Part shown: piece after piece, positions 1 to 33,703 of the stretch | Layout of the letters: the number at the start of each line of letters is the position of its first letter | How positions within the stretch are numbered: position 1 is the first letter of the stretch | Origin: Thermoplasmatota archaeon | GTDB lineage: Archaea > Thermoplasmatota > E2 > DHVEG-1 | Length of the DNA: 33,703 bases | NCBI GenBank assembly: GCA_016936135.1 | Contig: JAFGPP010000019.1 | Span: 1-33,703, forward strand | Direction: 5' to 3' | The notes under the pieces: generated by a model | Seen by the model: only the letters and a program-made list of their open reading frames with translations | Database searches by the model: none | Told to the model about the DNA's origin: nothing | Program-made: the position numbers and the translations under genes

Positions 1-424
1 CCAAAATTAAAGAAATTATTTTTGAAATATTTCCATCATATGTAAATAATGTGTTTTTTCGTTTTTCAGTCTGACCTATTCTGATTTTTGGAATTTTTGG
101 ATCACTTGCACCTTCTATAAATACAACTTCGATTTTTTGAAATTTGCAAATATAATCAATTATCTCTATTGTAGATAGCCTTTTCTGAAGAATAAAATCT
201 GTTTCGATGGGTGAGGAAAAAATTGTAAGTGAAGATCCTGCCATTGTATGTCTCCATGTATCCTTTCCCTCTTTATCTATTCCCATTTTTTTATCCGAAA
301 TTTTAATTGTTGCGACTTCAATATTTAAATTTTTAAGCTGTTTGATTAAATCAACGATTAGGTTAGTTTTTCCTGAATTTGAATCGCCATAAAAACCAAG
401 AACGAAACATTTCGGTTTTTTCAT
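1..424 (-). CDS. mobB: MobB-like P-loop GTPase, 3' end cut by the window edge
   Basis: Reading down from the ATG at 422-424, an open frame runs about 141 codons to the window edge without a stop, so the C-terminus is missing. The start MKKPKCFVLGFYGDSNSGKT carries a P-loop (GDSNSGKT) after a first beta strand. It is followed by VATIK and by D-KEGKDTWRHTMAGS, the conserved block of MobB proteins, and later by VVFIEGA, also typical. MobB is a GTP-binding protein that assists guanylylation of molybdopterin (or tungstopterin) cofactor. The start lies 86 nt from the divergent transporter start at 511, so the two may share a promoter region. The small plus-strand ORF at 207-392 is antisense to this gene and is not real. 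The family call is firm; the exact role in this organism is inferred. Confidence 0.85.
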   Translation of the reverse strand, partial: MKKPKCFVLGFYGDSNSGKTNLIVDLIKQLKNLNIEVATIKISDKKMGIDKEGKDTWRHTMAGSSLTIFSSPIETDFILQKRLSTIEIIDYICKFQKIEVVFIEGASDPKIPKIRIGQTEKRKNTLFTYDGNISKIISLIL

Positions 425-510
425 TAAAAAAACAACTCTTAAATTGTTTATCAAATTTTTTAAAAAACAGAACTGAAAAAAGGTGCATCTACATATATGG
501 GCAATTAAAA

Positions 511-1401
511 ATGAAAAACAAGGCGCTTTTAACTCTTTTCATCTCTGTTCTATCAGCGTCTTCTGCCGCAATAATAATAGTATCTTGTGACGAAAGCACA
601 TCTAAATTAACCATTGCATTTTATCGTCTTTTTTTCACAACTTTACTAATAACACCCATTGTTCTATTTAACAAAAATATTAGAGAGGAAATAAAAAAAA
701 TTGAAAGATCAACATTTATTTTGCTTTTTTTAATAGGGGGCATATTGGCAACCCATTTTGCATTTTGGATCACATCCTTAGAATTTACTTCGGTGGCAAG
801 TTCAGTAATTCTTGTTACAGCTCATCCCATTCTTGTTGGACCAGTTTCTCATTTTTTACTAAAAGAAAAACTTACCATTTTTAATTTGGTTGGAATAATG
901 ATTTCAATTACAGGAGTAATTATTTTAGTTTACGGAAATTACGATATTTCTGGAAATATCGATACCTTTGGTGGAAATATTTTGGCAATTCTTGGCGGCA
1001 TTGCTGCAGGTTTTTACATAATTGGAGGTAGAAAGATTCGTAAAAACGTCTCGGTTTTTTCTTATGCTTTCATAGTATATGCCATTGGAACCATCTTTCT
1101 TTTTTTCATATGTTTATTTTTTAATGCCCCACTATATGGCATCGGAACAAAAGACATGGGTCTAATATTTCTAATGGCTCTAATAGCTGGAATTTTTGGT
1201 CATACTTTATACAACTGGTCTCTTGAGTATGTTAGAGCTTCTATCGCCTCTGTTTTTCTACTTGGCGAACCTTTTTTTTCAACTATATTTGCATTTCTAA
1301 TTCCATGGATCCACCAAATACCCTCAGAATTCACTATTTTAGGTGGAAGTATTATATTCTTAGGGATATATCTAACTACAAGAAATAACGAAAACACGTA
1401 A
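511..1401 (+). CDS. EamA/DMT-family transporter, ten membrane segments
   Basis: The 296-residue hydrophobic protein has about ten membrane segments arranged as two similar halves, as in EamA (drug/metabolite transporter) proteins. Features include the N-terminal stretch LLTLFISVLSASSAAIIIVSC, the loop ITSLEFTSVASSVILVTAHPILVG, and in the second half YNWSLEYVRASIASVFLLGEPFFS, which is the usual C-terminal EamA signature. The frame is open further upstream to 379, but that part overlaps the divergent MobB gene and is highly charged. The ATG at 511, directly before the first membrane helix, is the better start. Substrates of this family (amino acids, metabolites, drugs) cannot be read from sequence. 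The next gene begins within 20 nt, which suggests co-transcription. Confidence 0.85.
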   Translation: MKNKALLTLFISVLSASSAAIIIVSCDESTSKLTIAFYRLFFTTLLITPIVLFNKNIREEIKKIERSTFILLFLIGGILATHFAFWITSLEFTSVASSVILVTAHPILVGPVSHFLLKEKLTIFNLVGIMISITGVIILVYGNYDISGNIDTFGGNILAILGGIAAGFYIIGGRKIRKNVSVFSYAFIVYAIGTIFLFFICLFFNAPLYGIGTKDMGLIFLMALIAGIFGHTLYNWSLEYVRASIASVFLLGEPFFSTIFAFLIPWIHQIPSEFTILGGSIIFLGIYLTTRNNENT

Positions 1402-1419
1402 ACATCATTGGGAAAAAAT

Positions 1420-2151
1420 ATGAAGGATATAGATGAACTAATCAATAATGTCAAAAAATACAATAATTGTTTGGTTCAACGACGTTTTGAGAGCAGAAAA
1501 AATACTGTAGCTTATGTATTGAAAGATAACCAACCCAGACTTTTGAAATGGTTTCCACCAGGGTTAAAAAATAATATGGATAAGGAGTACGAGACTTTAG
1601 CAGAAGGTAGCAAAGGATTAGATATACCTTTTGTTTACGAGAAAGACAATATCAATAATGTACTAATATTGAACTATTTTATTGGTGAAAATCTTTGTGA
1701 TGTCATTAACAAAGGTCGTCGGCCATTCCACGAAAAACAAAGAATAGTTGTGTTACTTGCAGATTGGTTTGCAAGGTTTCATCATTATTTTAAAACAGAT
1801 AAAGATTTTAGAATTAGAGGAGATGCAATTCTAAGGAATTTTATTCTTTCAAATGGCATTATTGGGGTTGATTTTGAGGAATCCCGAATAGCAAAACCTG
1901 TTGAGGACATTACAACAATGTGTGCTTCAATATTGAGCAGTGATCCGATGTTTACGTTTGAAAAATTCCAGTTGTGTAAAATTTTTATTGTTACATATAA
2001 AGGAAGTGTTAGATGGGAGCTTGAAAATTTTAATCAAGAATTATCTTATGCATTGCTAGAAAGGATACAATGGAGACCAGAGGATGAAGAAACTCTCAGA
2101 AGATATGCCGATAAAATTAGATATCAGGGATTTTCTAAAACCATTTCATAA
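1420..2151 (+). CDS. Kinase-fold protein (small-molecule or protein kinase-like)
   Basis: This 243-residue soluble protein shows a degenerate kinase pattern. RIRGDAILRNFIL matches the catalytic-loop pattern GD-x4-N of aminoglycoside phosphotransferase, Kdo kinase and ABC1-like families, and IIGVDFEESRIAKPVEDI matches the metal-binding DFE segment that follows. An N-terminal lysine-rich strand (RLLKWFPPG...EYETLAEG) could provide the ATP-binding lysine and helix C glutamate. A phosphotransfer role is therefore likely, but the acceptor is unknown. The frame also allows a TTG at 1408; the ATG at 1420 has GGGAAAAA in front and is preferred. It lies 18 nt after the transporter gene on the same strand, probably in the same operon. 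Confidence 0.6.
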   Translation: MKDIDELINNVKKYNNCLVQRRFESRKNTVAYVLKDNQPRLLKWFPPGLKNNMDKEYETLAEGSKGLDIPFVYEKDNINNVLILNYFIGENLCDVINKGRRPFHEKQRIVVLLADWFARFHHYFKTDKDFRIRGDAILRNFILSNGIIGVDFEESRIAKPVEDITTMCASILSSDPMFTFEKFQLCKIFIVTYKGSVRWELENFNQELSYALLERIQWRPEDEETLRRYADKIRYQGFSKTIS

Positions 2152-2175
2152 ATAAAAAAAGAAATACTAAATTTT

Positions 2176-2874
2176 TCAATAATACTTTAAATAACCGTCT
2201 TCAAATAAATCCAACAAATTTTTACACCATCTTAACTTTTTAAGTTTCATTGCCTTGTCTTTTTTTGAAGCAAAAGAATATTTTCCAATCTTGCCATCGA
2301 AATCAAAACCAATAAGAGAGATATTTTTTGCATTGAAATGGTCGGCTAAAAAAACTGCACGATCCCCATCTGTAAATCCCCCAAAATTCAATAATGATTT
2401 GTAAGCGGAAGGATCAACTTGAGTTGTACCAATTACTTCTCCTTTAAATTTTGAAAAATATTTTGATATTTTATCAATATTGTCACCATGAGCATGAATT
2501 ACAACTATGCTTCCCAGTCGATTAGCTTTGATTTGATCTTGTACATATCCATCTAGATCAGTCACAATAATTTCTGGCAATATCTTATATTTGAGCAGAG
2601 CAGATGTGGCACCATCTGCAGCAATTTTAGTTTTATTTTTCAAATCCACTTTAACATTTTTCAGAGAGTTTTCAAGTGAATTACCTGAACCGAAAACAAA
2701 AATTTCTTTTTTTTCTATCTGTAATCTAAGCTTTTGATAGGTGTTTTTCTCATTTCGTTTCTTTTTATCAAAAAATTCATCTAAAATAAAAGCAGCCTTC
2801 TCATCCATCTTTGAATCAATTTTAAGGTCAGCAAGAATTTTTTCGTAAAAAGACTTCCACGATTGGTAATCCAT
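2176..2874 (-). CDS. mptE: 6-hydroxymethyl-7,8-dihydropterin pyrophosphokinase, archaeal MptE type
   Basis: The 232-residue protein matches the DUF115/MptE family, which pyrophosphorylates 6-hydroxymethyl-7,8-dihydropterin in the archaeal route to methanopterin- or folate-type C1 carriers. Diagnostic blocks appear in order: IFVFGSGNSLE (about residue 58), KIAADGATSALL, PEIIVTDLDG, VVIHAHGDN, GGFTDGDRAVFLA and ISLIGFDFDG near the C-terminus. These blocks carry the pterin- and nucleotide-binding aspartates of the family, and the length is typical. The ATG at 2872-2874 lies only 5 nt after the stop of the upstream DUF373 gene, so the two genes are very probably one transcript. Its 3' end faces the kinase-like gene convergently, about 24 nt away. 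Confidence 0.88.
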   Translation of the reverse strand: MDYQSWKSFYEKILADLKIDSKMDEKAAFILDEFFDKKKRNEKNTYQKLRLQIEKKEIFVFGSGNSLENSLKNVKVDLKNKTKIAADGATSALLKYKILPEIIVTDLDGYVQDQIKANRLGSIVVIHAHGDNIDKISKYFSKFKGEVIGTTQVDPSAYKSLLNFGGFTDGDRAVFLADHFNAKNISLIGFDFDGKIGKYSFASKKDKAMKLKKLRWCKNLLDLFEDGYLKYY

Positions 2875-2879
2875 AGCAA

Positions 2880-4016
2880 CTAATTCTTATCAAAAATTTT
2901 TGTTGTTTGTTTTTCTATTTCGATTTTTTTCTTTTCCATTAGATACATGTCTTTAATATAGTGGTAAGTAATAGCTCCAACAATTGCAATCATTACACCT
3001 GAGCTAAGCATTCCAATAAAAGTAGCAGAGAAAAATGGTGTAATATCAAAACTACCTGGAAAGTATTTTAGAGCATGAAAAAAAGCCTCGGCCATGGCAT
3101 ATGAAATAAATCCAAACGAAAACAGGGAAAAAAATATTATCCAATATTTCCATGGATTCTTTCTTTCATTTACATACGTATCTACAACCCTTCCAAATGT
3201 AGCAATTAGACCAGCAACAACAATACCCCAAACAACATCAGATATGAAAGATAGAATTGGCAAAATTTCAGGTTTCATATTAAAATTATTGTTTGTTATT
3301 GCCAACGTAAAACTTGCAACAATTATGATAATCGAAATAATTGAAGTGTAAATCGATAATTTTCCAGTTAAAAGTCCTGATTTTATTTCTCCAAATATCG
3401 ATTCAATGTTTCTTTCCCAGTGAAATACTCTAATAAGAATGTAGGCCCCAAGAGTAAATAATATTGCACCAAATCCATAGGCTGTCATTCCCATTAACAC
3501 AAAAAGTGCCCACACAATTAAAACCAAGCCAACAGGCAACATAAACTGTTTTTGTACTTTGTCATCATCCAAGATTTTTAAGATTCGATAATAAGTATCT
3601 TCCAGATTTTTGCTTTGTTTGACTGTTACTCTTCTCATAGAAGTTATTTTAATTCGTGTCTGAATTATCGGATGTATATATTCATCTTCTGCTCCATCGG
3701 TTACTAGGATAACCTCGGTGGCACCAGTTTTTGTTATAACAGTTTCTAATTGACGTGACAAAATTTCGTCAGATTTAATTCCAACATGAATATCTCCACA
3801 GATTGTTGCGATTTCTACTTCTTTTCCCTCACTATTAAGAAGATTATAAGTAGATATTGCACAAAAAATAGCATTTACATCAGAATCCTCTGGGTCTGCC
3901 TGGCCCAATCTATTTGCAGCGTCTAAATTATCTTTTATTCCAATAATTGGGCTTTTTACGTTGGCCTTTCTTCCAAAATCATTATCTCTATCAACATTGA
4001 GGACAAGCGTCTTCAT
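2880..4016 (-). CDS. DUF373 family archaeal membrane protein
   Basis: The 378-residue protein has an N-terminal soluble domain (about residues 1-155) and five or six C-terminal membrane helices. The soluble part starts MKTLVLNVDRDNDFGRK and contains SPIIGIKDNLDAANRLGQADPEDSDVNA and EVILVTDGAEDEYI, which are hallmarks of DUF373, a family I know mainly from archaea. The membrane part includes FMLPVGLVLIVWALFVLMGM and SGVMIAIVGAITYHYI, followed by a lysine-rich cytoplasmic tail. Function is unknown. It is the first gene of a pair with mptE. A TATA-like sequence lies near 4044-4056 on the minus strand, about 34 nt before the start. Confidence 0.8.
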   Translation of the reverse strand: MKTLVLNVDRDNDFGRKANVKSPIIGIKDNLDAANRLGQADPEDSDVNAIFCAISTYNLLNSEGKEVEIATICGDIHVGIKSDEILSRQLETVITKTGATEVILVTDGAEDEYIHPIIQTRIKITSMRRVTVKQSKNLEDTYYRILKILDDDKVQKQFMLPVGLVLIVWALFVLMGMTAYGFGAILFTLGAYILIRVFHWERNIESIFGEIKSGLLTGKLSIYTSIISIIIIVASFTLAITNNNFNMKPEILPILSFISDVVWGIVVAGLIATFGRVVDTYVNERKNPWKYWIIFFSLFSFGFISYAMAEAFFHALKYFPGSFDITPFFSATFIGMLSSGVMIAIVGAITYHYIKDMYLMEKKKIEIEKQTTKIFDKN

Positions 4017-4136
4017 TTTTGTTTCATTTTAAATATCATTCAGTGGTATATAAGAATGTTGTGTCACACCATTTATTCTCCTAGTTTAGTTGCTAATGAA
4101 AAGCAATATTATATCTAAAAACAAATTGTCGTTATT

Positions 4137-4146
4137 GTTTTATATT
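4137..4146 (+). promoter_or_regulatory. TATA box for tRNA-Ile
   Basis: TTTTATATTA is centred about 30 nt before the first base of the tRNA, the usual archaeal TATA spacing. No other plus-strand gene is nearby. Confidence 0.6.
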
Positions 4147-4171
4147 AAAACCGTAATACGTGGTTTCACTA

Positions 4172-4246
4172 GGGCCCGTAGCTTAGGTTGGTTGGAGCAC
4201 CCGGCTGATAACCGGGAGGACAAGAGTTCAAATCTCTTCGGGCCCA
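4172..4246 (+). tRNA. tRNA-Ile (anticodon GAT)
   Basis: A complete cloverleaf can be folded by hand. The acceptor stem is GGGCCCG/CGGGCCC with discriminator A at 4246. The anticodon stem is CCCGG/CCGGG (4200-4204 and 4212-4216) with loop CTGATAA, giving anticodon GAT at 4207-4209. The T stem is AAGAG/CTCTT around TTCAAAT. The 3' CCA is not encoded and no intron is seen. The gene sits between the DUF373 gene and the 3' end of the minus-strand peptidase gene. Confidence 0.97.
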
Positions 4247-4254
4247 CTTCTCAA

Positions 4255-5910
4255 TTAATTGTTGGATAAATTTAAGTTAATCATTTTTAATAAATCATAT
4301 AAAAACTCAAGAAAATGTAAAAGAGGATTTTCAAGAATCTTAGTTTTTGGTGTTTTTAAAGTAACAGGTATATAGCAACAATCACCCTCTGCTTGTTTGT
4401 TTACCACTTTGACACCGCCATTAAACTCCTTGTTTTTTAAAATGGGAGCCGTAATCGTAACTTCAACTGTTATTGGTCCTTGTTCTGGTGATAGCCCTGT
4501 TCCATTTGATAAAGAAAACGACCAATTTCCCCATTCTGGATAAGACTCGATCTCCCAGCTAAGTAACGAACCAGGTTCACCGATATTTTCAATCATGAAA
4601 GAGTCTTGAATTGTATCTCCTGCTGTGACATTAACAAAATTTAGAGAACCATAACATTCGAGATTGGAACCAGCTTTGTTTTTGAAAATGTCAACGATTA
4701 ATCCTTCAAGAACGGTTAGCCCATATGGAACCTGTTCGGGCAACATATACCAACCATTTTTTTGTCCACCCCAGCCGAAGTTTAGATGGAAATATCCATC
4801 GGTATTGTAGCCGTCTACTACAAGATTATGTCCTGACTGCCAGTCTGGTGCTACAACCGCCAAATGGGCAGGAAGGGCATTTTTCATGTTATCTGCAAGG
4901 ATATCATATGCATCTTGGTCATCATTATCGAGAAGCTGAATGGAATCGCAACCAAATCTCAAATATGCATCATATGCTTGATTTACACCAAAAGTACCTG
5001 ATACTGATCCACTGTATACCTGTTTTGCAGCAACCCCGCACGCAAAATTCAGGGCAGCCTTATCTTCTAAAGTAATAGTAATTTTATTCTGATAATGATA
5101 GCTTAGATTATCTAGATATGTGTCTAATTCCGAAAATGACGGAAAATCATATTCTAGGTAATCATCATCAATTATAAATATGGTGTTGTAATTGTGATAA
5201 TAATCATCATTATCATCAAAAACTATGTTATTTGTTGTTTTATGATAGTTAAAAATCTGTGCCATTGCAACAGCAGGACAACCAGCAACGCTTCGTTTGC
5301 CGTTTTTATAATCCATTGGGCAAAAATCGTTGTATGGTGATCCTTGACTCCATTTTGTCTCCAACCAACCACCTGTACTGGTAGTACCGCTTGGTGGCCA
5401 TTGCTGGAAATCTAATTTTGATGAGATCTCTGACTCCGTTAGAAGATATTCTTTCCAGACTTGATTTCTTTCATCAACTGTTTCCTTGGGAAGATATTTT
5501 ATCGAATCAAGTCGAAACTCTACATCGGTTTTTAATATATCCAAAAACAGTTTTTCGTTTGCCAAATCATCAGAAAAATCATCATTAAAAGAATAAGCAA
5601 TTACTGGATAAAGACTGGAATTTGCTGAGACAATTACAAAACCCCGGGGATATAAATCAGCTATATAGAACAAAATTTTATTATCTGAAAACACTTCTGT
5701 TGTTTTTTCTATTGAATGAATTTTTGAATCAGAATACTCATCAATTTTATAATTAACAACCTTATTTGCTGCTGCGAGGTCGATAAAAGATCCGTAAGTT
5801 AATTCAGTACTTGAGGTCTCATGTTCTGCAATTAGTACTGTGTTACTTAAAGAACCAAATATGAGCAAGACAACAAATACCGTTTTTAAAAAAATCATGA
5901 TTTTTTCCAT
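4255..5910 (-). CDS. Secreted C10-family (streptopain-like) cysteine peptidase
   Basis: The 551-residue precursor begins with a signal peptide (hydrophobic core about residues 5-27). A propeptide follows, with FVIVSANSSLYPVIAYS near residues 91-107, a pattern shared with SpeB-like propeptides. The catalytic domain has the nucleophile in KRSVAGCPAVAMAQIFNYH (Cys211) and the histidine in SGHNLVVDGY (His361), followed by HLNFGWGGQKNGWY, the conserved Trp/Gly block of C10 enzymes. Residues 415-525 look like an Ig-like beta domain. The last 25 residues form a hydrophobic helix (ENPLLHFLEFLYDLL), perhaps a membrane or surface anchor. A TATA box at 5931-5940 is 26 nt before the ATG, so the mRNA is probably leaderless. 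Role: extracellular protein breakdown. Confidence 0.9.
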   Translation of the reverse strand: MEKIMIFLKTVFVVLLIFGSLSNTVLIAEHETSSTELTYGSFIDLAAANKVVNYKIDEYSDSKIHSIEKTTEVFSDNKILFYIADLYPRGFVIVSANSSLYPVIAYSFNDDFSDDLANEKLFLDILKTDVEFRLDSIKYLPKETVDERNQVWKEYLLTESEISSKLDFQQWPPSGTTSTGGWLETKWSQGSPYNDFCPMDYKNGKRSVAGCPAVAMAQIFNYHKTTNNIVFDDNDDYYHNYNTIFIIDDDYLEYDFPSFSELDTYLDNLSYHYQNKITITLEDKAALNFACGVAAKQVYSGSVSGTFGVNQAYDAYLRFGCDSIQLLDNDDQDAYDILADNMKNALPAHLAVVAPDWQSGHNLVVDGYNTDGYFHLNFGWGGQKNGWYMLPEQVPYGLTVLEGLIVDIFKNKAGSNLECYGSLNFVNVTAGDTIQDSFMIENIGEPGSLLSWEIESYPEWGNWSFSLSNGTGLSPEQGPITVEVTITAPILKNKEFNGGVKVVNKQAEGDCCYIPVTLKTPKTKILENPLLHFLEFLYDLLKMINLNLSNN

Positions 5911-6225
5911 TTGATTCGCCCCTTTGTTGATATATAAAATTTGGAATATATAAATATTTCATTTGTGAATAAAGAATTATCAATTTATTTTTTTATTTCA
6001 TTCTATAATATAACTCCTCTGCGGACTTTTTAAAAATATTTCAAAGAGTGAATTTGTGAAAAACAAAAATGAATAAATACGTCTAAAACAAAAAAATAAC
6101 CTAGTTATTCTTATGATTACATTTATAAATAGTAAGTTTATACGCTATCAAATCCCTGTTATTTGGGACATATGAAAAAAGCTATATACTAAACATAAAT
6201 TTATCTTGAAAGGAGGTAAGATATT
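5911..6225. promoter_or_regulatory. Divergent promoter region between C10 peptidase and aEF1A
   Basis: The minus-strand TATA box for the peptidase is ATTTTATATA, read as the complement of 5931-5940. On the plus strand, TTTATAAAT at 6122-6130 and CTATATAC near 6182-6189 are candidate TATA boxes for aEF1A. A near-perfect Shine-Dalgarno AGGAGGT at 6211-6217 precedes the ATG at 6226. I see no credible gene in the stretch; the ORF at 6148-6507 on the minus strand is antisense to aEF1A. Confidence 0.6.
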
Positions 6226-7512
6226 ATGGCAAATAAACCACACCTGAACCTCGTAATTATTGGTCATGTCGATCACGGGAAATCTACACTTGTAGGAAGA
6301 ATTCTTCTTGAAACCGGTCAATTCCCTGCCCACATGGTCGAGAAATTTAAAGAAGAAGCCAAAGCGAAGGGAAAAGAAAGTTTCGCTCTCGCGTGGATTT
6401 TTGACAATCTCAAGGAAGAAAGAGAGCGAGGGGTCACTATTGATGTTGCTCATAAAAGATTTGACACAGATAAATTCTACGTAACTATTATTGATGCTCC
6501 AGGTCACAGAGACTTTGTTAAGAACATGATCACAGGAACATCACAGGCAGATGCAGCAATCCTTGTTGTCGCCGCACAACATGGTGTTATGGCACAAACA
6601 AAAGAACACATGTTCCTAGCCAGAACTCTTGGTGTAAAACAGATGATCATTGCTATCAACCAGATTGATGCAACCACGCCACCATACAATAAAGCAAGAT
6701 ACGAGGAAGTTAAATCCGACGTTGTTAAACTTGCAAAAAGCGTTGGATACAGAGATGAACAATTACAGATTGTTCCTTGTTCCGCATTTGTTGGCGATAA
6801 TACTGCAAAAAACAAAGGGAAAATCGATTGGTGGACTGGCGATACTGTATTACAAGCAATTGATAAATTCAAAGAACCTGAAAAGCCGACAAATCTTCCG
6901 CTAAGATGGCCGATTCAGGACGTATATACAATTAAAGGAGTTGGAACTGTTCCAGTAGGCAAAATCGAAACTGGTATCATGAAACCTGGAATGCAACTTA
7001 TTTTCAAACCAAGTATGAAACCAGGCGGGGCAGTCGGAGAATGTAAAACAATTGAAATGCACCATGAACAGCTTAGCCAAGCGTTACCAGGTGACAATGT
7101 CGGAGTAAACATAAGAGGCATAGCAAAGAATGAAATAAGACGTGGGGATGTTGCAGGACCTACAACTAATCCGCCAACTGTTGCAAAATCATTTACAGCA
7201 CAGATTATGGTGCTCAATCATCCATCTGTTATCACAAAGGGATACACTCCAGTATTCCACTGCTATACTGCACAGGTAGCTTGTAGATTCGATGAAATTT
7301 TAAAGAAACTAGATCCCAGAACTGGACAGGTAAAGGAAGAAAATCCAGACTTTATTAAAACAGGTGATGCTGCAGTTGTGAAAGTAATTCCCACAAGACC
7401 AATGGTCATCGAACCATCAAAGAAAATACCTCAACTCGGAAGATTTGCTATCAGAGATATGGGGCAAACTGTCGCTGCAGGTGTTTGTCTTGAAGTAGAG
7501 GAAGCCAAATAA
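6226..7512 (+). CDS. tuf: Translation elongation factor aEF1A
   Basis: The 428-residue GTPase delivers aminoacyl-tRNA to the ribosome. G motifs are clear: GHVDHGKST (residues 13-21), the switch I region ending in [14 protein letters not shown] (90-94) and CSAF. Domains II and III follow ([31 protein letters not shown]). The G4 motif is NQID at residues 145-148 rather than the usual NKxD, a notable substitution of the base-recognising segment. It has the strongest Shine-Dalgarno in the window (AGGAGGT, 9 nt spacing), consistent with high expression. rpsJ follows, the standard archaeal order. Confidence 0.97.
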
Positions 7513-7564
7513 GGCTTCTCATCTTTTATTTTATATCATGAGCCAATAATTGGAGCAACTCGGA

Positions 7565-7876
7565 ATGCCACAGAAAGCACGGATTTCATTAGTAAGCACG
7601 GATGCAAAAAAGCTTGAGGAAGTCTGTAATCAGATTAAAATGATTGCGGAACGTACAGGTGTTGCGCTAAGCGGTCCAGTTCCTTTGCCAACCAAGCATT
7701 TAAAGGTACCTTGTCGAAAATCTCCAGATGGAGAGGGTACTGAAACATGGGATCACTGGGAAATGAGAATCCATAAGAGACTTATCGATTTGGATGCAAG
7801 TGATAGAGCTCTCCGTCAGCTCATGCGTATCCAAGTACCAGATGGCGTAAACATTGAAATTGTTTTAAGGTCATAA
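7565..7876 (+). CDS. rpsJ: Ribosomal protein S10 (uS10)
   Basis: The 103-residue protein begins [20 protein letters not shown] and continues with [45 protein letters not shown], the core of archaeal and eukaryotic S10/S20e. The frame is open to a TTG at 7550. That TTG is followed at once by GGAG (7552-7555), which is the ribosome binding site for the ATG at 7565, and the shorter form has the normal family length. S10 is a 30S head protein. It is co-directional with aEF1A, 52 nt downstream, and probably in the same transcript. Confidence 0.95.
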
Positions 7877-7935
7877 GTCTAAAAACACTTTTTAATAGAG
7901 TTTTAATTACATTGATTAATTAGAGATAAAACTAT

Positions 7936-8023
7936 GCTGAGGTAGCAAAGTTCGGCCCAACGCGCCGGCCTTGAGAGCCGGTTCCCCTCACGGGGAGCGG
8001 GAGTTCAAATCTCCCCCTCAGCG
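7936..8023 (+). tRNA. tRNA-Ser (anticodon TGA)
   Basis: This is a class II tRNA with a long variable arm. The acceptor stem is GCTGAGG/CCTCAGC with discriminator G at 8023. The anticodon stem CCGGC/GCCGG encloses loop CTTGAGA, giving anticodon TGA. The variable arm TCCCC-TCAC-GGGGA forms a hairpin, and the T arm GGGAG-TTCAAAT-CTCCC is canonical. Long variable arm, TGA anticodon and G discriminator all point to serine. Confidence 0.97.
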
Positions 8024-8110
8024 TTAAATTATACTTACCTTTTATTCTAAGATAAAATAGTATTAACATAGATTAAATTAAATAGACTTTAAAAGAAGAT
8101 TGTACTTGAA

Positions 8111-9187
8111 TTAATCAAGAATTATCGAATTATTTTCAAATTTTATATTCAAATTTGAAGGAATAATTATTTCAGATAACAATCTGAGTTCTGTAATATT
8201 CAAAAAAATTGGCTGGAAATTAATTTCTTTGTTGTTTGTTTTAAAAGGAGTGAGTTTCAATGAATTTATCTTTTTATTTTTAATAATAAATTCTGCGCCC
8301 ATTCCAACATGATATACCTCATCAACATAATCGAATCTGCCAGGTGTAGTAAAAATAAAGTTGCCAATTGAATACAAAATTATTTTTCCTTTGTATAATT
8401 CAACCGGTAATACAATATGAGAAGAATGACACACAACAGCATCTGCACCTTTATCAATTGCATATCTGGCAAAAGATTGATGTACACTTGAGATGCTAGT
8501 GTCATAATTATCACCAATATGAAAAGAAACAATAACAATATCTGCTTTTTCTTTCATCTTTGATATATCTGACTCTAAATTAGAACTATTTAACTCTGCG
8601 ACACCTGGAATTTCATTTTTTGCGTAAAAATGATATATTTGATCGTACGTTTTACTGTACTCAAAATAACCAAGGTAACCTATTTTTGTTGATTCTTCAT
8701 AAATTTTAACTACTCCTTCTCTAGCACTTGTCTCGTCATAACCGGCCCCAAAATATAGAAAATCATAGTTTTGAATGCATTGGATGGAATCATTTAAACC
8801 TGTGATACCATAATCAAGAATGTGATTATTGGCTAGATTAAGCAATGTTATATTATGAAATTTTAATTCTTGAACTACAGATTCATTTATTTTATAATTA
8901 TATGTTTTCCCAGGATTCGCAATTATTCTATTGTCAGTAATGGCAGTTTCTAAATTAACAATTATATCTTGCTTATCTTCAAACAATGGTTTAATATAAT
9001 TAAAAGTTAAACTCGGATCACCTGAATACGCATCACCTATCATAAAATCCCCTAAAAAAAGGATTGAAAAATCTTCTCCATTTGCTTGATTTTGATATGA
9101 TGTTAAAAATAGCAGCATCAAGATACAAACTATAGATATAAGAAATAATATTACCCACTTCATTGAATTTTTATTTTTCACTATCAT
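8111..9187 (-). CDS. CapA-like poly-gamma-glutamate synthesis protein (metallophosphoesterase fold)
   Basis: After an N-terminal membrane anchor (MKWVILFLISIVCILMLLFL), the protein shows the CapA/PGA_cap pattern: SILFLGDFMIGDAY at the start of the domain, DIIVNLETAITD, TLLNLANNHILDYG, IGYLGY, DIVIVSFHIGD, and VVCHSSHIVLPVELYKGKIILYSIGNFIF. These carry the Asp, Asn and His metal ligands of the calcineurin-like fold. CapA homologues act in polyglutamate capsule or related surface polymer handling; the role in archaea is unclear. The frame is open to 9262, but the extra N-terminus is polar and unlike the family. ATGs at 9187 and 9163 are both plausible and I chose the former. The domain faces outside the cell. 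Confidence 0.8.
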   Translation of the reverse strand: MIVKNKNSMKWVILFLISIVCILMLLFLTSYQNQANGEDFSILFLGDFMIGDAYSGDPSLTFNYIKPLFEDKQDIIVNLETAITDNRIIANPGKTYNYKINESVVQELKFHNITLLNLANNHILDYGITGLNDSIQCIQNYDFLYFGAGYDETSAREGVVKIYEESTKIGYLGYFEYSKTYDQIYHFYAKNEIPGVAELNSSNLESDISKMKEKADIVIVSFHIGDNYDTSISSVHQSFARYAIDKGADAVVCHSSHIVLPVELYKGKIILYSIGNFIFTTPGRFDYVDEVYHVGMGAEFIIKNKKINSLKLTPFKTNNKEINFQPIFLNITELRLLSEIIIPSNLNIKFENNSIILD

Positions 9188-9418
9188 ATGGATAGGTAAA
9201 CCATAATATGAATTTTTTGTAGACCCTAAGTTAGAGTTAAAGTGGGCAAGGAAAAAAAACAACTATAATTGTAAAAAAACGTAATACAAATTTACTGTTG
9301 TTTATTTTTTGTTAAACTAATTAATAGATCATCTTGATTATCATCAATAGAAGTAAATACATCGTTACCACTCAGCGTTTTTTTAAAAATTTTAGTTACA
9401 TAAAAAATAAAATATCAA

Positions 9419-9742
9419 CTACTTAATCACATTGAAAGAAAGTATGCCATGTTTTCTTATAATCATACAAAGTCTACAAAGTTCACTAGCAACAACTGGT
9501 TCACCCTCTTCAATTATCTTCACAGCAGAAATAGTAACTTCATGAAGAATTTTTTCGTCAACAATTGTCAGTCTTCCCCTCTTTTCTGAAAGATATTGAC
9601 AAATCGCTGCAGGTGTAAGACCAAGTTTTTCAGCAGCTTCTTTCTGAGATATTCCAAATTTTTCAACCAAATTTTTTGCAAGTTCCTTTCTTAGTACAGG
9701 AAGTCCATCCCATCTCATCTGTTCGCATGGAGTGCTTACCAT
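9419..9742 (-). CDS. Small HTH transcriptional regulator (COG2522-like)
   Basis: The 107-residue protein begins MVSTPCEQMRWDGLPVLRKELAKNLVE, followed by a helix-turn-helix FGISQKEAAEKLGLTPAAICQYLSEKRG at about residues 29-56. The C-terminal part carries CRLCMIIRKHG. This N-terminal Cys, HTH with SQYLS-KRG-like end and C-terminal CxxC arrangement matches a family of small archaeal regulators; a metal or Fe-S site built from the three cysteines is possible. A TATA box (9765-9774, minus strand) lies 27 nt before the ATG, predicting a leaderless mRNA, and a 14-bp palindrome directly abuts it, suggesting autoregulation. Confidence 0.8.
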   Translation of the reverse strand: MVSTPCEQMRWDGLPVLRKELAKNLVEKFGISQKEAAEKLGLTPAAICQYLSEKRGRLTIVDEKILHEVTISAVKIIEEGEPVVASELCRLCMIIRKHGILSFNVIK

Positions 9743-9764
9743 GCATTAAGTAATATTTTTAGCA

Positions 9765-9774
9765 TTATATAAAA
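9765..9774 (-). promoter_or_regulatory. TATA box of the HTH regulator gene
   Basis: TTTTATATAA read on the minus strand is centred 27 nt before the ATG at 9742, so transcription should start at or next to the start codon. Confidence 0.65.
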
Positions 9775-9788
9775 TTAACGATTGTTAA
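9775..9788. promoter_or_regulatory. Operator-like palindrome, copy 1
   Basis: TTAACGATTGTTAA has perfect arms TTAAC/GTTAA around four bases. It touches the upstream side of the regulator's TATA box, where the BRE lies, so a bound protein would affect TBP/TFB recruitment. Its exact reverse complement recurs at 9937-9950. Confidence 0.6.
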
Positions 9789-9936
9789 ATTTATTAATCC
9801 TGATTGCTAAATAGTATAGTTATATATTCACAATATAGTTCATAAAAAGCGAAAATGAAGGAAGAATGGGACTGAGGTTGGGATTAAGGAGAGGAGGGAG
9901 GAAATATCGAAAAAAATACCAAACTCAAGCCCCTAA

Positions 9937-9950
9937 TTAACAATCGTTAA
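9937..9950. promoter_or_regulatory. Operator-like palindrome, copy 2
   Basis: TTAACAATCGTTAA is the exact reverse complement of the element at 9775-9788. It lies 10 nt before a plus-strand TATA box (TTTATAAATC, 9961-9970), so the same regulator could control a rightward transcript toward trpS or a small RNA. Confidence 0.6.
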
Positions 9951-9960
9951 TAATTATGAG

Positions 9961-9970
9961 TTTATAAATC
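9961..9970 (+). promoter_or_regulatory. TATA box of a rightward promoter
   Basis: TTTATAAATC is a good archaeal TATA box that predicts transcription from about 9990. That is 215 nt before trpS, so the transcript has a long leader or a separate RNA product. Confidence 0.5.
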
Positions 9971-10205
9971 TTTTGCTGCATCAGGTCAGCGTTTACTATT
10001 AAAAGAACGGAAATTGGTTATCGTGCCTTTGAAATCTTTAATTAAATTTCAGGTCGAAGGAATAGTAAAGAAAAAAGTCTAGCCTTTATTTATATCCAAA
10101 CTTTCGACTCAAACTCAGAAATGAATTTGGATTATTTGTGCAGACTTGCAGCTATTTTCAACGGTAAATATTTGAAACACTTTTTGTTTTACCTGATGTG
10201 TCAAT

Positions 10206-11522
10206 ATGAAGATTGATCCGTGGAGTTCAGCAACTTATCAGGATTACGCAAGATTAAGAGATGAATTTGGTATCGAGGAATTCAATGTAGATTTATGGAA
10301 AGATTTACCAAATCCGCATAAATTAATCAGGCGTGGGGTAGTTTTTGGTCATCGAGATTTCCAACTAATTAAAGATTCAGTTCTTGAAAAAAAACCCTGG
10401 GCGGTACTTACAGGACTAATGCCTTCTGGAAGGATGCATCTTGGACATAAAATGGTTATTGACGAGGTCATTTATTATCAAAGCCTGGGAGCAGACATAT
10501 TTATTGCTGTTGCAGACATAGAATCTTATGGTACCAGAGGAACCTCTCTAGAAGAAACAAAGGATCTAGCTTTAAACGAATATATTATGAATTATATCGC
10601 CCTTGGATTAAAACCTGAGCGGTGCAGAATATATTTCCAATCTAAACATGAGGATGTAAAGGATTTGGCCTACATCTTAGGTAAAAAAGTCAATTGGTCA
10701 CAAATGGTTGCAACTTATGGGTTCAACGGCTCGACTAACATGACTCATGTATTTTCACCTCTTGTTCAAACAGGAGATATACTGCATGTCCAGTTAAAAA
10801 AATTTGGAGGAACAAGGCCAACACTCGTACCAGTTGGCGTAGACCAAGACCCACACATAAGACTTAGTAGAGACATAGCTCAATCTCATAGGTTATTTAA
10901 TGTTACATTGACCAAGGACAAAAGAATTGGTGTTTTTGTAAAAATTGACAAAGATGTTGAAAAATTACTTAATCACGCAACGACAGTTCTACGTTCCCTA
11001 AATTTTTCAAAACTTGAAAAAATCGTGGATTATAAGGCAGTTTATATTGAAGATGCACAGGTAGGTGACATTAAAAGAATTGACATAACTTTGGCAAAGA
11101 CCGAACCACAATTTGGTGGGTATGGATTTATTCAACCTTCTGCAACATTTCATAGATTTATCACTGGACTTACGGGAGAAAAAATGTCATCATCAAAACC
11201 AGAGAGCGCAATTTTTCTTACTGATTCACCTGAGGAATCAAGAAAAAAAATAATGAACGCAAAAACTGGTGGGGCAGTCACATTGGAGCAGCAAAAAAAA
11301 GAGGGCGGGAATCCTAAAGAATGCATGATTTATGAACTGTTCCTATATCATTTGATAGAAGACGATTCTGAACTAAATGAAATATTTACATCCTGCAAAA
11401 AAGGTCAAAAAATGTGCGGTCATTGTAAAAAATATGCTGCTGAGCTCATGGAAAAAATATTAATTGATTTAAATGAAAAAAGACAAAGGGCCGTTGATAA
11501 TATTGATAAGTATCTAAAATAA
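10206..11522 (+). CDS. trpS: Tryptophanyl-tRNA synthetase, archaeal type
   Basis: The 438-residue class I synthetase charges tRNA-Trp. The first ATP motif is HLGH at residues 78-81 (MPSGRMHLGHKM), and the second is KMSSS at 326-330 in GLTGEKMSSSKPESAIFL. The substrate region includes VPVGVDQDPHIRLSRDIA. The C-terminal CKKGQKMCGHCKKYAAELM is also typical of archaeal TrpRS. The protein is longer than short archaeal forms (about 370-390 residues as I recall), with extra sequence roughly at residues 236-300 between the DQDPH block and the PSATFHRF block. An ATG start is used. The long leader and operator-bearing upstream region suggest regulated expression. Confidence 0.95.
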   Translation: MKIDPWSSATYQDYARLRDEFGIEEFNVDLWKDLPNPHKLIRRGVVFGHRDFQLIKDSVLEKKPWAVLTGLMPSGRMHLGHKMVIDEVIYYQSLGADIFIAVADIESYGTRGTSLEETKDLALNEYIMNYIALGLKPERCRIYFQSKHEDVKDLAYILGKKVNWSQMVATYGFNGSTNMTHVFSPLVQTGDILHVQLKKFGGTRPTLVPVGVDQDPHIRLSRDIAQSHRLFNVTLTKDKRIGVFVKIDKDVEKLLNHATTVLRSLNFSKLEKIVDYKAVYIEDAQVGDIKRIDITLAKTEPQFGGYGFIQPSATFHRFITGLTGEKMSSSKPESAIFLTDSPEESRKKIMNAKTGGAVTLEQQKKEGGNPKECMIYELFLYHLIEDDSELNEIFTSCKKGQKMCGHCKKYAAELMEKILIDLNEKRQRAVDNIDKYLK

Positions 11523-11528
11523 ATTTAT

Positions 11529-12053
11529 CTAACCGTAAGATGAGTAAATCCCATCATCATTAGCCATCTTCTCCAATTTTGAATCAATTGCCTTTTGTTT
11601 ATTTGATAAAGTCTCTCGGATTCTAGAAAACTTATCTGTTGAAGCCGAAGCATGCCCTTTCATAGCTAAACTAACGCCGTAATCAAATTTTTTACCCGTA
11701 ATTGCATTATTAATAATTTTTTCAGGGGAAATGCCCTTTTGAATATTCTCGGCAATTTTTCTAATATTTCCTTGAAGTATTCCAAAATCGCCACTTAGTC
11801 GAGAAATATCTACTTTGATATCCTTATCAACATTTCTTGCGATTTTTCCTCCAATCCCCTTTACATCAAAAGGATTTTTGTCATATTCTTTAAGAAGGTA
11901 TATTCCAACATTTGGATTAAAAATATAATAATCTCTAGACAATCTTTCATTGTCTTTACCAAAAATTGCTTTCCACCCATTTGGGTAATTTTTCGCATCT
12001 TTTATCATTTCGTTTAGCAATTCGCTTCTTGACTTTAATTTCACTTTGATCAA
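11529..12053 (-). CDS. Hypothetical protein, 174 residues
   Basis: I do not recognise this family. The protein is soluble, basic and mixed alpha/beta, with no signal peptide or membrane segment. Visible features are RDYYIFNPNVGIYLLKEYDKNP, a glycine turn VKGIGGKIARNVDKDI, and a C-terminal helical part containing AMKGHASASTDKFSRIRETLSNKQKAIDSKLEKM, which may form a coiled coil. The start is a TTG at 12051-12053. This is supported by a TATA box on the minus strand at 12073-12083, centred 26 nt upstream, which predicts a leaderless mRNA beginning at this codon. An internal ATG at 12008 is the alternative. It is convergent with trpS, with 6 nt between the stops. Confidence 0.7.
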   Translation of the reverse strand: MIKVKLKSRSELLNEMIKDAKNYPNGWKAIFGKDNERLSRDYYIFNPNVGIYLLKEYDKNPFDVKGIGGKIARNVDKDIKVDISRLSGDFGILQGNIRKIAENIQKGISPEKIINNAITGKKFDYGVSLAMKGHASASTDKFSRIRETLSNKQKAIDSKLEKMANDDGIYSSYG

Positions 12054-12152
12054 AAAGATAAATGTATCAATGATATATAAATGTAAAATACATAAATAAA
12101 ATCAGGTTTGTAAAATACTTAAAAACAATTCAAATATAATAAGGATAGGGAT

Positions 12153-12239
12153 TTAGATATTAACCCATTCAATTACTATTTCATTTGGGACATGTTTTTT
12201 TGATTTAATTTTCTCTTTTTTATTATCTGTATCATTCAT
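12153..12239 (-). CDS. Candidate 28-residue charged microprotein
   Basis: An open frame MNDTDNKKEKIKSKKHVPNE... ends EIVIEWVNI. It begins 11 nt after the stop of the next small frame and has AAAGGTG about 6 nt before its ATG. The N-terminal half is rich in Lys, Asp and Glu, and the end is a short beta-like segment. I do not recognise it. Two consecutive small frames with ribosome binding sites on the same strand make chance less likely, but the length gives weak statistical support. Confidence 0.35.
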   Translation of the reverse strand: MNDTDNKKEKIKSKKHVPNEIVIEWVNI

Positions 12240-12250
12240 TAAAAACACCT

Positions 12251-12364
12251 TTATTTACTCATTAATCCAAGTTTTCTTGCTCTTCTTCCAACTACCAATA
12301 TTTTAACAATTGATTCCATCTGCTTTGCCTCTTCAGGGGATGATACTTGACCAACAATCATCAT
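12251..12364 (-). CDS. Candidate 37-residue helical microprotein
   Basis: The frame starts MMIVGQVSSPEEAKQMESIV and ends in KILVVGRRARKLGLMSK. A strong Shine-Dalgarno TGAGGAAAT lies 5-7 nt before the first ATG on the minus strand. The composition (an SPEEA helix cap, amphipathic helix, basic end) looks protein-like. It lies 122 nt after the ftsY stop and may be the distal part of that transcript or have its own promoter. No family recognised. Confidence 0.5.
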   Translation of the reverse strand: MMIVGQVSSPEEAKQMESIVKILVVGRRARKLGLMSK

Positions 12365-12486
12365 TTTATTTCCTCAATTCCTATTTTGTTAGTTTTCTTT
12401 AAAAGGGTTTGTTGTACAAATGTTGCCAGCTTTCTTGGACAAAAACTGCCTAAAAAATAAAAATTAAAAATAATTAGCTGTTGGAG

Positions 12487-13740
12487 TCATCCTTTATCAA
12501 ATATATTATCTATCATCCATTGCGGATCAAAGGGTATTTGGTCATCATATCCCTGACCAATACCAATGAAAAGTAAAGGTTTGCCAATCGTGTAGGCAAC
12601 TGATAATGCACTTCCGCCCTTTGCATCAGTATCAACCTTTGTAAGAATTACTCCGTCGATACCCACAATTTCATTGAAGCGCTTTGCCTGTTCAACTGCA
12701 TCGTTGCCAGCCAGAGCATCGCCCACAAATAAAATCAAATCAGGTTTAGCGACTCTTTTGATTTTTGCCATCTCATCCATTAGATTAACATTTGTTTGCA
12801 TTCTGCCCGCCGTATCAAGCAGGACTACATCTTTGTGTTTTGCCTTTGCATGCTCTATTGCATCATAGGCAACTGCTGCAGGATCGGAACCAGGACCGTG
12901 TTTAATTATTTTTACTCCAACTTTATCCGCATGAATCCCTAATTGTTCTATTGCCCCTGCCCGGAATGTATCTCCAGCGGCCATAACGCATGATTTTCCG
13001 TGTTTTTTTAATAAAGTTGCAATTTTAGCAATAGACAATGTTTTCCCACTGCCATTCACACCAACAAACATAATGACTATTGGTTTCTTAGTGTGTTCGA
13101 TAAAATCATTAAAATCCAGTTCAGTTGATGTCAATACATGAGCAATCGCATTTCTGAGTATTTCCTCTATTACTTCTCCAATCTTTGATCTGTCAACAGA
13201 AATATTTCTTAATTCTTGTTTAATGTCATTTTTTATTGACTCGATTACAGAATATGCAACGTCAGACTCCAGAAGTCCTATCTCAAGATCCCACAGCAAA
13301 TCTTCTAGTTTTTCATCGCTAATGCCCCAGGTACCCCTTCCAGTTGTCTTAACTACCTGTTCAATACTTTTTCTTGCTCTCAAGGTGTGTTCTAACTCAG
13401 TTTCAATAGTTTTTTCTATCTGTTTATCAATTTCTTGCTCTCTTTTTTGCTTTTCTTTAAATAGTCCTCTTCTTCTTAAAACTCTTGGAGTTTTCTGCTG
13501 TTGAGGCAATTCTTCCTTTTTTTCTTCAATAACTGGTTTTTCCAACGATATTTCTTCAGGTTGGCTTGTGACAATATCCTCTTCATCGGAAGCAAGGGAT
13601 TCTTCATCTGGTCGAACCGACTCTTGTTCAATTGGCTCTGAAGTTTTTGATAATTCTTTTTCTTTTACAAATTCTGCCTCAAGCTCGGCTTCAAGTTTGT
13701 CCTCAAACTTTTTCAGTTTATTTCTAAGAAATTTAAACAT
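12487..13740 (-). CDS. ftsY: Signal recognition particle receptor FtsY
   Basis: The 417-residue SRP GTPase docks SRP-ribosome complexes at the membrane. The N-terminal about 130 residues are highly charged (Glu/Lys), the usual membrane-associating A-like region. An N domain (about 140-215) is followed by the G domain: GVNGSGKT (227-234), DTFRAGA (257-263), DTAGR (309-313), TKVD (367-370), and the C-terminal GIGQGYDDQIPFDPQWMIDNIF. The start is near-immediate after pfdA (14 nt), the standard archaeal pfdA-ftsY pair. Confidence 0.97.
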   Translation of the reverse strand: MFKFLRNKLKKFEDKLEAELEAEFVKEKELSKTSEPIEQESVRPDEESLASDEEDIVTSQPEEISLEKPVIEEKKEELPQQQKTPRVLRRRGLFKEKQKREQEIDKQIEKTIETELEHTLRARKSIEQVVKTTGRGTWGISDEKLEDLLWDLEIGLLESDVAYSVIESIKNDIKQELRNISVDRSKIGEVIEEILRNAIAHVLTSTELDFNDFIEHTKKPIVIMFVGVNGSGKTLSIAKIATLLKKHGKSCVMAAGDTFRAGAIEQLGIHADKVGVKIIKHGPGSDPAAVAYDAIEHAKAKHKDVVLLDTAGRMQTNVNLMDEMAKIKRVAKPDLILFVGDALAGNDAVEQAKRFNEIVGIDGVILTKVDTDAKGGSALSVAYTIGKPLLFIGIGQGYDDQIPFDPQWMIDNIFDKG

Positions 13741-13754
13741 GAGTATCCTTATGA

Positions 13755-14174
13755 CTATTTTTTAGCTTCATTTAACAATCTCTGAGCCTTCTCGGTTAAC
13801 TCCGATGCTTCAGATTGAATTTGTTGGATCATTGAGGCAATTCTCTCCTGTGTTTTTTGAAGGTCCCCAATTCTTCCCTGTATCTTTTTTATTGCATCCT
13901 CAGAGGTTTTTTCGATTACGATTCCTGCACCTATGTCAAATAGCACCGTCGATGTTTTTTTAGCTTGGGCATCAACATATGTTCCTCCCCCAATAGGAAA
14001 CAAAACATCTACTTCCTTATCTTCGTTATTAAGATTTTCTAAAGTTATTTTTGCCCTGGAATAATCAAGAATTGCGTTCTGCACATAAGAAAACTGCATT
14101 TCCAAAGATGTTGTTTGTTCTTTATATTGCTCAATCGCAAAAAGATAACTTTGCAACTCTTCCTCTTTATTCAT
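13755..14174 (-). CDS. pfdA: Prefoldin subunit alpha
   Basis: The 139-residue protein forms two long coiled-coil helices joined by a beta hairpin region. The N helix is MNKEEELQSYLFAIEQYKEQ, the central part VDVLFPIGGGTYVDAQ and TVLFDIGAGIVIEKT is the diagnostic alpha-prefoldin signature, and the C helix is rich in Gln/Glu. Prefoldin captures unfolded proteins and hands them to the thermosome. The frame is open to 14369, but the ATG at 14174 has GGAG 7-8 nt upstream and gives the family's length. The upstream extension overlaps the divergent gene and is not protein-like. Confidence 0.95.
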   Translation of the reverse strand: MNKEEELQSYLFAIEQYKEQTTSLEMQFSYVQNAILDYSRAKITLENLNNEDKEVDVLFPIGGGTYVDAQAKKTSTVLFDIGAGIVIEKTSEDAIKKIQGRIGDLQKTQERIASMIQQIQSEASELTEKAQRLLNEAKK

Positions 14175-14316
14175 ATTATTCTCCAGATTAACGTGTTTTT
14201 TTAGAAATGTGTAATGGCATATTAATGTATTTCCTATATTTTTAGAATTATTTTTTATAAAAATGCAATAAGTTATTGCAATAATTTTATATTTTATTAA
14301 AGCATAAAAAATATAT

Positions 14317-15021
14317 ATGAAACAAAAACCCTTCTTATCAGCTTTAATCGTAGTTGCTTTACTTTCCATTCAGTTTTCAACATATTACGTAGATGCAAGT
14401 AACAACCAATTCCATTACCAAGAAGAGAATAATCAGAATAAAATAATTCTTTTGACTGGCTTTGGACCCTTTAGCAAGTATAGCGTCAATCCATCGCAAC
14501 TTATCGTTGAAAATCTCAACGGAACCACAATTGACAACGCAACGGTTGTTGGAAGGATCTTAAGCGTTGATTTTGAATTATCGAAAAAAGAAATTTGTCA
14601 GGCAATTGACGATATAAAACCTTCACTAGTACTAAGTCTTGGACTTTCTCCAGTAACTCGTTGGATTGATGTAGAGCTTATTGGTTGGAACTTAAGAGGA
14701 ATTCCCAAAAAGGAAAATCCTTTAGTACCATATGCACGATTGAATAAAAGTGGTCCTTTTTTTAGATTAACATCGCTAAATACATTTAAAATAACAAATG
14801 CAATTTGGAAGGCTGGTGTTCCAGCATACCTGAGTGTTTCTGCAGGGACATATATATGTAATTCAGTTTTGTATAACACTTTAAGCTATATAAAAGAAAA
14901 TAATCTTTCGATTGAGGCGGGTTTTATCCACGTACCACTTTTATTATCTCAGGATCCCAAAGGAATGGAATTAGAAACAATGATATCGGCTGTTACCACA
15001 GCATTAATAGTTAGTATCTAA
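14317..15021 (+). CDS. Secreted pyroglutamyl-peptidase I-like (C15) cysteine peptidase
   Basis: The 234-residue protein has a signal peptide (MKQKPFLSALIVVALLSIQF, then STYYVDA) followed by a C15 domain. The domain opens with IILLTGFGPFSKYSVNPSQL, the family's N-terminal signature. The triad is present: Glu120 in TRWIDVELIGWN, Cys181 in SAGTYICNSVLYNTLSY, and His205 in AGFIHVPLL. The Cys-His spacing of 24 equals the canonical enzyme. Known C15 enzymes remove N-terminal pyroglutamate and are mostly cytoplasmic, so an exported one is unusual. A TATA box around 14285-14296 is centred about 26 nt before the ATG (leaderless). Its stop overlaps the convergent phosphomutase stop by 4 nt (15018-15021). 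Confidence 0.85.
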   Translation: MKQKPFLSALIVVALLSIQFSTYYVDASNNQFHYQEENNQNKIILLTGFGPFSKYSVNPSQLIVENLNGTTIDNATVVGRILSVDFELSKKEICQAIDDIKPSLVLSLGLSPVTRWIDVELIGWNLRGIPKKENPLVPYARLNKSGPFFRLTSLNTFKITNAIWKAGVPAYLSVSAGTYICNSVLYNTLSYIKENNLSIEAGFIHVPLLLSQDPKGMELETMISAVTTALIVSI

Positions 15022-16403
15022 TTTTTATTTTGAGTAACAATTTTCTCGATTTTTTCAATAAAGTCAAATCCGAGATTTTCTGCCTTTTTAGTGTTATCAG
15101 ATTCTGCAAATATCCTAAATATTGGTTCTGTACCAGAGGGTCTTACCAAAACCCAACCCTCTTTGAAATACATCTTTAGACCATCGGTTTTATCAATTTT
15201 AATGGGTGTTTTTTCTCCAATATTTTCTTGCATTTGCTTTAGAACAAATTCTTTAATATTATTTGGGCATGCAACCTTGGTTTTAAACATATCATAATTA
15301 GGAATTTCGTAAATCAGTTCAGAAAGCGACTTTTCCCCTGTCGCAATAATTTCCATAATTTTTAAAATTGACATTATTGAATCACGGCAGTATTGAAAGT
15401 CAGGAAATATTAAACCGCCGTTTTCTTCGCCACCAAATAAAGCCTTGTTCTCCATCATAACTCTAGCAACAATCGGTGATCCTACAGCTGTTTGAATAAC
15501 TGTACCACCAAATTTCGTTACAACATCATTTACACAACTGGAAGATGTAACTGGCGTAACGGTTATTCCGCCCTTGTTTATTTTTGTAAGATATTTGGCG
15601 ACCAATGCGAGGGTTTTGTCACCCGGCAAATATCTGCCATTTTCATCGACAAAAATTGCTCTATCTGCGTCTCCATCCAGTGCAACTCCAAAATCAGCTT
15701 TTATTTGTGGTACCATTTTTATTAATTCAGTAAGATTTTCTTTTAAAGGCTCGGAATTTCTTCCCGAAAATGTACCATCCAATTTACAAAATAAACATGT
15801 CACATCGCATCCCAAATCACTCAAAAGCTTTGGTGCAATAACACATCCTGCTCCTCCGCCACAATCAAGAACTACACGAAATTTTTTCCTTTTGATTAAA
15901 TCAATATCAATAACTGAGATTAAGCTTTGCTTATAAAAATCAATTGCATCATCGTACTGATCATAAATTCCAACTTCCTGCCAGTCTGCAAGAACAATAT
16001 CTTTGTTAAAATAAATTGTCTCAATTTTATCTTCAATTTCTTTTGGTAATTCCGTACCATCACCAGCGATTACCTTAATTCCATTAAATTCGGGTGGATT
16101 GTGAGAAGCTGTAATTATCACCCCTGCATGAAAACCTTTTTTTTTAACCGTGTATTGAACTACCGGTGAAGGAACAACGCCAATATCGGTTACATTACAT
16201 CCAGTTGAAAGTAAACCAGAAGCAACTGCACTTTTTAACATAGAATTTGATAGTCTTGCGTCTGTACCGATCGCAATTTTTGGTAATGAATTCCTTTTTT
16301 TAAAATATGTACCTATAGCACTACCGATTTCTATACAAAACCTGGGATCGATACCTTGATTGACAATTCCTCGAATCCCGTTTGTACCAAATAACCGCCC
16401 CAT
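15018..16403 (-). CDS. glmM: Phosphoglucosamine mutase-type phosphohexomutase
   Basis: This 461-residue alpha-D-phosphohexomutase begins MGRLFGTNGIRGIVNQ. The phosphoserine loop is ITASHNPPEFNG (Ser100), the metal loop is DGDADR (243-248), the sugar-binding loop is FGGEENGGLIFPDFQYCRDS, and the phosphate loop is VRPSGTEPIFRIFAE. The GGEENGGLIF form is the one seen in archaeal GlmM-type enzymes, which convert glucosamine-6-P to glucosamine-1-P and often also act on glucose or mannose phosphates. A GTG at 16412 is also in frame, but the ATG at 16403 matches the family start. It follows directly on its upstream paralogue, whose TGA ends at 16413. Confidence 0.88.
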   Translation of the reverse strand: MGRLFGTNGIRGIVNQGIDPRFCIEIGSAIGTYFKKRNSLPKIAIGTDARLSNSMLKSAVASGLLSTGCNVTDIGVVPSPVVQYTVKKKGFHAGVIITASHNPPEFNGIKVIAGDGTELPKEIEDKIETIYFNKDIVLADWQEVGIYDQYDDAIDFYKQSLISVIDIDLIKRKKFRVVLDCGGGAGCVIAPKLLSDLGCDVTCLFCKLDGTFSGRNSEPLKENLTELIKMVPQIKADFGVALDGDADRAIFVDENGRYLPGDKTLALVAKYLTKINKGGITVTPVTSSSCVNDVVTKFGGTVIQTAVGSPIVARVMMENKALFGGEENGGLIFPDFQYCRDSIMSILKIMEIIATGEKSLSELIYEIPNYDMFKTKVACPNNIKEFVLKQMQENIGEKTPIKIDKTDGLKMYFKEGWVLVRPSGTEPIFRIFAESDNTKKAENLGFDFIEKIEKIVTQNKN

Positions 16404-16412
16404 TGCAACCAC

Positions 16413-17792
16413 TCAATTATTTTTTACTTGTTTAATAATCTCCTCGGTTTTTTTCTTAAATTCAGTTGTAATTTCATTAACAATTTTTTCAGAATCTGCT
16501 TCTGTTGTTAATCTAATTACAGGACTTGTATTTGAGCATCTAATAAGGACCCAACCATTGTCAAGATCAATTCTAATGCCGTCCATTACGTTAATATCTG
16601 AATATTCCGACGATAATTCATTTTTAAGTTTATCAATGACATGAAATTTTATTTCATCTGGACATGGTATTTCTTCCTTTTTAGTCGGATAGATTGGAAT
16701 TTCTTTAACAATTTCTGATAAAGATGATTTGGTATTGTCAAGAATTTCAGCAATTTTTAAGGGAACTACTATTGCATCATCAAAAAGAAAGTAATTTGTA
16801 ATTATCAGATGACCAGAGGATTCGATTCCCAAAGGCGAATGTTCTTTTTTAGCCTCAAGTGTAAGAAAAGTATGACCAACTGGTATTTGTTTAATCTTGT
16901 AGCCAAGGGGCTCAAGTTGCTCTTTAACAGCCTTTGAGCATTCTACATTAACAATTACTGTTCCCTTTTTTAAATTGCCGTGTTTTCCAATGACAATTCC
17001 CGTTTGATCTGCAGATAGTATCATTCCCAAATTATCAACAATAACTGATCGATCGCCATCACCATCAAATGCAACTCCAAAATCACAATTATTCTGCCTT
17101 ACTTTGTTTACAAGAACATTTAGATTCTGCGGTTTTGGATCAGATGGTCGTTGGGAGAAAAGGGGATCGGGTTGGCAAAAAACAGGGATAACTTCAAGTC
17201 CAACATTTGCAAACACTTCTGGTGCAGATAGTGTCATGCTTGCACCGCCACAATCAATTGCCACTTTAAGTTTATTTTTAAAGTTACACCTATCCTTAAA
17301 AAATTGGGTATAAATATCATTGGACTCTATTTGGGTAACGGAACCAATCTGCTGCCAATCTGATAAAGTCTTTCGATTTTCCAATGTGTAATCACGTATT
17401 TTTATCAGTTCTTCTTCTGGTAAACCCACGCCATCCCCATAATAAAATTTTATTCCATTCCATTCGGGTGGGAGATGACTTGCAGTTACAAATGAAATCA
17501 AATCCTGATTATTCTTCCAGCCGGTAAATAATGTTTGTCCAAAGGAGGTAGTTCCAGTAAACAAGACATCTATTCCTATTGAAGTAACACCTGCAATAAA
17601 TGAATGAACAAGAGGTGGACTGGATCTTCTTATGTCACAACCAACGGTTAAATGTTTTCCACCAAGATCTTGCTTTATGTAAGTTCCAACAGAAGTACCA
17701 ATATGATAAAAAGTCATGGGAAAAATATCTTTGTTATACAATCCTCTGATATCATAAGCACGGAAAATGTGTGGAGAAATGTCATTAATCAT
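16413..17792 (-). CDS. Phosphomannomutase/phosphoglucomutase
   Basis: The 459-residue phosphohexomutase starts MINDISPHIFRAYDIRGLYN, the usual PMM/PGM opening. The phosphoserine loop is VTASHLPPEWNG (Ser105), with Leu in place of the common Asn. The metal loop is FDGDGDR (242-248), the sugar loop is GIESSGHLI, and the phosphate loop is IRCSNTSPVIRLTTEAD, where RCSNTSP replaces RxSNTxP. It interconverts hexose-6-P and hexose-1-P, feeding the nucleotidyltransferase encoded just upstream. It is the middle gene of a three-gene minus-strand cluster and a divergent paralogue of the next gene, so one probably serves mannose or glucose and the other glucosamine. Confidence 0.88.
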   Translation of the reverse strand: MINDISPHIFRAYDIRGLYNKDIFPMTFYHIGTSVGTYIKQDLGGKHLTVGCDIRRSSPPLVHSFIAGVTSIGIDVLFTGTTSFGQTLFTGWKNNQDLISFVTASHLPPEWNGIKFYYGDGVGLPEEELIKIRDYTLENRKTLSDWQQIGSVTQIESNDIYTQFFKDRCNFKNKLKVAIDCGGASMTLSAPEVFANVGLEVIPVFCQPDPLFSQRPSDPKPQNLNVLVNKVRQNNCDFGVAFDGDGDRSVIVDNLGMILSADQTGIVIGKHGNLKKGTVIVNVECSKAVKEQLEPLGYKIKQIPVGHTFLTLEAKKEHSPLGIESSGHLIITNYFLFDDAIVVPLKIAEILDNTKSSLSEIVKEIPIYPTKKEEIPCPDEIKFHVIDKLKNELSSEYSDINVMDGIRIDLDNGWVLIRCSNTSPVIRLTTEADSEKIVNEITTEFKKKTEEIIKQVKNN

Positions 17793-17860
17793 GCCAAGAC
17801 ATTATTTGTCCGTTATAAAAATATAGGTGTTATTAGGATGGTGTTAAAGGATTTTTGTAT

Positions 17861-18889
17861 TTACTCACCAATTACATTGCCGATTTGTTTTTTTGGATAT
17901 CCATTGGGAATAGATTGAGTCCATCTTAAGTGGTTATTAAGTACACTATTTGGTTGAATACATTCCTTGTCCCCAACAACGGAATTCATTATCTTAGAAC
18001 CCGTTTCTATAAAGCAATTTTCACCGATTACAGAATTTGCAATTGTGACGTTATCTTCAATTATTGAATTATTGTAAACTACGGTTGAGTTAAGTTCAGT
18101 GTTTTTACGTATTTCAACATTTTCTCCGAGACAGGAATCAAGTAATTTTCCTTTTATTTTGCAGTTTTTACCAATGTAATTTTGCAAATTTTTTCTTTTC
18201 ATCAAAAATTTATGAACATCAATATAACTACTCATACGACCTACATCCATCCAATAACCCGAGAATCGAAATCCGAAAAAACGATTGGTATCTCTGATGA
18301 TCCTAGGAAATATTTCTTTTTCCATCGAAATAAGTCTACCTTTTTCAATGTAATCTAAAATCTCAGGTTCAAGAAGATATGCACCTGCATTTATTAGATT
18401 TGAGGGGGCATCTTCCTGTTTTGGTTTTTCAACAAAACCTACTATGTTTCCATCATCCTTTACATCTGCAACACCAAACTCAGAAACGTTTTCAACAGGC
18501 CAAAGTGAAATTGTTGATGCAGAGTTCTTTTTTTCATGAAAGCTAATCATTTCTTCAAGGTTGAGAGATGCAATAATATCACTATTAAGAACAAAAAATT
18601 TTCCTGTTAGGTGATTTTCTGCAAATTTTACAGCACCCCCGGTTCCAAGCGGAGTTGGTTCATCATTTACAATAATTTCCTTTCCGCAATCATGGGTTTC
18701 GAAAAATTCTTCGATTTGCTTTTTTCTATAATTTACTGCCAGAATAACTTTATTAACCTCCTTAGGAAGAGATCTAACAATGTAATTAATCATGGGTTCA
18801 TTAAGAATTGGAAGAAGGGATTTTGCCCTAGTATATGTTAAAGGTCTCAATCGAGTACCAAAACCTCCAGCTAGTATAATTGCTTCCAT
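17861..18889 (-). CDS. Sugar-1-phosphate nucleotidyltransferase (mannose-1-P guanylyltransferase-like)
   Basis: This 342-residue enzyme begins MEAIILAGGFGTRLRPLTYT followed by RAKSLLPILNEPMI, the nucleotide-binding signature. EPTPLGTGGAV and FFVLNSDI complete the active site, with GFVEKP, NAGAYLLEP and GYWMDVGRMSSYI as usual. The last about 90 residues are left-handed beta-helix hexapeptide repeats. It should make GDP-mannose or another NDP-sugar from the sugar-1-P supplied by the two mutases downstream; the exact sugar and base cannot be read. A TTG at 18904 is in frame, but a TATA box at 18911-18920 (minus) is centred 26 nt before the ATG at 18889, supporting that leaderless start. Confidence 0.88.
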   Translation of the reverse strand: MEAIILAGGFGTRLRPLTYTRAKSLLPILNEPMINYIVRSLPKEVNKVILAVNYRKKQIEEFFETHDCGKEIIVNDEPTPLGTGGAVKFAENHLTGKFFVLNSDIIASLNLEEMISFHEKKNSASTISLWPVENVSEFGVADVKDDGNIVGFVEKPKQEDAPSNLINAGAYLLEPEILDYIEKGRLISMEKEIFPRIIRDTNRFFGFRFSGYWMDVGRMSSYIDVHKFLMKRKNLQNYIGKNCKIKGKLLDSCLGENVEIRKNTELNSTVVYNNSIIEDNVTIANSVIGENCFIETGSKIMNSVVGDKECIQPNSVLNNHLRWTQSIPNGYPKKQIGNVIGE

Positions 18890-18910
18890 TGTAACAGATT
18901 CCAATAATTG

Positions 18911-18920
18911 ATATTAAACA
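18911..18920 (-). promoter_or_regulatory. TATA box of the sugar-nucleotide gene cluster
   Basis: TGTTTAATAT on the minus strand is centred 26 nt before the ATG at 18889 and probably drives all three genes down to 15018. Confidence 0.55.
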
Positions 18921-19035
18921 GGAGGCAGTAAAGTTCTAATAAATCTTTCTAATTTTATCGTCGCATTTGATTTTTTATTGAAAAAAACTCTGAGAAAGTT
19001 TTATAAGTAAATAATGCCGTTTAGGTGCTGAGAAT

Positions 19036-19233
19036 ATGGGAGATGAAGAGAAAAAATCCAAGAATGAAGAAATAACCAGAATGTTTGCAGACAACACGCA
19101 GTCGTTTTCATCAGATGAACAACTTGCGTTGCATATTATGCACAGATTCAATATTGATAGAGAAACCCTTGAATCAATGCCAGCATTCAATGACCATCTT
19201 AGACCGCTTTTTTTAAAGCAAAAAGAAGAATAG
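19036..19233 (+). CDS. Small acidic hypothetical protein, 65 residues
   Basis: The protein begins MGDEEKKSKNEEITRMFADN and continues with SFSSDEQLALHIMHRFNIDRETLESMPAFNDHLRPLFL. It is soluble and helical, with an acidic N-terminus and a compact hydrophobic middle. I do not recognise the family. A TATA box TTTTATAAG near 18999-19006 and GGTG before the ATG support expression as a separate gene. The antisense frame at 18975-19190 is its shadow. Confidence 0.7.
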   Translation: MGDEEKKSKNEEITRMFADNTQSFSSDEQLALHIMHRFNIDRETLESMPAFNDHLRPLFLKQKEE

Positions 19234-19315
19234 TAACCCTGTATTGATTTTTTTATATTTCAATTTTTTTGCGAAATACATTTAAAAGTAAGATATATAG
19301 TGGGGCTGGTAGGAA

Positions 19316-20536
19316 ATGGCCAATCTCGAGCGTCTTTACTCAGATAGAGCAGGAAAAATGAAGAAGTCCGTAATCAGGGAATTGTTAAAGGTAACTCAGG
19401 ACCCTGAAATTATTTCATTTGCTGGAGGACTGCCAAATCCTAATTCATTTCCAATAGAAGATCTTGAAGGTATAATATCTCAAGTAATGAGCAAATTTGG
19501 AACAAAGGCTCTTCAATACGGGACCACGAAAGGACTAAAGGAATTGCGAGATGCGATTGCTGAGCGATCTTACAAAGATGGATTAAAAAATATAACTGGT
19601 GAAAATATTATTATTACAAGTGGATCCCAGCAGGCCTTAGACTCGGTCGGTAAGTTATTTTTAAATCCAGGTGACACGGCAATAGTTGGTTTGCCAACCT
19701 ACTTGGGTGGGATTAATGCTTTTCGAAGTTATGAATGCAATCTTGAGGGCATTCCATTAGATAAAGACGGTATGAGAATTGACATACTTGAAGAGAAGAT
19801 TAAAGAATTGCTTGGGAAGGAGTATGTTCCTAAGTTCATTTATACTGTTCCAACATTTCAAAATCCAGCCGGTGTAATAATGCCTGAATCAAGTCGTAAA
19901 AAAATCATAGATATTGCAAATGAGTACGACTTGATAATTATTGAGGATGATCCTTATGGAAAATTAAATTATGATGCTTCATATGTTAAACCAATTAAGG
20001 CTTTTGACGATGAAGGCCGAGTGATATACATGTCAACATTTTCAAAGATTTTATCACCTGGTTTTCGGCTTGCCTGGACAATAGCATCTGATGAGATCAC
20101 AAGGAAAATCGAGATTTGCAAGCAAGCACTTGATCTGTGTACAAATACCTTTACCCAATATATTGCTTGTGAATTTATGAGACAAGGTTCTCTTGATCTG
20201 CACATAATGAAGATTAACGAGATGTATAAACCAAAAAGAGATTTAATGATGCAAGCAATGGAGCAATATTTCCCTGAAGGATATACTTGTAATAAACCAA
20301 AAGGTGGCATGTTTGCATGGGTAACTCTAGCTGAGGGAATCGATACTGAAATTATGTTTCTTGAGGCAATTAAACACAAGGTAGCATATGTCCACGGGAA
20401 AGCTTTTCATGTTGATGGTGGCGGTGAGCGCTCAATGCGGCTCAATTTCTCCTATTCCACAAACGACCAGATTGAAGAAGGTATGAAAAGGTTGGGTACG
20501 GTTATCGAAAAAAAACTTAGAACTATAGTTGCATAA
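19316..20536 (+). CDS. PLP-dependent aminotransferase (class I/II, LysN/2-aminoadipate type)
   Basis: The 406-residue fold-type I enzyme starts MANLERLYSDRAGKMKKSVI. It shows FAGGLPNP (residues 36-42), LQYGTTKGLKELR, ITSGSQQALD, the PLP-contacting FQNPAG (about 181-186) and IIEDDPYG (about 208-215), the Schiff-base lysine in STFSKILSPGFRLAW (Lys244), and the carboxylate-binding arginine region RSMRLNFSYS near the end. This subgroup acts on aromatic, branched or 2-aminoadipate-like amino acids. It is strikingly like the second enzyme at 26344-27597, so the window has two paralogues. It stands just before a transglutaminase-like gene. Confidence 0.93.
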   Translation: MANLERLYSDRAGKMKKSVIRELLKVTQDPEIISFAGGLPNPNSFPIEDLEGIISQVMSKFGTKALQYGTTKGLKELRDAIAERSYKDGLKNITGENIIITSGSQQALDSVGKLFLNPGDTAIVGLPTYLGGINAFRSYECNLEGIPLDKDGMRIDILEEKIKELLGKEYVPKFIYTVPTFQNPAGVIMPESSRKKIIDIANEYDLIIIEDDPYGKLNYDASYVKPIKAFDDEGRVIYMSTFSKILSPGFRLAWTIASDEITRKIEICKQALDLCTNTFTQYIACEFMRQGSLDLHIMKINEMYKPKRDLMMQAMEQYFPEGYTCNKPKGGMFAWVTLAEGIDTEIMFLEAIKHKVAYVHGKAFHVDGGGERSMRLNFSYSTNDQIEEGMKRLGTVIEKKLRTIVA

Positions 20537-20551
20537 TTGTTAATTTAAAGC

Positions 20552-22165
20552 ATGCAAAAAAAACCCATTTTTATTGCTTATGCGATTTGTGTGGTTTTCA
20601 TAATTAGTATATTTTCTGGATGCATATTAGAAGATTTAATTTTTGGAACTAGCTTTACACTAGAATCTTGGGAAATAATAGATTACGAGGGTTTTCCTGC
20701 AATAAATTTGTCCTTTACTGCTTCCAATAACATCTACATTAAAACATATGATATCTACGGTGATCTAATAGATGAAGACATTGTATTTCTTGACCGCAAC
20801 ACAACATTTCTTAATTTGGCACATTATAAAGAATTTCTTTATTCCGGACCCTATAACCTAAAGGTTTTTGATACTAATGAAAAAGTAATTTTTGAAAAAA
20901 GTTTTATCTTTGAGGGCCCTAAACTATCATTACTTACTTTCAATCAATATTGGTGGCAGCCAGATATATGGAAAGAGGATTATGTTCTGCTTGCAATAAC
21001 ATTTGATGTAATAAATAATGGGGATACACCGGCTTATCCTTTCTCAATTGGATTTCCTGAGATAGCAAATGCAAAAGATGGGAATGTTATTCCAACCGTA
21101 ATTTTACCAGGCGAAATAAAAAAAATATCATGTTACACATATCAAGAAGACATAGATTATTCAACTCAACCAATAAAAATTACAGTTAAAGATGATTCTG
21201 GAAAAATTTTATTCAATTATTCGTTTATTGGAAACCATGAGAATATTGTTTCTTCTAGACAATTTCAATGGATTTTTAATGGACGTCAATATAGACTGAG
21301 TATCCCATATATTGATTTACTATATGATTACTATTCCAAACTCGAACGTACTCCTGTAGAAGATTACACTCTCTATGTATTTGATACCTTGGACGAAGAT
21401 TTTACTAATCTTCTAGTAGAAAGAATAATGTATGGAAAATCATTTGATGAAGATGTTGAAAAGATAAATTTTGCAGTATCGTTTGTTCAGAACTTGGATT
21501 ATGTTTCCGATGATGAAAAAGGTGAAAAATTAGAATATCCCCGTTACCCTATCGAGACTTTATACGAGGGAAACAGTGGGGGAGGAGACTGTGAGGACAA
21601 AGCAATTCTTACAGCAAGTATACTGCACAATTTGGGTTACGATGTTGCACTTTTACGTTTAACAAACCACATGGCTGTTGGTGTAAATATTGAAAAAAAT
21701 TTGTCTGCTTATGAAAGATATGTAGATAATTATTATTTTTTGGAGACAACAACTAAATATCAACAACTAGGTTATATTCCTACAGAATACAAAAATGATA
21801 AAAATTTGACAGTTTTTCCATTAAATTTAAGACCTTTAATTTATCATCATTGGGATAATGGAACTATTTCAATTTTTAAAAACACATTTCTAGGAGATTT
21901 TGTGAAAGTCAAGATTTATGTTAAAAATTTTGGAATTGCCGCTGCTGAAAATGTCACTATCACAGCCGGATTTTTTTCTGAATCCGGAACATTATTTAAC
22001 GCAAAAAGTAAGATAATTAATATTCTAGAGCCTCAGAAAACAGAGAAAATCATGCTTATTTCCACTATACCAGATGATGTTATTACAGTTTTCAAGACTA
22101 TATTAATTATTAACGGAGAAATTGTTGACGAACAGAAATCTTCATCTATATTTACCAAAGAGTAA
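20552..22165 (+). CDS. Transglutaminase-like lipoprotein
   Basis: The 537-residue exported protein begins with a lipoprotein signal, AICVVFIISIFSGC, with lipobox Cys24. Residues 30-230 look like beta-rich adhesion or carrier domains. The transglutaminase-like core follows: GGGDCEDKAILTASILHNLGYDVALL (Cys347), NHMAVGV (His373) and YYFLETT, with Glu398 in the place of the usual Asp. A C-terminal CARDB-like beta domain follows (VKIYVKNFGIAAAENVTITAGF). Archaeal members of this superfamily are predicted extracellular peptidases or amidases. The start is 16 nt after the aminotransferase stop, so the genes may be co-transcribed. Confidence 0.8.
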   Translation: MQKKPIFIAYAICVVFIISIFSGCILEDLIFGTSFTLESWEIIDYEGFPAINLSFTASNNIYIKTYDIYGDLIDEDIVFLDRNTTFLNLAHYKEFLYSGPYNLKVFDTNEKVIFEKSFIFEGPKLSLLTFNQYWWQPDIWKEDYVLLAITFDVINNGDTPAYPFSIGFPEIANAKDGNVIPTVILPGEIKKISCYTYQEDIDYSTQPIKITVKDDSGKILFNYSFIGNHENIVSSRQFQWIFNGRQYRLSIPYIDLLYDYYSKLERTPVEDYTLYVFDTLDEDFTNLLVERIMYGKSFDEDVEKINFAVSFVQNLDYVSDDEKGEKLEYPRYPIETLYEGNSGGGDCEDKAILTASILHNLGYDVALLRLTNHMAVGVNIEKNLSAYERYVDNYYFLETTTKYQQLGYIPTEYKNDKNLTVFPLNLRPLIYHHWDNGTISIFKNTFLGDFVKVKIYVKNFGIAAAENVTITAGFFSESGTLFNAKSKIINILEPQKTEKIMLISTIPDDVITVFKTILIINGEIVDEQKSSSIFTKE

Positions 22166-22357
22166 AAATATATCTATATCCAACGTCAAAATTGTATTTA
22201 GCATTAAGTATCAAAAAACATGCAGAAATTACCAACAAAGTTTACAAGAAGAAAATCAAGGATGATATGCTGATTGCAAGTTTTTCCATTTTGCTATTTT
22301 GACGCAGTAGATATTTATACGATTATTGAAAAACAGAGATATACCAAGGTAGATGGA

Positions 22358-22993
22358 ATGATTAAAAAATACATATTGGTACTTGCCGTTTTACTGATAA
22401 TACTGCTTTTAACACCAACAACTACAGCGTCTTTATTATCTTCAAAGTCAAAGATATTCGAAATACTTCAAGAGAATTCAGCTTTTGGGAAGCTGTTTGG
22501 AAGAATATCACAGTTTGTTTTTTACAAGGATGACAACAATGACGAACCGATGAATCCAGATGGCCCCAAAGATGATGTACATCTCCCCAAAATAATAGAT
22601 GGAGAGGTAACACCAGATGATGGAAATGAAACAGTTGAATACAAGGATGATTTTGAAGATTCTCCAAATATGGATACAAATGGCAAAGAGGGGGCAACTC
22701 TAAATAATGAGTCCAAAGTTATCGAAGATGGAGTGGCCAATGAGACAACAGTAGAGAAAGACGGCGAAAAGGGAAAGACTCTTGAAAGGGTAATTGAAAT
22801 TATCACAGAATATAACGGAAAGCTTGGAACGATGCTTCAAAGGGTAGTAGAGCGTACTTTTGCCCCCGGTACAACAGAGTCTGATAAAGTTGCAGAGAAT
22901 ATCGTCGATACCGTCGTAGTTGTTGGAGAATCTGATGTATCGGCTGAGAATAACATATCCAATAATGTTATCCTCACAGATGGCGACCGATAG
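22358..22993 (+). CDS. Acidic exported protein of unknown function
   Basis: From the ATG at 22358 the 211-residue protein starts with a clear signal peptide (MIKKYILVLAVLLIILLLTP). An amphipathic stretch KSKIFEILQENSAFGKLFGR follows. The rest is low complexity and strongly acidic (many DD, PDDG, EDG, NET sites suited to N-glycosylation), with helical pieces such as ERVIEIITEYNGKLGTMLQRVVERTF. No domain is recognised. The frame is open to 22274, but that extension would bury the signal peptide. The opposite strand carries proline- and serine-rich frames that are shadows. Confidence 0.6.
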   Translation: MIKKYILVLAVLLIILLLTPTTTASLLSSKSKIFEILQENSAFGKLFGRISQFVFYKDDNNDEPMNPDGPKDDVHLPKIIDGEVTPDDGNETVEYKDDFEDSPNMDTNGKEGATLNNESKVIEDGVANETTVEKDGEKGKTLERVIEIITEYNGKLGTMLQRVVERTFAPGTTESDKVAENIVDTVVVVGESDVSAENNISNNVILTDGDR

Positions 22994-23024
22994 AAAAACG
23001 CTTTTATAAATAATATTTTAATTC

Positions 23025-23240
23025 TCACGCACCGTAGAGGCTCATCAGATATTCAATCCCTTTCTGACTTAGTTCAACCCCCTCCTCTGAAACAGCGCTC
23101 ATCAACCCCAATTTCAACAATCTTTTTACTATTGATACTAAATCTTCCGTTGACAATCCCAATAGCTCTGTGGCTTGTATATCATTTAAGTCCTGTTCGA
23201 ATAACTCATAAATCTTAACATTCGGAACTATCGAAGGAAT
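23025..23240 (-). CDS. Winged-helix DNA-binding domain ORF without a standard start codon
   Basis: Read from 23240 down, the frame encodes about 71 residues: IPSIVPNVKIYELFEQDL, then NDIQATELLGLSTEDLVSIV, then KRLLKLGLMSAVSEEGVELS and QKGIEYLMSLYGA. The pattern (helix, LxxTxxDLxxIVKRLxxLGL recognition helix, wing with VELSQKG, final helix) is a typical winged-helix DNA-binding domain. There is no ATG, GTG or TTG between the upstream in-frame stop and residue about 29, so the start must be ATT (23240) or another rare codon, or the gene is broken at its 5' end. A TATA-like sequence on the minus strand near 23265-23276 fits a start close to the ATT. Confidence 0.55.
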   Translation of the reverse strand: MPSIVPNVKIYELFEQDLNDIQATELLGLSTEDLVSIVKRLLKLGLMSAVSEEGVELSQKGIEYLMSLYGA

Positions 23241-23278
23241 CCTAAAATTTTTAAGTGGAACAAATTATATTATAAACT

Positions 23279-23585
23279 GCTGGGAGTAGGTGGACGGTCG
23301 ACGGTGAACCATTTTGGTTTGCTGAGGAAAGTCCTCCCTCGCTCTGAATCGGGAAACCACGCAAGTGGTAGGGGTGAGAATCTCTACAGAGGCGCAGAAA
23401 CGACACAGTTCAAGAATTATGCAATGATTCAGTTGCTGATGAGGTCTTCTTGAGATTTGATGAAACGGCCAATCTGTTCCTGGAGCAAGCCCAAAACTTG
23501 GGATCAGTTATTCAGACTGCTCAAAGGTAGGGCGCATAGTAGAATACCGTTTAAAACAGAAGGAGGCTTACGGCCTACACCCAGC
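23279..23585 (+). ncRNA. rnpB: RNase P RNA
   Basis: The catalytic RNA of RNase P matures tRNA 5' ends. The conserved CR-I segment GAGGAAAGTCC lies near 23320-23332 and the CR-V partner ACAGAAGGAGGCTTACGGCC near 23555-23575. The ends pair as P1 (GCTGGG at 23279-23284 with CCCAGC at 23580-23585, extendable through AGTAGG/CCTACA). The interior GTGAGAATCTCTACAGAGGCGCAGAAACGACAC matches the specificity region. About 307 nt is typical. It is followed by T-rich sequence. Confidence 0.95.
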
Positions 23586-23728
23586 TACTTCTAATTATAA
23601 TAGATTCTTTTTCAAGCTTTCTAATAAAAAATTTAATTTTTTTCCGGAAAAAAGTTCATATTTTAATTCTATATACATATTTCCTCTATTTCCGTTGAAT
23701 CATTTTAAGATTTACAAAAGGTGAGGAA

Positions 23729-25417
23729 ATGAATCTTCAAAACAAAAAGAAATTGAGTTATATGCACATGGGTTCTTATAAACAATTACTATGGACAACT
23801 ATTGGAGATAGATTAAAATATGCAGCAGAAAAATTTCCAAAAAATGATGCTTTAGTAGCAGTTTGGAAAAAAGAAAGATATTCTTATGAGCATTTTTATA
23901 AAATATGCAGAAGAGCTGCTAAAGGTTTAATTGAAATGGGGGTGAAAAAAGGAGATTGTGTTGGTATATGGGCAACAAATTATACAGAATGGGTAATAAC
24001 TCAATTTTCAACTGCAATGATTGGTGCGGTACTTGTTACAATAAATCCTGCTCTTCGTGAGAATGAACTGGAATATATTTTAAGGGATTCCGAATGTCAA
24101 ACATTGATTTTAATAGAGAAATTTAAATCTTCAAAATATCTTGATATGTTTTACAATATTTTCCCTGAAGCAAAAACTCAAATGCCTGGGAAATTATATT
24201 CATACAAATTTCCAAATTTAAAAAATGTCATTGTTTTAAGTAAGGAAGGCAGACCTGGGATGTATACCGCAAATGATGTTTTAATTCATGGAAAACAGGT
24301 TTCAAATGATAAGTTAGAAAAAATACAGGATAATCTTGATCCTGATGATGTAATAAATATCCAATATACATCAGGAACTACTGGTTTTCCAAAAGGGGTA
24401 TGTTTAACTCACCATAATATTATAAACAACGCTTATCTAGTAGGTGAAAACCTAAATTTCACAAACAAGGATAGATTATGTATTCCTGTTCCTTTTTATC
24501 ACTGTTTTGGAATGGTATTATCAAATATGCTCTGTGTAAATTATGGAGCGACAATGGTTATTCCAAATGAATTTTTTGATCCATTCTTAACCCTCAAAGC
24601 AGTCGAAGATGAGAAATGTACTGCAATGCATGGGGTTCCAACTATGTTTATCTCACAGTTAGAACACCCTAAGTTTGATAAGGTAAATCTTTCAAGCCTA
24701 AGAACTGGGATAATGGCTGGTGCACCTTGTCCAATTGAACTCATGAAAAAAGTAAGAAACAAGATGGGAATAAAAGACATAACTATATGTTACGGGCTTA
24801 CCGAAGCATCACCTGTTACAAATCAAACCCGGTTTGACGATGCAGTTGAAATACGTGTTGAAACCGTTGGTAAACCACTTCAACACACGGAAATTAAGAT
24901 AATCAGTCCAGATACTGGAAAAGTGGTGCCTATAGGAGATCAAGGTGAAATTTGCGTAAGAGGATTTCAAATAATGAAAGGATACCATAAAAAACCAATT
25001 GAAACAAAAATAGCAGTTGATGAAAATGGATGGTTACACACTGGAGATATAGGTACTCTAGATCAAAACGGATACTGTAAAATTACAGGTAGACTTAAAA
25101 ATATGATAATTCGAGGAGGAGAAAACATCTATCCACGTGAAATAGAAGAATATCTTCACACACATCCAGATGTTATAGACGTTAATGTGTTTGGAGTTCC
25201 TGATGAAAAATATGGCGAGGAAATCGCAGCTTGGATTAAAATCAGAGAAAAATCAAAAATAAAAGAAGAAGATATCAAAAATTATTGCAAGGGAAAAATA
25301 TCTTATCAGAAGATACCAAAATATATCAAATTTGTTGATGAATTCCCAATGACTGCTACAGGCAAGATACAGAAATTCAGAATGAAAGAAATTTACATGC
25401 AAGAGCTAGGTTTATAA
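23729..25417 (+). CDS. Acyl-CoA synthetase (AMP-forming, medium/long chain type)
   Basis: The 562-residue adenylate-forming enzyme activates carboxylic acids to acyl-CoA. Motifs in order are YTSGTTGFPKG (213-223), PFYHCFGM, ITICYGLTEASPV, GYHKKP, GWLHTGDIGTLD, the hinge GRLKNMIIRGGENIYPREIEE, and the catalytic lysine in TATGKIQKFRM near the C-terminus. The overall pattern resembles medium-chain and FadD-like enzymes more than acetyl-CoA synthetase. A Shine-Dalgarno AGGTGAGG lies just before the ATG. Upstream is rnpB, and downstream is a stretch ending in an rnpB-like sequence. The acetate-type transporter downstream suggests use of short organic acids. Confidence 0.92.
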   Translation: MNLQNKKKLSYMHMGSYKQLLWTTIGDRLKYAAEKFPKNDALVAVWKKERYSYEHFYKICRRAAKGLIEMGVKKGDCVGIWATNYTEWVITQFSTAMIGAVLVTINPALRENELEYILRDSECQTLILIEKFKSSKYLDMFYNIFPEAKTQMPGKLYSYKFPNLKNVIVLSKEGRPGMYTANDVLIHGKQVSNDKLEKIQDNLDPDDVINIQYTSGTTGFPKGVCLTHHNIINNAYLVGENLNFTNKDRLCIPVPFYHCFGMVLSNMLCVNYGATMVIPNEFFDPFLTLKAVEDEKCTAMHGVPTMFISQLEHPKFDKVNLSSLRTGIMAGAPCPIELMKKVRNKMGIKDITICYGLTEASPVTNQTRFDDAVEIRVETVGKPLQHTEIKIISPDTGKVVPIGDQGEICVRGFQIMKGYHKKPIETKIAVDENGWLHTGDIGTLDQNGYCKITGRLKNMIIRGGENIYPREIEEYLHTHPDVIDVNVFGVPDEKYGEEIAAWIKIREKSKIKEEDIKNYCKGKISYQKIPKYIKFVDEFPMTATGKIQKFRMKEIYMQELGL

Positions 25418-25604
25418 TTTTTTAATTAAAACACTATAGTTACGATAAAAGCTACGAAGAAGAGGTAAAAAACCTCTTCAAAGATACTTGTTTTTAGGCA
25501 ATTAAAGACCTTTTGGAACTCGTCTAAGAACAAGGTTCTGCGACGGATATAAACATATGGCTTATGGCCTACACCCTATAATAATCACAATTTTTCTCAG
25601 CATA
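25418..25604 (+). other. Non-coding stretch with two hairpins and an rnpB 3'-end-like segment
   Basis: No gene is visible. A perfect 7-bp hairpin GAAGAGG/CCTCTTC lies at 25459-25479. A second hairpin (CGTC, then AGAAC, paired with GTTCT and GACG) lies at 25521-25545. The segment at 25559-25576 matches rnpB 23565-23582 at 17 of 18 bases, and both are preceded by an ATAAAC/TTAAAAC-like sequence. It may be a remnant or relative of RNase P RNA, or an independent structured RNA; the first hairpin could also end the acyl-CoA synthetase transcript. Confidence 0.5.
25559..25576 (+). repeat. Second copy of the rnpB 3' end
   Basis: GGCTTATGGCCTACACCC differs at one base from GGCTTACGGCCTACACCC in rnpB (23565-23582). 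It is a direct repeat flanking the acyl-CoA synthetase gene. Confidence 0.65.
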
Positions 25605-26219
25605 CTATGGAAACCACATGGCTTCGCCCATTGGCAAAATAGTTTTACCTGCAATATTATTAATCAAAATAGCTGCAGCTGAATAAAACGACAGAGCTGA
25701 TGTTAGAAGTAAAAAGATACCTGCTGGCAATGCCGGATAACCAATCAAATAGTGTGGTATCAATGCAATTAACGCAAGGTCAACTGCAATAAGAATTGCA
25801 AATAACATCTTATTTATCATGCAGGAGGCAACAGTTGCAATAAGGCTGAAAATAAGAATTGCGATAAGGCCAAATGCATAATGCGCAGTATCTATCTGAA
25901 TTTCAGTAAACTGTGTTATAAATAGCGTAAGTACAATAGAATACATTGTCATAGCATAAATGCAAAAAACGGTAGCACCAAATATGTTGTTTCTTTTAAA
26001 CTCCATAATACTAGCTATTAATTGTGCAGTTGCACCGAAAAACAACACCCATGGAATCATAAGTGACTTATAAACACCCGAGGTAAGACCTGTATCTGCA
26101 GCACCTAAGATTAATGCCGCCACAGCAAGTCCAAAAAGACCTAGAGCAGCCGGTTCTGCTACTTGAATTGATAATGATTTTACAGTTATTTCTGAAGATT
26201 TATCAGATTTATTTACCAT
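25605..26219 (-). CDS. Acetate/succinate-type transporter (GPR1/FUN34/YaaH family)
   Basis: The 204-residue protein has six membrane segments. The first carries AEPAALGLFGLAVAALILG, matching the NPAPLGL-type signature with Glu for Asn. Later segments include LFFGATAQLIASIMEFKRNN, IFGATVFCIYAMTMYSIVL, and a final LLLTSALSFYSAAAILINN. These are typical of the AceTr family, which moves acetate or succinate. It stands convergent to an acyl-CoA synthetase, suggesting import followed by CoA activation, although the mutated signature leaves the substrate open. An ATG start at 26219 is used. Confidence 0.8.
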   Translation of the reverse strand: MVNKSDKSSEITVKSLSIQVAEPAALGLFGLAVAALILGAADTGLTSGVYKSLMIPWVLFFGATAQLIASIMEFKRNNIFGATVFCIYAMTMYSIVLTLFITQFTEIQIDTAHYAFGLIAILIFSLIATVASCMINKMLFAILIAVDLALIALIPHYLIGYPALPAGIFLLLTSALSFYSAAAILINNIAGKTILPMGEAMWFP

Positions 26220-26343
26220 GATTTTACTTCCATTTAATCAACAGATTTCTTGCTCCGAATCCATTTCTTTATTTAAACCTTATCTTTTAGATAAGGATAA
26301 AAATACAATAAATCTCAAATAAAAATTGAAAAAATAAAGATGT

Positions 26344-27597
26344 TTAAACGCCCTCAGGAGGAAATGCATCCTGCTGGAATTTAGTGGATAACTCTTGCTT
26401 GATTACCTCTGCTAAGCGCTTAATACCTTCGCGGATACTGTCATCATCAGAGTAGGAAAAGTTTAATCTCATTGAGTTGTAATTTCCCCCTTCTGGGTAG
26501 AATGCCTCGCCCAGTACGTATGCAACTTTTTTTGCAAGTGCCTTCTGAAACATTAACCTGGTATCTATGTTTTTTGGTAAAGTGATCCAGATAAACATTC
26601 CGCCTTTTGGTATTGTCCATTTTATTCCTGGTGGAAAATATTTTTTTATTGAATCCAACATGATGTCTCGTTTTCTTTTGTATAATTCCTTAATATTTTC
26701 TACTTGTTTATCTAAGTAACCACCGTTAATATATTCATAGGCAACATATTGGGAAAAAACGTTCGTACATAGATCCATTGCCTGTTTTGCTAAAATAAAC
26801 TTATCAAGTATTTCTTTTGATGCAATAACCCATCCAAGCCTAAATCCCGGTGCAAGAATTTTTGAAAATGTACTTATATAAATTACACGACCCTTCTTAT
26901 CAAGTGACTTGATAGCAGGAATTTCTTTTCCTTCGAAGACGAGTTCGCTATATGGGTCATCTTCGACTATCACGAAATCATATTGTGAGGCAATATTTAA
27001 CAATTCTTTCCTGTGACCTATTGACATGGTTTCTCCAGAGGGGTTCTGAAAAGTCGGAACAGTATAGAGAAATTTTGGATAAACTCCCGTTCTACGAAGT
27101 CTTTCTAGATTTCTTCTAAGAGAATCTAAGTCTATTCCCTCTTCATTCATTGGGATAGATTCACAGTTTGCCTCCAAAGCATGAAAGGCCTGGATAGCCC
27201 CAAGATAAGCAGGAACGCTGGTTAGATAGGTATCCCCTGGATCCAAAAAACACAGTGCTGCAAACGAAAGAGCCTGTTGCGCACCGCTTGTAATTATAAT
27301 GTTATGCATTTCACAATCGATGTGTTTTTTATTTTTCATCCGCTCCGCAAGCACCCCTCTAAGTTGCGTTAATCCTTCTGTGGTACCATACTGTAAAGCT
27401 TCTCTGATGTCCCCTTTTTTAAAAATTTTTTCAATACATTCATGTATAACATCTACAGGAAAAGCAAGCGGGTTTGGCAAACCTCCTGCAAATGAGACCA
27501 TTCCTGGTATCTGAGTTACCTTGAGCAGTTCCCTGATTTCGGATGAACGAAGCCGATTGGCTCTTTTTGAAAATAGACGTTCAATATTTACTACCAC
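26344..27597 (-). CDS. PLP-dependent aminotransferase, second paralogue
   Basis: The enzyme shares the plan of the one at 19316-20536: MVSFAGGLPNPLAFP, LQYGTTEGLTQLR, ITSGAQQALSF, TVPTFQNPSG, IVEDDPYSEL, ISTFSKILAPGFRLGW with the Schiff-base lysine, and MRLNFSYSDDDSI. It should be an aromatic or 2-aminoadipate-type transaminase. The frame is open to 27624, but a strong TATA box lies on the minus strand at 27628-27638. Transcription should start near 27607, which leaves the GTG at 27597 (GTG GTA GTA AAT, then IERLFS, matching NLERLYS of the paralogue) as the start. The protein is then 417 residues. Confidence 0.9.
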   Translation of the reverse strand: MVVNIERLFSKRANRLRSSEIRELLKVTQIPGMVSFAGGLPNPLAFPVDVIHECIEKIFKKGDIREALQYGTTEGLTQLRGVLAERMKNKKHIDCEMHNIIITSGAQQALSFAALCFLDPGDTYLTSVPAYLGAIQAFHALEANCESIPMNEEGIDLDSLRRNLERLRRTGVYPKFLYTVPTFQNPSGETMSIGHRKELLNIASQYDFVIVEDDPYSELVFEGKEIPAIKSLDKKGRVIYISTFSKILAPGFRLGWVIASKEILDKFILAKQAMDLCTNVFSQYVAYEYINGGYLDKQVENIKELYKRKRDIMLDSIKKYFPPGIKWTIPKGGMFIWITLPKNIDTRLMFQKALAKKVAYVLGEAFYPEGGNYNSMRLNFSYSDDDSIREGIKRLAEVIKQELSTKFQQDAFPPEGV

Positions 27598-27627
27598 AAT
27601 AAAACCCAAGAAAGCGGAACGCAAATG

Positions 27628-27638
27628 CTTATATAAAA
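27628..27638 (-). promoter_or_regulatory. TATA box of the second aminotransferase
   Basis: CTTTTATATAA on the minus strand predicts transcription from about 27607 and rules out the TTG at 27624 as the start codon. Confidence 0.65.
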
Positions 27639-27699
27639 GTTAGTATTGAAATCCTCCTAAAAATATTGCAAATTCATAGCAAAATTTATTAACACATTA

Positions 27700-27831
27700 T
27701 TACAAGATTCTTTTATAACCGCAAACCAAACATTTTGTATATCCCTTCCTCTTTTTAGTTGTACCAAAATAATTATGCCATGTCATTTTTTTGCAGCGAT
27801 CGCAGTAATTTTTTTCTTTTATACAGTTCAT
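27700..27831 (-). CDS. Zinc-ribbon microprotein, 43 residues
   Basis: The frame starts MNCIKEKNYCDRCKKMTWHN, continues YFGTTKKRKGYTK, and ends CLVCGYKRIL. Two CxxC knuckles (YCDRC and KCLVC) about 21 residues apart, with basic residues between, make a classic zinc ribbon. Many such archaeal microproteins bind nucleic acid or are ribosome-associated, but the specific role is unknown. Its stop lies 62 nt upstream of the aminotransferase TATA box on the same strand. The plus-strand frame at 27775-27975 is antisense to it and phenylalanine-rich, and was rejected. Confidence 0.75.
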   Translation of the reverse strand: MNCIKEKNYCDRCKKMTWHNYFGTTKKRKGYTKCLVCGYKRIL

Positions 27832-27872
27832 CTTTTATTCTCTTTTTTAACAAGGGGTAAAAATTTTCTAAA

Positions 27873-27932
27873 CTATAATCTTTTTAATAAATTTCCAGGA
27901 AATTTACCCAGATATCCCAGTAAACCTTTCAT
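27873..27932 (-). CDS. Candidate 19-residue cationic amphipathic peptide
   Basis: The frame MKGLLGYLGKFPGNLLKRL begins with an ATG that overlaps the TAA of the preceding small frame by one base (TAATG), a translational-coupling arrangement. It could form an amphipathic, positively charged helix with a proline kink. No family is recognised; length alone gives weak support. Confidence 0.3.
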   Translation of the reverse strand: MKGLLGYLGKFPGNLLKRL

Positions 27933-28042
27933 TATTGGAATAGAGCACATCCGGCCAGCCAAACTCCCGCAATAACGAAAATATTTCCAATTGTAAACAT
28001 TTGCTTACCAAACTTAGGAGTTGTGCTACAAAGGAAAAACAT
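27932..28042 (-). CDS. Candidate single-pass small membrane protein
   Basis: From the ATG at 28042 the frame is 36 residues, beginning MFFLCSTTPKFGKQMFTIGN and ending IFVIAGVWLAGCALFQ. From the internal ATG at 28000 it is 22 residues, almost all membrane helix. AAAGGAGG directly touches the first ATG, too close for it, so the true start is uncertain. It is coupled to the next frame through TAATG. An inverted repeat (28028-28052) covers the first start. Confidence 0.35.
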   Translation of the reverse strand: MFFLCSTTPKFGKQMFTIGNIFVIAGVWLAGCALFQ

Positions 28043-28052
28043 CCTCCTTTGT
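28028..28052. repeat. 8-bp perfect inverted repeat (hairpin)
   Basis: ACAAAGGA and TCCTTTGT are separated by 9 nt. On the minus strand the stem hides the AAAGGAGG sequence and the ATG at 28042. It could be a terminator for the gene ending at 28077 or a translational switch for the small frame. Confidence 0.5.
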
Positions 28053-28076
28053 AATTCTGAGTATTTTTACTTCAGT

Positions 28077-28250
28077 TTATTTGCATGCTCGTGATTGAAG
28101 TTGATCTCTCATTTCCTTGAGTTTTTCTCTCATATCTATTATGGGATCTATAATTAGTTTATGAATTCTAATACTTGGGTTATTGGCCAAATCGACATCT
28201 TTGAATAATTCAAAATATTCCTCGATTTCCTCATTTGTCACCATAATCAT
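28077..28250 (-). CDS. Small hypothetical protein, about 57 residues
   Basis: From the ATG at 28250 the protein reads MIMVTNEEIEEYFELFKDVD and ends with a probable coiled coil IIDMREKLKEMRDQLQSRACK. It is acidic at the N-terminus and basic at the end. ATGs at 28265 and 28244 are alternatives; AAGG sits about 9 nt before 28250. A minus-strand TATA-like ATTTTAAATA near 28273-28281 and a 19-bp inverted repeat further upstream form a compact promoter region. The family is not recognised. Confidence 0.55.
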   Translation of the reverse strand: MIMVTNEEIEEYFELFKDVDLANNPSIRIHKLIIDPIIDMREKLKEMRDQLQSRACK

Positions 28251-28294
28251 CAAAATCCTTATCATTAGTTTATTTAAAATCTTTAATATTTTAA

Positions 28295-28313
28295 TGTCAA
28301 ATCTAATTTGACA
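28295..28313. promoter_or_regulatory. Perfect 8-bp inverted repeat between two small genes
   Basis: TGTCAAATCTAATTTGACA has 8-bp arms and a 3-nt centre. It lies downstream of the gene ending at 28344 and about 15-20 nt upstream of the TATA-like box of the next gene, so it may be an operator or a short terminator hairpin. Confidence 0.5.
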
Positions 28314-28343
28314 TTTTTAGAAAATCAGGTTTTTTTGTATTAT

Positions 28344-28568
28344 CTAGTCTATTGTCGTAAATTTCAAAATCACTCCCGATCCTTTTAATCTTGATTGAAC
28401 TCTATCTATGAATCTCAGAACTTCACTGAAAGTAGCCTTATACTTCCACCTATATACAAAATCATGCTGACCAAATGAGATTTCTAGTCCCATATCCAAG
28501 AGTTTTTCAGTTATAACCGATGCTTTTTCACCTTCGGAAGTAATCGATATCTCAACGTATGTATTCAT
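28344..28568 (-). CDS. Small conserved-looking protein, 74 residues
   Basis: The protein begins MNTYVEISITSEGEKASVIT, continues EKLLDMGLEISFGQHDFVYRWKYKATFSEV, and ends RLKGSGVILKFTTID. The alternation strand-helix-strand-strand-helix-strand suggests a ferredoxin-like (ACT/DUF-type) fold. Its composition is that of a real conserved protein, but I cannot name the family. It diverges from the PolB2 operon across a 170-nt region with two perfect palindromes nearer to this gene. Confidence 0.65.
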   Translation of the reverse strand: MNTYVEISITSEGEKASVITEKLLDMGLEISFGQHDFVYRWKYKATFSEVLRFIDRVQSRLKGSGVILKFTTID

Positions 28569-28602
28569 ATTTTTAATTTTGATTTATATTTATTAAGGAT
28601 TT

Positions 28603-28625
28603 ATTGTACAATTGTTATCATGATA
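28603..28625. promoter_or_regulatory. Two adjacent perfect 10-bp palindromes
   Basis: ATTGTACAAT (28603-28612) and TATCATGATA (28616-28625) are each perfectly self-complementary and separated by 3 nt. They lie in the divergent promoter region between the 74-residue gene and the PolB2 operon, about 55 nt upstream of the operon's TATA box. Confidence 0.45.
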
Positions 28626-28680
28626 GTATATTTACAACAAAACAGGGCAAATTAGTACTTTCGATATACTTTCCCCCATA

Positions 28681-28689
28681 TTTATAATA
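28681..28689 (+). promoter_or_regulatory. TATA box of the PolB2 operon
   Basis: TTTATAATA predicts transcription from about 28710 and a leader of about 29 nt carrying the GGGGG ribosome binding site at 28731-28735. Confidence 0.6.
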
Positions 28690-28738
28690 TAAAAAAACTG
28701 ATGAAGACATTACTAAGCCATTTTTGATGTGGGGGCAT

Positions 28739-29488
28739 ATGGAAATCAAATTTTCAGCTGACAGTATCAAGAAATATTCCGATGATTCTTTAGTAATAAA
28801 AACTGTGCTAAAACCTGAAATTGTCGTTTCATCAGGCATAGACCAGTTAAACAATCTTAACGGCGGTTTTATAGCAGGAAAAGTAACACTTATTGATGGT
28901 AATAGCCCGATGATCTCAGAAATACCAACACAGTTATGTGTAAACACATATAAGACGTTTCATAGTAGTTCCATATACATCGACGGAGGTACATGTGCAA
29001 ATCCCTATAAAATCGCAAGATACGCAAGGATGATGGAACTAAATCAAAAAAAGACATTAGATCACATCTATATTAGTCGTGCATTCACTGCCCACCAGCT
29101 TTCAACACTTATAAATGAACTGCTTGAACAAGCAATAGAACAATATGCTCCCCTGACATTTGTTATTGGAAATTTTCCTTTTCTTTACCAAGATAATGAC
29201 ATAGAATCTAGAGAAGCATTGACATTGATGTATAACGATTTGAAAAAAATAAGAGAATTAACAACCCGTAATAATCTTATCACTGTACTCACACATATCG
29301 ATAATGGCATGTTCTCAACTGGTCGTAATTTTGATAGTATGCTATGCAAAGATGTTGACGAAGTCATGAAGATAAAACAGCAAAGCAACTTCATTGATGC
29401 ATATCTGGAAAAACAGGGGATTGGGACAAGAATTTTTGCCAGTATATCTAACCAAAAGGGTTTGAACAAATTTGGAATGGTGATTTGA
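28739..29488 (+). CDS. RadA/RecA-like protein lacking Walker motifs
   Basis: From the ATG at 28739 (GGGGG 3-7 nt upstream) the 249-residue protein aligns by eye with archaeal RadA/RadB. SGIDQLNNLNGGFIAGKVTLIDG corresponds to the strand before the P-loop, and SSIYIDGGTCANPYKIARYA plus HIYISRAFTAHQLSTLI match the RadA core blocks. The P-loop itself is DGNSPMISEIPTQ, with no GKT. The Walker B strand is TFVIGNFPFLY, with the Asp replaced by Gly. It should not hydrolyse ATP but may bind RadA or DNA. It opens a four-gene operon ending in a PolB2-like polymerase, the position held by RecA-like ImuA in bacterial mutasome operons. Confidence 0.8.
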   Translation: MEIKFSADSIKKYSDDSLVIKTVLKPEIVVSSGIDQLNNLNGGFIAGKVTLIDGNSPMISEIPTQLCVNTYKTFHSSSIYIDGGTCANPYKIARYARMMELNQKKTLDHIYISRAFTAHQLSTLINELLEQAIEQYAPLTFVIGNFPFLYQDNDIESREALTLMYNDLKKIRELTTRNNLITVLTHIDNGMFSTGRNFDSMLCKDVDEVMKIKQQSNFIDAYLEKQGIGTRIFASISNQKGLNKFGMVI

Positions 29489-29491
29489 CAT

Positions 29492-29740
29492 ATGGGGCGT
29501 ACAGTACCGACATTTCGAAATATTATCGAGTCTTTTGGATATGAATGGAATTCTTTTAAACGGACATTAAGAGGTATAGATAAAGAAGCTTTTGAAGAAT
29601 TACTCAATCATGCAAGACGACATGCCGCAGCCGGAACAAATATAATTACAGCCAATCCATTTGAAACGATTGTCATATCAATTCTTGTCGAACACGAAAA
29701 AACCCTTAGGGAACTGAGGGAAGATGGAAAACACAGGTAG
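29492..29740 (+). CDS. Small conserved-looking protein of the PolB2 operon, 82 residues
   Basis: The protein reads MGRTVPTFRNIIESFGYEWN, then SFKRTLRGIDKEAFEELLNH, then ARRHAAAGTNIITANPFETI, and ends in a charged helix. It is basic and all-helical, with regularly placed arginines that could touch DNA. The GRTVPTFR opening looks like a conserved family signature, but I cannot name a function. It starts 3 nt after the RadA-like stop and overlaps the next gene by 17 nt, so translation is likely coupled. Confidence 0.75.
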   Translation: MGRTVPTFRNIIESFGYEWNSFKRTLRGIDKEAFEELLNHARRHAAAGTNIITANPFETIVISILVEHEKTLRELREDGKHR

Positions 29741-30182
29741 TTGCAAGATCCATTCTTTTTACAGGGAATGGGAACTGACAAAACCCGTGAGCGACTATTT
29801 CAAAAAAGAGGGTTACGTTGTTAAAAAAGAGGTAAAAATCGGTTATTGTCGTGCTGATCTTGTTGCATTTAGAAACGGTATTACTGTAGCTATTGAGTTA
29901 AAACTAGCCGGCTGGAAAAAAGCCATTACTCAAGCAAGAAACTACCAGCTAGGTGCTGATTATGTATACATTGCTTCCCCTTTAATGAAAGTTGACATAT
30001 TTCTTAGAAAAGCAAAGATGTTTATGAAAAATGAAGGGATTGGTCTTTTGGCTATAAATGAGAAAACATGTAATGTGATAAGGATCATCGAACCAAAAAA
30101 ATCAAAAAAGGTACTTGGAAAAATAACGCTTGTAGAATTAGAACGATATCAAAACAGGGAATCAAAGTACCTGCATTTTTAG
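29724..30182 (+). CDS. PD-(D/E)XK nuclease-like protein
   Basis: The 152-residue protein has the core of restriction-endonuclease-like nucleases. VKKEVKIGYCRADLVAFRNG carries Asp45, ITVAIELKLAGWKKAITQARNYQ carries Glu58-x-Lys60, and Gln70-xxx-Tyr74 follows in the next helix, as in Hjc, RecB and Mrr-type folds. YVYIA is the next core strand. All catalytic positions are present, so nuclease activity is plausible. It overlaps the upstream gene by 17 nt and precedes the polymerase by 41 nt, so it probably works on the same DNA substrates. Confidence 0.75.
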   Translation: MENTGSCKIHSFYREWELTKPVSDYFKKEGYVVKKEVKIGYCRADLVAFRNGITVAIELKLAGWKKAITQARNYQLGADYVYIASPLMKVDIFLRKAKMFMKNEGIGLLAINEKTCNVIRIIEPKKSKKVLGKITLVELERYQNRESKYLHF

Positions 30183-30223
30183 TAGAAACTATAATTGACA
30201 CCTGGGGCAAACTTAGTGGAAAT

Positions 30224-32455
30224 ATGATAGAGGGAAATATCATTGATGTTTATCCGGACTATCGTAACAATGTAATGGTTACCTGGTTGATCGGGAAAGG
30301 AAAAGTTAGAAAGATTGTAGATAAATATGAACCGAGTTTTCATATTTATTCAGATAAAAAAGAACTTTACCAAATAGCAGAGATGTTACACGGATTTCCC
30401 CAGTTAAAACAGTTGAATTTCACTTACGAAAAGATAAATCTTGGATCTGAAAACAAGAAACTTGTTTTGGAGGTTATTCCAAAGACCCTTAAATCATTGA
30501 GAAAAATGGCGCATATGGTTGATGCATGGGGCGGATTCCACAAGTATCAATTGTTTAATGTCGATGTTAGATTATCTGGAAGATATCTTCAGCAGGAAGG
30601 TGTGTTTTGTAATGCTTGGGTGAAATGGGATGGAAAGAGATTTTCATCTGTCGAGGGTCAGTGGGATATTGACTACAATCTTCCGGATTTTAAGGTGGTT
30701 AAGTTTGATGTCAAACAAGAACAAATGGCCAGAGGGAATAATTTTAATGGCGCAATCAAAGCAGTTTTGGTAGATGATTGCATAATAGAGAAAGAAAATG
30801 AGGTCGATACGCTAATTTCTGGATTCAGAGAGATACAACATCGCAATCCAGACATAATCTATACAAAAAATGGAGATAGTGTGCTATTTCCGCTTTTATA
30901 CCATCGGGCTCAGTTATATGCAATTAACACGGCGATTAAACTAGGGCGCGATTTTGATTATAAAGATAATGGGTTGCAACCTGTAAAAGATGCAAAGTCA
31001 TACTTTAGTTATGGAAGGATGATATATCGCCCTGCATTTTATATATTAAGAGGCAGAATTCATATTGATATATCAAATTCATTTTTATATGGTGAAAGTG
31101 GACTACGTGGACTCATCGACATTTCCCGATGTTCAAATATTCCTTTACAGTTGATATCACGGTTGGGACCAGGGACAGCCATCAGCCAGATGCAAGTAAA
31201 CAAGGCAATAGAAAAGAGATATCTTATACCGTGGAAAAAAAATATACCGGAACATTGGAAGACAGGTTGGGAACTTTTGACAACCGATCGGGGAGGTTTA
31301 ATACTTGAGCCCGCAGTAGGCATTCACGAAGATGTAGTTGAGATGGATTATGCATCTTTGTATCCAACAATTATGCTTTGCCACAATATTAGTCCTGAAA
31401 CTGTTTTATGTTCATGTTGCCCGGATTCTCCAAATCAAGTTCCACAGTTGGGATACCACATCTGTTATAAAAAAAAGGGAATCATTCCAGAGGTTTTAAA
31501 GCCCATATTGTTTAGACGGTTTTGCTTTAAAGCTAGATCAAGAAACAAAGATTACAACAAGAAAATCTATGAAGAGTTGCAGAACGCATGGAAATGGATT
31601 CTTTTGGTGTGTTTTGGTTATACAGGTTATCGCAACGCACGTTATGGACGTATTGAGTGTCATGAGAGCATCACGGCATTCAGTAGGGATATACTTCTCA
31701 CAGCTATGGAAATTGCTGAAAGAGAAGGTTATGAAGTGCTTCATGGCATTATTGACTCTTTGTGGGTAAAAAACAAACAACAAAAGGTTGTTCCATGGCG
31801 TCTTGCCAGGTTAATTAGCAAGAAAACGGGAATTCGGCTAGAAGTTAAGGGAAGATATCGATGGATTGTATTTCTACCCAGTAAAGATACTGGCATGGGT
31901 GCACTGAATCGCTACTATGGACTATTTGACACAGGCGAAGTAAAAGTTCGCGGCATTGAACTTAGACAGCACAACACACCCACATTTGTTAGAAATGTAC
32001 AGAGAAATATGATTGAGGTACTGTCAAGAGCAAATGATACTGAGGAGTTTTACGATTTGATTCCAGATTGTATTAAAATCATGTGTGAGCATGGACGATA
32101 TCTGTTAAACGGAGATGTTGCCTATGACGATCTTATCATTACTTCCCGCGTTTCAAAAAATGTTTCATTATACAAGGTAAACACCCTTGTAAGTGCTGCC
32201 TTATTACAGTTGAAAGATCAAGGGATATTTCTTGAGCCAGGACAGGTAGTAAGATACGTTGTAAAGGATGAGAATTCATCCTGCTACTATAAGAGGGTTT
32301 GTATAGCAGAAAACCTTTCCAATAACAGGGATTTAGACATTGATTTTTATCTTAGAACAATAGCAAGATGTGGTGAAAGTATCCTCATACCTTTTGGATA
32401 CAAAAAAGAGTATTTTGAGAAAATGCTGTATCAATTGAAATTAGTAAAAAATTAA
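30224..32455 (+). CDS. Divergent family B DNA polymerase, PolB2-like, exonuclease-dead
   Basis: The 743-residue protein has the archaeal PolB layout. The exonuclease residues are lost. ExoI is FDVK (161-164) rather than FDIE, ExoII is NGDSVLFPLL (216-225) with Leu221 for the Asp, and the ExoIII region AISQMQVNKA lacks the Asp. Polymerase motif A is intact (MDYASLYPTIMLCHN, Asp375). Motif B is KWILLVCFGYTGY (Lys457 kept, Asn and Tyr changed). Motif C is HGIIDS instead of YGDTDS, so only the second Asp (Asp511) remains. Asp375 and Asp511 correspond to the metal ligands, so synthesis may still occur. These losses define the archaeal PolB2 class, thought to be accessory or translesion. It is last in the operon. 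Confidence 0.85.
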   Translation: MIEGNIIDVYPDYRNNVMVTWLIGKGKVRKIVDKYEPSFHIYSDKKELYQIAEMLHGFPQLKQLNFTYEKINLGSENKKLVLEVIPKTLKSLRKMAHMVDAWGGFHKYQLFNVDVRLSGRYLQQEGVFCNAWVKWDGKRFSSVEGQWDIDYNLPDFKVVKFDVKQEQMARGNNFNGAIKAVLVDDCIIEKENEVDTLISGFREIQHRNPDIIYTKNGDSVLFPLLYHRAQLYAINTAIKLGRDFDYKDNGLQPVKDAKSYFSYGRMIYRPAFYILRGRIHIDISNSFLYGESGLRGLIDISRCSNIPLQLISRLGPGTAISQMQVNKAIEKRYLIPWKKNIPEHWKTGWELLTTDRGGLILEPAVGIHEDVVEMDYASLYPTIMLCHNISPETVLCSCCPDSPNQVPQLGYHICYKKKGIIPEVLKPILFRRFCFKARSRNKDYNKKIYEELQNAWKWILLVCFGYTGYRNARYGRIECHESITAFSRDILLTAMEIAEREGYEVLHGIIDSLWVKNKQQKVVPWRLARLISKKTGIRLEVKGRYRWIVFLPSKDTGMGALNRYYGLFDTGEVKVRGIELRQHNTPTFVRNVQRNMIEVLSRANDTEEFYDLIPDCIKIMCEHGRYLLNGDVAYDDLIITSRVSKNVSLYKVNTLVSAALLQLKDQGIFLEPGQVVRYVVKDENSSCYYKRVCIAENLSNNRDLDIDFYLRTIARCGESILIPFGYKKEYFEKMLYQLKLVKN

Positions 32456-32533
32456 TTATTTTTTGTGAAGAAAGAAAGCAAAAAACCTTACGATATTTGG
32501 TATTTTTTCATCTTGGTATTTTTGCTAATAATG

Positions 32534-32543
32534 TTTATATAAG
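32534..32543 (+). promoter_or_regulatory. TATA box of the beta-helix protein gene
   Basis: TTTATATAAG predicts a transcription start near 32564, inside the palindrome at 32562-32580. Confidence 0.65.
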
Positions 32544-32561
32544 AATATTGACAAAGCTTAC

Positions 32562-32580
32562 CGTGTTATATTATAACACG
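32562..32580. promoter_or_regulatory. 19-bp perfect palindrome at the predicted transcription start
   Basis: CGTGTTATATTATAACACG reads the same on both strands around a single central base. A third half-site, TAACACGGTA, follows at 32589-32598 and pairs with TACCGTGTTA at 32559-32568. Location over the predicted start suggests a repressor operator or a 5'-leader hairpin. Confidence 0.65.
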
Positions 32581-32605
32581 AATATAACTAACACGGTATG
32601 GTAGG

Positions 32606-33616
32606 ATGAGATGGAAAGTAGTTAGATGGATAGTACTGTTGCTTATATGTTTAATTTTAACATCTGTAAGTGTATCGGCTATTGAGTCGAATTCATTGAA
32701 ATCAATAATTATTGTTTCAAAAAATGCCAAGGGAGATTACCAAACAATCAACGAAGCAATAAACAATGCAGCCGAAGGGGCTATAATCTATATTGGCGAA
32801 GGTTATTATGACGAATCTATTAATATAAATAAAAAAATAATTTTAATTGGCCTGGATAAGATTAAAACAATAATCAATCCCGTCTCTATAGAAAACGCAT
32901 ACGCAATTCGTCTTGGGGCTCCAGGGGTAGAGGTAAAAAACCTTACTATTATAAATGGGGCCCCAGGATTATACACAACTGGAATAAAAATTACGACGAC
33001 AGGGAATAGAATAGAGAACTGTGTTATTGAAAATACACCTGTTGGCATTGCAATATGGAGTTCAGAAAACTTAATAGAAAATTGTAGTTTTATAAAATGC
33101 AATGACGAGGGAATAGCCCTGATGGGTAGCAACACGCGCAAATGTGAAAAAAACCAAATCAAAAACTGTAGCTTTTATTCTAACTGTGATGGTATTGAGT
33201 TACAGTACTCATCTAATAACCTAATTACAGATTGTATATTTAGGGAAAATTATCACACAGGTATAGACGCAATAAGAGAAAAAAACAACAATAATACCAT
33301 TGCTTATTGTACAATTGCAAATAATGATGTGCATGGCATATATCTATCAGCATCATCAGAGAATAGAATTATAAGATGTGATATAACTGAAAACCGAGAT
33401 GGCAATATTTATTTTGATAAAGGATCAACTAATAATGAATTAATTCCCTTGATTTCATCAAACACGGAAAAGACGAAACAAAATTTTATTACCTCAAATA
33501 CTCCAGAATATTACAGTAGTACAAGGGAAAATGAAGCCAGTAAATCTTCAACTCCCAACAATATTTTTGAGATTTTCTCTTCTTTAATTGCATCAATATT
33601 AAATCTTTTTAATTAA
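32606..33616 (+). CDS. Secreted right-handed beta-helix protein (NosD/pectate-lyase-like)
   Basis: The 336-residue protein starts with a signal peptide (VVRWIVLLLICLILTSVSVSA). An opening typical of pectinesterase/pectate-lyase-like folds follows: DYQTINEAINNAAEGAIIYIGEGYYDESI. Then come about eight beta-helix rungs with N-rich turns (NRIENCVIENTPVGIAIW, NLIENCSF, NQIKNCSFYSNCDGIELQYSSNNLI, NRIIRCDITENRDGNI), as in NosD/PbH1 repeats. The C-terminus is a linker rich in Ser, Thr and Asn ending in a hydrophobic helix FEIFSSLIASILNLFN, possibly an anchor. Substrate unknown; such proteins bind or cleave polysaccharide. A palindrome-bearing promoter suggests regulated expression. Confidence 0.82.
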   Translation: MRWKVVRWIVLLLICLILTSVSVSAIESNSLKSIIIVSKNAKGDYQTINEAINNAAEGAIIYIGEGYYDESININKKIILIGLDKIKTIINPVSIENAYAIRLGAPGVEVKNLTIINGAPGLYTTGIKITTTGNRIENCVIENTPVGIAIWSSENLIENCSFIKCNDEGIALMGSNTRKCEKNQIKNCSFYSNCDGIELQYSSNNLITDCIFRENYHTGIDAIREKNNNNTIAYCTIANNDVHGIYLSASSENRIIRCDITENRDGNIYFDKGSTNNELIPLISSNTEKTKQNFITSNTPEYYSSTRENEASKSSTPNNIFEIFSSLIASILNLFN

Positions 33617-33703
33617 TTCTAGTATATTTCGAAACTGTATCAGTAATTAAATTTTTGAATTCGATAAGTTACTATGCATTAATCTTCTTAGACGTTGGGG
33701 AAA

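Follow-up and report, generated by a model that had tools for sequence, protein, structure and literature searches.

The window, a stretch of 33,703 nucleotides from a draft genome (1.71 Mb, 153 contigs), contains four co-directional open reading frames with spacings of +3, -17 and +41 nt, placed where an earlier sequence-only reading of the same DNA had put them. They encode an inactivated RadA-like protein (iRadA), an 82-residue protein (PPB2), a small PD-(D/E)XK nuclease, whose reading frame overlaps that of PPB2 by 17 nt, and a family B polymerase (PolB2); two tandem copies of a promoter box and a TATA-like stretch precede them (Table 1). Alternative in-frame starts for iRadA are possible upstream, at 28724 and 28727. 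The neighbours examined are ordinary genes: on the upstream side they encode aminotransferases, a GPR1/FUN34/YaaH-type membrane protein and an AMP-binding enzyme, and on the downstream side a beta-helix protein. Both gene content and gene order of the operon were found again in relatives, a point on which the sequence-only reading had made its interpretation depend, and the operon is therefore more than a chance grouping. A search of the window's genome found no SRAP gene.

Table 1. Genes and promoter elements of the operon, in window coordinates
Feature	Coordinates	Strand	Remarks
Promoter box, copy 1 (GTACTTTC)	28655..28662	+	Differs at one position from the family word AATACTTTC
Promoter box, copy 2 (ATACTTTC)	28666..28673	+	Tandem; contains ACTTTC
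TATA-like stretch (TTTATAATA)	28681..28689	+	Downstream of the boxes; read from the sequence; layout common to 18 promoters
iRadA	28739..29488	+	RadA/Rad51 fold without Walker A and B residues; RadA/Rad51 profile matches, predicted fold
PPB2 (arCOG07300), 82 aa	29492..29740	+	N-terminal MGRT arm; profile of relatives
PD-(D/E)XK nuclease, 152 aa	29724..30182	+	Active site E15, D45, E58-x-K60, Q70
PolB2, 743 aa	30224..32455	+	Exonuclease domain degraded; Asp retained in motif A; IID replaces DxD in motif C

Three genes of the PolB2 mutasome

The product of the first gene matches RadA/Rad51 profiles in profile searches. A structure predicted for it, with a mean pLDDT of 77, matches RadA, Rad51 and Dmc1 at E ~1e-14, in agreement with the RecA/Rad51 fold that had been proposed for it. 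Both Walker motifs are lost, as had been claimed: the Walker A lysine is missing (IDGNSPMIS), and so is the Walker B aspartate (FVIGNF). The C-terminal segment QKGLNKFG (residues 239-246) has the form QxxLxxFG, is invariant across 7 relatives and resembles a PCNA-binding motif; judged by this pattern, the tail may be a candidate clamp-binding motif for PCNA.

The 82-residue protein starts with MGRT, as do its relatives, and a profile built from these relatives picks up the small gene before haloarchaeal polB2. It is PPB2 (arCOG07300), the third subunit of the published PolB2 mutasome. The sequence-only reading had counted both this protein and the nuclease as the least explained parts of the operon; of the two, only the nuclease belongs in that group, since the 82-residue protein is already known as PPB2/arCOG07300.

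The fourth gene product is a family B polymerase (PF00136, 7e-29), the motifs of which were read by alignment to Pfu-type enzymes and by motif reading. In its exonuclease domain, FDIE of Exo I has become FDVK, Exo II retains NGD with the catalytic Asp lost (NGDSVLFP), and the Asp of Exo III is missing. Motif A (EMDYASLYP) retains its Asp, and motif C (HGIIDSLWV) keeps the second Asp (511) with the first Asp of DxD gone. The loss of all exonuclease motifs and the survival of these two Asp residues had been noted before and were borne out, and the IID motif C and inactivated exonuclease place the enzyme in the PolB2 class, as had been proposed, rather than with the replicative PolB1 or PolB3. 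The second family-B polymerase of the genome is a separate gene with DTD. Two points may be added: the IID motif C, a hallmark of PolB2, was absent from the earlier reading, and a putative PPB2-contacting D(K/R) motif is not strictly kept, the window's PolB2 reading HIDISNSF and some relatives HLDK or HIDR. An apparently split PolB2 in one relative was rejected, because the break is a scaffold gap filled with N.

Thus, iRadA, PPB2 and PolB2 at this locus are the published PolB2 mutasome operon. The association of the three genes was published in PMC4104785, and a heteropentamer of their products was modelled in PMC11791011; the operon described here agrees with the published one in these three proteins and their order (iRadA-PPB2-PolB2), in the lost Walker motifs of iRadA and the MGRT arm of PPB2, and in a PolB2 that has IID for motif C and an inactive exonuclease. 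The idea of a mutasome, a damage-tolerance module, was therefore correct and was already in the literature, so the core is not new. The difference from the published system is the PD-(D/E)XK nuclease gene, which separates PPB2 from PolB2 here and follows polB2 in relatives. PMC11791011 reports that some PolB2 operons are interspersed with other genes; its main text, supplements apart, contains no word starting with “nuclease” and no PDDEXK, and neither PMC11791011 nor PMC4104785 describes the nuclease gene in its main text.

The bacterial ImuA-ImuB-DnaE2 and Pol V mutasomes likewise pair a RecA/Rad51-family protein with a polymerase for damage tolerance and are controlled by damage, but they use other polymerase families and other accessory proteins; they are analogous to the PolB2 operon and, as a system, not homologous with it. 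Assignment of the locus to ImuA-ImuB-DnaE2 was rejected, since the polymerase is of family B rather than DnaE2 and the small protein is PPB2 rather than ImuB.

The nuclease and its linkage to PolB2

The structural model of the 152-residue protein (mean pLDDT 91.7) matches the structures of XisH, AF2093, SfsA and Hjc in Foldseek, Hjc being among the weak matches, and a sequence search found no significant relative of solved structure. Residues E15, D45, E58, K60 and Q70 are invariant in 17 nuclease homologs, and the motif that had been called intact is present as a complete E-D-ExK-Q set. The fold and this catalytic set are common to XisH-, AF2093-, SfsA- and Hjc-type PD-(D/E)XK proteins, from which the protein differs by its PolB2 genomic context. 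We are confident that it is a PD-(D/E)XK nuclease, with catalytic activity predicted from the model and the conserved residues. Membership in the sce7726 family (NCBIfam NF033832) was rejected at 26.8 bits against a curated cut-off of 70, and identity as a defence-system nuclease was rejected when PADLOC returned no match.

Clear orthologs of the nuclease occur in 11 of 80 genomes of the window's class, all 11 of which have PolB2; the named relatives that carry it are mostly metagenome-assembled Thermoplasmata or Thermoplasmatota. Within the window's family (45 genomes), the nuclease is present in 11 of 20 PolB2-positive genomes versus none of 25 PolB2-negative ones (Fisher p=1.7e-5, an optimistic value because the genomes are related). 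Besides its position in the window, the gene is found directly 3' of polB2, often overlapping it, in eight genomes, while in two genera PPB2 is gone from the iRadA-PolB2 locus and the nuclease adjoins PPB2 away from polB2 (in one of the two, the PPB2 end alone is visible, at a contig edge). Distances between nucleases correlate with those between the PolB2 proteins (mirror-tree r=0.80, Mantel p=2e-4). This correlation is for the most part a sign of joint vertical inheritance; two close pairs are grouped alike in the nuclease and PolB2 trees. The dN/dS of the nuclease, 0.10-0.18, denotes purifying selection. Distant homologs across the phylum co-occur with PolB2 in 31 of 33 genomes; we do not treat this as main evidence because in other families these homologs lie elsewhere in the genome, not adjoining PolB2, and because the families are not independent.

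No nuclease was detected in 9 of the 20 PolB2-positive family genomes, and PolB2 operons that are readable yet lack it occur in at least three genera of the family (g3, g13 and g19). The nuclease is therefore an accessory part and not essential to the system. Such absences, together with the gene's varying position and the occurrence of the wider nuclease family alone elsewhere, would also fit a passenger: a nuclease of, say, restriction-like or homing type that inserted into the operon and has no role with PolB2. We consider this improbable: no PolB2-negative genome has an ortholog, the gene when moved travels with PPB2 or PolB2, its distances track those of PolB2, its detached units retain the promoter box described below, and tblastn gave no matches in viral contigs or phage records, by which a viral origin was rejected. 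Four lines of evidence thus support a link between the nuclease and the PolB2 system: co-occurrence, neighbouring positions in three different arrangements, co-evolution and a common promoter box. The nuclease, found in one lineage of Thermoplasmata, would be a new accessory part of the PolB2 mutasome.

The promoter box

When the 180 nt before iRadA were compared in 14 genomes, the word TAATACTTTC was found with at most one mismatch upstream of iRadA in 14 of 14 family operons, whereas the best word in shuffled sequences reached 6-7. A AATACTTTC-like box lies 75-93 nt before the start codon in all 18 family promoters examined (iRadA operons, separated units and one more operon), counts that concern a short word in promoters related by descent and not independent of one another. 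In most of the 18 the box is followed by a T/A-rich, TATA-like stretch, and a nineteenth operon (genome G002) has an exact copy at L036:5423. Among the 18 are the promoters of a detached PPB2-nuclease unit in one genome and of detached PolB2-nuclease units in two genomes. The presence of this box at separated units is the strongest argument for placing the nuclease in the same response.

The box is not confined to the PolB2 system. In a scan of four genomes it was found, with a TATA stretch, before uvrA in one. Among 28 family genomes, 13 have ATACTTTC upstream of uvrA (0.2 expected from shuffled sequences) and 15 have TACTTTC there (0.5 expected); ATACTTTC is in sense orientation in 13 genomes and antisense in 3, and uvrA of the window's own genome has no exact copy of it. 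In other families of the phylum, ACTTTC is found upstream at 18 of 44 PolB2 loci versus 2.5 expected, often at -55 to -72, and its reverse complement at one of the 44. Among 12 haloarchaeal promoters, 6 have ACTTTC no more than 150 nt from the first gene, which is suggestive only; just four have it at -57 to -63, three of them from Halobaculum.

In S. acidocaldarius, the ACTTTC hexamer is required for activity of the upsE promoter; it occurs in both upsE and upsA, and the wider ANTTTC marks UV-induced promoters (PMC5817253). In S. islandicus, ANTTTC is bound by Orc1-2 (PMC9738581). Like this Sulfolobales element, the box described here contains ACTTTC, reads in the sense direction and stands upstream of BRE/TATA, at a PolB2-type operon as well as at a repair gene; an ANTTTC hexamer is thus found ahead of the BRE/TATA of damage genes here too. 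It differs in being extended to AATACTTTC, in lying somewhat further from TATA and in belonging to another phylum. A link between this unexpected element and the Sulfolobales damage response is plausible. A search of the available literature returned no paper on the element outside Sulfolobales, a silence that is weak evidence that its occurrence there is new.

It is unlikely, in our judgement, that the AATACTTTC box is instead part of a general core promoter, or an accident of the lineage, unrelated to damage control. The shortness of the hexamer and the common descent of the promoters would be compatible with such an origin, as would the genome-wide counts of box plus TATA, which are near control and led us to reject a broad regulon. 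However, genome-wide enrichment would be expected of a core element, and the box shows none. Moreover, both the detached units of the system and uvrA carry it, predominantly in the sense direction, as do PolB2 loci in several families.

Proposed working of the operon

We think it probable that the locus is a damage-switched PolB2 mutasome operon with a lineage-specific fourth component, the small PD-(D/E)XK nuclease. DNA damage would activate the promoter via the ACTTTC box, through which an Orc1-2-like regulator perhaps acts. iRadA, PPB2 and PolB2 would then assemble as in the published models, and iRadA may bind PCNA via its QxxLxxFG tail, tethering the complex. By analogy with Sulfolobus Dpo2, for which extender activity has been reported (PMC8764526), PolB2 without proofreading would extend mispaired or lesion-opposed primer ends, and the nuclease would act on DNA intermediates of this extension. 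The last step is the least certain: the nuclease could be a structure-specific endonuclease clearing flaps, branches or unextendable ends, a role we propose only tentatively, and the statement in the sequence-only reading that it prepares or trims ends is a guess.

The nuclease might alternatively serve the same damage response through a pathway of its own, excision repair or recombination for instance, and have only transcription in common with the mutasome. Roles in recombination are known for small PD-(D/E)XK enzymes, Hjc for example, and Hjc is among the Foldseek matches of the nuclease, albeit weak ones; the presence of the same box upstream of uvrA would suit this arrangement too. Nevertheless, the tight linkage to PPB2 and PolB2 and the absence of the nuclease where PolB2 is absent suggest a closer tie than shared induction, and we regard a separate pathway as rather unlikely, and a lineage-specific part in the PolB2 mutasome as the preferred reading.

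To our knowledge, the sensing of and response to DNA damage in archaea outside Sulfolobales are largely unknown. The box common to PolB2 operons, their detached pieces and uvrA is a concrete cis element matching that of a distant phylum. For translesion machines, a nuclease coupled to an extender polymerase that lacks proofreading would be a new component, from which one could learn how clean ends for extension are obtained. We speculate, with some doubt, that both hold together: that one Thermoplasmata lineage has a dedicated mutasome nuclease and that ACTTTC controls Thermoplasmatota PolB2 operons and uvrA, perhaps along with some haloarchaeal PolB2 operons, as the same element does in Sulfolobales. 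If true, an SOS-like regulon would be conserved across archaeal phyla.

PolB2 mutasome genes and their neighbours

By profile match, the Leptospira phage vB_LbrZ_5399-LE1 (L255, KF114879.1, 56344-63577) carries a complete iRadA-PPB2-PolB2 gene set, a bacteriophage-borne PolB2 mutasome. SRAP-like genes, so labelled by eye from their MCYRxS start, adjoin the PolB2 operons of six relatives (L035, L038, L042, L043, L045 and L050); no SRAP gene was found in the window's own genome. In genome G001 (L189), a match to the promoter box and its following TATA stretch lies 69 nt upstream of a gene reading like topoisomerase VI subunit B, and this match may be due to chance.

Nuclease homologs and a second PD-(D/E)XK gene

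In family f14 (L160, L164), a mutL-like gene is immediately followed by distant homologs of the operon's PD-(D/E)XK nuclease, a hint that the wider family of this nuclease may be linked to mismatch repair. In genus g20, a larger, second RecB/Cas4-like PD-(D/E)XK gene is found near the PolB2-nuclease unit.

Second PD-(D/E)XK genes in genus g20
Feature	Locus	Coordinates	Basis
RecB/Cas4-like PD-(D/E)XK gene	L044	3837-4874	named by eye
RecB/Cas4-like PD-(D/E)XK gene	L047	6769-7965	named by eye

Draft assemblies, RadA and polB2

Searching the whole of the window's draft genome revealed no full-score RadA gene; the best match, on contig C145, was a reading frame of RadB size (234 aa). The missing gene probably reflects incompleteness of the draft. 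The polB2 gene of genome G034 appears as two pieces (L048, L049) 65 kb apart; because each piece ends in a run of N, we rejected a real split and consider it a scaffolding artefact. A contig break in genome G066 falls at nearly the same polB2 codon as the G034 split.
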